This document shows positions 1-64,000 of a DNA stretch of 64,000 bases, one piece after another. A program made the translations under genes and the position numbers. Position 1 is the first letter of the stretch. Every line of letters begins with the position of its first letter. The notes beneath the pieces are model-generated. The model saw only the letters and a list, made by a program, of their open reading frames with translations. It ran no database searches and had not been told where the DNA came from. The stretch spans positions 2,976,001 through 3,040,000 of the forward strand of contig NZ_CP036278.1 of assembly GCF_007748035.1 (NCBI RefSeq), in the 5' to 3' direction. This stretch comes from Aeoliella mucimassa. Its GTDB lineage: Bacteria; Planctomycetota; Planctomycetia; Pirellulales; Lacipirellulaceae.

Positions 1-1
1 G

Positions 2-835
2 TTCTCCATTCTTCCTTGCCGTCGCGACGGGGCCGATCTGTTCACCACCGACGAGCGGCTGAAGCTGTTGTCGTTCACCGGCTCGCCGGAGGTTGGTTGG
101 AAACTAAAACAACGCGCCGGGAAGAAGCCGGTGATCCTGGAACTCGGCGGCAACGCGGCGGTGGTGGTCGACGAAGATGCCGACCTGCAAGATGCTGTCG
201 AGCGCATTCTGATTGGGGCGTTCTACCAATCGGGGCAGAGCTGCATTGGAGTGCAACGCATTCTGGTGCACGCTGCGGTGATCGATGCGTTCCGAGAACT
301 GCTGGTCGACGCCACGCGGCAACTCAAAATGGGCGATCCGAAACTCGAGGAGACGTTTATCGGTCCTATGATCACCGCCGACGAAGCCGAGCGGCTGGAG
401 TCGTGGATCGCCCAGGCGGTAGAAGCTGGCGGCAACCTGCTATGCGGTGGCAAACGCGAAGGGGCGATGCTCGAGGCCACCTTGCTTGAGTCGGTCCCGT
501 CGCATCTCGATATCTGTGCCGAAGAGGCCTTTGGTCCCGTCGCGGTGCTGAGCCAGTTCGACGATTTCGATCAGGCGCTCGCGATGGTAAACGATAGCCA
601 GTTCGGTTTGCAGGCTGGCATCTTCACCCGCGATTGGGTGAAGGTGCAGCGGGCGTGGGACGAATTGGAAGTGGGCGGCGTGGTAATCGGCGACATCCCT
701 TCCTGGCGTGTCGACAACATGCCGTATGGCGGGGTGAAAGAGAGCGGACTTGGCCGCGAGGGGGTGCGGTACGCCATCGCGCACATGAGTGAGCCAAGAC
801 TGCTGGTGATGCGAACTCCGCCGGGGGAAAAGTGA
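2..835 (+). CDS. Aldehyde dehydrogenase family protein, C-terminal part (5' end outside window)
   Basis: NAD(P)-dependent aldehyde dehydrogenases oxidise aldehydes to carboxylic acids. The reading frame is open from base 2, so the N-terminal half lies upstream of the window. The visible part has the family hallmarks: FTGSPEVG, the general-base glutamate in LELGGN, and the nucleophilic cysteine in GQSCIG. Further on are the EEAFGPV segment and a C-terminal PYGGVKESGLGREG block typical of the superfamily. The substrate cannot be told from this fragment. The stop overlaps an ATGA at 832, but the downstream flavoprotein probably starts later (958), so transcription with the lipid operon that follows is possible but unproven. 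Family assignment is firm; subfamily is unknown. Confidence 0.93.
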   Translation, partial: FSILPCRRDGADLFTTDERLKLLSFTGSPEVGWKLKQRAGKKPVILELGGNAAVVVDEDADLQDAVERILIGAFYQSGQSCIGVQRILVHAAVIDAFRELLVDATRQLKMGDPKLEETFIGPMITADEAERLESWIAQAVEAGGNLLCGGKREGAMLEATLLESVPSHLDICAEEAFGPVAVLSQFDDFDQALAMVNDSQFGLQAGIFTRDWVKVQRAWDELEVGGVVIGDIPSWRVDNMPYGGVKESGLGREGVRYAIAHMSEPRLLVMRTPPGEK

Positions 836-957
836 ATGACAAAATGCGCTTCGCGCGGGCAACTTTTTGCTTGCCGAACGAACGTGCCTTGCCTAGAAAC
901 ATTCGGCGAAAGCGCTTGGGGCACTTTCGCAAGGACATTTCTTGTGCGAGGGCTGCC

Positions 958-2286
958 TTGAACATAGCGATCATCGGATCCGGCATAAGCGGTAACCTCA
1001 CCGCACGACTCCTGGCATCACGCCATCGGGTCAAGCTATTCGAAGCAGCCAGCTATGCCGGCGGCCATACGAACTCGGTAGATGTTGCGATATCCCGCCA
1101 GCCGGTCACGGTCGACACGGGATTCATGGTGTTCAACGAGCGAACCTACCCCAACTTTTGCCGGATGCTCGACCTGCTGAACGTAAAGTCGCAGCCGAGC
1201 GACATGAGCTTTAGCGTGCGATGCGACGCGACGAGTCTCGAATACAACGGAAGTAGCGTAAACACGTTGTTCGCGCAGCGAACAAACTTGCTTCGGCCCT
1301 GGTTCTACGGTCTGGTGCGAGGCATTTTGCAATTCAACCAAGTTGGAGAAGCCTACGCGAAGCAACTTGACCAGTCGGACGAATCGATCACCTTGGGGGA
1401 GTTCCTTGACGAACACCGAGTGAGCGACAAAGTCCGACAGTACTACCTGGTGCCGATGCTGGCCGCCATCTGGTCGGCAGCGCCGGAGGCCATCGAGCAA
1501 CTCCCCGCCCGCTTTATCCTGGGGTTCATGCACAATCACGGACTCATGCAACTGGCCGATCGCCCTCGATGGCGGACGATCGTCGGAGGAGCCAAGAACT
1601 ACGTAGCCAAACTGTTAGAGCCCATCAAGGAGCAAGTAAGGCTGTCGACTCCGGTCGAACGAGTCACTCGTCACGAAAGTGGAGTCACCGTACATGCCAA
1701 GAATCAACCAGCCGAGGAGTTCGACCAGGTGGTGTTCGCCACTCACGCCGATCAAACGCTTGCCATGCTCTCGGATGCAACCCTAGCCGAGCAACAAATA
1801 CTAAGTGCCCTCCCCTATCAACCGAATACGGCCATCTTGCATGGCGACACCACGGTGATGCCGACCCGCCCGCGGGCGTGGGCGAGCTGGAACTACCGCA
1901 TTCCCAAAACGAAGAACCATCAGCCGGCCGCGGCCAGTGTCACCTACGATCTCAATCGCCTTCAGAACCTGCCGACCAACGAGCCGGTGTTCGTGACACT
2001 CAATCCGGTAACAGACATTGACGAGAAGAAAATCCACGAGACATTTCAGTACGATCACCCCGCGTATACCCTCGAGAGCGTGCAGGCCCAGCAGCGTTGG
2101 CGCGAGATCAATGGCCAGCAGCGCACTTGGTTCTGCGGTGCGTACTGGGGATATGGCTTTCACGAAGATGGGGTAAACAGCGCCCTGCGTGTGGCCGCTG
2201 AGTTTGGAGTGACTTTAGACGAGTTGAGAAAACCTGTCGTGGATCAAACAAATTGCGAGCAGCGTGTTGCCGCTGCTGCGAACTGA
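958..2286 (+). CDS. FAD-dependent amine-oxidase-like oxidoreductase of the cyclopropane/furan fatty-acid gene set
   Basis: This is an FAD/NAD-binding flavoprotein of the amine oxidase superfamily. The dinucleotide-binding motif GSGISGN sits at the very start, followed by an FAD-contacting acidic residue in LFEAASYAGGH. The frame is open back to an ATG at 832, but that adds 42 basic residues without family character. The TTG at 958, preceded by a purine-rich GCGAGGG, puts the Rossmann motif at residue 7 and is preferred (442 aa). Genes of this type commonly precede DUF1365 and cyclopropane-fatty-acid synthase genes, exactly as here, and are thought to act on unsaturated or methylated acyl chains. 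The exact reaction is inferred from context. The next gene starts 22 bp downstream. Confidence 0.85.
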   Translation: MNIAIIGSGISGNLTARLLASRHRVKLFEAASYAGGHTNSVDVAISRQPVTVDTGFMVFNERTYPNFCRMLDLLNVKSQPSDMSFSVRCDATSLEYNGSSVNTLFAQRTNLLRPWFYGLVRGILQFNQVGEAYAKQLDQSDESITLGEFLDEHRVSDKVRQYYLVPMLAAIWSAAPEAIEQLPARFILGFMHNHGLMQLADRPRWRTIVGGAKNYVAKLLEPIKEQVRLSTPVERVTRHESGVTVHAKNQPAEEFDQVVFATHADQTLAMLSDATLAEQQILSALPYQPNTAILHGDTTVMPTRPRAWASWNYRIPKTKNHQPAAASVTYDLNRLQNLPTNEPVFVTLNPVTDIDEKKIHETFQYDHPAYTLESVQAQQRWREINGQQRTWFCGAYWGYGFHEDGVNSALRVAAEFGVTLDELRKPVVDQTNCEQRVAAAAN

Positions 2287-2308
2287 CCTGGGAGCCGATG
2301 GAGCAATC

Positions 2309-3103
2309 ATGAACAGTTGCATCTATCGATCTTCGGTGAGTCACCGCCGGCGGACGCCTGTCGAGCATCAGTTTCGCTACCGACTGTTTTGGTTGTATAT
2401 CGATTTAGAGGAGTGGCCGGTATTGAGCCGCCAGGTTACCGGCCTGAGCGATCGCCGATTCGCGCCTGCAGCACTTTGGCGTAACGATCACCTTGGTGAT
2501 CGCGATACTCCGTTACAGCAGTCCGTGCGACAGTTGGTGCACGAGCGAACGGGGGCCGATTTAGCAAACGGACCGATTCGATTGCTCACGCAACCGCGGT
2601 CGTTGGGGTTCTACTTCAGTCCGCTGAATATGTACTACTGCTTCGACCAGCACGAAACGCTCACTGCTGTCGTAGCGGAAGTGAATAACACCCCGTGGGG
2701 CGAGCAGCATTGTTACGTGCTGTGGTCAGACAATCAAACCGCGCCGGGGTGCTATCGCCATGCGAAGACATTCCATGTCTCTCCATTCATGGGCATGGAT
2801 CAATCGTACGTATGGCAAGTGCAACCGCCCGATGAACAATTTCAATTGCATTTAGCGACCGAACGAAGTGGGCAGGCCTATTTTGATGCGGCCATGAACC
2901 TTGAGCGGCGCCCCCTGACCAGCGGGTCGCTGATGCGTCATCTAGCGACGAGTCCCATCAATGCGGGGCGTGTGCTTTCCGCGATTTATTTCGAAGCTTT
3001 CCGACTTTGGATGAAGCGATGTCCCTACTTTCCACACCCCAAGAACCAATCTACCGCAACCCCGACCAGTCAGGCGTCGTCGCCGATGAATCCTGCCGGC
3101 TGA
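2309..3103 (+). CDS. DUF1365 family protein
   Basis: This 264-aa protein belongs to DUF1365, a family of unknown biochemical role. It nearly always lies between a flavin oxidoreductase and cyclopropane-fatty-acid-synthase genes. Recognisable segments are the HRRRTPVEHQFRY start, the FNPLS-like LGFYFSPLNMYYC, and the ending HVSPFMGMD typical of the family. The ATG at 2309 is preferred over an upstream in-frame start at 2264 because GGAG lies just upstream and the family normally begins near this SCIYRSSVSHRR stretch. Its 3' end overlaps the start of the cyclopropane synthase gene, which suggests coupled translation. A role in handling or modifying acyl chains is likely but inferred from the neighbours only. 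Confidence 0.88.
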   Translation: MNSCIYRSSVSHRRRTPVEHQFRYRLFWLYIDLEEWPVLSRQVTGLSDRRFAPAALWRNDHLGDRDTPLQQSVRQLVHERTGADLANGPIRLLTQPRSLGFYFSPLNMYYCFDQHETLTAVVAEVNNTPWGEQHCYVLWSDNQTAPGCYRHAKTFHVSPFMGMDQSYVWQVQPPDEQFQLHLATERSGQAYFDAAMNLERRPLTSGSLMRHLATSPINAGRVLSAIYFEAFRLWMKRCPYFPHPKNQSTATPTSQASSPMNPAG

Positions 3104-4281
3104 CTCGTTGGAGTCGAAACCTGGTGCTGAAGCGGCTCGACCAACTGCAAGGTGGGCGAATCGTGCTGCACGAAGGCACCAATCGCTACACGCTTGGCCA
3201 AGGCGATAGCCATTCGATGGCCGCGGAGATTTACGTGCGTCAGCCGCAGTTCTACCGCCGCGTATTGACCGGAGGGAGCCTGGGGGCCGCCGAGTCGTAC
3301 ATGGATGGCGACTGGGCCACCGACGACCTGCCCGACTTGCTTAGTGTGTTTGCAAAGGATTGGAACGTTTCGTGCGAACTCAACCAAGGCTGGCGGTGGT
3401 GGCGCAAACCGCTCGAACGCACTTGGAACTGGCTGCGTCGCAACACACTCGCCGGGAGCCGCAAGAACATTGCGGACCATTACGATCTATCGAACGAGTT
3501 CTATGGACTCTGGCTCGATGAGACGATGAACTATTCCTCGGGCGTATTCGACTCGCCCGAGTCGACGCTTGCCGAGGCATCGGTGCGAAAGATGGATGTC
3601 GTTAGCCAGCGTCTGGAACTCAAGCCAACCGACCACTTGCTTGAGATCGGCACCGGCTGGGGCGCCCTCGCCCGCCATGCTGCTGAGCAGTATGGCTGCC
3701 GAGTGACAACCACCACCATCTCTCAGCAGCAGTACAACTTGGCGCGGGAGCGGTTCGATCGCTCTCCGGCTCGCGGTCGACTCACGCTGCTCGATCACGA
3801 CTATCGAGAACTGAAAGGCCAATTCGATAAGCTGGTGAGTATCGAAATGATCGAAGCGGTGGGCCATGAGTATCACAAAAACTTTTTCCGGCAATGCAGC
3901 GACTTGCTCAAGCCGGGGGGCAAGATGGTGCTGCAAGCCATCACGATTCCAGATCAGCGGTACGACGACTATCGCCGATCGGTCGACTTCATCCAACGCT
4001 ATATCTTCCCCGGCGGTGCCCTCCCCTCGATGGGAGCCATCCACCGCGCGGTCGGGCAACACACCGCGCTGCTACCGGTGGCCGTGCAAGATTACGGGCT
4101 GCACTACGCCCGAACTCTCGAAGCTTGGCGCGAGCGGTTCTTCGACCGCATCCACGAAGTGCGTCGATTGGGCTTCGATGATCGCTTCATTCGGATGTGG
4201 GACTACTACCTTTCGTATTGCATCGCGGGCTTCAAAGAACGCCATATCGGTGTCGTGCAAATGGAATTCATCAAGGCTTAG
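3019..4281 (+). CDS. Cyclopropane-fatty-acyl-phospholipid synthase family methyltransferase
   Basis: This SAM-dependent enzyme transfers a methylene or methyl group to the double bond of unsaturated acyl chains in membrane phospholipids. The N-terminal lipid-binding domain (residues about 1-125) is followed by the family signature DHYDLSNEFYGLWLDETMNYSSG, the SAM-binding LEIGTGWGAL and the SIEMIEAVGHEYH segment that carries an active-site glutamate. YIFPGGALPS and HYARTLEAWRERF are also canonical. The ATG at 3019 is chosen; the gene overlaps the end of the DUF1365 gene by about 85 bp. At 420 aa it is slightly longer than E. coli Cfa (382 aa). Whether the product is a cyclopropane, a methyl-branched or a furan precursor chain cannot be decided from sequence. 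Confidence 0.93.
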   Translation: MSLLSTPQEPIYRNPDQSGVVADESCRLTRWSRNLVLKRLDQLQGGRIVLHEGTNRYTLGQGDSHSMAAEIYVRQPQFYRRVLTGGSLGAAESYMDGDWATDDLPDLLSVFAKDWNVSCELNQGWRWWRKPLERTWNWLRRNTLAGSRKNIADHYDLSNEFYGLWLDETMNYSSGVFDSPESTLAEASVRKMDVVSQRLELKPTDHLLEIGTGWGALARHAAEQYGCRVTTTTISQQQYNLARERFDRSPARGRLTLLDHDYRELKGQFDKLVSIEMIEAVGHEYHKNFFRQCSDLLKPGGKMVLQAITIPDQRYDDYRRSVDFIQRYIFPGGALPSMGAIHRAVGQHTALLPVAVQDYGLHYARTLEAWRERFFDRIHEVRRLGFDDRFIRMWDYYLSYCIAGFKERHIGVVQMEFIKA

Positions 4282-4330
4282 ATCGGTCTCACTACCTATT
4301 CCCATCGTTCTCTCGTAAGTAAATCGAATC

Positions 4331-5362
4331 ATGCTTACCACTCTAGCCGAAAAACGTTACCTACCCGATCGCGCGATTCGGTATGGCATGCGACGGTTGC
4401 TCGCCGAACGCCTGAGGAAGTCACGCCTTGCGGAAGAGAGCACCGCCGATTTTGCAAAATGGCTCCGCGAGGTCGACGAGGTAGCCGTGGCAACCGACCA
4501 GGCCAACTCGCAACACTACGAGGTGCCGACCGAGTTCTTCGAGACCGTGCTGGGGCCGCACCTGAAGTACAGTTGTGGCTATTGGGACTCTCCAGAAGTG
4601 TCGTTAGGCGAGTCGGAGGCCGCTATGCTGAGCCTCACCTGCCAGCGAGCGCGACTGGTCGACGGGCAGCAGGTGCTCGAACTCGGCTGCGGCTGGGGAT
4701 CGCTATCGCTCTGGATGGCCGAGCATTACCCGGCAAGCCAGATTACCGCGATGTCGAACTCGGCAACGCAGCGCGAGTACATTCTGCAGCAAGCCGAAGA
4801 GCGTGGACTGAATAATCTTGTCGTCCACACCGCAAATATTGCGAGCTTCGAGCCGCCAGGCACTTATGACCGTGTGGTGTCGGTCGAAATGTTCGAACAT
4901 GTACGGAACTATCAGAATCTGCTAAGTCGGATTCGCAGTTGGTTGAACCCAGGTGGGCAGCTGTTTGTGCATATCTTCTGCCATCGCCAGTTTGCTTACC
5001 CGTTTGAGGTCGACGCAGAGCAAGGCAGCGACGCCCAGAACTGGATGACGCAACACTTCTTCACCGGCGGGGTGATGCCCAGTTACGATTTGCTGCGGGA
5101 GTTTGCCGACCACATGGTGGTGGACGACTCGTGGTGGATCGACGGAAGGCATTACGCACGCACTTGCGAGACCTGGCTGAAGCAGCTGGATGTGAACCAC
5201 TCGAAGGCAAAGGCTGCGCTGGCAGAAGGAGACAATCCCGCCCCAGTCACGGTGCAACTACAACGCTGGCGGATGTTCTTCATGGCCTGCGCCGAGCTAT
5301 TTTCGTACGACGCCGGGCGGCAGTGGGGCGTTGGGCACTATTTGCTGAAACCCCGAGGTTAG
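4331..5362 (+). CDS. Second CFA/coclaurine-N-methyltransferase-like SAM methyltransferase
   Basis: This 343-aa class I methyltransferase is distantly related to cyclopropane fatty acid synthases and closer to coclaurine N-methyltransferase-like bacterial proteins. It shows HYEVPTEFF and KYSCGYWD (matching the cyclopropane synthase signature), SAM motif LELGCGWGSL, VSVEMFEHV, and the C-terminal FFTGGVMPS and HYARTCETW blocks. It starts 49 bp after the first synthase gene in the same orientation and is followed directly by DUF1295. The N-terminal lipid-binding domain of true Cfa is shorter here, so the substrate may differ from that of its neighbour. A second lipid-methylation step is the simplest reading; amine methylation is an alternative. 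Confidence 0.88.
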   Translation: MLTTLAEKRYLPDRAIRYGMRRLLAERLRKSRLAEESTADFAKWLREVDEVAVATDQANSQHYEVPTEFFETVLGPHLKYSCGYWDSPEVSLGESEAAMLSLTCQRARLVDGQQVLELGCGWGSLSLWMAEHYPASQITAMSNSATQREYILQQAEERGLNNLVVHTANIASFEPPGTYDRVVSVEMFEHVRNYQNLLSRIRSWLNPGGQLFVHIFCHRQFAYPFEVDAEQGSDAQNWMTQHFFTGGVMPSYDLLREFADHMVVDDSWWIDGRHYARTCETWLKQLDVNHSKAKAALAEGDNPAPVTVQLQRWRMFFMACAELFSYDAGRQWGVGHYLLKPRG

Positions 5363-5364
5363 CA

Positions 5365-6165
5365 TTGTCGCTGTTTGAACTCATCCAACTCTCGGCAGGC
5401 ATCGTTGCCGGCTACATACTTTGCTTCTGGCTGGTGAGCGTGCCGCTGCGCAACGTGAGCATTGTCGACATCGGTTGGGGTCCAGGCTTTGCGATCGTCG
5501 CGTGGGGGTGCTGGTGGGCGATGCCAGTTCATCAGACGCGTGCGTACGTTCTACTCACGCTCGTGACCTTGTGGGCACTCCGTTTAGGCGTGCACCTAAC
5601 CGTTCGGAACATTGGAGAAGAAGAGGACCGGCGTTACCAGTCGATGCGGCGAAAGATCGGTCCGCAGTTCTGGTGGGTGAGTCTGCTGACCGTGTTCGCG
5701 CTGCAAGGCGTTGTGATGTGGACGGTCGCGCTGCCGGTGGTTGTGGGGCTGGAGAGCAGTTACTGGTTTGGAGACTTGCAACCGCTGCACTGGGGAGGAA
5801 TTGCGCTCTGGATCGTCGGAATGGGTTTCGAATCGATCGGCGACTGGCAACTCGCCCGCTTCAAAGCGAATACAGAGAATGAATCGCAAGTGTGCGATCA
5901 AGGACTATGGCGATACACACGCCACCCGAACTACTTCGGCGACTTCTGCGTGTGGTGGGGACACTGGCTCGTATCGCTCGGCATGTGGACTGACGCCTGG
6001 ACGGTCGTCAGTCCACTGCTCATGAGCGTATTGCTAATGCGAGTGTCGGGAGTCACCCTGCTGGAGAGTGATATCTCGGATCGCCGGCCCGCGTATGCGG
6101 AATACAAGCGACGCACGAGCGCGTTCTTCCCGTGGTTCCCCAAAGCCGAGGTGCCAGGTGACTAA
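5365..6165 (+). CDS. DUF1295 family integral membrane protein (steroid 5-alpha-reductase-like fold)
   Basis: This is a polytopic membrane protein of DUF1295, related to isoprenylcysteine methyltransferases and steroid 5-alpha reductases. The long upstream extension of the frame runs through the previous gene and is not protein-like. The TTG at 5365 has GAGG at 5355-5358 and starts two bases after the previous stop, giving 266 aa, the normal family length. Motifs seen are the VSIVDIGWGPGF start, NIGEEEDRRYQSMR, and the C-terminal GLWRYTRHPNYFGDF with EYKRRTSAFFPW, the conserved cofactor-binding region. As last gene of the lipid operon it may reduce or otherwise modify acyl double bonds, but no direct function is established. 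Its stop overlaps the stop of the convergent gene at 6162. Confidence 0.92.
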   Translation: MSLFELIQLSAGIVAGYILCFWLVSVPLRNVSIVDIGWGPGFAIVAWGCWWAMPVHQTRAYVLLTLVTLWALRLGVHLTVRNIGEEEDRRYQSMRRKIGPQFWWVSLLTVFALQGVVMWTVALPVVVGLESSYWFGDLQPLHWGGIALWIVGMGFESIGDWQLARFKANTENESQVCDQGLWRYTRHPNYFGDFCVWWGHWLVSLGMWTDAWTVVSPLLMSVLLMRVSGVTLLESDISDRRPAYAEYKRRTSAFFPWFPKAEVPGD

Positions 6166-6527
6166 CGAACGAGGATCACGCTGGAACGCGATGGGTACCA
6201 GCTGAAGGGACGGCCGCCCGGCATTTCCCAACGGGGGCTCGGAACTCCAGCGAACGGAGTGGCGTTCGACAGCGGACGCGAAGCGCTCATGCCGTACCAC
6301 TTCATCGATTCGATGCGAGCAATCCGCTGATACGCACGGGCTTGGGCCTTTTGCTGGATGATCATCCGGGGGGTAAGTTCCGGCTCGGGGGTCGTTTCGC
6401 TATGCCAGCTGGAATCGCTGGGGGACTCTTCCGACATCATATCGAGAGGATTATTCTGAGCAGATGCCAAAGAAGCGAACGTAAAAAGGCCGAGAAGGGC
6501 CACGGTTCGGGCAAGATTGGTGATCAT
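6162..6527 (-). CDS. Small secreted protein of unknown function
   Basis: I do not recognise this 121-aa protein. It has a clear cleavable signal peptide: MITNLARTV, a hydrophobic core and an SLASA cleavage-like end around residue 23. The mature part is acidic first (EESPSDSS), then ends in a proline/serine-rich tail containing KWYGMSASRPLSN and SPRWEMPGGRPF. The frame is also open to an ATG at 6542, five codons upstream, and neither start has a strong ribosome binding site. The gene converges on the DUF1295 gene with overlapping stop codons. A protein of the cell surface or periplasm is likely. Confidence 0.7.
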   Translation of the reverse strand: MITNLARTVALLGLFTFASLASAQNNPLDMMSEESPSDSSWHSETTPEPELTPRMIIQQKAQARAYQRIARIESMKWYGMSASRPLSNATPFAGVPSPRWEMPGGRPFSWYPSRSSVILVR

Positions 6528-6542
6528 GGGTCGAACTCGCAT

Positions 6543-6935
6543 TGGGTAAAGGGTGCCTGCAGGTCTGGTTTCCGAAGGGGAGCAGCGGCTCTCCAGGAGC
6601 CTGTGGAGGATGCCGCAGGGGAAAACTCGCCTGTTGCTAGTTCGGCCAAAAGGGCTCGAAACCCTGAGTTTCGTCCGGCAGCCGTTACGACCCGTCTTTT
6701 TGTTGGCAAAGTTTGCGGGTTAGGGGAACGCGGCATCCATTTTGCTGCTAGCTACCGGTTTGCGTCGGGGCATACCGCTGTTACTATAAGATCCGTGGGC
6801 CGTGCGGCCTCACCGGCAATATTGCCCCCTCGGGGGCGAATACAAGACAACGGCGGATATGTCTGCCGGTTACAACATCCGAGTTTACGGTCCCCAAAAT
6901 CGTGGGGGGACATCCTTCTGTCTGGAGATTTAACG
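6543..6935. other. 393-bp intergenic region between divergent small genes
   Basis: No convincing gene lies here. It separates the minus-strand secreted protein from the plus-strand acidic lipoprotein, so it should hold promoters in both directions. A weak sigma70-like pair, TTGCGT at 6760-6765 and TACTAT at 6782-6787 with 16-bp spacing, faces the lipoprotein gene and would leave a leader of about 140 nt. The leader is rich in short G/C complementary runs (for example CCCCTCGGGGG near 6826-6836). Confidence 0.4.
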
Positions 6936-7124
6936 ATGAAGAAGTTTGGCATTCTGATGCTGATGCTCAGCCTGGTTGGCTACTCTGTTGGTTGCGGTGG
7001 TACTGAGACTGAGACTACTCCCACCACCCCTGAAGTAACTGAAGGCGAAGCAGCCACCACCGAAGAAGGTGCGACTGACGAAGCTCCCGCCGAAGAAGCA
7101 CCCGCTGAAGAAGCTGCTGAGTAG
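6936..7124 (+). CDS. Small acidic secreted protein or lipoprotein, 62 aa
   Basis: This very short gene encodes a signal sequence followed by a low-complexity acidic mature part rich in Thr, Glu, Ala and Pro. The start is MKKFGILMLML with YSVGC near residue 20 as an imperfect lipobox. The ATG at 6936 is preceded by GGAG at 6924-6927; the longer open frame upstream is not coding-like. A strong intrinsic terminator follows 28 bp after the stop, which supports a genuine separate transcription unit. The body repeats an APAEE motif near the end. Similar tiny acidic lipoproteins are common in planctomycetes; the function is unknown. Confidence 0.75.
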   Translation: MKKFGILMLMLSLVGYSVGCGGTETETTPTTPEVTEGEAATTEEGATDEAPAEEAPAEEAAE

Positions 7125-7152
7125 TTTCTGCTCAAGCGATCTTGAAAACGAC

Positions 7153-7193
7153 AAAAGGCCAGACGTGGCGAACAGCTACGTCTGGCCTTTTTT
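7153..7193 (+). terminator. Rho-independent terminator
   Basis: A perfect 14-bp inverted repeat (7153-7166 with 7178-7191) around an 11-nt loop is followed by a run of six T. It ends the transcript of the small acidic lipoprotein at 6936. The A-run on the left side means it may also act on the opposite strand for the gene at 7244. Confidence 0.92.
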
Positions 7194-7243
7194 ATGATCA
7201 TGGGGAATAAGGATACTTATTTTATATAGCGGGAAAGTTAGAC

Positions 7244-7954
7244 CTAGCATTTGTGGTGTCGTCGAGTCACTCGTCGCTGCGGCCGGCGGGAATCAATACC
7301 TCCGCTAGCCCGATATCCATACTGTACCGCGAACCACTCGGCGTAGCGCTCTCGATCGACGTAGGAGGTATTCCGATCGTCGAGCAAATGGCCCAATTCG
7401 TGAATCAGGATGTTATTCAGGTAAAAATCACGGATCGCTTCGGCGGTCCACTCCAGAGTCCAGGATTCGCCGTCCTGATGCCAGCGGCCTCCATACATGC
7501 GGGCTTCGTTGATGAACGTAGGCTGCGGCGGTTTGGTGAAGCATTCCACCAGCGACTCTTCGAGCGGGTAGAGGTAAAGGGTCGAACCCCATTGCATTCC
7601 ATAGCACGGGAAACTCTGTTTCTTGCGTGTGATGCGACTGAGTTGTACGACCTCGAGGTCCGAAAGGAACGATGCAGGTAACTCGGATAAGCGTGCGCGG
7701 ACCTCACTTGGGGTCACCACATGTTGATATCCGTATCCTGGCTCTTGAACGACGACTTTGTAATCGCCTCCTTCGCCATGCGGTTCGTGCCAGTCCTCGG
7801 GAGGCGAGAACGGTTCGCGCAGCGTGCTGTGACCGACGTGTGTTCGTCGCGATTTCTGCTGGATACGTTTGGCGTCGCGACTCGCACAGGCAGTGTTGTG
7901 TCGTTTAACCAAGCGAACTTGCGTTTTGGCAAGTTGCGAACGGCGGCGGGACAT
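7244..7954 (-). CDS. Zinc metallopeptidase-like protein (HELGH motif)
   Basis: This 236-aa protein has a zincin-type motif HELGHLLDD near residue 185, followed by an ERYAEWFAVQYGYR segment that could supply the third ligand. The N-terminus is basic (MSRRRSQLAKTQ) and lacks a signal peptide, so it is probably cytoplasmic. The start at 7954 is chosen because AGGTG lies 5 bp upstream; the frame is open to 8017 without such a signal. The C-terminus is again very basic (RRPQRRVTRRHHK). I cannot place it in a named peptidase family and peptidase activity is unproven. Confidence 0.72.
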   Translation of the reverse strand: MSRRRSQLAKTQVRLVKRHNTACASRDAKRIQQKSRRTHVGHSTLREPFSPPEDWHEPHGEGGDYKVVVQEPGYGYQHVVTPSEVRARLSELPASFLSDLEVVQLSRITRKKQSFPCYGMQWGSTLYLYPLEESLVECFTKPPQPTFINEARMYGGRWHQDGESWTLEWTAEAIRDFYLNNILIHELGHLLDDRNTSYVDRERYAEWFAVQYGYRASGGIDSRRPQRRVTRRHHKC

Positions 7955-8267
7955 GGTCACCTCGCTTTGGGCATGGTAGGCATGCATGGGAACTCGCTGA
8001 AGTGCTCCCGCACTCACTCCATCGCGGCGGTTTTGACCACAAGGTCAGAAAAGGCGAGCTGTAGCTCCGAATCCTGGAGCCGGGGGGGTGGGGGGCTGGT
8101 CGTGCCACCCAATTCCATCGTAGGCTGATGCCCAGCGGCCCGGCAAATAGATTCCCCAAGTCTGCATTTGGCCGTACCTTACGAACTGGACAACTTGCCG
8201 ATCGTCCCGTGCAAACCGGCCAAGCACCCCTCTGTGGCGGGGTGTTTTGGGCAGCAGGAACCCCCCC
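7955..8267. other. 313-bp divergent intergenic region with G-rich run and hairpin
   Basis: No gene is supported here. The region holds a G-rich tract (about 8081-8097) and a small hairpin, CACCCC at 8225-8230 pairing with GGGGTG at 8239-8244 followed by TTTT, just ahead of the glutaredoxin gene. A run of seven C directly precedes that gene's ATG. Promoters for both divergent genes should lie here but none is clear-cut. Confidence 0.4.
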
Positions 8268-8483
8268 ATGCAGGTGGAATTGTATACCAGACAAGGGTGT
8301 CATTTGTGCGATGATGCCGACCGATTACTCCGCTCCTGCGGCCTTGATCCGGTGTTAATCGACATCGATCAACGGCCCGAATTGCTTTCGAAATACACGA
8401 ATTGCGTGCCTGTGGTGGTGATAGATGGCAAGGTTCGATTCCGTGGCCGCATTGATCGGCGACTACTAGAACGCTTGCTGTGA
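8268..8483 (+). CDS. Glutaredoxin/thioredoxin-like small redox protein
   Basis: This 71-aa protein has the thioredoxin fold pattern of the glutaredoxin-like DUF836 type: a first strand VELYTRQGCHLCDDA containing a CxxC redox motif (CHLC, about residues 11-14), a helix, then DPVLIDIDQRPEL and the cis-proline strand NCVPVVVIDG. The ATG at 8268 is preferred over 8247 because AGGA lies upstream at a usable distance and the protein starts directly with the first beta strand. It is followed after 13 bp by thiO in the same direction. A role as electron donor or thiol-disulfide exchanger in the cytoplasm is likely; the partner is unknown. Confidence 0.88.
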   Translation: MQVELYTRQGCHLCDDADRLLRSCGLDPVLIDIDQRPELLSKYTNCVPVVVIDGKVRFRGRIDRRLLERLL

Positions 8484-8496
8484 TGTCTGACATGGG

Positions 8497-9657
8497 ATGT
8501 TGATGTTAAGCCAATCTCGGTGGTCTGCTGTGAGTGACTTGCTGCCTGATTCTTGCGAAACGCTGATCGTTGGGGCCGGTGTTGTTGGTCTATCGATTGC
8601 TTACGAACTCGTTAGCCGCGGAGCGAACGATGTCGTGGTGATCGATCGACAGCCACCTGCGCTTGAGGCCTCGTGGGCTGGTGCTGGTATCTTGCCGCCA
8701 GGCTCGTGGTACGACCCACATCCGGCGTTGGAATCATTGGCCGCACTATCCGGACAACTCAACCTTCAATGGAGCACACGGCTTGTTGCGGAAACGGGCA
8801 TTGATAATCAGCTTCGACCGATCGGCGGTGTGCACCTTGCCAAGACTCCGACGCGCATAGCGGAGCTCGATGCCAAGTTCGCGGAATGGCGCACCCGAGG
8901 TTACGAGTCGGATTGCTTGAGTGCCGAAGAACTGGCCAAGCTGGAACCTGGTTTGCATACCACCGATGTGCTCGCTGGCTATTTGGTGCCTGGGGAATCA
9001 AAAATCGACAATCGTCTCCATGCGGCCGCCTTGGTGGCGGCTCTCAAGCAGCAGAAGGTACCGGTCTGCTATCCGCAAGCAGCGAAGTCACTCGATCGGG
9101 TGGATAATCGACAGGTTGAAGTGCAGTGCGAGTCGAGAACAATAGTGGCCCAGCAGGCAATCATCGCCACTGGGGCTTGGAGTCGCGTGTGGGGCGAGCA
9201 GTTGGGAATTCAGCTCCGAGTACGCCCGATTCGTGGCCAGATGCTCGATTTTGAGCCTGGTCTACCCTCGTTGCTCCAGCGCATTGTCCACCACCTCGGG
9301 CAGTATCTGGTTCCGCGAGAAGCGGGGCGGTTGATGGTGGGGGCTACCGTGGATGACGTGGGTTTTGATAAGTCGACAAATGCCGCCCAAATTTTGGAAT
9401 TGGAGGAATTCGCCCGCACTACCTTACCGAGTTTGGTGGGAGTTCCGATCGAAAACACCTGGGCGGGGCTGCGACCGGCGTCGGAAGATGGTTTGCCCTA
9501 TATCGGGCGGGTGCCTGACGCGCATAATGTGCTTGTAGCAGCGGGCCATTATCGTTCGGGTCTGCAGATGGCAAGTGCGACGGCCGTAGCGGTCGCCGAC
9601 CTGCTTGCCGGCGAACAACCTCCCATCGACCTTACCCCCTTCTCGCTAAAACGATGA
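8497..9657 (+). CDS. thiO: Glycine oxidase ThiO-like FAD-dependent oxidoreductase
   Basis: This 386-aa protein belongs to the DAO family of flavoproteins and best resembles glycine oxidase ThiO, which converts glycine to the imine needed for the thiazole ring of thiamine. The FAD-binding motif is VGAGVVGLSIAYEL (about residues 25-38), followed by VVVIDRQPP. ASWAGAGILPP matches the ThiO flavin-contact region. The C-terminal TWAGLRPASEDGLPYIG and GHYRSGLQMA are typical for ThiO and the catalytic arginine region. The last bases overlap the ATG of the next gene by 4 bp (ATGA). No other thiamine genes are seen nearby, so a role as a general amino acid oxidase is possible. Confidence 0.87.
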   Translation: MLMLSQSRWSAVSDLLPDSCETLIVGAGVVGLSIAYELVSRGANDVVVIDRQPPALEASWAGAGILPPGSWYDPHPALESLAALSGQLNLQWSTRLVAETGIDNQLRPIGGVHLAKTPTRIAELDAKFAEWRTRGYESDCLSAEELAKLEPGLHTTDVLAGYLVPGESKIDNRLHAAALVAALKQQKVPVCYPQAAKSLDRVDNRQVEVQCESRTIVAQQAIIATGAWSRVWGEQLGIQLRVRPIRGQMLDFEPGLPSLLQRIVHHLGQYLVPREAGRLMVGATVDDVGFDKSTNAAQILELEEFARTTLPSLVGVPIENTWAGLRPASEDGLPYIGRVPDAHNVLVAAGHYRSGLQMASATAVAVADLLAGEQPPIDLTPFSLKR

Positions 9658-10925
9658 CGCTTTATTACGCAGCAGGAAGTCCCGAGGCGGAATTCACCGT
9701 CGACGATTGTCGTGAAGCCTTGCGATCGACCTTTGCTCACTTTGGCGATCGACATCAGGTTCTAGCCATCCCGCCCGACTATACGCGGCTCGATAGCCAG
9801 GCGGGCATGCTCACCTGCTTGACGCATCAACTGCTTGGTGATCGGCTAGTCGATATCCTGCCAGCGCTCGGAACACACGATCCGATGACACCGCAACAGC
9901 TGAGGAGCATGTTTCCGGGGATTCCGACCAAGTTGTTTCGTCCTCACCGCTGGCGGACCGAAGTGACGGAGATAGGTCAGGTACCAGCCGATTTTGTGAG
10001 TGAAGCGACCGACGGCATTTACAAAAAGCCGTGGCCAGTCGAGGTGAACGACCTGATCGCGAGCAGGCAACACGACTTATTGTTGTCGTTCGGGCAAGTG
10101 GTGCCCCACGAAGTGATTGGCATGGCCAACTACAACAAGAATCTTTTTGTCGGCACCGGCGGAAAGCGAGGTATCAACGAGAGTCACTTCATTGGTGCTG
10201 TGTATGGCATGGAACGCATGATGGGCGTCGCTGATACCCCTTTGCGGCGAATCCTGAATTACGCCCAGGATACATTCTGTGGCGATTGGCCACTCGTGTA
10301 TGTGTTGACCGTGATCGGCGCTAAGCCGGGCGGAGGCCTGGCGATTCGAGGCCTGTTTATCGGGGACGATGTCGAGTGTTTTGAGAGAGCGGCTGAATTA
10401 TCGGTAAAAGTGAACTTCACCGTACTCGAAACTCCACCCAAGAAGTTCGTGGTGTATCTCGATGAAAGCAAGTTTCACAGTACTTGGTTGGGGAACAAGG
10501 CGATCTATCGCACCCGGATGGCGGTGGCCGATGGCGGAGAACTCGTCGTCCTCGGCCCAGGTGTCGGTACGTTTGGTGAAGACCGCCTCATCGATCGACT
10601 CATTTATAAATATGGGTACCGAACGACTCCCGAGGTGATGGAAGCGGTGGAGCAGAACGCCGATCTAAGATGCAACTTGGGGGCCGCGGCCCATCTCATT
10701 CATGGATCGTCGGAGAATCGCTTTAAGGTGACCTATTGTCCCGGTCATTTGACGAAGGAAGAGATCGAAGCCGTTGGCTATCAGTTTGGCAATCTAGATG
10801 AGATGCTGGAGCGGTACGATCCAGAGAAACTCGAGCCTGGCCCGAATGTGGTGGATGGCGAAGATATCTATTTCATTCCCAAACCAGCCTTAGGGCTCTG
10901 GGCAAGTGCCGATCGAGTCCCCTAG
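9654..10925 (+). CDS. LarA/DUF2088-like (lactate racemase-related) protein
   Basis: This 423-aa protein resembles the lactate racemase N-terminal family (LarA, DUF2088), nickel-pincer-cofactor enzymes that racemise or epimerise alpha-hydroxy acids. It has the PPDYTRLDS and LPALGTHDPMT segments corresponding to the LarA DxTR and GxHR regions, and VVPHEVIG as the second histidine region. The classical GFSGG.K.i.PG stretch of LarA is replaced by GMANYNKNLFVG. It is therefore a divergent member and the substrate is unknown. It overlaps thiO by 4 bp, pointing to coupled translation. A hydroxy-acid racemase or epimerase acting in sugar-acid catabolism is one possibility. Confidence 0.78.
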   Translation: MTLYYAAGSPEAEFTVDDCREALRSTFAHFGDRHQVLAIPPDYTRLDSQAGMLTCLTHQLLGDRLVDILPALGTHDPMTPQQLRSMFPGIPTKLFRPHRWRTEVTEIGQVPADFVSEATDGIYKKPWPVEVNDLIASRQHDLLLSFGQVVPHEVIGMANYNKNLFVGTGGKRGINESHFIGAVYGMERMMGVADTPLRRILNYAQDTFCGDWPLVYVLTVIGAKPGGGLAIRGLFIGDDVECFERAAELSVKVNFTVLETPPKKFVVYLDESKFHSTWLGNKAIYRTRMAVADGGELVVLGPGVGTFGEDRLIDRLIYKYGYRTTPEVMEAVEQNADLRCNLGAAAHLIHGSSENRFKVTYCPGHLTKEEIEAVGYQFGNLDEMLERYDPEKLEPGPNVVDGEDIYFIPKPALGLWASADRVP

Positions 10926-11062
10926 CGGGCATGGAAGCCAAGTTGTTTGAGTGAACCGACGAGAATTAGGCAGTAAGATTGCGTCCGGACAGTATTGTCC
11001 TTAAGCTTATACCGCTAATCACGTCCTTTCTCGCTTCTCATTCACTCATCTGCGGTAGCCGC

Positions 11063-12697
11063 ATGGAAAATGCTCCTGACACTGGTTCCAGTGTTGATCC
11101 CCTCTTTGCGTTACGGTTATCGGTGTGCCTGATCGTGGGGGCGGTCATGTGGTTCATGCCTGCTCCCGAGGGGCTGAACCCGGCGGCCTGGCGCACCTTC
11201 GCGGTGTTTGTGGCCACGATTCTGAGCTTTCTGCTACGACCATTGCCAATGGGTGCCAGCGTGTTGCTAGGAATGCTGGTGCTGGCCGGCACCGGAACCA
11301 TCGCCACCACGGCGCAGGACGACTGGATGATCAAACTTGGCTTGCACGAAGACAACCTGGTGCAGGTGTCGCGGTCGCCAAGTCAACCAGCAACGTTGGT
11401 CGAGTACCATCCCAACTACGATACGAAGATATTGATCCGCGAAACCCTTGTCGACAAGACCTACAAGCAACGAGCGCAGGAATCGCTTGAGGCGGTGTTA
11501 AGCGGTTTTGGTCACACGACAGTATGGCTAGTCGTGGCGGCCTTCTTTATTTCTGGCGCAATGATCCAATCCGGACTAGGGCGGCGGATCGCCTTGATGA
11601 TGGTGGCCAAGTTGGGTAACACTACTCTCGGCTTAGGGTATGCGCTGGCGGCAGCCGAGTTGGTGCTCGCCCCGTTTGTGCCATCGAACACCGCCCGAGG
11701 GGGTGGTTTAATGATGCCGATCGTCGATTCGATGAGCAAGGTATTGGGATCAACACCCAACGAGTCGCCACGCCGCGCGGGCGAGTACTTAGTGCTCTGT
11801 GGAGCCCATCTTAACCTTATCACTGCAGCGATGTTTCTAACCGGAATGGCTGCGAATCCCCTGGTTAGCAAGGCTGCCAGTGACATCCTGCAAGTCGAGT
11901 TCGGTTGGGGGATGTGGCTGAAAGGAAGCATTGTTCCAGGGCTGATCAGTTTGGGGGTAGTGCCTTGGGTGTTGTACCGCCTGGCACCACCGCAGCTAAG
12001 CGATTCGCATGCCGCCCAAGAAGCGGTAGCAAACGAACTGAACGAAATGGGCAAGTGGTCTCGGCATCAGATCATCATGGGCAGTGTGTTGATGGTCATG
12101 TTGTTTTTATGGGCGACCGGTCCAATCCAAGAACTGCTACTTGGTGGTAAGCTTCACGCAACCTGGGTAGCGATGAGTGGAGTGCTGACGCTCGTCGTCG
12201 CTGGCGTTCTGCCTTACGAGAAGGTGACTGGCAACTCCTCGGCTTGGGATACCTTGCTCTGGTTGGGGGGGCTCGTTGCCATGGCCGATGCTCTCAAGGC
12301 AACTCACTTCGTCGATTGGTTTGCAGAGCAAGTGCAGGCCAATCTGGGGGGGATCACCGGCATCATGGCCGCAGTGCTGTTGGCGGTGATCTATTTTTAC
12401 TCGATGTACGGTTTCAGCATGCTCACCGGGCATATCTTGGCATTTACGGGGGTGTTTTTTGCCGTTGCCGGCGACATGTCGGTCCCCCCATTGGTGATGA
12501 TCGCTTTGGTGGCCTACTTTTCGAATCTGTGTGGGTGCACCACAAACTACTCGACTGGCCCCGTGGTCATCTACTTTGGACAAGGCTACGTGCCGATTCG
12601 TCGCTGGTTCTGGATAGGCTTCGTGATGTCGCTTCTGCACCTGCTGGTATGGCTCGGCCCCGGCCTTTTGTGGTGGAAATTGCTGGGCTGGTGGTAA
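11063..12697 (+). CDS. DASS/SLC13-family anion transporter
   Basis: This 544-aa inner-membrane protein has about 11-12 hydrophobic segments and belongs to the divalent anion:sodium symporter family (dicarboxylates, citrate, sulfate). Signatures seen are VWLVVAAFFISGAMIQSGLG, the first substrate-site motif PSNTARGGG, and the second NYSTGP near the C-terminus. The ATG at 11063 is preferred; the frame runs back to 10979 with a poorly matching extension. An unusual hydrophilic stretch of about 50 residues (roughly 84-138, including DDWMIKLGLHEDN and VEYHPNYDTK) is inserted before the conserved LSGFGHTTVW helix. The transported anion cannot be deduced. It lies downstream of the LarA-like gene with a 137-bp gap. 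Confidence 0.88.
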   Translation: MENAPDTGSSVDPLFALRLSVCLIVGAVMWFMPAPEGLNPAAWRTFAVFVATILSFLLRPLPMGASVLLGMLVLAGTGTIATTAQDDWMIKLGLHEDNLVQVSRSPSQPATLVEYHPNYDTKILIRETLVDKTYKQRAQESLEAVLSGFGHTTVWLVVAAFFISGAMIQSGLGRRIALMMVAKLGNTTLGLGYALAAAELVLAPFVPSNTARGGGLMMPIVDSMSKVLGSTPNESPRRAGEYLVLCGAHLNLITAAMFLTGMAANPLVSKAASDILQVEFGWGMWLKGSIVPGLISLGVVPWVLYRLAPPQLSDSHAAQEAVANELNEMGKWSRHQIIMGSVLMVMLFLWATGPIQELLLGGKLHATWVAMSGVLTLVVAGVLPYEKVTGNSSAWDTLLWLGGLVAMADALKATHFVDWFAEQVQANLGGITGIMAAVLLAVIYFYSMYGFSMLTGHILAFTGVFFAVAGDMSVPPLVMIALVAYFSNLCGCTTNYSTGPVVIYFGQGYVPIRRWFWIGFVMSLLHLLVWLGPGLLWWKLLGWW

Positions 12698-12826
12698 AAC
12701 CGGCCCCGGAAGTACGCTGATTGCAGGATCTCTAAAGAAATAAATCGTTACCGACGGAGATCGAATTGTGAGCTATGCTTGTGTTGGGATTGTACCCACT
12801 TTTCTGCCACTAGCGAGGTTTTCTGA

Positions 12827-13372
12827 ATGTCCACGCATGCTCGTCAGCACAAGTTCGTCGATAGCAAAGTTCAAGGTCGGTTGGTTGGCCTTTTTGTGCG
12901 ATGTTGGGCGATGAGCTTGGTGACCGCGGGCATTCTCACTGTGTTGGGGTGGATGTTTATTACGCCCGGATTGGGTGGCTTTATTGGGCCCAACGAGTTC
13001 ATGTCGAGCATCCTGCCGATGGTGTTGGTGGGAGCGGTCGCTTCGCTGTTGGTGATGCCATTCATGCTATGGAAGATGGTGTGCGATACCAACCGATTTG
13101 CTGGTCCTTTGTTGCGATTCCGCCGGCACTTGCGAGAGGCCGCGGACAGTGGCGAGCTCGTTCCGATCGAGTTTCGTGATGAAGACGACTGGCACGATTT
13201 AGCGAACGCGTTTAACGATCTCGTTTCTCGCATCAATAGCGAACGCTTGGCCGATACTATGTCGCCAGAGTTTCGCGAACAGCTCGATCGTAGTATTGCT
13301 GATTCGATTCACCCACAAAGTGAAGCGGAGTTGTCGGACGAGCACAGCGATGAGCTGGTAGTCGGTGCTTAA
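12827..13372 (+). CDS. Membrane protein with two TM segments and a HAMP-like domain
   Basis: This is a 181-aa protein with two transmembrane helices (about residues 25-47 and 61-83) followed by a HAMP-like linker, NRFAGPLLRFRRHLREAADSG and a second helix DDWHDLANAFNDLVSRI. The C-terminus is acidic. No kinase, cyclase or methyl-accepting output domain follows, so it is a stand-alone HAMP protein. A GAGG sequence lies upstream of the ATG. It stands as a single gene. A role in membrane signalling by partnering another protein is inferred. Confidence 0.75.
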   Translation: MSTHARQHKFVDSKVQGRLVGLFVRCWAMSLVTAGILTVLGWMFITPGLGGFIGPNEFMSSILPMVLVGAVASLLVMPFMLWKMVCDTNRFAGPLLRFRRHLREAADSGELVPIEFRDEDDWHDLANAFNDLVSRINSERLADTMSPEFREQLDRSIADSIHPQSEAELSDEHSDELVVGA

Positions 13373-13684
13373 TGCTGTCCTTTGTGGTATTTCAAAGCAC
13401 CCATTCTGTCGATAGCGGCCAGCGGTATGGGGACACATCTATATCCATGCAGATGTGTCTATAAAGTCTATGCTTCGGCTGCAGTTTGGATTGGCCGCAA
13501 TTCTAATAATACCTCCGACCTCACGAGAAGAGTCGACATAGGTTTCATATTAGGGAAAGAAGTTAGCCACTTGTTGCATCTGCAGCGACGTTAACTGCTC
13601 CCCTGCCCCACTTTTCCTCGCTGCCGGTGATCCTCACTGCCAGCACCTGCTCCTCGCCTTACATCTTGCTTCGGAGGCCTACCC
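13373..13684. other. 312-bp intergenic region with one hairpin
   Basis: No gene is supported. The main element is a perfect 9-bp inverted repeat, GACACATCT at 13432-13440 and AGATGTGTC at 13451-13459, around a 10-nt loop and followed by an AT-rich stretch. It could be an operator, an RNA hairpin or the end of the HAMP gene transcript, but no U-run follows. A GGAGG ribosome binding site for the next gene lies at about 13672-13676. Confidence 0.45.
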
Positions 13685-14344
13685 ATGGTTACTGGTCGCC
13701 ATCGTTTGTCCCTGCGCATCTGGGTTATGGGATTAATTTCAATGGTGGCCAGCGCCGCCGCAGTCGCTGAGGAGGTGCCCAATCCGAATGATGTGATCTA
13801 CATCGAGGAGCATTGGGAACTTACGGTCGGTGGTCCCGAAATCGACCGCTGTGCTCCGCAGGTCTCTTTGGTCATGTCTCCTACCGGCGGAATGGAAGCC
13901 TTGCACTTCGTCTTCTTGCTGAATCATTCGACCTCGCCAACCTTTGTCGCTGGTGGATTGCAGATGCAATGTTGGAACGGAGACGAACTGATCTACACTG
14001 CGAACTCGAATAAGACCGACCTTCTGTCGTACGACAACGAAACGGTCTCGTGGGTACAGAAGCTAAGTATTCGCGACAACCGAGTATGTTTTGATGTTGA
14101 CGATGGAGTCTCCAGTACCTGGGGCAATTTCGGCAACGGAGACGGTCTCATCATGTGGACCGGATACAATATGGAACGCTTAAACGACTACCGTCCTGCC
14201 GTCTCGATTGGCGAATCAGGAATCACCTTTGCCGGCAATCGAGTCTCCTCACTAGTACTAAAGAAACTAGTCTGGAAGACGGCCGACGGTACGTCGAACG
14301 AACTCGTGGCACCAATTGATATCGATACCGATATCGACCCCTAG
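13685..14344 (+). CDS. Secreted protein of unknown function beside TadG/TadE-like genes
   Basis: This 219-aa protein has a signal peptide (hydrophobic core WVMGLISMVASAAAV, cleavage near residue 28). The mature part is rich in beta-type sequence and acidic, ending in a short Asp-rich tail DIDTDIDP. No known domain was recognised. A GGAGG sequence precedes the ATG by about 8 bp. It lies 54 bp upstream of the TadG-like gene in the same direction, and the TadE-like gene follows, so the three may form one transcription unit of surface-structure genes. A surface or pilus-associated protein is a guess from context. Confidence 0.75.
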   Translation: MVTGRHRLSLRIWVMGLISMVASAAAVAEEVPNPNDVIYIEEHWELTVGGPEIDRCAPQVSLVMSPTGGMEALHFVFLLNHSTSPTFVAGGLQMQCWNGDELIYTANSNKTDLLSYDNETVSWVQKLSIRDNRVCFDVDDGVSSTWGNFGNGDGLIMWTGYNMERLNDYRPAVSIGESGITFAGNRVSSLVLKKLVWKTADGTSNELVAPIDIDTDIDP

Positions 14345-14398
14345 TCTCGCTTAGCCACGGTTCTCTATTCCATTCCCACTTGCTTTGGGGACTCTGTT

Positions 14399-15577
14399 AT
14401 GTATCTTGGAAATCGCCCTACTCGGTCTCAATACGTGTTCCGCCATCGTCGGGGTGCGTTGACTATTCTCGCGGCTGTTTTTTGCGTGGTGCTGCTCGGC
14501 ATGGTTGCCTTTGCCGTGGACATCGGCTATGTGCTCTCAAGTAAGGAAGAGATTCAGCGTACCGCGGATGCTTCGGCGCTAGCTGCTGCTTGGGAGTTTA
14601 TTGACCGCATCAATGAGGGATACGATCCCGCCGACGCACAAACCTACGCTCGTCAAGAAGCAAACACACCGAGTGCTGCCAACTTCGTAGGTACCGTAGC
14701 TCCAGCAGTCGACTTGAATCCTAGTAACACCCCGAGTGGTGACCTGGTATTCGGCTATATTTCGGACTTTACCGATCCGAACATTCCCTTTGATACCACG
14801 CAGCCGGACCGTTTTAACGCGGTGCGGGTAAAGGTGCGACGCGACGAAAATGTGAATGGCGAGTTGCCGCTGTTTTTCGCTCGGATCTTTGGCAACGAAA
14901 GTCAGGCGATCGAGGCCTATGCCACGGCTGCACTCGCTCGGGACGTGGATGGTTTTGAGATTCCTTCCGATGGTAGCTGGGTCGAAATACTCCCCATTGC
15001 TCTCGACTACGATACTTGGGTCGATTGGAAGAACGGAGTTACTGGTTCAGATGGCTACACTTACAATAAGGAGACTGGCTCCGTAGCCGCCGGTGGTGAT
15101 GGTCGTCTGGAAGTAAATCTCTATCCGCAAGGAAACGGCTCGCCTGGTAACCGGGGGATGGTTGACATCGGTAGCAACAACAACAGCACTGCCGACATCG
15201 CCCGCCAGATTGTCTACGGTATTTCGCCAGAAGACTTGGCTCACCATGGTGGTAGCCTGGTGTTCGATCAATGTGGCAAGTTGTACTTGAACGGCGATAC
15301 CGGGATTAGTGCTGGCGTAAAGGATGAACTCGCCAGCATCATCGGTGATCCACGAGTGATTCCGATCTTCGAAGAGGTCAATGGTCCTGGCAATAATGCG
15401 ATCTATACGATCGTCGCTTGGCAAGGAATCCGTATCATGGATGTCAAGTTGACCGGCCCGATGAGGAAGAAACACGTGACTATCCAAATGGCTCCCGCAG
15501 TGGGACGGGGAGTGATTCCTGCGACCACGGTCGGTGGAAGTAGCTACGTGTACTCACCAGTGATTCTCATCGAGTAA
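14399..15577 (+). CDS. TadG-like pseudopilin-related protein
   Basis: This 392-aa protein starts with the Tad/TadG-type N-terminal domain: a basic segment RHRRGALTILAAVF, one hydrophobic helix and the conserved AVDIGYVLSSKEEIQRTADASALAAA stretch found in putative Flp pilus-assembly TadE/G-like proteins. The rest is a large extracellular beta-rich domain. Tad systems build Flp-type pili used in adhesion, with TadE and TadG acting as minor pseudopilins or envelope-anchored parts. The ATPase, prepilin peptidase and secretin genes of a Tad locus are not in this window. In planctomycetes such proteins often occur apart from the machinery. Confidence 0.85.
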   Translation: MYLGNRPTRSQYVFRHRRGALTILAAVFCVVLLGMVAFAVDIGYVLSSKEEIQRTADASALAAAWEFIDRINEGYDPADAQTYARQEANTPSAANFVGTVAPAVDLNPSNTPSGDLVFGYISDFTDPNIPFDTTQPDRFNAVRVKVRRDENVNGELPLFFARIFGNESQAIEAYATAALARDVDGFEIPSDGSWVEILPIALDYDTWVDWKNGVTGSDGYTYNKETGSVAAGGDGRLEVNLYPQGNGSPGNRGMVDIGSNNNSTADIARQIVYGISPEDLAHHGGSLVFDQCGKLYLNGDTGISAGVKDELASIIGDPRVIPIFEEVNGPGNNAIYTIVAWQGIRIMDVKLTGPMRKKHVTIQMAPAVGRGVIPATTVGGSSYVYSPVILIE

Positions 15578-15635
15578 CGCCTTGAACCAAGGTGCATAGA
15601 ATCATTTTTTAACAAAGAAGAACAGGGGCGTTCCC

Positions 15636-16088
15636 ATGTTTCGTAGACTTCATCCAACCAGCAACCGCCGCAAGGCTCGCAATCTCACCCGGGCAGTTGC
15701 TCTGCAACGCGGCGTAGCAGCAGTTGAGTTTGCTGTGGTCGCACCTGTGTTCTTTCTGATGGTCATCGGTTTTATCGAACTAGGCCGTGGGCTGATGGTG
15801 CAGCAAGTACTTACCAATGCTTCACGGGTGGGCGTGCGTGAAGCGATCGGGCTGCATGCTTCCGAAGCGGATTCTAGGACGGCCGCCCAGGAATATGCCG
15901 AGGGTGCCTCGGTACCGGGAGTCACCGTGACCATATCCCCTGATCCGGGGGCAGCCTCGGCCGGAACCGAAATCACGGTGAATGTATCCGTGCCTTACAC
16001 GGAAGTGTCATGGGTCCCTTCCCCTTGGTTTTTGGGGAGTACGACGCTTGAAGCCGAATCGGTTATGCGCAAAGAAGGGTTTGAGTAG
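15636..16088 (+). CDS. TadE family protein
   Basis: This 150-aa protein is a TadE-like pseudopilin. The signature RGVAAVEFAVVAPVFFLMVIGFIELGRG (about residues 25-52) contains the conserved glutamate in AAVEFA and the hydrophobic helix used for membrane insertion. The C-terminal half is a small extracytoplasmic domain. The preceding TadG-like gene ends 58 bp upstream and the two are probably co-transcribed. Family membership is clear; no Flp pilin gene is visible nearby, so its part in a full pilus is not shown. Confidence 0.9.
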   Translation: MFRRLHPTSNRRKARNLTRAVALQRGVAAVEFAVVAPVFFLMVIGFIELGRGLMVQQVLTNASRVGVREAIGLHASEADSRTAAQEYAEGASVPGVTVTISPDPGAASAGTEITVNVSVPYTEVSWVPSPWFLGSTTLEAESVMRKEGFE

Positions 16089-16210
16089 CCAACAACCGCT
16101 CCATTTCCGCGAGAAGATTGAAAACAGCCGTTGTCGCACTTACAGTTAGACGAGTGGGCAACCTGTAACAGGTCAGCCGATCTGGTTCATTTTTCTCGCG
16201 GAATCCTATT

Positions 16211-17782
16211 ATGCACTGGCGGACTATTCGTACTTTATTTCTTTGCAACATACTGTTTTGCCAGCTCACGGTCGTCGCCGTGGCGGAACTTCGCTTGCCA
16301 TCGCTGTTTACCGATCACATGGTACTGCAGCGGGATGAGCCGGTGCCGGTATGGGGATGGTCGGATCCGCAAGCGACGGTCTATGTCGTCTTTGCAGGGC
16401 AGACCAAGACTACCACTGCCGACGAGAATGGTCGCTGGCAAGTAACGCTCGATCCACTCTCGGTCGGCGACCCGCGTTCGCTTGTGGTCGAAGCGAAGCA
16501 AGATCGACTGGAAGTGAAGGACGTACTGGTTGGCGAAGTCTGGATTTGCTCCGGGCAATCGAATATGCAGTACGCTCTTGCTGCAAATGCCGATGGCGAT
16601 CTCGATACCCTACATCTTCCGAACCCCAACCTGCGTTATCTCACGGTAAACGGAGTCGGTACCCAAAAAACCTGTGATGATTTCGACGGTGCCTGGGAAA
16701 CCGACCAGCCTGGAGTTCGCAAAGAGTTCTCGGCAATCGGGTACCACTTCGGCAACCGTCTGCAAGGAACACTGGGAGTGCCAATCGGCTTGATCGATCA
16801 CTCGTGGGGAGGATCGTCCTGCGAAGCTTGGGTGCCTCGCGAAGAGCTTAGCGGCAATCCACTCTACGAGCCGCTGCTGAAGCGGTGGGACGACTTGGTA
16901 GCAGAATCGGATGAACCTGCGGAGCGAGAAAAGTACGCCCGGATTCATCAGGACTGGAAGAACCGGATGCTAGAAGCTGTGGCCGCTGGCGAGCCGATTC
17001 CCAATTGGCAGCGCCCAAGGCATCAATTACTCAGCCAAAAGCGGCCCTCGAATCTCTATCACTCTCGAGTCGAACCACTCATGCCAATGGCTTTTCGTGG
17101 TGTGATTTGGTACCAAGGGGAAACGAACGCCAGTCGGGCGGAGCAGTATCGTGAACTGTTCCCGTTGATGATCGATACCTGGCGAGAGCATTGGGGGCAA
17201 GGTGAATTCCCCTTCTATTGGGTGCAATTAGCGGACTACCGGGCGGAACGCGAGCACCCCAGCGAAAGCGACTGGGCTGAGCTGCGCGAAGCCCAGACCT
17301 TCACACTCGATCGCGTTGCCAACACCGCTCAAGTGGTGATCATTGATGCTGGAGATGGAATCGATGTGCACCCCAGCGATAAGCAACTGGTTGGCGACCG
17401 ACTGGCTCGCATTGCCCTGACGCGTGACTATGGCATCGAGGTTCCCTATCTCTACCCCCGCTTCGTTTCGATGGAGGTGAAAGAAGGGAGTATCGTGGTC
17501 GAGCTAGACAACGTAGGGGGCGGGCTAAAGACGCATGATAAGAAACCAGTACTCGGTTTTGCCATCGCGGGGGAAGAGCGCAATTGGGTGTGGGCCGAGG
17601 CCCGTATTACTGGCAACAAGCGGAACAAAGTGGAGGTCTCCAGCGACGAGGTTCCTGAACCGGTCGCGGTGCGATATGCTTGGGCGGATAATCCCGTCTG
17701 CAATCTGAACTCATCCCACGATTTGCCGGTTACTCCGTTCCGCACCGACGACTGGCCGATGGTGACTGCGGGCAAGCATTGA
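16211..17782 (+). CDS. Sialate O-acetylesterase family protein (SGNH hydrolase)
   Basis: This 523-aa exported enzyme belongs to the sialate O-acetylesterase group that removes O-acetyl groups from glycans. It has an N-terminal signal peptide, then LPSLFTDHMVLQR typical of the family's beta-sandwich start. The SGNH nucleophile motif is CSGQSNMQ (around residue 117). WYQGETNA is the conserved oxyanion block, and GDGIDVHPSDKQ carries the catalytic Asp/His pair. Such enzymes in planctomycetes act on acetylated polysaccharides such as xylan, pectin or sulfated algal glycans as well as sialic acid. The exact glycan is unknown. It is downstream of the TadE gene by 122 bp and probably a separate unit. 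Confidence 0.93.
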   Translation: MHWRTIRTLFLCNILFCQLTVVAVAELRLPSLFTDHMVLQRDEPVPVWGWSDPQATVYVVFAGQTKTTTADENGRWQVTLDPLSVGDPRSLVVEAKQDRLEVKDVLVGEVWICSGQSNMQYALAANADGDLDTLHLPNPNLRYLTVNGVGTQKTCDDFDGAWETDQPGVRKEFSAIGYHFGNRLQGTLGVPIGLIDHSWGGSSCEAWVPREELSGNPLYEPLLKRWDDLVAESDEPAEREKYARIHQDWKNRMLEAVAAGEPIPNWQRPRHQLLSQKRPSNLYHSRVEPLMPMAFRGVIWYQGETNASRAEQYRELFPLMIDTWREHWGQGEFPFYWVQLADYRAEREHPSESDWAELREAQTFTLDRVANTAQVVIIDAGDGIDVHPSDKQLVGDRLARIALTRDYGIEVPYLYPRFVSMEVKEGSIVVELDNVGGGLKTHDKKPVLGFAIAGEERNWVWAEARITGNKRNKVEVSSDEVPEPVAVRYAWADNPVCNLNSSHDLPVTPFRTDDWPMVTAGKH

Positions 17783-17832
17783 TTCGACACACTTCAGCAA
17801 ACAATGAATACTGCTAGGAAAAGTTAGGGAAA

Positions 17833-17871
17833 CAAAAAAGGCGAGCGTGAGGCACTTTGCCTCACGCTCGC
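17833..17871 (-). terminator. Rho-independent terminator of acnA
   Basis: A perfect 14-bp inverted repeat (17841-17854 with 17858-17871) with a 3-nt loop is flanked on its left by a run of six A, which reads as a U-run on the minus strand. It sits 48 bp after the acnA stop and fits termination of that gene. Confidence 0.93.
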
Positions 17872-17919
17872 TATGCGTCTCGAATCGAATGCCTAGAGGC
17901 ATGCCGCAACACGCCTGCT

Positions 17920-20616
<2,697 letters not shown>

Positions 20617-20832
20617 GTCGGAGCGGGGGGCTTGAGGTTCAATGGAAACGGGAATCAGGCGAATTCTAATCGATTTGCTAGCAAATCGGGAGGGATGCCA
20701 TCCGACAATCAATCAAGAAGTTTTTTCATAATCGCTATTGGAGAAGGTCGCTGCTAGCACCCATAATCGGCCCAACGCTTCGGGGACAACCACGGACGGA
20801 CGTTCCCAGTCTGAACAAGGAGGTTCAGAGTT

Positions 20833-21627
20833 ATGTTGCAAGGAATGCAACGAATTAAGGGACTTATTGCCCTTGTTATTTTATGGAGTGGAACCGAGTG
20901 TCTGCCAGCCAACGCTGCCGCGGTGGCTAGTAGCCAGCAATTTTATGTTCTTACTTCTAGCAGTCGGTTGGCCGACAAGGTAGTCGAGCGAGCCGAAGAG
21001 TACTGCTCCCGGATACGTGCGGAGTGGCTGGGCGGACATCTCCCAGCCACCCGCACGCCCACTTCTATTTACGTAGAAATCGACCCCAAGCGGTCGTTCG
21101 CCCGAACTGTGATCGATCCCCTGGGGAAACGGCACATGGTCTGGCTCGTCGGCTCCGAAGAGGCGGTAACTGACTATCTTTTGCACCACGAGTTAGTCCA
21201 CGTGGTGTTGGGGGCCGAATTTGGCGAGTCTCTGCCGGTTTGGGGCAACGAAGGCATCGCCAGTCGCTACGATAACCAACGCCGTCACGACCTGCGGCAA
21301 ACCCAGTTAGCCCAGTTCGTCGCGACCGATAGCTGGCCCGATCTGAAAACGCTCTTCGAAAGCCCTGTACGACAGCGATGGCAATACGCATCGGCCGTGA
21401 GCGTTAGCGATTACCTAATCGCTCAAGGAGGAGCAGAGAAGTTCGTGAGATTTCTGAACGACAGCTCTACGGACCCCGCCCATTCGCTCAACGAGTATTA
21501 CGCCATTCAATCGTTCAGCGAGCTGCAGACATCCTGGCAGCAGCATGTACGCGAGTCGTTAGACGAAAAGCGATCTTCCGAAGCGGTGGCTACTCTGCCG
21601 ACTTCCGCATCACGCTATGCTCGGTAG
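20833..21627 (+). CDS. Exported peptidase MA-like (gluzincin-type) protein
   Basis: This 264-aa protein has a signal peptide (MLQGMQRIKGLIALVILW, cleavage near ANAAA) and a zincin motif HELVH (about residue 119) followed 20 residues later by WGNEGIA, where a glutamate can serve as third zinc ligand. This layout fits the peptidase MA-like family. An excellent AAGGAGG lies at 20817-20823 ahead of the ATG. It is transcribed divergently from acnA and its 3' end overlaps the convergent lipoprotein gene by 38 bp. A periplasmic or surface protease is likely; the substrate is unknown. Confidence 0.82.
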   Translation: MLQGMQRIKGLIALVILWSGTECLPANAAAVASSQQFYVLTSSSRLADKVVERAEEYCSRIRAEWLGGHLPATRTPTSIYVEIDPKRSFARTVIDPLGKRHMVWLVGSEEAVTDYLLHHELVHVVLGAEFGESLPVWGNEGIASRYDNQRRHDLRQTQLAQFVATDSWPDLKTLFESPVRQRWQYASAVSVSDYLIAQGGAEKFVRFLNDSSTDPAHSLNEYYAIQSFSELQTSWQQHVRESLDEKRSSEAVATLPTSASRYAR

Positions 21628-22390
21628 CGGTATCTTCCAACCGATAGACCAGCTCGAACTGCCCAGTCGCGGAGTTTTCTTTCCACTCCTGGATGCCTTT
21701 TAGCGTCGCTTCGGTCTCTCCATCGCGAAGGAACGAAACAGTTCCTACAGGGGCGAGCACGTAGCTATCACCGGTTAGTACGGTCCAAGGAGTGCCATTG
21801 ATATAGACCACTGCGTTTTGCTCGGTCTCGTTGATGAGTCGCACCTTGCCCTGCAGCATCTGGCCAAGGTTGCTCCGTAGATCCGAGTCTTCGGCCATCG
21901 CACCGAGTGCCCGCTCGCCAAACACAGTGGGGTCTTCATTGCGAGCGATCGATTGTTGCAGCGAATAGAGCGTGGCTTTCAGCTCCTCGACTTCAGTTTG
22001 CAACGCGACGACACGTTGGGTCAGTTCTTCCACCTTCGCTTCCGCAGGCGTGGCTACCACGCGATCGTTCGCGACGGGTGGTTCCTCGGGGGACGGAGCA
22101 CTCAGGTCGGGGCCCGATTGCTCTTCCGCTGTGGGCTTGGCTGCAGCTTCGGGGGATTCGTTATTGGGGAACGAGGTTTCCTCCAGTGGTGCTTCGCCAG
22201 GTAGCGAACCAGCTGTATCCCCCGACATCTCTTCGGTGGTCGTCTCCGGGGCCGACTCCTCCTGTTGCTTGGCATCAGGCGACGTCGCACCGGCAGCGGC
22301 CAAGGAGGGACCGGACGAAAACATATCGCAGCCGGAGGATGTCACAACGGCCAGGCCAAGGAACATTGCAGTAAGGCAGCGGCAAACCAT
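21590..22390 (-). CDS. Lipoprotein with acidic linker and coiled-coil segment
   Basis: This 266-aa protein has a lipoprotein signal: MVCRCLTAMFLGLAVV followed by SSGC (lipobox Cys at residue 21). Then comes a long linker rich in Glu, Pro and Ala (about residues 35-110), a short coiled coil (VEELTQRVVALQTEVEELKATL) and a C-terminal globular part with RLINETEQNAVVYINGTPW. The start at 22390 is taken because it places the lipobox correctly. The C-terminal part resembles domains that present a small surface-exposed beta fold; no family was recognised. Its end overlaps the convergent peptidase gene. Confidence 0.78.
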   Translation of the reverse strand: MVCRCLTAMFLGLAVVTSSGCDMFSSGPSLAAAGATSPDAKQQEESAPETTTEEMSGDTAGSLPGEAPLEETSFPNNESPEAAAKPTAEEQSGPDLSAPSPEEPPVANDRVVATPAEAKVEELTQRVVALQTEVEELKATLYSLQQSIARNEDPTVFGERALGAMAEDSDLRSNLGQMLQGKVRLINETEQNAVVYINGTPWTVLTGDSYVLAPVGTVSFLRDGETEATLKGIQEWKENSATGQFELVYRLEDTATEHSVMRKSAE

Positions 22391-22686
22391 AGCGATACTC
22401 CGATCAGGCGAAATCGGTACACGGGGAGAGGGACCTAAAACACGACACACGGCGTGCCTTTCATCATAGGCGCGCCGACCTTTCCATTCTAAGGTGGCTG
22501 GCTATTTGACGGGTGTCAACCAGATGCCTGCAGAACCGTGGAAGATTGGCGAAATAGGGTAAAAACTACGGGGAATTTGTGAAAAAAAGAGCTCATGACC
22601 AACCAAAGTAGCACTGCTATCGTTCCATTGATAAACTAGAGGTGGAGTTAAGGAACACTTGAGGCAACAATCGAACGGAGCAATCC

Positions 22687-23808
22687 ATGCGCACTCTCTT
22701 GGCGTGCCTAATGGCCATGGCCTGTCTAATGGCACCTTCTGCATGCGCTTATGCGGACAATAACGACGTAGCTCAGGAGCAGCAGCCTGCGGAGCAGCCG
22801 ACGCAGCAACTCACTCCCAGCCAAAAGCGAGCGGTACGCCAATTGGTGGTAAAGTTCCGCCGCGCCCGCCGCGATCAGACAGCCCAGGCGGCTGTGCTGG
22901 CCGAGGCCATGCAGTCTAGCCCGCAAGCGGTAGACGACATTCGCGGCATGATCGAAGCCCAGCTCACCCCGGCTGTGAGCAAGTATCGTCAGGACTTTTT
23001 CAAGTCGGCGTCGGGCACCGCGGCTCAGAAGTTTGCCAAGGCCGATAAGGCCGAGATCGAGAAACTGCAGACCCAAGTCAATCAATTGCGACTAGATCCG
23101 AATCTCTCGAAGGATCAGATCAAGCAACTCGGCGATCCTGCCATGGAGCGACTCGCAGAGATCGCCTTGGTGGATCGCACCGAAGTGCTGGCTTCGAATC
23201 GCCGGCTGGTGGAAGAACGTCAGCGACTGCTGCCTGCTGGCAAGTTGTGGGAAGTCGCCAACGGGTACCTCGCTAAATTTACTCCCAAAACCGGTGCGGA
23301 TGATGCTAGCGAAGGGGATGCGGGCACGACCTTCGATGAATACCTGATTCAAGAGGAAGAAATCGCAGTGCGTTTGGCCTTGCCAATGAGTGACCAGACG
23401 CGGGCGATACTAAAAGCCAACGAAACGCTGGCTCGTAAACTCGATCCCGAAGAGTCCAAATGCGTCTTGTCGCTGAACTTGACCCGCATTCTTCTGGGGC
23501 TTGAACCACTGTTGATCGATCTGCAACTTACCGAAGCGGCTCGCGACCACTCGCACGATATGCGTGAGCACAATTTCTTTTCGCACGAGTCGCCTATCCC
23601 TGGAAAGAAGTCCTTCACCGATCGCGCAGCGCGCTTCGGGGCTAAGGCCTCTGGCGAGAACATCGCTGCTGGTTACGGCACCGGACCATCCGTCAATTTA
23701 GGCTGGTTCCATAGCCCAGGGCATCACAAGAACATGCTTAGTGACCACAAGACCGTAGGCGTCGGGCGTGACGGAAAGCACTGGACCCAGCTTTTTGGAC
23801 GCGGTTAG
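22687..23808 (+). CDS. Secreted CAP/SCP-domain protein
   Basis: This 373-aa exported protein has an N-terminal signal peptide, a long Gln/Ala-rich helical region (about residues 25-230) and a C-terminal CAP domain of the SCP/PR-1 type. The CAP signature is visible: AARDHSHDMREHNFFSHESP, GENIAAGYG and GWFHSPGHHKNML, carrying the two conserved histidines and glutamates of the cavity. CAP proteins are extracellular with roles including lipid or metal binding and rarely proteolysis; the role here is unknown. The last segment, WTQLFGRG, closes the domain. GGAG precedes the ATG. The next gene starts about 90 bp downstream. Confidence 0.88.
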   Translation: MRTLLACLMAMACLMAPSACAYADNNDVAQEQQPAEQPTQQLTPSQKRAVRQLVVKFRRARRDQTAQAAVLAEAMQSSPQAVDDIRGMIEAQLTPAVSKYRQDFFKSASGTAAQKFAKADKAEIEKLQTQVNQLRLDPNLSKDQIKQLGDPAMERLAEIALVDRTEVLASNRRLVEERQRLLPAGKLWEVANGYLAKFTPKTGADDASEGDAGTTFDEYLIQEEEIAVRLALPMSDQTRAILKANETLARKLDPEESKCVLSLNLTRILLGLEPLLIDLQLTEAARDHSHDMREHNFFSHESPIPGKKSFTDRAARFGAKASGENIAAGYGTGPSVNLGWFHSPGHHKNMLSDHKTVGVGRDGKHWTQLFGRG

Positions 23809-23896
23809 GCTTGCAGACGGAGTGTGCCATTTAAGCGAGACTATCGAGTAGGAGCTCTAGCCCGACGAAGCAGACTCCCAATCGAGGAGGCCAGCG

Positions 23897-25312
23897 ATGC
23901 GCGACAAACCATGGCTGTTGCTCGTAGTAATATACCTGCTGCCTTGCCAAAGCTGGGCAGTCGAGCCTGTATCGCGTGATCAGGCAGTTACCGCGATGAA
24001 GCAAGCAGCGACGTACTATCGCGAGCAAGTTGCATCGCATGGAGGGTACGTTTACTACTATTCTCCCGATCTCCTGCAGCGGTGGGGCGAAGGCCCTGCG
24101 ACGGCCGACCAAATCTGGGTGCAGCCCCCTGGCACACCAACGGTCGGCATGGCCTACTTGCGAGCGTATCGGGCGACGGGGGATCGCTTTTACCTGGAGG
24201 CGGCTACCGACACGGCCAAGGCACTTGTCTACGGGCAGCTTCGCTCCGGAGGGTGGACCAACTGCATCGATTTCGATCCCCACGGAAAACGCTTGGCGGA
24301 ATATCGCAATGGCCATGGGGCGGGTAAAAACTATTCATCGCTCGACGATGGCCAAACACAATCGGCGATCCTGTTCTTGATGCATGTGGATGAAGCGTTG
24401 CAATTCAAAAACGAAGCGATTCACGAGTCGGTACAGGTTGCTCTAACCTCGTTGCTTGAAGCCCAGTTCCCGTGTGGAGCATTTCCCCAGGTGTGGCAAG
24501 CACCGGTAAGTGAGCAGCCGGTGAAGCGTGCGAATTATCCCGACTATGACTGGCGCACCGAAGGACGCATCAAAGAGTACTGGAATTACTACACGCTTAA
24601 CGACAATGTGTGTGGGTACGTCGCCGAGGTGCTGATTGCAGCTCATCGGATTTATGGCGACGCAAAGTATCTCGAGGCATTGAAGCAGCTTGGCGATTTC
24701 TTGATCCTCGCGCAAATGCCAGCATCCCAGCAAGGTTGGGCGCAGCAGTACAACTACCAGATGCAGCCGATCTGGGCGCGGGCGTTCGAGCCCCCAGGCG
24801 TGAGCGGGGATGAGTCGCAGGAGACAATTTCCACGTTGATGGTGATCGCGGAAGCCACTGGAGAGACCAAGTACCTGCAACCGCTCCCCCCTGCCCTGGC
24901 GTACCTGGAGCGATCGTTGCTACCCAATGGGCAACTCGCCCGATACTACGAGTTGCAAACGAACCGACCACTCTACATGACCCGTCGAGGCAAGTCGTAT
25001 CAATTAACCTACGACGATACTAAGCTGCCGAGCCACTACGGTTGGAAAACCGAGTCTCGCTTGCCGGAACTGAAAGCTGAGTTCCAACGCGTTCTGAATG
25101 GAACCGCTCGTCGAGTGAGTGCAGTCGATGCCGAGAAGGCTGGATCGGTCGTCGAACAACTCGACGAAAAAGGAAGGTGGCTCACCACTTTCGATGGTGA
25201 GCCACTCGTAGGACAGCCAAAGTTTGCATCAGGAGAAAAATACCTGTCGAGCCAGGTGTTCAGCCAGAATCTGGAATTGCTCAGCAGATACGTCGAGCAA
25301 CTCGCTAATTGA
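23897..25312 (+). CDS. Secreted pectate-lyase-like (alpha/alpha-toroid) enzyme
   Basis: This 471-aa exported protein has a short signal peptide (WLLLVVIYLLPCQSWA) and an alpha/alpha-barrel pattern of repeated helices. Segments such as GQLRSGGWTNCIDFDP, YNYQMQPIWARAFEPP and WKTESRLPELKAEF match the pectic acid lyase (PL10-like) family seen in planctomycetes. Pectate lyases cleave polygalacturonate by beta-elimination with a catalytic arginine and calcium. I cannot verify the catalytic residues without an alignment. GGAGG is seen just upstream. It is convergent with the PQQ-repeat gene. Pectin or related uronate degradation is the likely role. Confidence 0.72.
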   Translation: MRDKPWLLLVVIYLLPCQSWAVEPVSRDQAVTAMKQAATYYREQVASHGGYVYYYSPDLLQRWGEGPATADQIWVQPPGTPTVGMAYLRAYRATGDRFYLEAATDTAKALVYGQLRSGGWTNCIDFDPHGKRLAEYRNGHGAGKNYSSLDDGQTQSAILFLMHVDEALQFKNEAIHESVQVALTSLLEAQFPCGAFPQVWQAPVSEQPVKRANYPDYDWRTEGRIKEYWNYYTLNDNVCGYVAEVLIAAHRIYGDAKYLEALKQLGDFLILAQMPASQQGWAQQYNYQMQPIWARAFEPPGVSGDESQETISTLMVIAEATGETKYLQPLPPALAYLERSLLPNGQLARYYELQTNRPLYMTRRGKSYQLTYDDTKLPSHYGWKTESRLPELKAEFQRVLNGTARRVSAVDAEKAGSVVEQLDEKGRWLTTFDGEPLVGQPKFASGEKYLSSQVFSQNLELLSRYVEQLAN

Positions 25313-25345
25313 TGGCCGGGTTCTTCATTCGATGGGCATCGAGTT

Positions 25346-26689
25346 CTATGCGCCGGACGCTTTGATGTCGTAGCAAAGCAGAAGGCCTTGGTCGCGAATG
25401 TAAAGTTTACCATTCGCAATCACCGGATGGGCCCAGGCGGGAGCATCGGCGCGGTCGGGCTGTTCGAACTCTCCACGAATCAGCAGTTCTTCCGAGCTCG
25501 GCTCGATCAGCATCACTTTGCCATTTTCGGTGCGCAGATACAGACGGCCATCGGCGTACGCCAGCGAGCCTTTTGGTGCATCGCGTTCGCGCCAGTGGAC
25601 GTCGCCAGTCTGGAAATCAAGGCATGCCATGAATCCACCGCCGTTGCCACCGTTGGCTCCGTACAAGCATCCATCGACGACGATCATTCCGCCATGATGG
25701 TTCTGCATCTTGTTGGTGAAGTACACTTCGTCGGCAGTAAAGGTGCCATCGTCGTTCTTGCTCAGTTTTACCGCACCACCGCCATTGCCATAGGCCGACG
25801 CGGCAAATACCAGCCCATCCTTATAAAGCGGAGTGGAGCAGTTGATGCGATTCGAATTGGCGGGCTTCGCGTATTCCCACAGCAGTTTGCCGTCGTCCGC
25901 CGAGACTCCCAGCACGCTTTTTGCCACGAACTGCACGTACTGACGTTCGCCATCTACCTCGATCGCGATGGGGGACGAATAGGCAGCACCCGACGAAGGG
26001 CCCCGACCAAAGCCGCCACGACCACGACGCCGACCACCCTCTTCTTCTGCCGGTTGTTCCGGCTTCGGTTCTTCGGCGGGCATCTTGGTGGTCCAGATGG
26101 TTTCACCCGATTGCTTGTTGAGAGCGACTACCATGGCATCGGTCGCCCCGGGAGTGCACAGCACCTTCTCGCCATCGACCAGCGGCGACTCGCGGTAGCT
26201 CCAAGGAGGAACAATACCGCCGAAGTCTTCGGTCATGCTCCGCTTCCAGACTACTTTGCCACCATCCCGCTCCAGGCAGGCAATGGTTCCTCCCATGCCG
26301 ACCACGTACAGGTGGTCGCCATCCACAGTGGGGGTGCCACCAGGGCCTTCTTTGGATTGCGGCATGCGTTGTTCCACTGCGGGACCAATGCTGCTTGTCC
26401 AAAGCTCCTTGCCATCGGCTTCGGAGAGCGCCCAGACGATCTCCTGCCCGTCGCGATTGCTCATGCCATACAAGCAGCCATCGACGATCGAGGGAGCGCT
26501 GTCGCCGCCTCCCAGGTTGTCGACTCGCCAGGCGAGAGCGGGACCGCCTTCGGGCCACTCTTGCAGCAGACCCGACTCGGTCGATTCTGCATCCCGATTG
26601 GGGCCTTGCCACTGAGGCCAATCCGTAGCATGTAAAGCGGTAGAAAGGGAAATACCAATAACCAATAATAGCGCGATCAGGACTCTCAT
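25346..26689 (-). CDS. Exported PQQ-type beta-propeller repeat protein
   Basis: This 447-aa protein has a signal peptide ([16 protein letters not shown]) and WD/PQQ-like blades such as [38 protein letters not shown] and KLLWEYAKP spread through the chain. It belongs to the PQQ-binding-like propeller family that includes BamB and alcohol dehydrogenase-like proteins. An internal Pro/Glu/Arg/Gly-rich loop ([14 protein letters not shown] then [11 protein letters not shown]) lies near residues 200-230. No cofactor-binding residues typical of quinoprotein dehydrogenases were identified, so a structural or binding role is more likely. Planctomycetes have large families of these. The start at 26689 gives the signal peptide directly. 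Confidence 0.88.
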
Positions 26690-26888
26690 GCTCTTCTCGT
26701 TCCGTAAGTGCAGAAGTAGGGGCATTCGTCCACTCTCTGCGCAGTGACAGTCCATGGCCAATGGAAGCATCCCTGGCGAAAAAAGTGGTTGGAAAATATC
26801 TTAAAGCAGATTGACAGGCCGTCCCTAGAAGAATTCTGCAAAATAGTTGCACAATTCTCCAGTCGTGTCGGCTCCGTTATTCGTAGTG

Positions 26889-29021
26889 CTACTCCGCACT
26901 TGCATGGGGCGGTGTATCGCTCATCTGGAGTTCAAGCACTCCACCCTTCGCAACATCGGCATGCTGCAACTGATAACCGTCGAGCGGAGTACCATTGATC
27001 GTTGCTTTCTCGATGTACTTGTTGTTGCGAGAATTATCGTGCGCGACGATGCGGAACGTCTTTCCGTTGGGAAGTAGAATCTCCACCTCGTCGAAAATAG
27101 GACTGCCGAGATCGTACTCGGGTAGACCTGGTGTGACGGGGTAGAAACCCATCATCGAGAAGACAACCCAGGCCGACATGCCACCGCCATCCTCGTCGCC
27201 GGGCACGCCGTGAATGGTATCGGTGAACCACGACTCGAGGATGCTGCGAATGCGCTTTTGGGTTTTCCACGGGGCACCCACGCGATTATACACATAGGGG
27301 GTGCTGAAGCTGGGCTCGTTGCCGGCCACGAATTGGCCAATCAGCCCTGTCGAGTCGGGGAACTTGCCCCAAAAGTCGTACTTGGAGCGTCCTAAACCTT
27401 CGCGGAACAACTGATCGAGTTTGGCTTCGGTCGCCGCAGGGCCGCCCATCAAGTCGATGAGACCATCGAAGTCGTGCAGTACGTCCCAATTATAGGTGTA
27501 GGCATTGTTTTCGTCGTAGTAGTCACGACCACCCATGCCGCCATCGAACTTGGGATCCATTGGTTCGATCCAACTTCCGTCGGCATGCTTGGGCCACATG
27601 AACCCTTTGTCAGCGTTCCAGAGATTCTTGTAGAAATCCGCCCGCTTGCTGAACAACTCGTAGTCTTCTTGCTTACCAAGCTCCTCGGCCAGTTGGGCGA
27701 TGCACCAGTCGTCGTAGGAATTGCCGAGGGTAACCGCCACTGCTTGGCGTTTCTCCCAACCATGCACGGCTGGTTCGGTTTCCTTCTCTCCAGGACGCAA
27801 TGCGGGGAAGTAGCCATGCTCGTGGTAGAAGTCATCGAGCGAACACTTGGGGCCGTTCCGCCATGGCAGTAGAGTGGCCTCCAGCGAGTTCTTGCAGAGC
27901 CCTTCGTAGGCGGTTGGGAGGTCGAAGTTATCGACCCCCTTCACCCAGGCGTCGGCAATCCAGGCTGCCGCGTGGTTGCCATTCATGCAAGCGTGGTCGC
28001 CCCACAGTACAGCGAACGAAGGCATCCAACCCGATTGTTCGTACATGCGAACGTAGCTCTGGATCTTGTTGCCCTGCATTTCAGGCGAGAGCAGCGTGTG
28101 AAGCGGTTCGAGGGCGCGGAATGTGTCCCAGATCCAGTTGTCGACGTAGAACGGTCGGTCATCTTCATGCACTTTGTGGTCGTAGGCACTGTAGTACTTG
28201 CCATCTTCGGTAATGCAGATCATTCGCTCGTAGCAGCGGTAAAGCGAAGTGTAGAACACTCGCTTCTGAGCATCGGTACCACCCTTTACGCGAATCCGCC
28301 CCAGCACCTCATTCCATTGCTGCTTGCCATTGTCGCGAAGCGTGTCGAAGGCAGTCTCGCTTACTTCGTTCTTGTAGTTACTCTCGGCCTGGTCGACGCT
28401 GATGAACGAGACCGCATAGCGAAGTTCGATGGTCTTGGCTTCGGCGGTCACCTTGATGTGTTTGCGATCTCCCCCATCAACATCCATCGCGACAGGCTGG
28501 CTCCACTTGGCGTACAGATAGGCTTTCATGCCATCGAAGTTTTCTTCGCCAACGACAGTCTGGTCGTCCAGAGTTTTGAGATATCCTTGATGCCGATTCG
28601 AGAAGTTGATCAGCATTTTCTCGTTGGGGAACGTGAATCGGAACACGCCACCACGCTCGGCGGGAGTGAACTCGGTGACGATCCATGAATCGTCGAATCG
28701 AACGCTATAGTAGTAAGGAGTCGTGGTTTCTTGGTCCCACGGGGCGTGGCTCTCGTCGCCCGGCATGATCGAGAAGAGTTCGCCAAGTCGGTGGGAGATC
28801 AGCGTGAGTGGAAACGACTCGATGGTGTCATCCAAGACGTCGTTGCGCATCGGATAGACCCGTACCATGCTGTTCGGCAACTGCACCGTGGGACGGGTTG
28901 GTTGCAGCAGTTGGCCAACACCACCGATCGTGGGATCAACCCATTCAACGGGTTCGCGTCCAAGAGCGGGAAGAGCAATGGTGGATAGAAATAGAACTAC
29001 GAGGGTGCGCCACGCGATCAT
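26889..29021 (-). CDS. GH92 family alpha-mannosidase, secreted
   Basis: This 710-aa protein has a signal peptide (VVLFLSTIALPALG) and an end-to-end GH92 architecture: N-terminal beta-sandwich beginning EWVDPTIGG, then the alpha/alpha toroid. Conserved GH92 blocks include FYVDNWIWDTFRALEPL, WMPSFAVLWGDHACMNGNHA and GDEDGGGMSAWVVFSMMGFYPVTPG. GH92 enzymes are calcium-dependent inverting exo-mannosidases acting on alpha-1,2, 1,3, 1,4 or 1,6 mannosides. The usual GNDD of the catalytic loop reads GDED here, a small variation. The substrate linkage is unknown. A GH76-like mannanase gene lies elsewhere in the window, so mannan use is plausible. Confidence 0.93.
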   Translation of the reverse strand: MIAWRTLVVLFLSTIALPALGREPVEWVDPTIGGVGQLLQPTRPTVQLPNSMVRVYPMRNDVLDDTIESFPLTLISHRLGELFSIMPGDESHAPWDQETTTPYYYSVRFDDSWIVTEFTPAERGGVFRFTFPNEKMLINFSNRHQGYLKTLDDQTVVGEENFDGMKAYLYAKWSQPVAMDVDGGDRKHIKVTAEAKTIELRYAVSFISVDQAESNYKNEVSETAFDTLRDNGKQQWNEVLGRIRVKGGTDAQKRVFYTSLYRCYERMICITEDGKYYSAYDHKVHEDDRPFYVDNWIWDTFRALEPLHTLLSPEMQGNKIQSYVRMYEQSGWMPSFAVLWGDHACMNGNHAAAWIADAWVKGVDNFDLPTAYEGLCKNSLEATLLPWRNGPKCSLDDFYHEHGYFPALRPGEKETEPAVHGWEKRQAVAVTLGNSYDDWCIAQLAEELGKQEDYELFSKRADFYKNLWNADKGFMWPKHADGSWIEPMDPKFDGGMGGRDYYDENNAYTYNWDVLHDFDGLIDLMGGPAATEAKLDQLFREGLGRSKYDFWGKFPDSTGLIGQFVAGNEPSFSTPYVYNRVGAPWKTQKRIRSILESWFTDTIHGVPGDEDGGGMSAWVVFSMMGFYPVTPGLPEYDLGSPIFDEVEILLPNGKTFRIVAHDNSRNNKYIEKATINGTPLDGYQLQHADVAKGGVLELQMSDTPPHASAE

Positions 29022-29454
29022 CGAATCGACTGCCTATAAGGGGTGCGGAGTTGATAATACTAGATACAACTGGCCGGGGGGCACTTGGGGCAGTGAGTGA
29101 CCGTGACCTGCTCAAGTCAGTATCATACCACGGATGCCCGCCTTGGTGAGAGGTGTATCGGGCGGCCGCAGGATGGAAAAACCAATCGTTGTCTGATCGT
29201 TTGTGGTGGCTTGGAGTCGCTGTCAGCTAAGTGGGGGATGCTGTCACCAGCGATGGGCCGAATTGAGCGATGGAGGGGGGGAGGGACAAATCGACTAGGC
29301 AATTGCGAAGTGAACCAATCTTGGACCTTGAGCGGCGAATAGCTTCGGCCAGTTGTTGGAAGCGATGGGTACGCCGCGAACTGTGCGCCGCACGCGGTAG
29401 TAGATGAAAACGAAGAATCACGATTCAGGAAAATCGGAATCCTAGGTTCGTAAG
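29022..29454. other. 433-bp intergenic region, no gene recognised
   Basis: It separates the start of the GH92 gene from the start of the interrupted membrane-protein gene. Open frames present are short and lack coding character. Promoters for both divergent genes are expected here; none stands out. Confidence 0.4.
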
Positions 29455-29517
29455 ATGACGAAGCATCGAAATCTCATTGCCTTCACGGCAATCCATGTGC
29501 TGGCGCTCGCGATTAGT
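29455..29517 (+). pseudogene. 5' fragment of IS-interrupted membrane-protein gene
   Basis: An ATG at 29455, preceded by an in-frame TAG at 29443, opens a frame MTKHRNLIAFTAIHV with a hydrophobic helix. After 21 codons it runs into the IS481 element. The frame (ATT AGT at 29512-29517) continues exactly in phase with the sequence after the element's right end (ATT AGT at 30748-30753, then ACC). Together the two parts give a six-helix membrane protein of about 199 aa, so this is the true 5' end of the gene whose 3' part is at 30748-31290. Confidence 0.8.
29511..29517. repeat. Target-site duplication, left copy (GATTAGT)
   Basis: Seven bases identical to 30747-30753, flanking the inverted-repeat ends of the IS481-family element. 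A perfect copy suggests a recent insertion. Confidence 0.9.
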
Positions 29518-29543
29518 TGTAGATATCAAAACTTAATCTGACA
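29518..29543. repeat. IS481 left inverted repeat
   Basis: 26-bp terminal repeat matching the reverse complement of 30721-30746 at 22 positions; mismatches are all in positions 6-13. Confidence 0.9.
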
Positions 29544-29568
29544 CTAACCAAGGTTTGAGGTTAGAGTA

Positions 29569-29625
29569 CCGGCTGCAATCATTGCTTGAACGAGCGCAGC
29601 GAGTGATAGCAGTGATTGCAGCCGG
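29569..29625. repeat. Subterminal 13-bp inverted repeat inside the IS
   Basis: CCGGCTGCAATCA (29569-29581) and its reverse complement (29613-29625) are separated by 31 bp, ahead of the transposase gene. It could form a hairpin in the transposase leader that limits read-through translation from outside, or a transposase binding site. Confidence 0.7.
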
Positions 29626-29658
29626 CGGCCGCCTCATTTCCCCCAAGGAGTGTCCGAG

Positions 29659-30714
29659 ATGAGTAACGATCAGAAAATCATCAAGAACAAGCTGGGCCTG
29701 CTGAAACTCGCTGAGCGGCTGGGCAACGTCTCCGAAGCGTGTAAAGTGTTTGGCTACTCGCGAGATAGCTTCTATCGCTTCAAAGAGTTGTACGACAACG
29801 GCGGTGAGGAGGCCCTCAAGGAGATCTCGCGGAAGAAGCCCGTCGTCAAGAATCGTGTGGCCGCGGAGGTCGAAGAAGCGGTGGTCGAAATGGCCTTCGA
29901 ACAACCGGCCTATGGCCAGGTCCGTGTGAGCAACGAACTGAAGAAACGGGGCATCCTGATCTCGTCAGGTGGTGTCCGTAGCGTCTGGTTGCGGCATGAG
30001 CTGGAGACGTTCAAGAAGCGGCTGAAGGCTCTGGAGGCCAAAGTGGCTCAAGATGGTATTATCCTTACCGAATCCCAGGTCGTGGCCCTGGAGAAAGCGA
30101 AGCTGGAGAAGGAAGCTCATGGTGAAATCGAAACCGAGCATCCCGGTTACCTGGTGGCGCAGGACACGTTCTACGTCGGCACCATCAAGGGCGTCGGGCG
30201 AATCTATCAGCAGACGGTGATCGACACCTACTCGCGAGTTGCGTTTGCCAAGCTGTACGATCGCAAGAATGCGTTGGTCGCGGCCGATATGTTAAACGAT
30301 CAGGTGATTCCATTCTTCGAAGCAGAGGACGTGCCGGTACTGCGCATGCTCACCGATCGTGGCACCGAGTACTGTGGCAGCCGTGAACATCACGAGTACC
30401 AACTGTACCTGGCGATCGAGAACATCGATCACTCGAAGACCAGGGCCAAGCGGCCACAATCCAACGGCATCTGTGAACGATTCCACAAAACCATGCTGCA
30501 GGAGTTTTACCAGGTCGCATTCCGCAAGAAGATGTTCAGCTCGATCGAGGAGCTGCAAACAGATCTTGACCAGTGGATGAAGAGCTATAACCACGAGCGA
30601 CCGCACAGCGGTCGCTACTGTTACGGCAAAACGCCAATGGAAACCTTCGAAGATGCCAAATCGATCGTCAACGAAAAGCGACTGGACAAGAACTTGCAAC
30701 TGGTCGCTAACTAG
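29659..30714 (+). CDS. IS481 family transposase
   Basis: This 351-aa transposase has an N-terminal helix-turn-helix (LKLAERLGNVSEACKVFGYSRDSFYRFKELYDNGG), a spacer, and an rve-type DDE catalytic domain: the first Asp in AQDTFYVG, the second in LTDRGTEYC and the Glu in NGICERFHKT. The C-terminal NHERPHSGRYCYGKTPMETF is the usual end of the family. The ATG at 29659 is preferred over the GTG at 29650, because the AAGGAG at 29645-29650 then sits 8 bp upstream. All catalytic residues are present and there is no frameshift, so the enzyme should be functional. Confidence 0.95.
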   Translation: MSNDQKIIKNKLGLLKLAERLGNVSEACKVFGYSRDSFYRFKELYDNGGEEALKEISRKKPVVKNRVAAEVEEAVVEMAFEQPAYGQVRVSNELKKRGILISSGGVRSVWLRHELETFKKRLKALEAKVAQDGIILTESQVVALEKAKLEKEAHGEIETEHPGYLVAQDTFYVGTIKGVGRIYQQTVIDTYSRVAFAKLYDRKNALVAADMLNDQVIPFFEAEDVPVLRMLTDRGTEYCGSREHHEYQLYLAIENIDHSKTRAKRPQSNGICERFHKTMLQEFYQVAFRKKMFSSIEELQTDLDQWMKSYNHERPHSGRYCYGKTPMETFEDAKSIVNEKRLDKNLQLVAN

Positions 30715-30720
30715 ATTGTC

Positions 30721-30746
30721 TGTCAGATTAAGTGTTGGTTACTACA
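30721..30746. repeat. IS481 right inverted repeat
   Basis: 26-bp terminal repeat that begins seven bases after the transposase stop codon and ends CTACA at 30742-30746, directly before the right copy of the target duplication. Confidence 0.9.
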
Positions 30747-30753
30747 GATTAGT
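30747..30753. repeat. Target-site duplication, right copy (GATTAGT)
   Basis: Seven bases identical to 29511-29517, immediately outside the right inverted repeat. Confidence 0.9.
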
Positions 30754-31290
30754 ACCTATATCGCTTCGATTGAAATTGAGTCGATACTGCTCAGTGGTAT
30801 CATTTGCTCCATCACGGGCATCGTATTGACGGTGGCTGCCGCCAGGAGTGGCCGACTGGTGGAGTCCTTGGCCGCCATGATGACTCCTGTCATTGCCGTA
30901 TCGCTCTTTGTACTCGAAGCAATGTTTCTTCATCTGGGACCTAATCGGGCTGCTTATCCATTTTGCATTGTGTTTATTGTCAACCAGACGATTACCACAA
31001 TCGTGCTTTTGATTGAACTAAACCTTCTGCTGCAACCAAGTGGCCAACCGCGATTTCAAGTCACTCTCAAAACACTCCTGGTATTGATGACAAGTTTTGC
31101 CTTGTTTTCAGGAGTCGCACGATTCTTGTTGCGCAGGGAGCATAACTGGATCATGCTCGTAGCATTGGGATTGCTAGGGCTTACGCTCGTCGGGCTTGCA
31201 AGTGTTGGGTACGAAGCGTTTACAAAAAGCACTTCTAACGAAGAAGCAAATCCCGAGGATGTAGAAGAACAGCAACAAGCCGGCGATTAA
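30748..31290 (+). pseudogene. 3' part of IS-interrupted multi-spanning membrane-protein gene
   Basis: The frame is open from the right end of the IS (ISTYIASIEIESILL) to the stop at 31290. It encodes five further hydrophobic helices and an acidic hydrophilic tail (NEEANPEDVEEQQQ). Without the element the product would be about 199 aa with six membrane helices; I do not recognise a family. In its present form a shortened product could start from TTG 30826, GTG 30832 or an inner ATG, but it would lack the first helix. The stop overlaps the stop of the convergent ClC gene. A transcript could enter from the transposase, which reads the same way. Confidence 0.8.
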
Positions 31291-33215
31291 TGCCCGTTGA
31301 GCATCTCTTGACGATACCGCGACATCACATCGCTACGAAGTAGCAATCCTACCAGGCGACGATTAGCACCCTTGCCGACCTCAACAGGCAACGTTTCGAC
31401 ATCTCTTGTGCCAAAGTCGCGTAACGCTTCGATGAGGTTTTCGGAGGGCTCCACCGAGATCGGCGCGCGAAGCGCGATATCTTCGGCGTTCACCAGGTGT
31501 GGCGAGATGTCGCTATCGAGCACTCGGTGTAGATCTTCCGCGCGGATGATGCCGATGAGTTTGCCTTCTTCGTCGTTGACGGGAAGGCTCTCAATATCGG
31601 GGTTTTCGCGGGCAATTCTTACGATTTCGGGTACCGTGTCGGTGTGCTTGAGCGATGGGAAAACACGGACCATCACGTCGCGGACCATGATGTGATCGAG
31701 CGCGTGCAAGTCGTGACCGCGAGCAATTATATCGCCCCGGCGGGTCAGCTTCTTGTAGTAGATGCTGTCGGGTTCCATCATGCTGGCGACAAGGCTCGAC
31801 AATCCGGCTGCCGCCATGATGGGCAGAATAATCTCGTATCGGCCGGTCATCTCATACACAATTAAGATTGCTGAGAGCGTACCGTGCGTAGTACCTGCGA
31901 CGACGGCCCCCATGCCGACAATGGCATACATACCGGGCGAGGGGGTGTACTCGGGGAGGATCCACTGCATGACAATGCCGATGCAGGCACCCAGCGTCGC
32001 ACCGATGTACAGGGACGGCGCAAACACACCGCCCGATCCACCACCGCCGAGCGTAAGGCTGGTGACTAGCGGCTTCAGGAACACCAGCGGCAACAACCAA
32101 ATGAACTCTTGAATCATCTGATTGGGGGCGACAAGTACTTGTTTATCGGGTGTGTAGTGAGGCAGATCTGGATCAACCCCTGCTTTCGTCGGCTGCAAAT
32201 GTAATGCATGATCCACCACCCCGTAGCCTACCCCTAACAGCGGAGGCATCGGTTGCTCACCCTCTGCCATTTCGGTCGCACGAACATCCGATAAATGAGG
32301 TGGGACATGGGGATACAACACGCCCGCGGCACCGATCAGAAGACCAATGACGATGGCACGTTTCCACCAAACCGGCAGCCATTCGCGGCATACATCTTCG
32401 ATCCAGTACAGAAGTTTGATGAAGCCAACGGCCACCAATCCGGCGATGAGCCCAAGCAACAAGAACGAAGGTAACTGCAGCCAGGCGCCGCCGAAGTCGT
32501 AATTCAGATCCTGAAAGGCGGGCTCGAAGCGGTGTTCGCCGACATGCACTTGAACGATATCAGCGATCACGCAAGCGATCACAATCGGCGTGAGCGACTG
32601 CACAGCGAAGTCGCCGAGGATAATCTCGCTGGCAAAAATCACTCCCGCCAGTGGAGCATGGAAGGTAGCGCTGATGCCTGCGCCTGCACCGGCGGCAACA
32701 AGCAACTTGATATTGCGGGCCGAGAGCCGAAACTTCTGCCCAAAAACGCTCCCAAGCGTCGCCCCGATCTGCACGATAGGCCCTTCGCGGCCCACGGCTC
32801 CACCCATACCGATGGTGAGCCCGCTGGCAATGACTTTGATGAACCCCACGCGAGGGGGGATCACTCCGTCGTGTCGAGCAACAGAGCAGATAACTTCCGG
32901 CACGCCATGGCTTTGAGCCGCAGGAGCCCACCGTCGTGTAATGGCAGCCACGGCCAGAATACCAATGGCCGGACTCACTAGCACTGCCAAGCCCCACCAT
33001 TGGGATTCTGACATGCGGTTAACAGCGCCGCCGTAGGTGTGGCTGGTAACAAATTCGATGATGAACGTGAATATCACGGCACCATAGCCAGCCAGCAAAC
33101 CGCAAAATGCGGCTAAGAAAACTAATAACGCTTGTCCCTCAATCGCCCCTCGATGGCTTAAGGAGGTCCACCAGGTGCGAACTTGATTGAACAATTGGCT
33201 GGCAATCTGTGTCAT
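31287..33215 (-). CDS. ClC-family chloride channel/antiporter with C-terminal CBS domains
   Basis: This 642-aa inner-membrane protein has the ClC core (residues about 25-450) with the three anion-pathway signatures: SHGVPEV (103-108 region), GREGPIVQIG with the gating glutamate at 144, and GGGGSGGVFAPSLYIGA. A tail of about 150 residues with two CBS-like repeats follows (MVRDVMVRVFPSL to IIRAEDLHRVL, then APISVEPSENLIEAL). ClC proteins conduct chloride or exchange it for protons; a channel-versus-antiporter decision is not possible without the proton-glutamate alignment. The CBS domains usually sense adenine nucleotides. It is divergent from serC. Confidence 0.95.
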   Translation of the reverse strand: MTQIASQLFNQVRTWWTSLSHRGAIEGQALLVFLAAFCGLLAGYGAVIFTFIIEFVTSHTYGGAVNRMSESQWWGLAVLVSPAIGILAVAAITRRWAPAAQSHGVPEVICSVARHDGVIPPRVGFIKVIASGLTIGMGGAVGREGPIVQIGATLGSVFGQKFRLSARNIKLLVAAGAGAGISATFHAPLAGVIFASEIILGDFAVQSLTPIVIACVIADIVQVHVGEHRFEPAFQDLNYDFGGAWLQLPSFLLLGLIAGLVAVGFIKLLYWIEDVCREWLPVWWKRAIVIGLLIGAAGVLYPHVPPHLSDVRATEMAEGEQPMPPLLGVGYGVVDHALHLQPTKAGVDPDLPHYTPDKQVLVAPNQMIQEFIWLLPLVFLKPLVTSLTLGGGGSGGVFAPSLYIGATLGACIGIVMQWILPEYTPSPGMYAIVGMGAVVAGTTHGTLSAILIVYEMTGRYEIILPIMAAAGLSSLVASMMEPDSIYYKKLTRRGDIIARGHDLHALDHIMVRDVMVRVFPSLKHTDTVPEIVRIARENPDIESLPVNDEEGKLIGIIRAEDLHRVLDSDISPHLVNAEDIALRAPISVEPSENLIEALRDFGTRDVETLPVEVGKGANRRLVGLLLRSDVMSRYRQEMLNGH

Positions 33216-33352
33216 GTTGGAAAAATGGGTAAGACATCGTGTCTGTTGGTCGGCGCAAATGCCCGTTTGGGCCCTAAACTACCGTGGCTACGGGCGTTAC
33301 AATCATGACGCGTTGGCATTACATCTCCCTACCTATCTACCTTACCACCGCG

Positions 33353-34447
33353 ATGAGCACTCGAAATTACAATTTTTCCGCCGGCCCCGCCACGCTCCCC
33401 CTGAGCGTTTTGGAGAAGATTCAGTCAGAAATGCTCTCACTTCCCGGTGTGGGAGCGAGCGTCATCGAAATAAGCCACCGAAGTGGTCCCTTTTTGGAGA
33501 TCGCTGGAGCGGCTGAGGCGAACCTGCGTAAATTGATGCAGATTCCCGACGATTACGCTGTTTTGTTCCTGCAAGGCGGTAGCCGACTGCAGTTCTCCAT
33601 GGTGCCGATGAATCTGCTGACCGACGAAAAGAAGTCGGCCGATTACATCATCACCGGAAGTTGGGGCAAAAATGCGTCGCAGGAAGCCGTAAAAGAAGGT
33701 GGTGTCCGCAAAGCCTGGGATGGTAGCGATACCAGCTACACCCGTTTGCCGGCGGCCAGCGAGTTGGATCTCGATTCGAACGCTGCGTTTGTGCACATTA
33801 CTTCGAACGAGACAATTCAAGGTGTGCAATTCGCTGCAGAGCCGGAAGTTGGCGACGTTCCACTGGTGTGTGATGCTTCGAGCGACGTGATGCACAAACC
33901 GGTTGATATCAAGAAATACGGCCTGATCTACGCTTGTGCCCAGAAAAATGCTGGACCGGCTGGTCTGACCGTCGTGATTATGCGGAAAGATCTGCTAGAA
34001 CGTTCGAAAGATAGCTTGCCTGGCTATCTCAATTACAAGACGCACGCCGATGCCGACTCGATGTGGAACACACCTGCCACGTTTGGCATTTACGTGTTGA
34101 AGCTGGTGACTGACTGGTTGATCGACGAAATCGGCGGCCTGGAAAAAATGCACGAGCAAAATAAGCTCAAGGCGGCCATGCTGTACGAAGTGCTCGACGC
34201 GTATCCCGAGTTCTACCAAGGCCATGCTGCGGTCGATTGTCGCTCGTTGATGAACGTGACATTCCGGTTGCCTTCTGACGAACTAAGTGCCGAGTTCATT
34301 AGTGCGGCGAAGGCTCAGCAACTCACCGACCTGAAGGGGCATCGCTCGGTAGGCGGTATCCGTGCTTCGATTTACAACGCCATGCCGGTGGCTGGTGTAG
34401 AAACGTTGCGCGACTTCATGAAGGATTTCGCCAGCAAAAAGGCGTAG
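33353..34447 (+). CDS. serC: Phosphoserine aminotransferase SerC
   Basis: SerC converts 3-phosphohydroxypyruvate and glutamate to phosphoserine and 2-oxoglutarate, the second step of serine synthesis, using PLP. The 364-aa protein starts with the signature YNFSAGPATLP and has IEISHRSGPF, LQGGSRLQFSMVP, and the PLP lysine region YACAQKNAGPAG. The C-terminal HRSVGGIRASIYNAMP is the phosphate-binding block. The ATG at 33353 is chosen; the frame runs upstream to 33284 without family match. It is followed after 57 bp by serA in the same orientation, a natural serine operon. Confidence 0.98.
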   Translation: MSTRNYNFSAGPATLPLSVLEKIQSEMLSLPGVGASVIEISHRSGPFLEIAGAAEANLRKLMQIPDDYAVLFLQGGSRLQFSMVPMNLLTDEKKSADYIITGSWGKNASQEAVKEGGVRKAWDGSDTSYTRLPAASELDLDSNAAFVHITSNETIQGVQFAAEPEVGDVPLVCDASSDVMHKPVDIKKYGLIYACAQKNAGPAGLTVVIMRKDLLERSKDSLPGYLNYKTHADADSMWNTPATFGIYVLKLVTDWLIDEIGGLEKMHEQNKLKAAMLYEVLDAYPEFYQGHAAVDCRSLMNVTFRLPSDELSAEFISAAKAQQLTDLKGHRSVGGIRASIYNAMPVAGVETLRDFMKDFASKKA

Positions 34448-34504
34448 TGACAGCGTTTGCTTCCTCCCTCTATTCCCTCCCCCTCTACTCCCAGCTTGAA
34501 TCCA

Positions 34505-36124
34505 ATGCCCAGCGTTATCGTACTCGACAAATTGGCACAGGAAGGCCTCGACATGCTCGAAGCTGCGCCTGGCATTACCTACGAAGTGATCACCGGTCTG
34601 AAAGGCGAAGAGCTTCGCGAGGCTCTGAACCGATTCGATGGAGCGATCTGTCGCAGTGGAGTGAAGATTACGCCCGAATCCCTTGAAGGCAACCGCCAGC
34701 TCAAAGCGGTGGTTCGAGCGGGGGTGGGAACTGACAACATCGACAAAGCGGCTGCTACCAGAGCCGGCATCGTGGTCATGAATACCCCGGCCGGTAACAC
34801 CCTTAGTACGGCCGAGCATACGGTCGCGCTGATGTTGGCCCTCTCGCGGAATGTCGCGCCCGCTTACCAGAGCCTAATCGAAGGGCGTTGGGACCGCGGC
34901 AAGTTTATGGGTACTCAGGTAGCCGGTAAAACGCTTGGTGTGATTGGTCTTGGACGCATTGGCTTGGCAGTGGCCGAGCGGGCGCAGGGGCTCGAGATGA
35001 ACATCCTGGGGTACGACCCGTTCATGACCGAAGAGCGCGCCCAGTCGCTGGGGATCGAACTGGTGAAGACCGTGGATGAGATACTGCCTCGCATCGACTA
35101 TCTCACGGTTCATACTCCACTGACCGAAGAGACTCGCAATCTGGTCGATATGGAGCAGCTCGAGATCATCAAGCCCGGCGCTCGCCTCATCAACTGCGCT
35201 CGCGGCGGCATCTACAACGAAGCGGCTCTGGCGGCCGGCCTGGAATCGGGCAAGCTGGCCGGTGTGGCCCTGGATGTCTATCCCGAGGAGCCTTGTACCG
35301 AGAATCCGCTGTTTGGCATGCCCGGCGTCGTTTGCACTCCTCACTTGGGTGCGAGCACCGAAGAGGCTCAAACTTCGGTGGCCACCGAAGCGGTGGAGTT
35401 GCTCACCGCCTTCTTGACGACGGGTGCTATTCGCCACGCGGTGAATGTTACCCCGCTCGATCCGAAGACCCTCGAATCGCTCCGCGGCTATCTCGATGTG
35501 GCCTATCGATTGGGACGTTTGGCTGCTTGCGTTCAACCCAGCGGGCTCTCCTCGTGTCATCTGATGTACCGTGGCGAGATTGCTGGCAAGGACACCAAGC
35601 TGCTGACTTCGGCCTTCTCGGCCGGTCTGCTCGAAGGAGCCATGGACGAGCCAGTGAATCTGGTAAACGCCGAAGTGGTGTTGCACGACCGCGGGATCGA
35701 GCTTGTCGAAGAGTCGAACAGCGACATGGGAGCCTTTCGGGCATCGATGTCGCTGGAACTCTTCGCTGGCGATAGGTGCCAAAAGTTTACCGGTGCTCTG
35801 TTCGGTAAAGAAATGCCACGTTTGGTGGCTGTCGACGGGCAACGCCTCGAAGCTTACCTGGATGGTTCGATGCTCATCTTCCACCATCACGACCTACCGG
35901 GCGTGATTGGTTCGGTGGGGACCATTTTCGGCGAGCATGGGGTGAACATTGCCCAGATGGCAGTCGGTCGTACTGCACCCGGCGGTCAGGCCGTTGGTGT
36001 GCTGAATCTCGACGGGGCTCCCTCCGACGAAGCGATTGCCGCCATCGAAGCACTTCCGCAAGTCACGTGTGCCAAGGCGGTGAATCTACCTGCTGCCGGC
36101 GAGTTGCCTCACTGGTTGAGCTAG
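34505..36124 (+). CDS. serA: D-3-phosphoglycerate dehydrogenase SerA
   Basis: SerA oxidises 3-phosphoglycerate to phosphohydroxypyruvate with NAD, the first step of serine synthesis. The 539-aa protein has the substrate and nucleotide-binding domains (VVRAGVGTDNIDKAAA, GLGRIG near residue 147, INCARGGIYNEAAL, and PHLGASTEEAQ with the catalytic His). A long intervening ASB-type domain and a C-terminal ACT domain (MLIFHHHDLPGVIGSVGTI) follow, the arrangement of the long type-1 enzymes. The ACT domain suggests feedback by serine. The ATG at 34505 fits the family start. Confidence 0.98.
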   Translation: MPSVIVLDKLAQEGLDMLEAAPGITYEVITGLKGEELREALNRFDGAICRSGVKITPESLEGNRQLKAVVRAGVGTDNIDKAAATRAGIVVMNTPAGNTLSTAEHTVALMLALSRNVAPAYQSLIEGRWDRGKFMGTQVAGKTLGVIGLGRIGLAVAERAQGLEMNILGYDPFMTEERAQSLGIELVKTVDEILPRIDYLTVHTPLTEETRNLVDMEQLEIIKPGARLINCARGGIYNEAALAAGLESGKLAGVALDVYPEEPCTENPLFGMPGVVCTPHLGASTEEAQTSVATEAVELLTAFLTTGAIRHAVNVTPLDPKTLESLRGYLDVAYRLGRLAACVQPSGLSSCHLMYRGEIAGKDTKLLTSAFSAGLLEGAMDEPVNLVNAEVVLHDRGIELVEESNSDMGAFRASMSLELFAGDRCQKFTGALFGKEMPRLVAVDGQRLEAYLDGSMLIFHHHDLPGVIGSVGTIFGEHGVNIAQMAVGRTAPGGQAVGVLNLDGAPSDEAIAAIEALPQVTCAKAVNLPAAGELPHWLS

Positions 36125-36360
36125 TCGTCCGGTAACGCCCAAAAGTGTGATCGTTCACAGAGGCTATCCTTTGTACGCTCGTTCGGCGTGAGAGACTGCG
36201 CAAATGGTATGCGCCTGCCGTAAGGGGCGACGCTGCTGTGCAGAGTAAGACGCCGTGTCCCCTGATCATGCTGCTGGGGGCCTCAGGGAGTGGTGCCTAT
36301 TCTGGAAGTTTCTCTGGTTCCGTTTGAACCGATAAGCGTTCACATGCGACCCTACTCCAG

Positions 36361-36912
36361 ATGAACACAAGTGACCGAATTAACGACGAACTACTCGTGA
36401 TTCGGGCTCAGCAAGGTTCGGAGCAAGCGGTAACCGAACTGGTCGAGCGGTGGCAACACCGACTATGGCGATTTGCCTGGCGTATGACTGACGACGAGCA
36501 GGCGGCCTGGGACGTACTCCAGGAAGCTTGGATTGTCATGAGTCGCACGATCGGCCAGTTGGAGGTGCCCGCTGCTTTTCCTGCCTGGGCCTATCGAATC
36601 ACCAGCAACAAGGCGCGGGATTGGATCCGCCGGCGCCAGACGCGTCGTCGCGCCGATCACATTTACAGTTCATCGCGAACAGAAGTTGATCCCGATCCAG
36701 TGGATCGGATCGATCAGTTCGAAGACTTAACTCAAGCCTTGGCCGCTTTGCCGGGCAGCGACCGCGCAATCTTGTCGTTGTACTACGAAGATGGGTTCAG
36801 CGTTTCGCAGATTGCCAACATTTTGGAAGTCGCCGCTGGCACGGTGAAATCAAGACTACATTACGCCCGACGCCGACTGCGTCGTTCTCTTAGCGAGGTG
36901 CATGATGAGTGA
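36361..36912 (+). CDS. ECF-type RNA polymerase sigma factor
   Basis: This 183-aa protein is an extracytoplasmic-function sigma factor. Region 2 is AVTELVERWQHRLWRFAWRMT with DDEQAAWDVLQEAWIVM, and region 4 is ALPGSDRAILSLYYEDGFSVSQIANIL with GTVKSRLHYARRRL. A short linker with acidic residues separates them. The gene overlaps the next one (a membrane protein) by 8-11 bp, so the two are almost certainly translated together and the neighbour is a candidate anti-sigma factor. The signal sensed is unknown. The upstream 236-bp gap holds no recognised promoter. Confidence 0.93.
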   Translation: MNTSDRINDELLVIRAQQGSEQAVTELVERWQHRLWRFAWRMTDDEQAAWDVLQEAWIVMSRTIGQLEVPAAFPAWAYRITSNKARDWIRRRQTRRRADHIYSSSRTEVDPDPVDRIDQFEDLTQALAALPGSDRAILSLYYEDGFSVSQIANILEVAAGTVKSRLHYARRRLRRSLSEVHDE

Positions 36913-37936
36913 GCATGACGATACCCTGCGACAAGCGTTGATGGAAAATAGCCAATTGCGGGAAGAACGAGAAGCTACATTGCGCGAAGCAGCCACCCAA
37001 GAATACGCAGGCCACGTTCGCAAAGTGGAACGCATCTATTGGGTATACGCGATCATCTGTGTTGCCCTGGGAGTAGCCGCGATCAACTTCTTCGCGAGAA
37101 GCTACGACATGAAGACTTTGATTGGTTGTGCGGTGGGCATTCTGGTGCTCTACGAAACCACGGTGCTAATGAAGTTGTGGTACGCGACTAGTCGCCTGAA
37201 AATGGATGTACTTAAGGAAATGAAACTCCTTCGGCTCGAGATGGCTCGCTTGCAGCAGGCGTCTGGAATCGAGCATCCGATGGACCCACAAACGAAGTAC
37301 GAACCGACTCGCGGTGCTTCGCCATGGGAACGCCGAGTTTGGATTATCGGTTGCGTAATGGTGGCCATGGTAGTATCGACTTGGACATCACAGGCATGGC
37401 AGTTAGGCGGCGGAGAAATCAAGAGTATTGCAACGGTTACGCTATCCCCCGATGGAACCGCCGAGAAACGCATTGAGTCGGTTCGGCAATATAGCAGTTA
37501 CTATCGACCGACCAGCTTTACCATTTATACGCCCGAAACCAGTCAGTTACGGGTCGTCGACATCAATGGCAACGACCTGCCAATCACCACTTCGGCCATG
37601 CATGGTCAGCGTCGGTGCGAAGTCACACTAACCGATGCGGCATTTGTCGACGGGGCGGTTCGCTACACGGAGATAGTCACTACTCCCCAGGCGGCAACCC
37701 TCGATGATGGAGTGTGGACCTACACCGATGGGATCCGGCATGCTGGTGGGGACCGCGATTACTCCATAACCATCCTCACCCCCGTTGGAGCCACGGAGGT
37801 GTCGACCGATCCTCAAGTAAGTCTCGAGGTAAATGGTCAACAGCGAACCAAAGCTGTTTTTGCAGGCATTGCGGAGGATGATCGCCAGTATCTGTTCCAC
37901 GTCAAATACCGACTACCTGGTGGTGAGTCAGAATAA
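36905..37936 (+). CDS. Membrane protein coupled to ECF sigma factor, putative anti-sigma factor (DUF6768-like N-half)
   Basis: This 343-aa protein begins with a cytoplasmic N-terminal segment of charged helices (DDTLRQALMENSQLREEREATL). Two membrane helices (about residues 48-66 and 72-92) and a helical MKLLRLEMARLQQ stretch follow, reminiscent of DUF6768-type ECF partners. A third hydrophobic segment (VWIIGCVMVAMVVSTW, near 145) leads to a C-terminal extracytoplasmic beta-rich domain of about 180 residues. Start codon choice is 36905 or 36902. Its position, overlapping the sigma gene, is the main evidence for regulating it. Large outside domains of this kind could sense a cell-envelope signal; that is inference. 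Confidence 0.7.
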   Translation: MSEHDDTLRQALMENSQLREEREATLREAATQEYAGHVRKVERIYWVYAIICVALGVAAINFFARSYDMKTLIGCAVGILVLYETTVLMKLWYATSRLKMDVLKEMKLLRLEMARLQQASGIEHPMDPQTKYEPTRGASPWERRVWIIGCVMVAMVVSTWTSQAWQLGGGEIKSIATVTLSPDGTAEKRIESVRQYSSYYRPTSFTIYTPETSQLRVVDINGNDLPITTSAMHGQRRCEVTLTDAAFVDGAVRYTEIVTTPQAATLDDGVWTYTDGIRHAGGDRDYSITILTPVGATEVSTDPQVSLEVNGQQRTKAVFAGIAEDDRQYLFHVKYRLPGGESE

Positions 37937-37961
37937 ATCGGGGTGGAAAAAATAGCTCGAC

Positions 37962-38028
37962 TGCCAGAGGGGACGCATTTACAATGGATGCGGTCCATCC
38001 CGTAATCTACTTAGCGTAACCTCTGGCA
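37962..38028. repeat. Inverted repeat in the leader of the DUF3634-like gene
   Basis: TGCCAGAGG at 37962-37970 is the exact reverse complement of CCTCTGGCA at 38020-38028, separated by 49 bp. The right arm ends seven bases before the ATG at 38035 and no ribosome binding site is visible there, so the structure may affect initiation. It may also be a terminator-like element of the sigma/anti-sigma unit. Confidence 0.5.
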
Positions 38029-38034
38029 TTTCTT

Positions 38035-38349
38035 ATGGCTTTCGGTCCGTACATGTTGTTTGTGCTGATTGCAGGTGCCATGGTGCTTTACGCGATATGG
38101 ACCTCGGCTAATCCGAGCTGGCCAATTCGCATCGTGGTTACCACGGAAGGGATGGTGGAATGCCGTGGGCTTCCCCGACAGCGGGTGCCACGGTTTGCCG
38201 AGTTCTTTGAGCAGCACGTGCAGGCGGAGCCAAAGTTGGTGGTGTTGGCTTGCCGAGACGCAGGGGGAGGCCTTCGTACCAGTTTCCGGGGACACATCGA
38301 CGCCGGAACGAAGCAACGCATCCGCAACTACATGCTGGCCGAGCTGTAA
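38035..38349 (+). CDS. Small membrane-anchored DUF3634-like protein
   Basis: This 104-aa protein has one N-terminal transmembrane helix (YMLFVLIAGAMVLYAIW) and a small cytoplasmic domain with the pattern GMVECRGLPRQRVPRFAEFF and RTSFRGHIDAGTKQRIRNYM, resembling DUF3634. No biochemical role is known for the family. No clear Shine-Dalgarno sequence precedes the ATG at 38035. It seems to be a single gene. Confidence 0.75.
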   Translation: MAFGPYMLFVLIAGAMVLYAIWTSANPSWPIRIVVTTEGMVECRGLPRQRVPRFAEFFEQHVQAEPKLVVLACRDAGGGLRTSFRGHIDAGTKQRIRNYMLAEL

Positions 38350-38644
38350 TCTCGCTGTCCTTCTGGGCCCTTCTGGTTGCTGGCGACAACTCCCCTGTGC
38401 GACCCGCACTTTCGTTACCGGTGGCCCTGTGGCCCTGGTTTTCCCAGCCCGCAAGAATTCTCAGGTAAAATTCTGGCACGTGGCAACCGATGGCTAATAT
38501 TTGTAAGCCCAAAGGGCCGCAGCTTCCAACTAGCAACGCTGTTCCAGCTCGGATTTGTCCAGGCCGCGCAATCGTTGTCGGAACGCCCCTTAAGGCAGCA
38601 CCCCGCCCTCCTTCTGTAAGCCACCGCGACCGGAGCCACCCGCC

Positions 38645-38875
38645 ATGCTCGAAACCGTCCACGAAGTCCCACAGCTGATTGCCCGCATTTCTGCAGCCCT
38701 CGAATCGAGTCCCTACATTTCGCCTGGAAAGGTTCGTGTTGAGTCGGGCGAGGAAGGCGAGGTTCGGCTGCATGGTCGGGTGCAGACCTTTTTTGAGAAG
38801 CAAATGGCTCAAGAGTCGATTCGCCATCTCGCTGGCGAGAGCCGCATCCACAACATGGTAGAAGTTACTTGGTAG
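38645..38875 (+). CDS. Small BON-domain-like protein
   Basis: This 76-aa protein matches the single BON domain pattern: an N-terminal helix (LIARISAALES) followed by strands with KVRVESGEEGEVRLHGRVQTFFEKQMAQESI and a last strand IHNMVEVTW. BON domains bind phospholipid or peptidoglycan in osmotic-stress proteins. No signal peptide or lipobox is seen, so this copy is probably cytoplasmic. It stands alone between intergenic stretches of 295 and 156 bp with no obvious promoter. Confidence 0.8.
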   Translation: MLETVHEVPQLIARISAALESSPYISPGKVRVESGEEGEVRLHGRVQTFFEKQMAQESIRHLAGESRIHNMVEVTW

Positions 38876-39031
38876 GTAGCTCGCCTTGCATCGCTCGGGT
38901 GTTTTCAAGCCGCACTGGGCGTGCCTGCTTAACGTGGGTAGTTCCGCGAAAGCGTAGGTTGGTGCTATCATCATAAGGTACGCGAGTGTTCTCCTCGTGT
39001 TGATGGCACCACCCCACTGCGGCTTTGATTC

Positions 39032-40417
39032 ATGCTACGCACCCTGGCACGCTGGCTCGGCCTCACAGACGATCGCGCCGAACGTCTTCCCCACGTGACT
39101 CGGGAATGGCGCGAGATGCTGCGTCGCCATATCTGGCAGTATCAGTACCTCAGCAGTCGTCATCGCCTGCGGGTGGATGAAGTCGTTTGCCGCATGGTCG
39201 GAGAACACCGCTGGACCGGAGGTTCCGGTTATGAGGTGACCGACGAGATGCGAGTGGTTATTTCTGGCATCGTCGGGCTGATGTCGCTTGGTCTCGATGA
39301 GCCCTATACGTTCCCGCGGGTGCCGGAGATTATTCTCTATCCCAAGGGGTTTTTTGCCACGAGCGAGCAGATGTCGGCCTGGAGTTCCCATCCCGTGCTC
39401 GGCTCGAACCTCAATCAGCCCCGCTTGGGAGAAGCCTGGCAGTGGGGTCCCATCGTGCTGGCCTGGGATCGCATCGTCGATCCTTTCGACAACAGTGGTT
39501 GGCACGTTAACGTGGTGATTCATGAGTTTACGCATCACCTCGACGGCTTGGATGGCGATATGGAGGGAATGCCTCCGCTGGAGTCTTCGGAGCTCGAGCA
39601 CGAATGGCACCGAGTCACCGAGCTCGATTACTTGCAGCTGGTAGGCGAAGCCAGGCGAGGAGAGCAAGGGCTGCTGAGCCATTACGGGGCGACGAACCGT
39701 GCAGAGTTTTTCGCGGTCGCCAGCGAGGTGTTCTTTGATCACCCGCACGATCTTCGCGACGAGCATCCCCATCTATACGAAGTGCTAGCGAAGTTCTTTC
39801 GGCAAAGCCCTGCCGATTTCCTGCCGCGCGACGCTCAGCCGCCAATTCATCGACGTGGCCGCACCGCCTGGCGTCGACCTCGCAGGTACCGGCCCGCTCC
39901 ACAGCTCGAGATCGATCCCTTCGTACGAGGGCTTTCACAATATCAGGAGCAAGATTACCGCGGTGCGGTGGCCTCATTCAGCGAGGTGATTTCCAGCGAT
40001 CCCGAAGATGGCGAAGCGTACACATCGCGAGGACTCGCGTATCTCGGACTTCAGCAATGGAACGAAGCACTAAGCGATGCCAATCAGGCTCTAGAGTTTG
40101 ACGATAGCGACTACGACGCGCAGCTAGTACGAGGCTGTGCCTTGGTGCGATGCGGAGAACTGAAGCCCGGCATCCAATGCCTGCGGTACGCGGTGGAGCA
40201 TACGAATTCATCTCTCGCCAACGCCCACTTAGGGTGGGCTTATCTCAAGCAGAACGAACCTCGTAAGGCCCTGCACCATCTTTCTCTTGCCCACGCGATC
40301 GAGCCGTACGATGCGCAAACCTTGCGATGGCGGGCGGAAGCTCATCTTCAAATGGGCGATGAGAAGCAAGCGGAAGACGATCGTCAGCGGGCCGACCGGC
40401 TCGACCCGACGGATTAG
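39032..40417 (+). CDS. MtfA-like zinc peptidase fused to TPR repeats
   Basis: This 461-aa protein joins two parts. Residues 1-270 match the MtfA/peptidase M90 family: YPKGFFATSEQ, GPIVLAWDRI and the zinc motif HEFTHHLD (H164) with NRAEFFAVASEVFF as downstream ligand region. Residues about 290-455 are tetratricopeptide-like repeats (GLSQYQEQDYRGAVASFSEVISSDPEDGEAYTSRGLAYLGLQQWNEALSDANQALEF and following). E. coli MtfA, which acts on the Mlc regulator, ends after the peptidase domain. The TPR extension may bring substrates or partners. The cytoplasm is the likely location (no signal peptide). Confidence 0.88.
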   Translation: MLRTLARWLGLTDDRAERLPHVTREWREMLRRHIWQYQYLSSRHRLRVDEVVCRMVGEHRWTGGSGYEVTDEMRVVISGIVGLMSLGLDEPYTFPRVPEIILYPKGFFATSEQMSAWSSHPVLGSNLNQPRLGEAWQWGPIVLAWDRIVDPFDNSGWHVNVVIHEFTHHLDGLDGDMEGMPPLESSELEHEWHRVTELDYLQLVGEARRGEQGLLSHYGATNRAEFFAVASEVFFDHPHDLRDEHPHLYEVLAKFFRQSPADFLPRDAQPPIHRRGRTAWRRPRRYRPAPQLEIDPFVRGLSQYQEQDYRGAVASFSEVISSDPEDGEAYTSRGLAYLGLQQWNEALSDANQALEFDDSDYDAQLVRGCALVRCGELKPGIQCLRYAVEHTNSSLANAHLGWAYLKQNEPRKALHHLSLAHAIEPYDAQTLRWRAEAHLQMGDEKQAEDDRQRADRLDPTD

Positions 40418-40450
40418 GGAATCGACAACGATTAAACAAAGGACTTAGCG

Positions 40451-40954
40451 ATGGAACTCAAACCACACTTGCTGTTCATGCTCGAAGCTGCACGCACTAA
40501 TACGTTGCAGCAACTTGAGACACTGACAAAGCCAGAGGAGTGGTTCTACCAACCAACCGCAGGGGCGAACCATCCGCTCTGGATCATGGGACACCTGGCC
40601 ATGGCCGATAATCGCTTCGCCTGGAGATTCCGCGAAGCAACCGACTATAAGCCAGAAGGATACGCCGAATTGTTCTGGATCGGCACCAGCCCGGTCAGTG
40701 ATGCCAGCTTGTATCCCGCCGTCGAAGAGGTGCGGAATTACCTGGACGACCGCCGGAGCAACCTGCTTTCGGTGGTCGAGGGACTCACGGAGGAAGAAAT
40801 CGCCGCGCCGATGCCGCCGCTGGAGGGGAACCACCCGATGAACAGTGTTCCGTGTCACGGATCGTGGTTGTATTATGCAGCCATGCACGAAATGGTGCAT
40901 GCGGGGCAACTAACTGTCTGCCGTCGTGGACTCGGCCAAAGCCCGCTGCGATAG
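40451..40954 (+). CDS. DinB-like four-helix protein
   Basis: This 167-aa protein has the DinB/YfiT-like four-helix pattern with a metal-binding triad: GHLAMADNRF and HEMVHAGQL supply histidines. Family members include metal-dependent thiol (bacillithiol or mycothiol) transferases and uncharacterised stress proteins. A tryptophan-rich segment (WFYQPTAGANHPLW) is typical. AAGGA lies before the ATG. It starts 33 bp after the MtfA-TPR gene and may be co-transcribed with it. The true substrate is unknown. Confidence 0.82.
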   Translation: MELKPHLLFMLEAARTNTLQQLETLTKPEEWFYQPTAGANHPLWIMGHLAMADNRFAWRFREATDYKPEGYAELFWIGTSPVSDASLYPAVEEVRNYLDDRRSNLLSVVEGLTEEEIAAPMPPLEGNHPMNSVPCHGSWLYYAAMHEMVHAGQLTVCRRGLGQSPLR

Positions 40955-41038
40955 GGCAAAACGTGCGAATGGTGGGCAGAGTCGCCTCGACGGAGTAAGC
41001 TGGTAGGAGTTCCCCCTGCCCTTCCCCGCCTAGCCGCG

Positions 41039-41740
41039 ATGCCTGTGCCTGCCTACTGCCAACCATCCGCCTACCAGGCTCTACGAGACGAAATTGCAAC
41101 CATGGAGACCCCGGTCGGCCTGGTGCGCGCTGCATGCGCGATCGCCGCCCACGAAGCGGGGGTGCTTGAGACCGTCCGGACGCTGGAATCGCTCAACGCG
41201 CTAGTACGCACGGTGGAGCATCGCTCGCCGAGCAAGTCGCAAGACGCGTTGATCGCTAACTTGCACGACGTGCTGTTCGACGTCATTCAGCTCACCGGCA
41301 ACGTAGACGACTATTGCAATCCTGAGAATAGTTATCTGCCGAATGTCGTCACAAGTCGACGAGGCTTGCCGATCACCCTGTCGCTGGTCTACTACTACGT
41401 GGCCTGCGAACTGGGCCTTGTCGCCCACGGGGTGAACTCGCCAGGGCATTTTATGGTGGCTGTCGAAACCACCGAGGGGGACCAGCCGACGCTAATGTTC
41501 GTCGACCCGTTCTATGGGGGCTCGCTACTGTCGCTCCCCGAGGCGTTTGAGCGGATTATGCAAGCGACGGGGAAGTTCATCGAGCCCGATCCTCGGTTGC
41601 TGGCTCCGGCAAGCCATCAGGACTGGCTGCGACGTATTATTCTGAATCTCATTGCTATCTTTGCTCGCAACGGCCGTGAGCGAGATCTCCATGCCATGCA
41701 AGAAATGCTGAGTCTGGTGGAGGGGAACCATGTGGAATAA
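41039..41740 (+). CDS. SirB1-type transglutaminase-like protein
   Basis: This 233-aa protein resembles the SirB1 family (transglutaminase-like domain, formerly DUF) with the recognisable LNALVRTVEHRS, YCNPENSYLPNVVTSRRGLPITLSLVYYYVA and GVNSPGHFMVAV segments. The catalytic Cys of real transglutaminases is not evident (a serine or threonine lies in its place, as in other SirB1 proteins), so catalysis is doubtful. The stop of this gene lies 11 bp inside the next gene (41730), pointing to translational coupling to the secreted metzincin. No signal peptide is seen. Confidence 0.8.
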   Translation: MPVPAYCQPSAYQALRDEIATMETPVGLVRAACAIAAHEAGVLETVRTLESLNALVRTVEHRSPSKSQDALIANLHDVLFDVIQLTGNVDDYCNPENSYLPNVVTSRRGLPITLSLVYYYVACELGLVAHGVNSPGHFMVAVETTEGDQPTLMFVDPFYGGSLLSLPEAFERIMQATGKFIEPDPRLLAPASHQDWLRRIILNLIAIFARNGRERDLHAMQEMLSLVEGNHVE

Positions 41741-43517
41741 ACCGATTCGACCATGCGTGTTTGGCTGTTGGCTGATTGCGATGCTAATCTCAGCCACATG
41801 TTGGGCGGATGTTGTGGTGATTGCTAACCGCACTGACCGAAGGATTCCGATCGAGATCAAGTTGCCTGGCGGGGATCCTTGGCAAGTCACGCTTACTCCA
41901 GGGGAGTCTCGTCCCATCTTTGCGGACACCACGAGTACGGTCTCCTTAAACACTGGCGAAGCCATCGCTCAGTACAACCTGCAGCCTGGTGCGGTCTACT
42001 TTATTGGCGCCCGCGACAACGGTACCATCGACCTGCAGCGGATCGGACTCGGCGACGATTCCGCCTTTCTCGCGGGACTGCCAGGCTCGGCGGCAACCAC
42101 GCCCGCCGCGACTATTCCGGTGAAGATACTCGTCGACGACGAGGAGATCACCCGTCGCTCGGTATGGGAAGCAACACTCCGCAAACGCGTCGAAGCTGCC
42201 TCGAAGATCCTGCATCGCCATGCGATGGTGAAGCTCAACGTTGTGGCGGTCGATACCTGGGACTCGAACGATACCGAAAACAACTTCACCAACAGTCTCA
42301 ATGAGTTCGAAGAGGAGGTTGACCCTTTCCCTGGCCAGCTCGCGATTGGATTCAGCAGCCAGTACGAAATCAAGAAGGGACGCATCCACATGGGCGGAAC
42401 CCATGGTGCCCTGCGACCGCACATTTTGCTTCGGGAGTGGTCGCATCTTTCGACGGAGAATGAGAAACTGGAACTACTACTCCACGAACTCGGGCACTAC
42501 CTTGGGGCCGCTCATAGCCCCGAGCCCGATAGCGCCATGCGGCCGGTGCTGGGCGATGGTCAGGCGCGACGGGCTGGATATGTCATTCGTTACGACCCGG
42601 TGAATACGCTCATCATGTCGATGGTCGGCGAGGAAGTGCGTCGCCGACGAGTCGAGAGCTTCGAGGAGATGGCACCTGCGACGCAGCGACGTCTAAAGTC
42701 AATCTACAAGATTCTTGGTTACGCCAAACCCGAAGATCCGGCCGCTGGCGTACTTTCCAGGCAACTGCGCGCCCGACGTGACGACGATCCCACAACAGCG
42801 GCTACCAGAAAAGTGTTGAGCGAAATGACCCAGTTCGCCCGCACGAATCAAAGTCTGTATCCTGCCGACTCCGGGCGTCCTGGGCCCTGGCGGGTAGAGG
42901 GGGAAGAGCTGTTCAATCAACTGGTCCGGTCCGCGGCGAAAGCAGCCACCGAAGTACCCGAGGAACAGCAGGTCAAATCGTTTCTCATGGGCATCGGTAT
43001 CGGCATTGGCGACCCGCAAGAACAATCTCGCCGGCTAACTGCCATCGATCGGCTGGTCAATATAATCGACACGCCAGCCGATCGGTCGATCCGCAAGTCC
43101 TATATCGGGCAGCCAACCGTGCAGAAACGGAACGACTTGGCGCGGCACTTCTCGGTGGCTGCGATGCTCGTAGCCAGTGGTGGTAAAGACTCGGCCGAAG
43201 CGATCAGTATGGCCAAGGAGCTGGTCGATTCGAACCGCGGAACCGGTTTCAGCTTTGCCGATCTGGCGGCCGACAAGTCGGGCATCTACCTGGCTCAGCA
43301 GCTAATGGATGGCAAATTGAAACTCAGTGATGTCGCCAACAACTTTGAGGCGAAGAACTACATCGTTTCTGTCGCCGGCTTCCCTGAAGGAATGACGACC
43401 ATGCAGTTTATCCAGCAATTTGGTGGTCAGAACGACGATCGTTTTAAGCAAATGCAGGAGAGAATCGAGACCGGCATTCAGGGACTCCCCGCTTACAAAG
43501 CTGGCGCAAAACCGTAG
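41730..43517 (+). CDS. Secreted metzincin-type metallopeptidase-like protein
   Basis: This 595-aa protein starts with a signal peptide (CVFGCWLIAMLISATCWA) and has a full metzincin zinc motif HELGHYLGAAH (from residue 252), followed by a plausible Met-turn TLIMSMVGEE. The N-terminal 130 residues look beta-rich; the C-terminal 250 residues are a helical segment of unknown role. No known sub-family is recognised. The start overlaps the upstream SirB1-like gene by 11 bp. It should be exported and might degrade peptides in the envelope or environment. Confidence 0.82.
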   Translation: MWNKPIRPCVFGCWLIAMLISATCWADVVVIANRTDRRIPIEIKLPGGDPWQVTLTPGESRPIFADTTSTVSLNTGEAIAQYNLQPGAVYFIGARDNGTIDLQRIGLGDDSAFLAGLPGSAATTPAATIPVKILVDDEEITRRSVWEATLRKRVEAASKILHRHAMVKLNVVAVDTWDSNDTENNFTNSLNEFEEEVDPFPGQLAIGFSSQYEIKKGRIHMGGTHGALRPHILLREWSHLSTENEKLELLLHELGHYLGAAHSPEPDSAMRPVLGDGQARRAGYVIRYDPVNTLIMSMVGEEVRRRRVESFEEMAPATQRRLKSIYKILGYAKPEDPAAGVLSRQLRARRDDDPTTAATRKVLSEMTQFARTNQSLYPADSGRPGPWRVEGEELFNQLVRSAAKAATEVPEEQQVKSFLMGIGIGIGDPQEQSRRLTAIDRLVNIIDTPADRSIRKSYIGQPTVQKRNDLARHFSVAAMLVASGGKDSAEAISMAKELVDSNRGTGFSFADLAADKSGIYLAQQLMDGKLKLSDVANNFEAKNYIVSVAGFPEGMTTMQFIQQFGGQNDDRFKQMQERIETGIQGLPAYKAGAKP

Positions 43518-43672
43518 CCCAACCGCCAATCAAGCATCCAAAATTGGCACTTTCTACGGCAACAGGCAGGTTTGCGATCCGCGCATCGAGGCACGAAAGT
43601 TTTTTCTGCCGTTTTTCCTGCTTTTCTGATCATATTACGCCCCCCTCGTGGCAATTCCTTTAGCGGAAACTC

Positions 43673-43695
43673 TCGGCCGTGCTAGAGACGGCCGA
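43673..43695. repeat. Short hairpin ahead of the PEP-CTERM gene
   Basis: TCGGCCGT (43673-43680) and ACGGCCGA (43688-43695) can form an 8-bp hairpin with a 7-nt loop, 80 bp before the ATG. No U-run follows; it is likely leader structure or chance. Confidence 0.35.
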
Positions 43696-43775
43696 TGGGG
43701 CCTTGCTGGCGATCTCAGACGAGGTCGTTGCCTCATTCTTATCTTCTTGTCTTGTTTAGCAACGTGGAGGGACTA

Positions 43776-44549
43776 ATGCGACTCTGTTTCACTCTGCTTG
43801 CCATCGGCTTGATGGCGGGTTTTTCAACCTTACAGGCGGGGACCATTGTGCCCGACTTGAGCGACTCCGATGCGTCGCTCGTCTATTCCGACACTGTTGT
43901 CGGCTCGACCATTGCCAATTATTTCGCTCCTACGCTGGCCGATGGCGTAACCCTGGCGGCAAAACTGACGCCGACCCAGGTCGATATCGACATGCCTGCT
44001 GAATCGGCGGTCGCAGTAATCGAAACCGGTGGCACGACCAGCGGTTCCGGCATCTGGCTGCTCGGCGGAGAGTATTGGTTCCTCACCAGCAATGGCAATG
44101 CAGGGGCGTTGCCGGCCGACGCCGATGGCGGCGACAGTGGCATCGGCGTGTCTCTCGGTTCTGCGGTTCCTGGTCAAGAGAACTTGGTGTGGGCATCGTT
44201 CGACGGAGCCAACGGGGGGCTTAAAGGAAGCGTGAATGGCGTGGTCACCGAATACCCGCTGGCCAATGTCGGTGGTGGTTGGAATTGGGGCGGCAACAAG
44301 AGCGTCTCGTTCGGCGAACCCGATCCGACTCTCACTGGTGCCAACTATGGCTGGCGCGGCGGCTTGGTCGACAACCTTACCTCTCCAGCTCTGTACGATA
44401 CCAATAGTGCGGTGAGCCTGGATGGCACGGTTGCATTGGGCCAGATCTACAACACTGTTAGCGCCACGCCGGTTTCGGTGCCTGAGCCCAGCAGTCTGCT
44501 GATCGCGGGCTTGATGGCCGCTGGTCTGATCGCTTACCGTCGCTCTTAA
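43776..44549 (+). CDS. PEP-CTERM-sorted secreted protein of unknown function
   Basis: This 257-aa protein has a signal peptide (CFTLLAIGLMAGFSTLQA) and ends in a PEP-CTERM sorting tail: VPEPSSLLIAGLMAAGLIAYRRS, i.e. the PEP motif, a hydrophobic helix and basic end. The body is a Gly/Ser/Asn-rich beta-type domain with no recognised family. GTGGAGG lies 5 bp upstream of the ATG at 43776. PEP-CTERM proteins are cut by an exosortase and usually placed at the surface; no exosortase gene is in the window. A strong bidirectional terminator follows. Confidence 0.85.
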   Translation: MRLCFTLLAIGLMAGFSTLQAGTIVPDLSDSDASLVYSDTVVGSTIANYFAPTLADGVTLAAKLTPTQVDIDMPAESAVAVIETGGTTSGSGIWLLGGEYWFLTSNGNAGALPADADGGDSGIGVSLGSAVPGQENLVWASFDGANGGLKGSVNGVVTEYPLANVGGGWNWGGNKSVSFGEPDPTLTGANYGWRGGLVDNLTSPALYDTNSAVSLDGTVALGQIYNTVSATPVSVPEPSSLLIAGLMAAGLIAYRRS

Positions 44550-44588
44550 GCTTCGAGCACGACCAAAAAACTTCGACTGGAAAACCAC

Positions 44589-44633
44589 AACGGGCGTCGT
44601 AACGCGATTATGCGTTACGACGCCCGTTTTAAT
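44589..44633. terminator. Bidirectional Rho-independent terminator
   Basis: A perfect 17-bp inverted repeat (44589-44605 with 44612-44628) around a 6-nt loop is followed by a T-rich tail. It lies between the convergent PEP-CTERM gene (ends 44549) and the PfkB-kinase gene (ends 44663), so it can stop both transcripts. Confidence 0.93.
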
Positions 44634-44662
44634 TTTTGCGGGTTCGTCGTCCGATGGAGCGT

Positions 44663-45811
44663 TTATCGCTGCACGCGGGCCGACCCCCCTTGGGCCAAGG
44701 CTTCGACTTCGTCCAAGCGAGCCATCGATACGTCGCCGGTGAAGGTGGTTAGCAACGCCCCATGGGCCCAGCCGAGTCGCAAGCAATCTTCAGGATGGCG
44801 GCCATCGAGCAGGCCGTAAATCAGGCCCGATGCGAAACCGTCGCCCCCACCGATGCGATCGACCACGTCGAGTTGCATCGGCTTCATCGGATTACCAATC
44901 AGCTTTGGCGAATCAGCCGATTTGGGATCGTAGCTGTCGATTTCTTGCGGGAACTTGGCACCGTCGTACCAGAGCACGGCCGACCAATTATGGCGGTTCG
45001 TCGACTGCACTTCACGAAGCGTCGTGGCTACCACTTTCACGTTCGGGTAGTCGGCCTTCACCCGTTCGATCATGGAGAAGAACGCCTTGGGATCGAGCTT
45101 TGAATGCTGCTCGACATCCTGCCCCTCGTAACCGAGGCCCTTTTGCAGATCCTCTTCGTTGCCTATCAGCACGTCGACGTTCTTCACGATGTCGCGGTTC
45201 ATCGCGATGCCCTTCTCTTCCCCGCCAGGCAGGGTCTTCCAGAGCTTCGCCCGGTAGTTCAAGTCGAACGAGGTAACCGCGCCGGCCGCTTTGGCGGCCT
45301 GCATGCCTTCGAGAATCAGGTCGGAAGTCTTCTCGCCGATCGCTGCGTAAATGCCACCCGAGTGGAACCAGCGGATACCGCGGGCAAAGATGGCATTCCA
45401 GTCGAAGTCGCCTGGACCAAGCTGGGCGGCTGCTTCATTCGCGCGATTGTAATACACCACCGGCGGGCGGACGCCGAGACCGCGGTCACTATATACTGTT
45501 GCGATGTTTGGCCCACGGACTCCATCGTGCTTCATGTGCTTGTAGAGCGGGGTCACTCCCATCTCACGCACGCGGGCTTGTACCAACTCGCCGATGCCGT
45601 AGTCGACCATCGCAGTGGCGATCGCGGTCCGCTGACCGAAACAACTCGCCAGGTTCGCTGCGACGTTGTACTCACCACCCGAGACGTGAATCTCAAAGTT
45701 CCGAGCCCGGCGAAACGGTGTCGTTCCCGGATCCAATCGATGCACCAAGGCACCGAGCGAGAGCAAATCGAATTCACATTGATCGGCGGGGAGCAGATTC
45801 AGGACAGCCAT
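44663..45811 (-). CDS. PfkB-family carbohydrate kinase, probably 2-keto-3-deoxygluconate kinase-like
   Basis: This 382-aa protein is a ribokinase/PfkB sugar kinase. N-terminal SGGEYNVAANLASCFG is the sugar-binding signature and the C-terminal DRIGGGDGFASGLIYG is the catalytic-base/anion-hole block (DTxGAGD variant). Overall layout with GGIYAAIGEKTSDLILEG and FDLNYRAKLW resembles 2-dehydro-3-deoxygluconokinase, which phosphorylates KDG in uronate and Entner-Doudoroff-type pathways. The substrate is an inference. The ATG at 45811 is chosen over 45820. Its neighbours include other pentose-phosphate and uronate-type genes a few kb away. Confidence 0.85.
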   Translation of the reverse strand: MAVLNLLPADQCEFDLLSLGALVHRLDPGTTPFRRARNFEIHVSGGEYNVAANLASCFGQRTAIATAMVDYGIGELVQARVREMGVTPLYKHMKHDGVRGPNIATVYSDRGLGVRPPVVYYNRANEAAAQLGPGDFDWNAIFARGIRWFHSGGIYAAIGEKTSDLILEGMQAAKAAGAVTSFDLNYRAKLWKTLPGGEEKGIAMNRDIVKNVDVLIGNEEDLQKGLGYEGQDVEQHSKLDPKAFFSMIERVKADYPNVKVVATTLREVQSTNRHNWSAVLWYDGAKFPQEIDSYDPKSADSPKLIGNPMKPMQLDVVDRIGGGDGFASGLIYGLLDGRHPEDCLRLGWAHGALLTTFTGDVSMARLDEVEALAQGGSARVQR

Positions 45812-45852
45812 AGGATCCAAGCGATAGTGGGAGTTGAATTGTCAAAGCCGCA

Positions 45853-46011
45853 TTATCGCAGGCAGTGACCGAGTGTCAAAACCCAGATACCCTCAATTCC
45901 CTCTGTTTTATAGGCATGAATGCGGCCATCAGCTCCGATAAACGCAAAGCCAGTTTCCGATTTTGAAACGCCGGCTGTAAACTTATCGCGAACCGTGGTG
46001 ATACGAAGCAC
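45853..46011 (-). CDS. Possible small ORF downstream of the metzincin gene
   Basis: A GTG at 46011, six bases after the stop of the peptidase gene, opens a 52-aa frame containing GFAFIGADGRIHAYKTE. It may be a small peptide gene, a relic of a propeller-type protein, or chance. It has no clear ribosome binding site. Confidence 0.2.
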   Translation of the reverse strand: MLRITTVRDKFTAGVSKSETGFAFIGADGRIHAYKTEGIEGIWVLTLGHCLR

Positions 46012-46017
46012 TGCCTA

Positions 46018-47436
46018 TCAACCATTCGGCAGATTCACGGCCGCTTCCTGTCCACTCGTGCTGATCGCACGCAAGCGGCTGGGTTGTTTGCCACCGACCA
46101 TCTCACGAATCTGCTCAAAGGTTAGTTCCAGCTTCTTCGGCGGCCGGCGGGCGTCCTGTTCTTCATGATGATGGATGTCGCCGCCGACGTGGATACCAAC
46201 CCAGGGGATTCCCGACTTGCAAGTGATGGTCACTCCGGTGTCGGTGAGTTGAATGTCGGGCCGAGTTGAAGCACCTGTGGGGCGATCGAGTTGAAACCAG
46301 GGGCTCCAACGCAAGTACGATGCGCTGACAGGTGCGAAGTAGGCTTCTTGATTCGGCCGAAAGTAAATCGGCTGACCATTGGTACCGCTCACTGGATCGC
46401 AATAGGTAAAGCAACGATTAAAGTGATCGAATCCGCGAGTCATGATGTCGTAGCGATCGGTCGTATGCGGCAATCCAAACGTATGTCCCATCTCGTGTAG
46501 CGTTGCACCGATGGTGGTCGACGAAAGTCCCCAGTAGGTGCTGCGGCCGACGCTATCGTCGTGCACCTGTGTGGAATCGAAACGCGATTCGTCGAGGAAC
46601 GTATCGGCTGCGCTGCCGATGCTTGTGGGCCACGAGAAGACTGAAGCACTGCCAAAAAGTCCGAGATTTCCACCGCCTAGCGCGGTATGCGATTTCAACT
46701 GGCCGGTGGCTGGATCCTTGCGAGTATACGCGGCTAAAACGCAGTTTTTGGCCAGCGGATCGGGGTGCTCTTCGTCGATCCAGCGATAGACGTCGCGCCA
46801 CCAGAACTGGTCGTCGGGCATCGCGTGGTACTCTTCCATTGTACGACCACCTGCCCAGGTATGAACGATCACTTTGCCATCGCGATCGCGCTCGAGTCGG
46901 AAGGTTCGATGTCCATAGCCGAGTTGATTCATCCGCTCGGCAGTGAAACATTGCATCAATAGGGCTGCAGTGCGTAGCCGATTCTCATAGTCTTGCGGGG
47001 TATCGCTGGTGGGAGTCGCGTAGGTGGTATCGCCCGATTTGTCGGTCATCCAAATCAGCCGCACGTAGTGGGGATTGGTTTGCAGTTGGTACTTCAACAC
47101 AAACTCGAGCGGTTCGGTTTGCTGCTCTGTCGATAGCCGGATTCGGTTCCGTCCTTTGCCAAGTTCCACGAGTGCGCGAAACTTACCTTCGTGCTGCACC
47201 ACCCGCACCGGTTCGGCGTACTCGGGGGCGTTGAGGTTCTCGATGGTAAGCGGTCCAGCGTCGCTCGGAATCGTCCCTTCTAGCAGCACGACCGAATAGC
47301 GAACTGTCGATCCCGACTCGTGGTTGGTGACCGCAATCGTGCTGTCGGCCAGGGCCGCTGGGGTGGCGGCCGACAAACAGAGGAATAACAGCAGAGTCAG
47401 GCTAGAGGGCATTTTCACCACGGGGGCCTTTCGCAT
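46018..47436 (-). CDS. Secreted metzincin-like peptidase with Met-turn
   Basis: This 472-aa protein has a signal peptide ([18 protein letters not shown]) and the full motif [11 protein letters not shown] (near residue 314) followed by YDIMTRGFD, where DIM is the Met-turn. The sequence around it, with [10 protein letters not shown], resembles a putative metallopeptidase family also known from fungal proteins, but I am not certain of that link. The N-terminal 130 residues contain beta-type segments; the C-terminus carries a [16 protein letters not shown] stretch. Start 47436 is preferred over 47412. It is divergent to gnd. Confidence 0.82.
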
Positions 47437-47616
47437 ACGGAGGGAGGGGGGACGGTGGGCAGACTTTACGTAGCAAAGCACCACTTCTTTGCAACAACAC
47501 GGACCGTTAAGCCTCGCCATATTGACCTAAGCACCAATAATGCTGATCATCGTTGTACGCTCGAACTACGCAAACCGTTATGCCGTCTCTCCTTTTATAC
47601 CAAAAAGGATCACTCG

Positions 47617-49080
<1,464 letters not shown>

Positions 49081-49164
49081 AAACAGAATCGCCGAATAAA
49101 ACCCCCGCGACACAGCGAACCGTAAGCAGCCAGGGGATGAAAGTACTGTAAAAGGGACTTTCAA

Positions 49165-49491
49165 ATGGCCTTCAAAGCTTTCTGTGTGCTGCTTGGTATC
49201 GGAGTGTTCGCGTGGGGGACTGTTCGGCTGCTGCGGCCGCAGTCGTACGATTTCCGTTTCGGTCGTCATGGATTGTGGGTCGATAGCCAGTACTACTACT
49301 GGCATCAGTTGCTAGCGGTGACCCATTATCACGACCAGCAAACGCTGCTGATCAAAGTGGAGCGTACGGACGAGGTGCCGCTGGCGGTGGCCGTCGACCT
49401 GAAGAACACACGCTTCGAACGACTGAGCACCGACCAACTTCGTGAGCAGTTCACCAAACGCGTGGAGCGGTTGAGTTGGAAATCGGTGTGA
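49165..49491 (+). CDS. Small protein with one N-terminal TM helix, unknown function
   Basis: This 108-aa protein has a hydrophobic N-terminal helix (FCVLLGIGVFAWGTVRLL) followed by a short domain with strands RFGRHGLWVDSQYYYWHQLLAV and LLIKVERTDEVPLAVAVDL that looks PH-like. It lies between gnd and the SDR gene. No family was recognised. A purine-rich AAGGGA precedes the ATG at 49165 at good spacing. Confidence 0.65.
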   Translation: MAFKAFCVLLGIGVFAWGTVRLLRPQSYDFRFGRHGLWVDSQYYYWHQLLAVTHYHDQQTLLIKVERTDEVPLAVAVDLKNTRFERLSTDQLREQFTKRVERLSWKSV

Positions 49492-49618
49492 GCCGTAAGC
49501 TCTGGTGCCTCACTCGAAGAGTGCGAATCGTTTGCTAAACAAGTCATAACAGACATCCTCGGTGAACTCCGTGTTCTCTGTGGTTAAAACCAACACTCAC
49601 TCCCCAACAGGCAGAACC

Positions 49619-50398
49619 ATGACCTACTTAGAAAAACTCTTTAGCTTCGAAGGCCAGGTGGCCGTGGTGATTGGTGGAACCGGCGTGCTCTGCGGCGAGA
49701 TGGCTGCGGGCTTGGCCAAGGCCGGCGCACACGTTGTGGTGGCAGGCCGTAGCGAGGAGCGCGGCATGGCTCGGGTCGAGGCCATCGCCTCGGCTGGGGG
49801 TAAGGCGTCGTTCGCTGCGGTCGACGCGATGAGCAAGGAATCGATCCAAGAGCTGTGCGACAAGGTGGTGAAAGACCAAGGCCAGGTCGATGCGGTCATC
49901 AACGGCGCCGGCGTGAACTCCGCAACCCCCTATTTTAACATCGAGGAAGACGAGTTCGACCGCATCATCAAGAGCAACCTCGGCGGTACCCACTACTCGT
50001 GCCAGGTGTTCGGCAAGCAAATGATCGACTCCGGCCGCGGCGGGTCGATTTTGAACATCGGTAGCGTCACCAGTTTCTTGCCGTTGTCGAAGGTCTTCTC
50101 GTACGCAGCCAGCAAAGCCGCAGTGCTGAACCTCACGCAAAACGTCGCTCGTGAGTTCGCCACCCAAGGCGTGCGGGTGAATTGCCTCTGTCCGGGGTTC
50201 TTCCCCGCGGAGCAAAACCGTAAAATCTTGAGCGAGGATCGCGTCGCCGATATCATGCGGCACACTCCAATGAAACGTTTCGGCGAGCCAGAAGAGTTGA
50301 TGGGTGCTACACTACTGCTGTTGCACCGCACCGCTGGTAGTTTCATCACCGGCGAAGCGGTTTACGTCGACGGCGGTTTTACGTCCATGACCATTTAG
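49619..50398 (+). CDS. Short-chain dehydrogenase/reductase, gluconate/mannonate-type candidate
   Basis: This 259-aa SDR has the cofactor motif IGGTGVLCGEMA (residues 18-29; TGxxxGxG variant), NGAGVNS, the catalytic Ser in NIGSVTSFLPLS, and YAASKAAVLNLTQNVA with the YxxxK pair. Proteins like it are annotated as D-mannonate oxidoreductase or gluconate 5-dehydrogenase. Its position between gnd and zwf suggests a sugar-acid substrate. That context makes gluconate or fructuronate/mannonate conversion plausible but unproven. The start at 49619 follows the family. Confidence 0.8.
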   Translation: MTYLEKLFSFEGQVAVVIGGTGVLCGEMAAGLAKAGAHVVVAGRSEERGMARVEAIASAGGKASFAAVDAMSKESIQELCDKVVKDQGQVDAVINGAGVNSATPYFNIEEDEFDRIIKSNLGGTHYSCQVFGKQMIDSGRGGSILNIGSVTSFLPLSKVFSYAASKAAVLNLTQNVAREFATQGVRVNCLCPGFFPAEQNRKILSEDRVADIMRHTPMKRFGEPEELMGATLLLLHRTAGSFITGEAVYVDGGFTSMTI

Positions 50399-50499
50399 CA
50401 AAGGGGAACCAGCTGCAGCGAAAGGCCATCGTCTGCGACATCGCAGCCGAGTCCGTCTCTCCCTCGCAAAGTTCCCCTTTCCGCAATTCCCCGCTCAAT

Positions 50500-51954
50500 A
50501 TGCCCCACACCATCGTAATTTTCGGCGCTTCTGGCGATCTGACGAAGCGCAAGTTGGTTCCCGCGTTGTATCAACTGCATCGCAAGGGGCGGCTTCCCGA
50601 AGAGACGCGCGTAGTGGGGTTCTCGCGGACTGAATTCTCGCACGACCAGTGGCGTGAGGCGCTCACCGAGAGCACCGAGAAGTTCGCCGGCAAGAAGTTC
50701 GAACGCGAAACGTGGGATGAGTTTGCCAAGAGCATTTACTACCACCCGGGCGATATTGGTAATCGCGACGATTTTGTTACGCTAAGCGAGTTTCTCGACG
50801 AACTCGAGGGCAAAGTCGAGAGCGAGCGGGTGTACTATCTGTCGACCGCTCCCCGTTTCTACGGGCCGGCCGCCGAGATGCTCGGCGCGGTCGGGCTGTC
50901 GATGGAAAACAACGGCCCCCGCCGAATCGTGATCGAAAAGCCGTTCGGCACCGATGGCGAAAGCGCCAGCAAGCTGAACGACGTGGTCCATAGCGTGTTC
51001 AACGAACAGCAGGTGTACCGCATCGATCACTATCTCGGTAAAGAGACCGTGCAGAACCTGATGATCCTGCGGTTTGCGAATTCCATCTTCGAACCGATCT
51101 GGAACCGCAACTACATCGATCATGTCCAAATCACCGTGGCCGAAGAAGTCGACATCGGCAGCCGCGCAGGCTACTACGAAACTTCGGGCATCATCCGCGA
51201 TATGTTCCAGAATCACATTCTGCAACTGCTGATGATCACTGCCATGGAAGCACCCATTCGGTACGCGGCCGATCCGGTTCGCGACGAGAAGGTCAAGGTG
51301 CTGCACGCAGTGCGACCGATGACCGAAGAGATGCTCACCGCCGATACGTTTCGTGGGCAGTACGATGGCTACCTGAACGAGAAGGACGTGGCCTCCGACA
51401 GCCAAACCGCCACGTTCGCGGCGATGAAGTTGTGGATCGACAACTGGCGCTGGCAAGGCGTGCCGTTCTACCTGCGGAGCGGCAAAGCGATGAGCTGCCG
51501 CACCACGCAGATCGTGATCCAGTTCCGCGAGCCGCCGCACATGCTGTTTGATTCGTGCAAGACTCGGCGGTGCGAATCGAATCGCCTAGTCATCCAAGTG
51601 CAGCCGGCCGAAGGCATTCAGATGCACTTCCAAACCAAGGTGCCGGACGCAGGCATGCGGATGCGCCAGACCGATCTCGATTTCCGCTACGATCGCGAGT
51701 TCCATGGCGTGATGCCCGAAGCGTACGAGCGGCTGCTGCTCGATGCGTTGGAAGGCGACGCCAGTCTGTTTGCTCGTGCCGACGAAGTGGAAGCCGCCTG
51801 GGCGATTTGCGACCCGATTCTCAACCATTGGGCCACCAAGAGCCAGCCGCCGGTCTACACGTACGAACGCGGTTTCTGGGGGCCGATGGAGTCGACCGAG
51901 TGGATGCGAGAAACCGGCCGCGAGTGGTTCGACACTTGTCCGGTGCTGCAGTAA
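50500..51954 (+). CDS. zwf: Glucose-6-phosphate 1-dehydrogenase
   Basis: Zwf oxidises glucose 6-phosphate to 6-phosphogluconolactone with NADP, the entry step of the oxidative pentose phosphate pathway. The 484-aa protein starts with the nucleotide motif IFGASGDLTKRKL and has the active-site signature YRIDHYLGKETVQNL with the catalytic His, plus VIEKPFGTD and the C-terminal HWATKSQPPVYTYERGFWGP. It lies 101 bp after the SDR gene. The preceding gene set (gnd, SDR) supports a joint pathway role. Confidence 0.98.
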   Translation: MPHTIVIFGASGDLTKRKLVPALYQLHRKGRLPEETRVVGFSRTEFSHDQWREALTESTEKFAGKKFERETWDEFAKSIYYHPGDIGNRDDFVTLSEFLDELEGKVESERVYYLSTAPRFYGPAAEMLGAVGLSMENNGPRRIVIEKPFGTDGESASKLNDVVHSVFNEQQVYRIDHYLGKETVQNLMILRFANSIFEPIWNRNYIDHVQITVAEEVDIGSRAGYYETSGIIRDMFQNHILQLLMITAMEAPIRYAADPVRDEKVKVLHAVRPMTEEMLTADTFRGQYDGYLNEKDVASDSQTATFAAMKLWIDNWRWQGVPFYLRSGKAMSCRTTQIVIQFREPPHMLFDSCKTRRCESNRLVIQVQPAEGIQMHFQTKVPDAGMRMRQTDLDFRYDREFHGVMPEAYERLLLDALEGDASLFARADEVEAAWAICDPILNHWATKSQPPVYTYERGFWGPMESTEWMRETGREWFDTCPVLQ

Positions 51955-51979
51955 ATGCCGGTTTCGTAATCGTCCCGGT

Positions 51980-53376
51980 TTAGCAGGTAACTCGGCGACG
52001 CTGCGCGCAACCGACAAGCACCATTAGGCCGAATGCCAGGACCAGCGACGAAGGCTCCGGCACCGCTGTCATCCGCCCGCCGGCGAGCTTTGATTCGCCG
52101 AAGTGTTGCTTCCACACCTCGTACTGGCCCAGTCCAATGGTGGATGTCAGCGTGTCGTTAGGGAGCGTGCCGGCTGCGGCCCCGAAATTGTCGCGCCAGA
52201 CAACGTAGTCGGCCAGGTCGACGAGGCCATCGTTGTTGAAGTCGCCAGGCTGTAGCGCGGCATTCGCGGTGTCGAGCAGCGCCCGGGCGACCGCGGCTTG
52301 TTCGTTAAGGTGCCACTCGGTGAGCGTCTCGGTCAGCGGACCACCCCGCCCCCAGAATAGCTCGTAGTGTCCGTTCTCGTCCTGCTTGTTGTCGTGCAGC
52401 CATTGCATGGCTCCCTGCACCTTGGTGAGCCAGTAGGGATTGTTCTCGGTCAGGTACAAATCGTTGAGGGCTTCGACGAGCTCGAACGCCCAGTAGCCTT
52501 CGTCTCCCATCGCTCCGGTGGAGGAGTCAAAAAACCGCGTGAGCGAAGCCGAGGCAACTACCTTGGCATCTCGCAGGTACGCGCGAGAACCGGTCGCGTG
52601 GAACAACTCCAGATTGGCCGAGATGCCGATGCCAGTTGCATTGACGATATCGACTCCGCGAGCTTCCATTGCGTCGATGTTGTAGCCTTGGTGGTAGGTT
52701 CCACTGCTAAGCTGCACGTGAGTGTTGGCCCACTCCACTAAACGCTCGGCATCTTCCAGGTAGTCGGACTCGCCGGTGATCTGGTAGAGCATGGCTCCCG
52801 CGCGGGCGGCTTGCAGCGTCGACACGGTGTCTTTGGATTCCTGCGAGCCTTCGCGAAAGTAAATGCCGCCGCCGGCGCGGTCGTCTTCGCCCGACAGTAC
52901 AAAGTCGTAGGTCTCGATTGCCCGATACAAGTAGACCGCCTCGCCGGTCAGCTGGTAGGCTTCCGCCAGCGATACCACCAAGTGTCCATTGTCGTCGTAA
53001 AATCGCTCGGCCCCGCACCCGAGCGGTAGCCGTTGCTCCAGTATTCACGACGAAGCTGATCGGAGTACGCCCGCAGCACCGGCTCGTAGGTCGTAGGATC
53101 GAGCTGGGTGAGCGAGTTGAGCATGCGAAACTGCGTGTTCGCGGGCCATACAAACGACGAACCATAGATCCCACCGGTCTGGTTGCCGGAGAGGGTTGCC
53201 GTTTCGGCGTACAGACTCGAGCGATTGATGCGCAGCGTCGACTCGATTTCGCTGGCGACTTCGCGACCCCAGTCAAGCAAGTCGTCGGCTTCCACCGCTA
53301 TGGCTGGCGGAGTTATTAGCCAGCAAGTAAATACGAAGAACCAGACGAGCTGGTAAGCGCGTGCCATCGGTGCCAT
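51980..53376 (-). pseudogene. GH76-like mannanase with dockerin-like and PEP-CTERM tail, frameshifted
   Basis: The gene is read in two frames. The N-terminal part (from 53376: signal peptide, QLVWFFVFTCWLITPP and a GGIYGSSFVWPANTQFRML segment) breaks out of frame at the CCCC run 53011-53014. The C-terminal part continues in another frame from FYDDNGHLVVSLAEAYQLTG to 51980. Adding one base to the run restores a single reading frame of about 465 aa. FYDDN is the Asp-Asp catalytic pair of GH76 (alpha-1,6-mannanase-type). The end has a planctomycete dockerin-like GDFNNDGLVDLADYVVWRDNFG and a PEP-CTERM tail VPEPSSLVLAFGLMVLVG. It is a recent pseudogene, a phase-variable gene or a sequence error. 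Confidence 0.8.
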
Positions 53377-53529
53377 CTCTCTGTCCGTGCCTGAGGACTG
53401 GAGGAAGCTCGCAACGATCAGCGGGGCCGGCCTCAGGCGTGTAACTGCTATTCTACCTCGCCTGTAGAGTCGACACAATAAATGGCCATGCGCACGGGTA
53501 GCCGAAGCAGCGTGCGACATCGCGGGTTG

Positions 53530-54273
53530 CTAGGCTGCTTGGCGGGATTCGCGATCGCTGGGCGAGTCGGTACTAAAACCCAGTTCCGCCCGGGCTTGCT
53601 CGTTCAGCCGGTCCATCGCCGCTTGGGCCTTGTCGACATACTCGCGAAGCTCGTCGGTCGACAAACCGTCGGGCACGTAGATCGGCTCTCCGGCAATCAG
53701 TACGATGGTGGAGAATGGCTTGGGGATAATCAGGTCCGACCAGCTTCCCTTCCATCGCCAGCACCGGGAGCAATCGAAGGCGGTTGGCACAATCGCCCGC
53801 CCGCTGCGCGAAGCGAGATAGACGATGCCCATGCTCATCTTGCGGTTCGGGCCGCGTGGTCCGTCGGGGGTGATCACCAGATGGCGGGTGCCGGTCGCGT
53901 CGAGCAGTCGGCGAATGGCACCAGTGCTGATGCGATTGGTCGAGCCCCGCACTGCTGGCACGTTGCGCCAACGAATCACTTGGGCGACGAACGAGCCATC
54001 GGAGTGCTGGCTAGTGAGCGCGGTAGTGCAGCGATGCTTGCCGCCGAACACCGGCATCACCATCGTGTCGTGCCACACCGAATACAAATACCGCTCCTGC
54101 AAATCCTTCGCGTAAGGATTTGTGTTCGGCGTACCGGTAATCAGTCGGTGCCGTAGCGTTCGAAACAGCAACCATAAGGCCGAAGCGAACAGAAAGCCAC
54201 CGATCGAAGTGAGTAGTGAGGATTTGATTCTCAGTGGAATATCTCGGCCGTAGGAGGGAGCGAACGGCCGCAA
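53530..54273 (-). CDS. DUF374-type lysophospholipid acyltransferase-like protein
   Basis: This 247-aa protein has a hydrophobic N-terminal segment (SSLLTSIGGFLFASALWLLF) and the DUF374 pattern related to lipid A biosynthesis acyltransferases: VWHDTMVMPVF with the catalytic-type His, VRGSTNRISTGA, and VITPDGPRGPNRKMSMG. It is thus likely a membrane-associated acyltransferase for the outer-membrane lipid A or phospholipids. The exact acceptor is unknown. The start at 54273 is a reasonable family start. It is read in the same direction as the DUF2071 gene upstream, with a 42-bp gap. Confidence 0.85.
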   Translation of the reverse strand: MRPFAPSYGRDIPLRIKSSLLTSIGGFLFASALWLLFRTLRHRLITGTPNTNPYAKDLQERYLYSVWHDTMVMPVFGGKHRCTTALTSQHSDGSFVAQVIRWRNVPAVRGSTNRISTGAIRRLLDATGTRHLVITPDGPRGPNRKMSMGIVYLASRSGRAIVPTAFDCSRCWRWKGSWSDLIIPKPFSTIVLIAGEPIYVPDGLSTDELREYVDKAQAAMDRLNEQARAELGFSTDSPSDRESRQAA

Positions 54274-54315
54274 AACTACACTTCCCGCACAATGATAGCA
54301 ATATCAATTGGCCGG

Positions 54316-55068
54316 TTAAGGGGAATTGCTAGCAACCTCGGTCGCGGGGCAGCAGAGGCTCTCCCGGCTCTGCCATTGGTGGTAGATACCACGCATCAAG
54401 AGCGCGCAGTCAAACTCAGTCGAGCCAGGGGGAAATCGCTGCTCGTCCTCGAAAAAGCTGCTCTCTACGCGCTCGACCGCTAGCGGTTCGACCTGCCAGT
54501 TACTGCACCGCAGCTCAAGCCCGTCGTACTGGCCGGTGGTCGCGGTGTCGGAATACCCCAGTGATCCTGCTTCGAAGAAGGCCGAAGCCGCCTCGAGGTC
54601 CTGGAACACCGATTCGGCGGGCAGCTCGCGAACCACTCGTCCGACCACGGCCACATGGGCTGCGTGGTCGTCGCTGGTGAACTCCACCGAAAAGTGGTCG
54701 CTCGACTCCTGCACGCGAAAGCTGCCATGGTGATGAATGCCGGGAAACAAGGTTCCCCCCGCCCAGGCGTTGAGTCGCGAGTCGGTATCGCGGCGGGGTA
54801 TGTAGACCCCCTGCTGGGTTTGGCCATTGAGGTCCCACTCGACCGCGATGCGATGGGCCGCGTTCTCGGAGCGGATGCCGACCGGCAACCGGAGAAACGC
54901 GGGTCGGATTTGCTTCAAGCGGATCAGGCAGATGCCGCCGATCGCGTAGCCATCGACCAGCTGAGGGCGAAACGGCGGCGGCAACACCCGCTGCATCACT
55001 GCCGGATCGCAGCGATAATTGGCTAAAATCCGCCGGTCGATGATGCCTTGGATCGTTGGGATTCGCAT
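54316..55068 (-). CDS. DUF2071-like protein
   Basis: This 250-aa protein resembles DUF2071 (acetoacetate-decarboxylase-like fold) with the start RILANYRCDPAVMQRVLPPPFRPQLVDGYA typical of that group. The function is unknown; members bind small molecules in a beta-barrel. It is upstream of the acyltransferase gene on the same strand and may be co-transcribed with it. No signal peptide is seen, so it is cytoplasmic. Confidence 0.78.
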   Translation of the reverse strand: MRIPTIQGIIDRRILANYRCDPAVMQRVLPPPFRPQLVDGYAIGGICLIRLKQIRPAFLRLPVGIRSENAAHRIAVEWDLNGQTQQGVYIPRRDTDSRLNAWAGGTLFPGIHHHGSFRVQESSDHFSVEFTSDDHAAHVAVVGRVVRELPAESVFQDLEAASAFFEAGSLGYSDTATTGQYDGLELRCSNWQVEPLAVERVESSFFEDEQRFPPGSTEFDCALLMRGIYHQWQSRESLCCPATEVASNSP

Positions 55069-55531
55069 AAAGCAGCTGAGCCAATGGGTTCAAAGGGCTT
55101 GATTCGCGGAGTACCGAGCGAGGGGCTCGCCAGCCTGTCGCCTGCTCCGGCGACCGCCGGGGATGCGGTGACCGCAAGTTGCCTGCCGATCTCCCATTTT
55201 AACGGACATCCGCCACTCGGTGTGGTAGCAAATTAGCCGTAGAAATTGGCCACCTCTCACGGTCTAATAGAGGTTTGGCCTACGAACCGCGACGACAGCT
55301 TGGTGGTCGCCCGGCAGCGTCGGCCGACGATAGTTTCCCACCGGTGGGAATCTATTCGAGCCCGTTTCGCACTACTTACGTCGACCGATTATGAAAAAAC
55401 GGCTGTTATACAAGCTCTGTTTTTACTTCGCCGTGTCGTAAGTGGAGGAAAAAATAGATTCCCAACGGATCGTGTTTTGCGAAATGGGAATCTATTCGCT
55501 CTGACGCATCTCACCTAAATAGCCCAATATC
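55069..55531. promoter_or_regulatory. 463-bp leader of ribE with repeated TGGGAATCTAT motifs and hairpins
   Basis: No gene is supported. The block TGGGAATCTATTCG occurs twice in direct orientation (55345-55358 and 55485-55498) and its inverse ATAGATTCCCA once (55454-55464). The inverse copy can pair with either direct copy, giving two mutually exclusive stems. A further pair ACTTACG/CGTAAGT (55374-55380 with 55437-55443) can form a stem. I see no match to the conserved FMN riboswitch core. It could be an unrecognised leader element controlling riboflavin synthase, a protein-binding site array, or a small repeat element. Confidence 0.45.
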
Positions 55532-56149
55532 ATGTTTTCCGGTATCGTTCAAAGCCTGGCCGAAGTTGCTGATCTTATCTCCGAACCTGGCGGAGTCCGC
55601 CTGGTGGTGCGTGAACCCGAAATCGCCGCGGCCATGCAGATCGGCGGGAGCGTCGCCAACAATGGCTGCTGCCTGACCGTGGTCGAAATCGCTGGCGACT
55701 GCCTCAGCTTTCAGGCGGGCGAAGAGACCTTGTCGCGGACCAATCTCGGCCAGCTCAACCCTGGCGATCGGCTGAACCTGGAGACCTCGCTCCGCATGGG
55801 CGACGAACTCGGCGGCCACTTGGTGACCGGCCACATCGATGGCCTCGGCACGCTCGACGAGCGGATCGACGACGCGGAGTGGTGCACCATGTGGATTCGC
55901 GTGCCGAAGCGACTCACTCGCCAGATGGCCAGCAAAGGCTCGGTGGCCGTCGACGGCGTGAGCCTCACGCTGGTCGACGTCGAGGAAGAGCGGTTTAGCA
56001 TCGCCCTGATTCCGCATACGCTATCGGTCACCACGCTTGGCCTGCGCAACGTCGGCGACACGGTGAACATCGAGACCGACGTGCTAGCCAAGTACGTCGA
56101 ACGTCAGCTGGAAGGACAGCAACTGCTGCCCCCGAAGGCCGACGCCTGA
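55532..56149 (+). CDS. ribE: Riboflavin synthase, alpha subunit
   Basis: Riboflavin synthase dismutates two 6,7-dimethyl-8-ribityllumazine molecules to riboflavin. The 205-aa protein has the hallmark start MFSGIVQS, two homologous barrels (N-half with SVANNGCCLTV, C-half with SVAVDGVSLTL) and LGGHLVTGHIDG. The first half has NNG where the family usually has VNG, a mild variation. The gene follows an unusual repeat-rich leader and is followed by rsmA 73 bp further. Confidence 0.97.
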   Translation: MFSGIVQSLAEVADLISEPGGVRLVVREPEIAAAMQIGGSVANNGCCLTVVEIAGDCLSFQAGEETLSRTNLGQLNPGDRLNLETSLRMGDELGGHLVTGHIDGLGTLDERIDDAEWCTMWIRVPKRLTRQMASKGSVAVDGVSLTLVDVEEERFSIALIPHTLSVTTLGLRNVGDTVNIETDVLAKYVERQLEGQQLLPPKADA

Positions 56150-56222
56150 TCGAACGCGGCCGACAGTTTGCCTACTTCTCGCTCCCCTGCCCTCTCCCCC
56201 CACCGACGGTACCAACCACTCG

Positions 56223-57131
56223 ATGTCTGAACGCCAAACCAAATCGTTCCTGATGCAGCGGCTCCGCGAAATCGGCGTGCAGCCCGCTTCGCGGCATGGA
56301 CAGAACTTTCTGATCGATCTCAACTTGGTGGAGATGATCGTTAGTTCTGGCGACCTTGGGCCGAACGACGTGGTGCTGGAGATCGGCACCGGCACCGGTT
56401 CGCTTACCGCACTGATGGCCCAGCAGGCGGCCGAAGTGGTGACCGTGGAGATCGATGGCCATTTGTATGAGCTGGCCAGCGAGCAATTGCTCGACTTCGA
56501 CAACGTGACGATGCTGCAACTCGACGCGCTGAAGAACAAGAACCGCTTTAATCCGCAGGTGATGGAAGTCGTAGGAGAGCGGCTGGAAGAAGCCCCCGGT
56601 CGCCAGCTAAAGCTGGTCGCAAACCTGCCCTACAACGTGGCGACGCCGATTCTGTCGAACTTGCTCACCTGCGAACACACGCCGCACTCGATGGTGGCCA
56701 CCATCCAAAAGGAACTGGCCGAACGCATCGTGGCCCAGCCGTGGTCGAAAGACTATAGCGCGCTGAGCGTGTGGATGCAGAGCCAGTGCGATTGCGAGAT
56801 TGTGCGGGTGATGCCGCCGTCGGTGTTCTGGCCCCGTCCGAAGGTCGACTCGGCGATCATTCGCATCGTGGTGAATCCGGAGAAGCGAGAAGCGATTCCC
56901 GACCGCATGTACTTTCATCAGTTCGTGAAATCGATCTTCTTGCACCGCCGCAAATTCCTGCGAGCCAACGTGACTTCGGCCATGAAGAAATTCCTGAGCA
57001 AGGAGCAGGTGGACGAGGTGCTGGAGCAAATGAACTTTGGTCCCGACACCCGCACTGAGCAACTCGACGTGGATACGTTGCTGACGTTTACGGAGAAAAT
57101 TCGCGCCTTAGCGCCTGACTGGAGTCTATAG
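56223..57131 (+). CDS. rsmA: 16S rRNA dimethyladenosine transferase RsmA (KsgA)
   Basis: RsmA dimethylates two adjacent adenosines (1518 and 1519 in E. coli numbering) near the 3' end of 16S rRNA during 30S assembly. The 302-aa protein has the family start HGQNFLIDLNLVE, SAM-binding EIGTGTGSLT (around residue 58), VTVEIDGHLY, and the catalytic NLPYNVATPI. The C-terminal four-helix part is FFRKFLRANVTSAMKK-like. The ATG at 56223 fits. Confidence 0.97.
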   Translation: MSERQTKSFLMQRLREIGVQPASRHGQNFLIDLNLVEMIVSSGDLGPNDVVLEIGTGTGSLTALMAQQAAEVVTVEIDGHLYELASEQLLDFDNVTMLQLDALKNKNRFNPQVMEVVGERLEEAPGRQLKLVANLPYNVATPILSNLLTCEHTPHSMVATIQKELAERIVAQPWSKDYSALSVWMQSQCDCEIVRVMPPSVFWPRPKVDSAIIRIVVNPEKREAIPDRMYFHQFVKSIFLHRRKFLRANVTSAMKKFLSKEQVDEVLEQMNFGPDTRTEQLDVDTLLTFTEKIRALAPDWSL

Positions 57132-57248
57132 CTTGTGGGTTGCCTGCGCGAGTGACGCTGGCAACCATTGGTTGGTCCTTTCCCTACGTGAAATTATGTT
57201 ACAATCCCCATCGGTTTGGGGCAGGAACAACAAGGAGAACTCACGAAC

Positions 57249-57476
57249 ATGGCTTTTATCGAAATGACGGGCGAGACGCTCGATCGCATCATTGAGTCCG
57301 ACGAGCTGCATCATGAGAACCTGGGGGAAGCAGGCGTTGAGAACGGGACCATCGTTCGCGTGAATCGCGAAGGGGATATCGAAGTTCGCCGCCGCGAGGG
57401 GTGGGATGTCATCGGCGGTTTGCTCGGCGAGTTCGAGGATCGATTAAAGGCCGAAACCGGGCTCGATTGGGCCTGA
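57249..57476 (+). CDS. Small conserved-looking protein, unknown function
   Basis: This 75-aa acidic protein starts at 57249 with AAGGAG about 11 bp upstream. It has the pattern TGETLDRIIESDELHHENL and REGDIEVRRREGWDVIGGLLGEFEDRL. It has no signal peptide or TM helix and no domain was recognised. It lies 117 bp after rsmA. Confidence 0.72.
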   Translation: MAFIEMTGETLDRIIESDELHHENLGEAGVENGTIVRVNREGDIEVRRREGWDVIGGLLGEFEDRLKAETGLDWA

Positions 57477-57564
57477 CGCGGCAATTTTGGGGAACTATTA
57501 CTCGGCGTGCCGCGTCTAAGAGGAAGTGCCAAAACCGCCCGTACTGTCCTCGAGGAAAATGCCG

Positions 57565-58104
57565 ATGCAACGCCCTCCCCTGTTGTTCCGCGTGTTTGCC
57601 GTGATTTCGGCGGTCGTGCTCATGGCCGCCTTCGTGTGGTGGAGGTCCCAAAGCTACACCGACGCGAGCAACACGCCCGACGACAATCGGCCCGAAATGA
57701 GGATGTCGAGTTCCAAGTCGCTAACGATCTCGGCCGGAGAGTTCGGGGAATCCCCGCCCGAGCCAGCGAACCAGCCCGCTGAAGCAGAGCAACCGCACAC
57801 GCTCACTCCAAAAGAACTGAGCGCTTACAGTAGCAAAAGTGGGGTTCCGCTAATCGAGTCGAAAGCGATCGATGTCGAATCGCTCGGCAACAAGGGTAAG
57901 CTCGGTCCGCCGGACGAGAGCTTAGCACCTCCTCTGTTTACCCCAAATGCCCTTGGTGGGCGAGCGGATGAATCCGAACTAGGACCCCCTCCTGCGATCG
58001 ACTCGACGCTGCCAGGTACCAAGTCGTTCATCCCGCTGATTGACCTTCGGTCGGAGCCCGGCAACATGCCTAAGGCGAAGACTGCGGGTGGGAAAGGCAT
58101 GTAG
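57565..58104 (+). CDS. Membrane-anchored proline-rich protein of unknown function
   Basis: This 179-aa protein has one N-terminal helix (LLFRVFAVISAVVLMAAFVWW) and a Pro/Glu/Ser-rich disordered extracytoplasmic part with GPP repeats near the end. The ATG at 57565 has GAGGA about 8 bp upstream; an ATG at 57559 is also possible. It precedes the fatty-acid hydroxylase gene by one base, so both are likely co-translated. I do not recognise a family. Confidence 0.65.
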   Translation: MQRPPLLFRVFAVISAVVLMAAFVWWRSQSYTDASNTPDDNRPEMRMSSSKSLTISAGEFGESPPEPANQPAEAEQPHTLTPKELSAYSSKSGVPLIESKAIDVESLGNKGKLGPPDESLAPPLFTPNALGGRADESELGPPPAIDSTLPGTKSFIPLIDLRSEPGNMPKAKTAGGKGM

Positions 58105-58105
58105 C

Positions 58106-58936
58106 ATGGGATGGCTAAATGCTTGGTCGATGCTGCTATCGGCAGCGGTAAGCTTTCTGTTCTTGGCCTGTCTGTTCCGCCCGCTCGAAATGGCGTTCCC
58201 CGCCAAAGCGTCGCAGCGGTTTTTCCGGCCCGACTGGTGGACCGATTTATGCTTCTTCCTCGGCCAGTACCTGCTGTGGAGCGGACTGGTGTTATGGGTA
58301 TTGGGGTATGTGAACTTGTGGATCGACAGTCTAGTGCCGGGCGGATTCCGCTCGGCAATCGGCGCTCAGCCTGTCTGGCTGCAAGCGGTCGAAGCAGTGC
58401 TGCTGAGTGATGTGCTGATTTACTGGGCGCATCGCTGGCAGCATTCGAATGCGTTCCTGTGGCGGTTTCATTCGGTGCACCATACCGCCGAGCATCTCGA
58501 TTGGTTGGCCGCCCACCGCGAGCACCCGCTCGACTCCATCTACACGATCGGGCTGATCAACCTACCTGCGGTGATCCTCGGCTTTTCGCTTAACGCGATC
58601 GCGGCCTTGGTCGTGTTCCGAGGGATCTGGGCTATTTACATTCACTCGAATGTGCGGTTGCCGCTCGGGCCGCTACGCATGTTAATCGGCGCGCCGGAAC
58701 TGCATCACTGGCACCACGCGAAGGATCGCCGGGCGGGCAACTACGCGAACGTCAGCCCGCTGATGGACATCGTATTTGGTACCTACACCTGTCCCGATCA
58801 TGAGCCGGAAGAGTTCGGAGTCGAGGAGCCCTCGCCGACCAGCTATTTGGGGCACCTGGTGGTACCGCTGCTGCCGAAGCAACGGAAGCCGCAACCACCG
58901 GAGGAACCTGCGAATGATCCTTCAGCGATCCGTTGA
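58106..58936 (+). CDS. Sterol desaturase/fatty acid hydroxylase family membrane enzyme
   Basis: This 276-aa integral membrane protein has the eight-histidine di-iron pattern of the fatty acid hydroxylase superfamily: HRWQH (about residue 111), HSVHHTAEH, and HHWHHAKD. The enzyme uses oxygen and iron to hydroxylate or desaturate lipids; which lipid is unknown. Two to four transmembrane helices surround the motifs. The start at 58106, one base after the previous stop, is preferred. Its end overlaps the convergent small HTH gene by 15 bp. Confidence 0.92.
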   Translation: MGWLNAWSMLLSAAVSFLFLACLFRPLEMAFPAKASQRFFRPDWWTDLCFFLGQYLLWSGLVLWVLGYVNLWIDSLVPGGFRSAIGAQPVWLQAVEAVLLSDVLIYWAHRWQHSNAFLWRFHSVHHTAEHLDWLAAHREHPLDSIYTIGLINLPAVILGFSLNAIAALVVFRGIWAIYIHSNVRLPLGPLRMLIGAPELHHWHHAKDRRAGNYANVSPLMDIVFGTYTCPDHEPEEFGVEEPSPTSYLGHLVVPLLPKQRKPQPPEEPANDPSAIR

Positions 58937-59149
58937 TTCACTGGCTGAATCACTCCCGGTGTCAGTCGCTGGAGCAATCGGCACCCGAATCTGCCCACGA
59001 ACTTGGACGAAAGGAACCTTACCGGTGCCGAGCATTTGACGCACCTCACGTTGCGTAAGACCTTGCCGGCGTGCGTAGGCCTCGATGGTCAGGGTACCCC
59101 GTAGGGAGTCGTCGCGAGGCGGTGGTGGGGTTCGCATCGGAGCGGACAT
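58922..59149 (-). CDS. Small helix-turn-helix-like (excisionase/MerR-type) protein, tentative
   Basis: A 75-aa frame contains [34 protein letters not shown], which fits the winged HTH pattern of excisionase-type DNA-binding proteins. The start could be 59149 or 59167; no clear ribosome binding site is visible. It overlaps the hydroxylase gene by 15 bp on the opposite strand and lies close to hisB. It may be a real regulator or a chance frame. Confidence 0.5.
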
Positions 59150-59326
59150 CGGGCGGAACTCGCACAATTAGGAGGACTGGGGGACTTCGGTCGTGCCGTT
59201 TGTCGCAATTATAACCGGCCGGCCGGCTGGCCAAACCCCGGAACCCTCCGGGTGGGACTACGCAAAACTCCGCTGGCTGGTAGGTTAAGGGTAGCCATTC
59301 CCCCATACTTTCGTTGGATCTTCCAA

Positions 59327-59920
59327 ATGACACGGACAGCTTCGATCAATCGCAAGACAGGCGAAACCAATATCCAGCTCGAATTCGACCTGGATGGAAC
59401 CGGCGTCGCCGATGTCGCGACCGGGGTTGGCTTTCTGGATCACATGCTGACGCTCTTCGCCAAGCATGCGGTGATTGATCTCAAGGTGCGAGCCCAGGGC
59501 GATTTGGACGTCGACCAGCATCACACCGTGGAAGACGTTGGCATTTGCCTGGGACAGGCCATCGACGAGGCGGTTGGCAACAAGCAAGGCATCCGCCGGT
59601 ACGGGCATTTCACCTTGCCGATGGACGAGACCTTAGCGACCGTAGCCCTCGATTTGAGTGGTCGCCATTATCTGGTGTATAACGCGCCGACCCCATCGCA
59701 GAAGATCGGTACCTTCGACGCGGAGTTGCTGGAAGAGTTCTGGCAGGCGGTGTCGTTCAACGCCCAGTGCAACTTGCATGTCATGCTGCACTACGGCCGC
59801 AACAGCCATCACATTGCCGAGGCGGTGTTCAAAGCCGCCGCGCGGGCGTTACGCATGGCAGTAGAATACGATCCCCGGTGCCCGGGCGTGCCGAGCACCA
59901 AGGGAACGTTAGATAGCTAG
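59327..59920 (+). CDS. hisB: Imidazoleglycerol-phosphate dehydratase HisB
   Basis: HisB dehydrates imidazole glycerol phosphate to imidazole acetol phosphate in histidine synthesis. The 197-aa protein has the Mn-binding motifs [10 protein letters not shown] and [11 protein letters not shown], and [15 protein letters not shown]. The ATG at 59327 gives the normal length; the frame runs upstream to 59252 without match. No other his genes are in the window. It converges on ppa with only 5 bp between stops. Confidence 0.97.
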
Positions 59921-59925
59921 TTTGA

Positions 59926-60540
59926 TTACTCCGTACCGAAGTGGTCACCGTAATCAGCAATTGCAGCCTGGATGACCTTGTCGGCGTGTTCGCGACCGTA
60001 CGGGGCATCGATGTGAACGCGATCCTCGTCCGGCGAAAGCATCTTATAGGTGCTGAAGTAATGCCGGAGTCGGTCGACGAGCACCTCTGGCAGTTGCGAA
60101 ACGTCGTTCACCCCTAGCCAGGCAGCATCGCCATCTAGTACAGCGATGATTTTGTCGTCGGCTTCCTCGTTGTCACGCATTGGCAGTCCGCCCACCACGC
60201 GAGCAGTGAGGATGACCTCGGACAGCGAAATCGGCCGTTCGCTAATCACGCAGATGTCGAGCGGATCGCCATCGCCGGCTTCTGCGCCCGGCATCAGGTC
60301 GCGGACGCGATTGCCGCAGTACGTGCCAGGAATGAAACCATACAGCGTTGGACAAAACGACGACGTACGATTCGGACGATCGACGCGAAGATAACCGGTC
60401 TTCTTGTCGAGTTCGTACTTCACCCGGTCGAAGGGAGTCAATTCAATGTAGGCGTTCACCACCTCCGGTGGATTGGGACCAACATCCAGGCCGTGCCAGG
60501 GGTGAGGACGCCACCGATAAAATGGTTCAGGAAAGCCCAT
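59926..60540 (-). CDS. ppa: Inorganic pyrophosphatase (family I)
   Basis: It hydrolyses pyrophosphate to two phosphates. The 204-aa protein has the family I signature [11 protein letters not shown] with the metal-binding aspartates, [11 protein letters not shown] and [11 protein letters not shown]. The gene lies next to the PPi-type phosphofructokinase on the same strand, 62 bp downstream of it, so the enzymes compete for or balance the PPi pool. Confidence 0.96.
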
Positions 60541-60602
60541 GCTGATTACCTAGGAAACGGAGGGAATCGAATGCCTGCGACTGCGATGGAACCGAGTGGT
60601 GG

Positions 60603-61931
60603 TTAGACCAACGAGAGGTCTTCTTCGTTCACGTAGGTTTCCAGGAACCGAGTGAGCAGTTGGAAGTCGCAGTTGTTTTCGATGTATCGAACCACGGTTA
60701 CCAACGTCTTCGGATCGACCAGTTCTTCGAACGGCACGTAGTGCAATTGCAACTGACCCGAAACCGAAACCATCACGCCGTTCAGCTTCTGTTCAACCAG
60801 AGCACGGAACGCACCAACGCCGAGCTGGCTACCGAGCATGACGTCGAACGCGTGCGGCACGGCACAACGAGCTTCGTAGCCCAGCTGCAGCGGTGTGACC
60901 TTACGCTTGCTCTTGGTCTGCCGTTCATACTCTTCGGCAATCAAGCGGCTGAAAATGGTGTGCAAACTGATAGCCGAGATATTAATGTGGCCATGGTCGT
61001 CGCGACCGACACCTTCGAGGAACGAGTAAGGCATCAGCTCGGCAAGGCCTTCGGCAATGACGATGACGCCATACTTCTTGCCTTCGCGTTCGCGAGTGAT
61101 CATGGTCAACACGATCCTCTTGATCACCTTGTCGAGGTCCATGACTTCGCGAGTCGACTTCTCGCCGGTCTTGGGATTGGTGACCTCTTCGCTGGTGCGG
61201 TACTTGCCGCGAATGTCTTCCACACTGATCACCAAGCTCGCTTCGCCGGCAATGGCAACACCATAAGCCAACCAACCAGCACTGCGACCCATCGACTCAA
61301 CAAGGAAGTAGCTCTTGTTGGCTTCGGCATCGGCCAACAGGTTGCGAACTTCGCGAGCGAGGAAGTCGACCGCTGTAAAGTAGCCGAAGGTGAAATCGAT
61401 ACCGCGGTAGTCGTTATCGATCGTCTTGGGCAGGTGAACCACAGGGATGCGAGGGGCATCCTCAGGCAGCGTGTCCTGGTACATCTTGAACTTGTTGGCG
61501 GTCTTCAGCGTGTCGTCACCACCAATGGAGATCAGGGCTTCGACGCCGATCGACCGAAGGCCTTCGTAAGTAGCCTTGAGCGGAGCCGAGCGTTCGGGGT
61601 CGGTCAGGTGCTCAGGCGACGAAACCATTTTGCCAGGGTTTGTGCGAGCGGTGCCGATCATGATGCCCTGCTTGCTGCGAGTGCGGCTAAGCGTGGGGTG
61701 ATCAATCACGATGTAATCTTGACCTTCTTCGAGCGGCTTCGACGGATCGAAATCGGCCAGGCTCGAGTAGCCGTGCTTCATGCCGATGACTTCCGCACCG
61801 TGTCGCAGAAACGAAACAGCGGCAGCGGAAATCACTGCATTAGCGGCGGGGGCTGGGCCACCGGCGAACAGGATCGCCACGCGGCGAAAATTGCTTTGTT
61901 CCGAATAAGGACGAGTGAGAGATTCGGGCAT
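60603..61931 (-). CDS. pfp: PPi-type 6-phosphofructokinase (diphosphate-fructose-6-phosphate phosphotransferase)
   Basis: This 442-aa enzyme phosphorylates fructose 6-phosphate. The donor-determining motifs are GGDDT (where ATP enzymes have GGDGS) and PKTIDND (where ATP enzymes have PGTIDND), both of the PPi type. It starts with ILFAGGPAPAANAV and has SMGRSAGWLAYG for fructose 6-phosphate binding. PPi-dependent PFK is reversible and can act in glycolysis and gluconeogenesis. The pyrophosphatase gene follows it at 62 bp. No other PFK of ATP type is seen in the window. Confidence 0.93.
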   Translation of the reverse strand: MPESLTRPYSEQSNFRRVAILFAGGPAPAANAVISAAAVSFLRHGAEVIGMKHGYSSLADFDPSKPLEEGQDYIVIDHPTLSRTRSKQGIMIGTARTNPGKMVSSPEHLTDPERSAPLKATYEGLRSIGVEALISIGGDDTLKTANKFKMYQDTLPEDAPRIPVVHLPKTIDNDYRGIDFTFGYFTAVDFLAREVRNLLADAEANKSYFLVESMGRSAGWLAYGVAIAGEASLVISVEDIRGKYRTSEEVTNPKTGEKSTREVMDLDKVIKRIVLTMITREREGKKYGVIVIAEGLAELMPYSFLEGVGRDDHGHINISAISLHTIFSRLIAEEYERQTKSKRKVTPLQLGYEARCAVPHAFDVMLGSQLGVGAFRALVEQKLNGVMVSVSGQLQLHYVPFEELVDPKTLVTVVRYIENNCDFQLLTRFLETYVNEEDLSLV

Positions 61932-62041
61932 GGTTCTTCAAAGTCGTAAGAGTGTGAGAAAATAATCAACGCCGCCTTGGCGGCATTGTACCGCGTGAAG
62001 GTTAGCCCAATAAAGGGCCCGCCGGGCGTTGGTGTGAACCG

Positions 62042-63388
62042 TTAAAGATTCGTGAAGGTGCGTTCGACGAACGTCGTGTCGATGCGACCTTCAACAAAAG
62101 CCGTGTGGCTTAAAATCTCATGGTGCAGCTTGGCTGTGGTCTTAATGCCATCGACACGCAATTCGGACAAAGCACGCTTCATACATGCAATGGCCTCCTG
62201 ACGGGTCGGTTGGTGGACCAGCAGTTTTCCGATCATCGAGTCATAATGTGGCGGCACCGTGTAGCCACTGTGCGCATGCGAGTCCCAGCGGACTCCAAAT
62301 CCACCAGGAGCGATCAGGCGTTCGATCTTGCCAGGCGATGGCTGGAAATTGCGATCGGGATCTTCCGCGTTGATGCGGCATTCGATCGAAGCGCCGCGCT
62401 GCACTACGTCGTCTTGCGTAAATGGCAGCGGCTCGCCCGACGCAACGAGAATTTGCGTTTTAATCAAGTCGATGCCTGTGACCAGTTCGGTAACTGGGTG
62501 TTCCACTTGAATGCGGGCGTTTACTTCGATGAAGTAATAGTTGCCTTCGCCATCGACGATGAACTCGACCGTCGCTGCGTTAGTGTAGTTGGCAGTTGCG
62601 ATCAATCGCCGTGCGGCTTCGCACATCTCTTCACGCGTCTCGTTCGAGATGCTTGTGCTCGGGCTCTCTTCGATCAGCTTCTGATGGCGACGTTGAACCG
62701 AGCAGTCGCGTTCCCACAGATGCGCGACGTTGCCGTGGTTGTCGGCGATCACCTGCACTTCCACATGGCGTGGTTGGCCGATGTATTTTTCGAGATAGAC
62801 ATCGCCGTTGCCGAACGCGGCTTGGGCTTCGGCCTGAGCTTGCTGCAGGGCCGATTTGAGAGACAGATCGTTCGCGGCGACTCGCATGCCGCGACCTCCA
62901 CCGCCTGCGACTGCTTTGATCAGCACGGGGAAGCCAACCTCGTGCGCGAATCGCATGGCTTCATCTTCACTTTGGATCACCCCTTCGCTACCAGGCACGA
63001 CCGGTACATTGGCTCGGCGGGCCAAATCGCGGGCGGCGTTCTTATCGCCGAGTTGCGACATTGCTTCGGGCATCGGACCGATGAAGTCGATATTGCAGCT
63101 GCGACACACTTCGTTGAAGTGAGCGTTCTCGGCCAAGAATCCGTAGCCGGGGTGAATCGCTTGTACGTTGCCGACCTCGGCTGCACTGATGACGCTGGCG
63201 ATCTTAAGGTAGCTATCGGCCGACTTCGCAGGGCCAATGCAAAAAGCTTCGTCCGCCAAGTCCAGGTAGTGAGCCCCTTCGTCGCCCGCGCTGTAAACAG
63301 CAACGGTTTCGATGCCCAGTTCTCGACACGCACGGATAATCCGCAGTGCGATTTCACCTCGGTTGGCAACAAGAATACGTTGATACAT
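62042..63388 (-). CDS. accC: Acetyl-CoA carboxylase biotin carboxylase subunit AccC
   Basis: AccC uses ATP and bicarbonate to carboxylate biotin on AccB, the first half of acetyl-CoA carboxylase. The 448-aa protein has the biotin carboxylase start [22 protein letters not shown], the ATP-grasp GGGGRGMR loop, and [19 protein letters not shown] with [14 protein letters not shown]. It is 70 bp downstream of accB on the same strand and likely forms an operon with it. Confidence 0.98.
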
Positions 63389-63458
63389 CGCGGCGATCGG
63401 AGTAGAGAAAGTAAGTGGATAAAAGCGTTAGCTACGCAGCCAGTGGGGGCGGATGCGT

Positions 63459-63956
63459 CTACTCGACCTTGAACAATGGCTGGCCGTATTCCACCGCGTC
63501 GCCCGATTCAACGAGCACAGCGGTGATCTTGCCAGCACATTCGGCGGGAACTTCGTTGAATACCTTCATGGCTTCCACTATGCACACGGTGGTGTCGGGA
63601 CCAATCTGGTCGCCCACCTTCACGAATGGTGCGGCATCGGGACTCGGCGAGGCGTAGAACGTACCGACGATGGGGCTCTTGATCACTTTGCCAGTGATCT
63701 CTGCTGCTGCGGGAGCAGCCGCAGGGGCGTCGGCCGGCGCGGCCGGGGCCGCGGCAGCAGGTGCGGCCATCATCTGCGGAGCCGGCATCGCGCTCACGAT
63801 GGTGTCACCACCCTTACGCAGGCAAATCCGCTGATCGGCCTGTCGGAGATCGATCTCCGACAGATCGTGTTCATTCATCAATTCCACGAGGCGACGAACT
63901 CGGCGGACGTCGAAAACGTCGCTGTTGGCGTGATTACCAGAACCTTCTTTTCCCAT
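63459..63956 (-). CDS. accB: Acetyl-CoA carboxylase biotin carboxyl carrier protein AccB
   Basis: AccB carries the biotin that shuttles the carboxyl group. The 165-aa protein has an N-terminal helical domain, an Ala/Pro-rich hinge (about residues 60-90), and the biotinyl domain with [16 protein letters not shown] and the biotinylation site EAMKVFNE (Lys in MKV). The start at 63956 (MGKEGSGN) is chosen over 63968. Its upstream region is largely outside the window. Confidence 0.96.
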
Positions 63957-64000
63957 GTCTTGCTCCACCGCCCTGGCCGACTATCAAAGGTCGACACAAC

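Follow-up and report, generated by a model that had tools for sequence, protein, structure and literature searches.

The gene for a secreted GH76 enzyme in Aeoliella mucimassa Pan181T has probably been disrupted by a loss-of-function mutation of very recent origin, for which a 4 nt deletion is the simplest form; from the sequence, we put the probability of this explanation at roughly 0.6. The gene was found in the window, the 64,000 nt stretch of contig NZ_CP036278.1 (positions 2,976,001 to 3,040,000) analysed here, where reading of the sequence and of its open reading frames (ORFs) placed it on the minus strand, split between two frames, at window positions 51980–53376. Its features are as follows.

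52948..53376, minus strand: frame A, the 5′ part of the GH76 gene, with the start, a signal-peptide-like leader, the N-terminal catalytic domain to GYRSGAG, 20 out-of-family residues and a stop
51980..53014, minus strand: frame B, the remainder of the GH76 catalytic domain, followed by what we take to be a dockerin-like segment and a PEP-CTERM-like tail
53005..53015, minus strand: the frame-break site including a C4 run, located from the sequence, relatives, a profile and the change of frame in tblastn
52991..52996, minus strand: codons of the Asp-Asp pair (YDDN), located by alignment with the GH76 catalytic pair

One GH76 gene in two frames

The start codon of frame A is the ATG at 53376 or the next one, at 53367, and the frame ends at a stop codon at 52948–52950. 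Its leader is hydrophobic and, judged by eye, resembles a signal peptide. As an earlier sequence-only reading had described, frame A runs through GYRSGAGP and the family sequence continues in frame B, which carries FYDDNGHLVVSLAEAYQLTG, reads GAERFYDDNGH and is open down to a stop at 51980. The CCCC run reported in that reading at 53011–53014 is present on the plus strand and, as the gene is read from the minus strand, a point that had been omitted, is GGGG in the coding sense. The Asp pair is approximately five codons downstream of the run. The proposed length of about 465 aa is correct if one base is counted in (53376 to 51980 is 1397 nt).

The frame A product is 142 residues long and lacks the active site. 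Frame B includes no ATG, GTG or TTG upstream of the Asp pair, so a complete enzyme should not be made. The first potential start in frame B is a TTG at 52981, and as this is already past the pair, re-initiation there would give no active or secreted enzyme.

A subfamily profile was built from six relatives, with the window sequence excluded. It matched frame A over profile positions 20–135 (E 2.0e-39) and frame B, in another frame, over positions 134–478 (E 2.6e-149). The two matches meet at genome positions 3029002–3029011 (window 53002–53011), confirming that the frame break is real and lies where it had been proposed. Six matches scored better (one each in genomes G005, G001, G009 and G018, and two in G021), and each of these is in one open frame; the stops flagged within the G001 and G018 matches are the last codons of those genes. 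Judged by these matches, the frame break is beyond chance, and frames A and B are one GH76 gene. Thus, while the close relatives examined have one open frame, the window gene does not encode a complete catalytic domain in a single frame, and its frame is disrupted relative to intact homologs, as in a pseudogene.

Family assignment and catalytic residues

Frame B matched PF03663 with an E value of 4.2e-20 (73 bits; cut-off 25.9). Frame A alone returned no Pfam match at 0.001, though it is matched by the subfamily profile. When frame B was compared with the sequences of solved GH76 structures, the best match was BT2949 (4v1r; E 3.6e-33), the name given to this entry in PMC4321491 and PMC9213526. 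The YDDN of frame B aligned with RYYDDN and RFYDEN in the solved structures. GH76 catalytic residues are usually two adjacent aspartates, D124/D125 in BcGH76 (PMC9213526), and the same pair and a D-E variant are discussed for BT2949 in PMC4321491. Both the GH76 identity and the catalytic Asp pair of the sequence-only reading are therefore supported. The window gene resembles the GH76 endo-alpha-1,6-mannanases (PF03663; BcGH76/Aman6, ShGH76 and BT2949) in the frame B match and the aligned Asp pair, but differs from them in not being in one frame and in having the C-terminal dockerin-like and PEP-CTERM-like tail. The enzyme would be a mannanase by family only.

A second, distant GH76 gene, which is intact and does not include a dockerin-like tail, is present elsewhere in the genome (L001; G000:C1:4471311-4472411) and shares 36% identity with frame B. 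The C-terminal segment of approximately 85 residues in frame B (about 52000–52250; PGDFNNDGLVDLADYVVWRDNFG ... GQYEVWKQHFG) recurs widely. Frame B had at least 10 to 37 matches in each of 36 genomes of the same family, and most of the matches listed fall in this segment.

Within 1.5 kb of the ortholog of the DUF374-like neighbour in the same-genus genome G001, an RNA-binding-protein-like ORF was found, while the ORF list for the same 1.5 kb included neither a GH76 gene nor zwf. Synteny was therefore uninformative. A repeat of approximately 430 bp, 88% identical and apparently non-coding, was seen elsewhere in the genome that contains the window (L151:14351-14780 and L153:6403-6827).

Size of the lesion

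To size the lesion, we took distinct open frames of at least 250 aa and measured the spacing between the final GY or GF and the last residue of [YFW][YFW]D[DE]N. This gave 25 rows. One is the window gene itself, read in frame B, where there is no GY, and the remaining 24 are intact relatives. The 122 loci fetched for other purposes (L101–L222) were excluded, and six more distant GH76 loci (L033, L034 and L042–L045), which share 22–27% identity with the subfamily in the main alignments, fall outside the count because the motif or anchor is absent. In the 24 intact relatives the spacing is 16–19 codons, with a minimum of 16 (48 nt). A 16-codon spacing was found in 8/24, which are all eight same-family members of the subfamily of the window gene. 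Spacings of 17 and 18 codons were each seen once, in L069, from another family of the order, and in the intact paralog in the genome of the window, respectively, and 19 codons in 14.

The corresponding stretch in the window is 44 nt. Against at least 48 nt in the relatives, the deficit is therefore at least 4 nt, not 1, and a tblastn search across the break with the same-genus ortholog (from G001) gave an offset of −4 nt. As one 4 nt deletion from a 16-codon spacing accounts for both the frame and the length, it is the simplest event. Loss of one base would leave 15 codons, a spacing seen in none of the 24 relatives, and would also need a separate in-frame loss of 3 bases. The lineage could, however, have had an unsampled 15-codon spacing, in which case the lesion is a single base. 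The proposal that one base was lost from the C4 run thus holds for the position of the break, at the run, and is probably wrong on its size, given the 4 nt deficit relative to the relatives. A homopolymer beside a frame break may not be its cause, and the length of the segment in relatives is what sizes the lesion.

Two relatives share GYRSGAG (L005 and L006), and in these the five codons after the Ser are GGGGCCGGCGCCGGC or GGCGCCGGGGCAGGG. The L005 DNA at the position of the break is G/C-only and that of L006 nearly so (one A), and both are Gly-Ala near-repeats. Such a near-repeat is a plausible slippage site. We infer that replication slippage in a G/C-rich GGN-GCN near-repeat encoding Gly-Ala may have removed 4 nt in a single event, which would be present in the cells, and that ribosomes on frame A would then halt after 142 residues, leaving no complete enzyme.

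Constraint on the two parts of the gene

Unique amino acid changes in the window gene and in its same-genus ortholog were counted using two outgroups. Before the break there were 4 in the window gene and 9 in the ortholog (chi-square 1.9), and after it 22 and 19 (chi-square 0.2). At 61 columns that are invariant in nine other aligned sequences, the window gene differs at two, both conservatively (F to Y and E to D). When the relatives were put through the same test, 8/9 differed at 1–3 of 60–62 columns, whereas for the most distant relative the figure was 14 of 73. NG86 dN and dS were 0.43 and 1.78 upstream and 0.30 and 1.50 downstream, with dS near saturation. Neither the relative rates nor the invariant columns revealed a further lesion in either part. 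As both parts are intact and have evolved no faster than the same-genus ortholog, the lesion is either very young or a sequence error. By these measures, normal constraint on the gene either persists today or was lost only very recently.

In having a single frame break where the homologs in relatives are intact, the window gene is like recent bacterial frameshift pseudogenes, but unlike them it shows no further decay yet and is known from the deposited sequence. Scans of genome contigs with protein and DNA patterns found no other genome of A. mucimassa, though the window's own genome was possibly left out of them.

A possible assembly or consensus error

The main alternative is that the gene is intact in the cells and that one or more bases at the break are missing from the deposited sequence. 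We consider this unlikely, though a real possibility. The lack of decay in either part of the gene is equally expected from an assembly error, and the window gene resembles homopolymer-type long-read assembly errors in that a gene otherwise under constraint is broken at a G/C run. However, the run is short (4) and the deficit is 4 nt, and homopolymer miscounts are typically of 1 nt.

To assess the rate of such breaks, we sampled 40 genome stretches of 20 kb each together with the window, 864 kb in all, and compared this sample, which has modest power, with ORFs taken from G001 and G021, from other loci and from the genome itself. A homolog was available for 145 (216.8 kb) of the 693 ORFs of at least 100 aa; the 145, which may include GH76 frame B, contain 782 G/C runs of exactly 4, and no other frame break was accepted in them. 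The stricter of two assays returned two sites in the 864 kb, the GH76 gene and L124. When the frames at L124 were read, with the genes named by eye, the site proved to be simply the junction of two neighbouring genes, one acyl-carrier-like and one trpA-like. The looser assay returned 15 sites in the genome (G000), namely two at the GH76 locus, of which one lies on the opposite strand and stems from an antisense ORF, the L124 site, and a further twelve. The twelve were not counted as breaks, a decision made by eye on the seven queries behind them and not site by site. On inspection by eye, six of the seven appear to be spurious ORFs that cover repeats or antisense frames, and the seventh, a lipoprotein-like ORF, gave weak pieces (57 and 34 bits). 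Elsewhere the looser assay listed 16 candidate sites in G001 and 7 in G021, which were not vetted singly.

Genome-wide, 154 family matches were found (55 sulfatase, 15 PSD1 and 84 SBP_bac_10), and adjacent partial matches in different frames were seen for one gene, with lone partial matches outside the count. This gene, a PF00884 sulfatase on the minus strand (L221; G000:C1:6232604-6233849), loses its frame at the G7 run that follows GFQGG, through a slip or a sequencing error. The genome sequence therefore holds at least one classic homopolymer frame break, and errors or slips of this type exist in it, which favours an error in the GH76 gene as well. A 4 nt deficit at a 4-base run nevertheless differs from the long-run homopolymer signature of the sulfatase. 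One other planctomycete genome was sequenced using PacBio and Illumina (PMC5177795) and one verrucomicrobial genome using PacBio alone (PMC5303756); neither settles the method used for Pan181.

Possible phase variation or recoding

The sequence-only reading had offered three options, an assembly error, a fresh pseudogene and a phase-variable switch. Of these, the fresh pseudogene is the most consistent with the findings, and an assembly error is possible, as set out above. The third option, an on/off switch through slippage in the run, found no support and is the least credible of the explanations weighed here. The break does interrupt a secreted-enzyme gene within its first third, as might suit a switch. 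However, contingency loci have a hypermutable repeat tract, and here there is a run of 4, far below the usual contingency tracts. Runs of this length are commonplace, as the 864 kb sampled contain 3562 G/C runs that are exactly 4 bases long, and the deficit is 4 nt. The run-length comparison with relatives that had been suggested showed that the nearest ones have no repeat tract at the position of the break and are in one frame.

The full enzyme could also arise from the sequence as deposited through programmed −1 ribosomal frameshifting or some other kind of recoding. Frame B is at −1 relative to frame A, a GGG codon could slip back by one base and pair again on G-GGG, and both parts of the gene look constrained. 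Against this, the break (G GGG CCG) lacks an X XXY YYZ heptamer, a 96 nt segment that begins just ahead of the run folds no more stably than shuffled sequences (z 0.08), and in the close relatives examined a single frame spans the gene, so that the shift is not conserved. An Rfam search over window positions 51900–54400 returned no match at gathering scores. We regard recoding as very improbable. Lineage-specific recoding or a reversible slip at the very short G4 site might conceivably control the output of the secreted GH76 enzyme and would explain why the gene has not decayed; this, too, is a long shot.

Implications

We favour a very recent loss-of-function mutation in the GH76 gene. The frame break itself is ordinary, and its significance extends little beyond annotation. 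If it is a sequence error, the deposited record needs correcting. If the lesion is real, the type strain of A. mucimassa has one working GH76 enzyme fewer than its DNA suggests.
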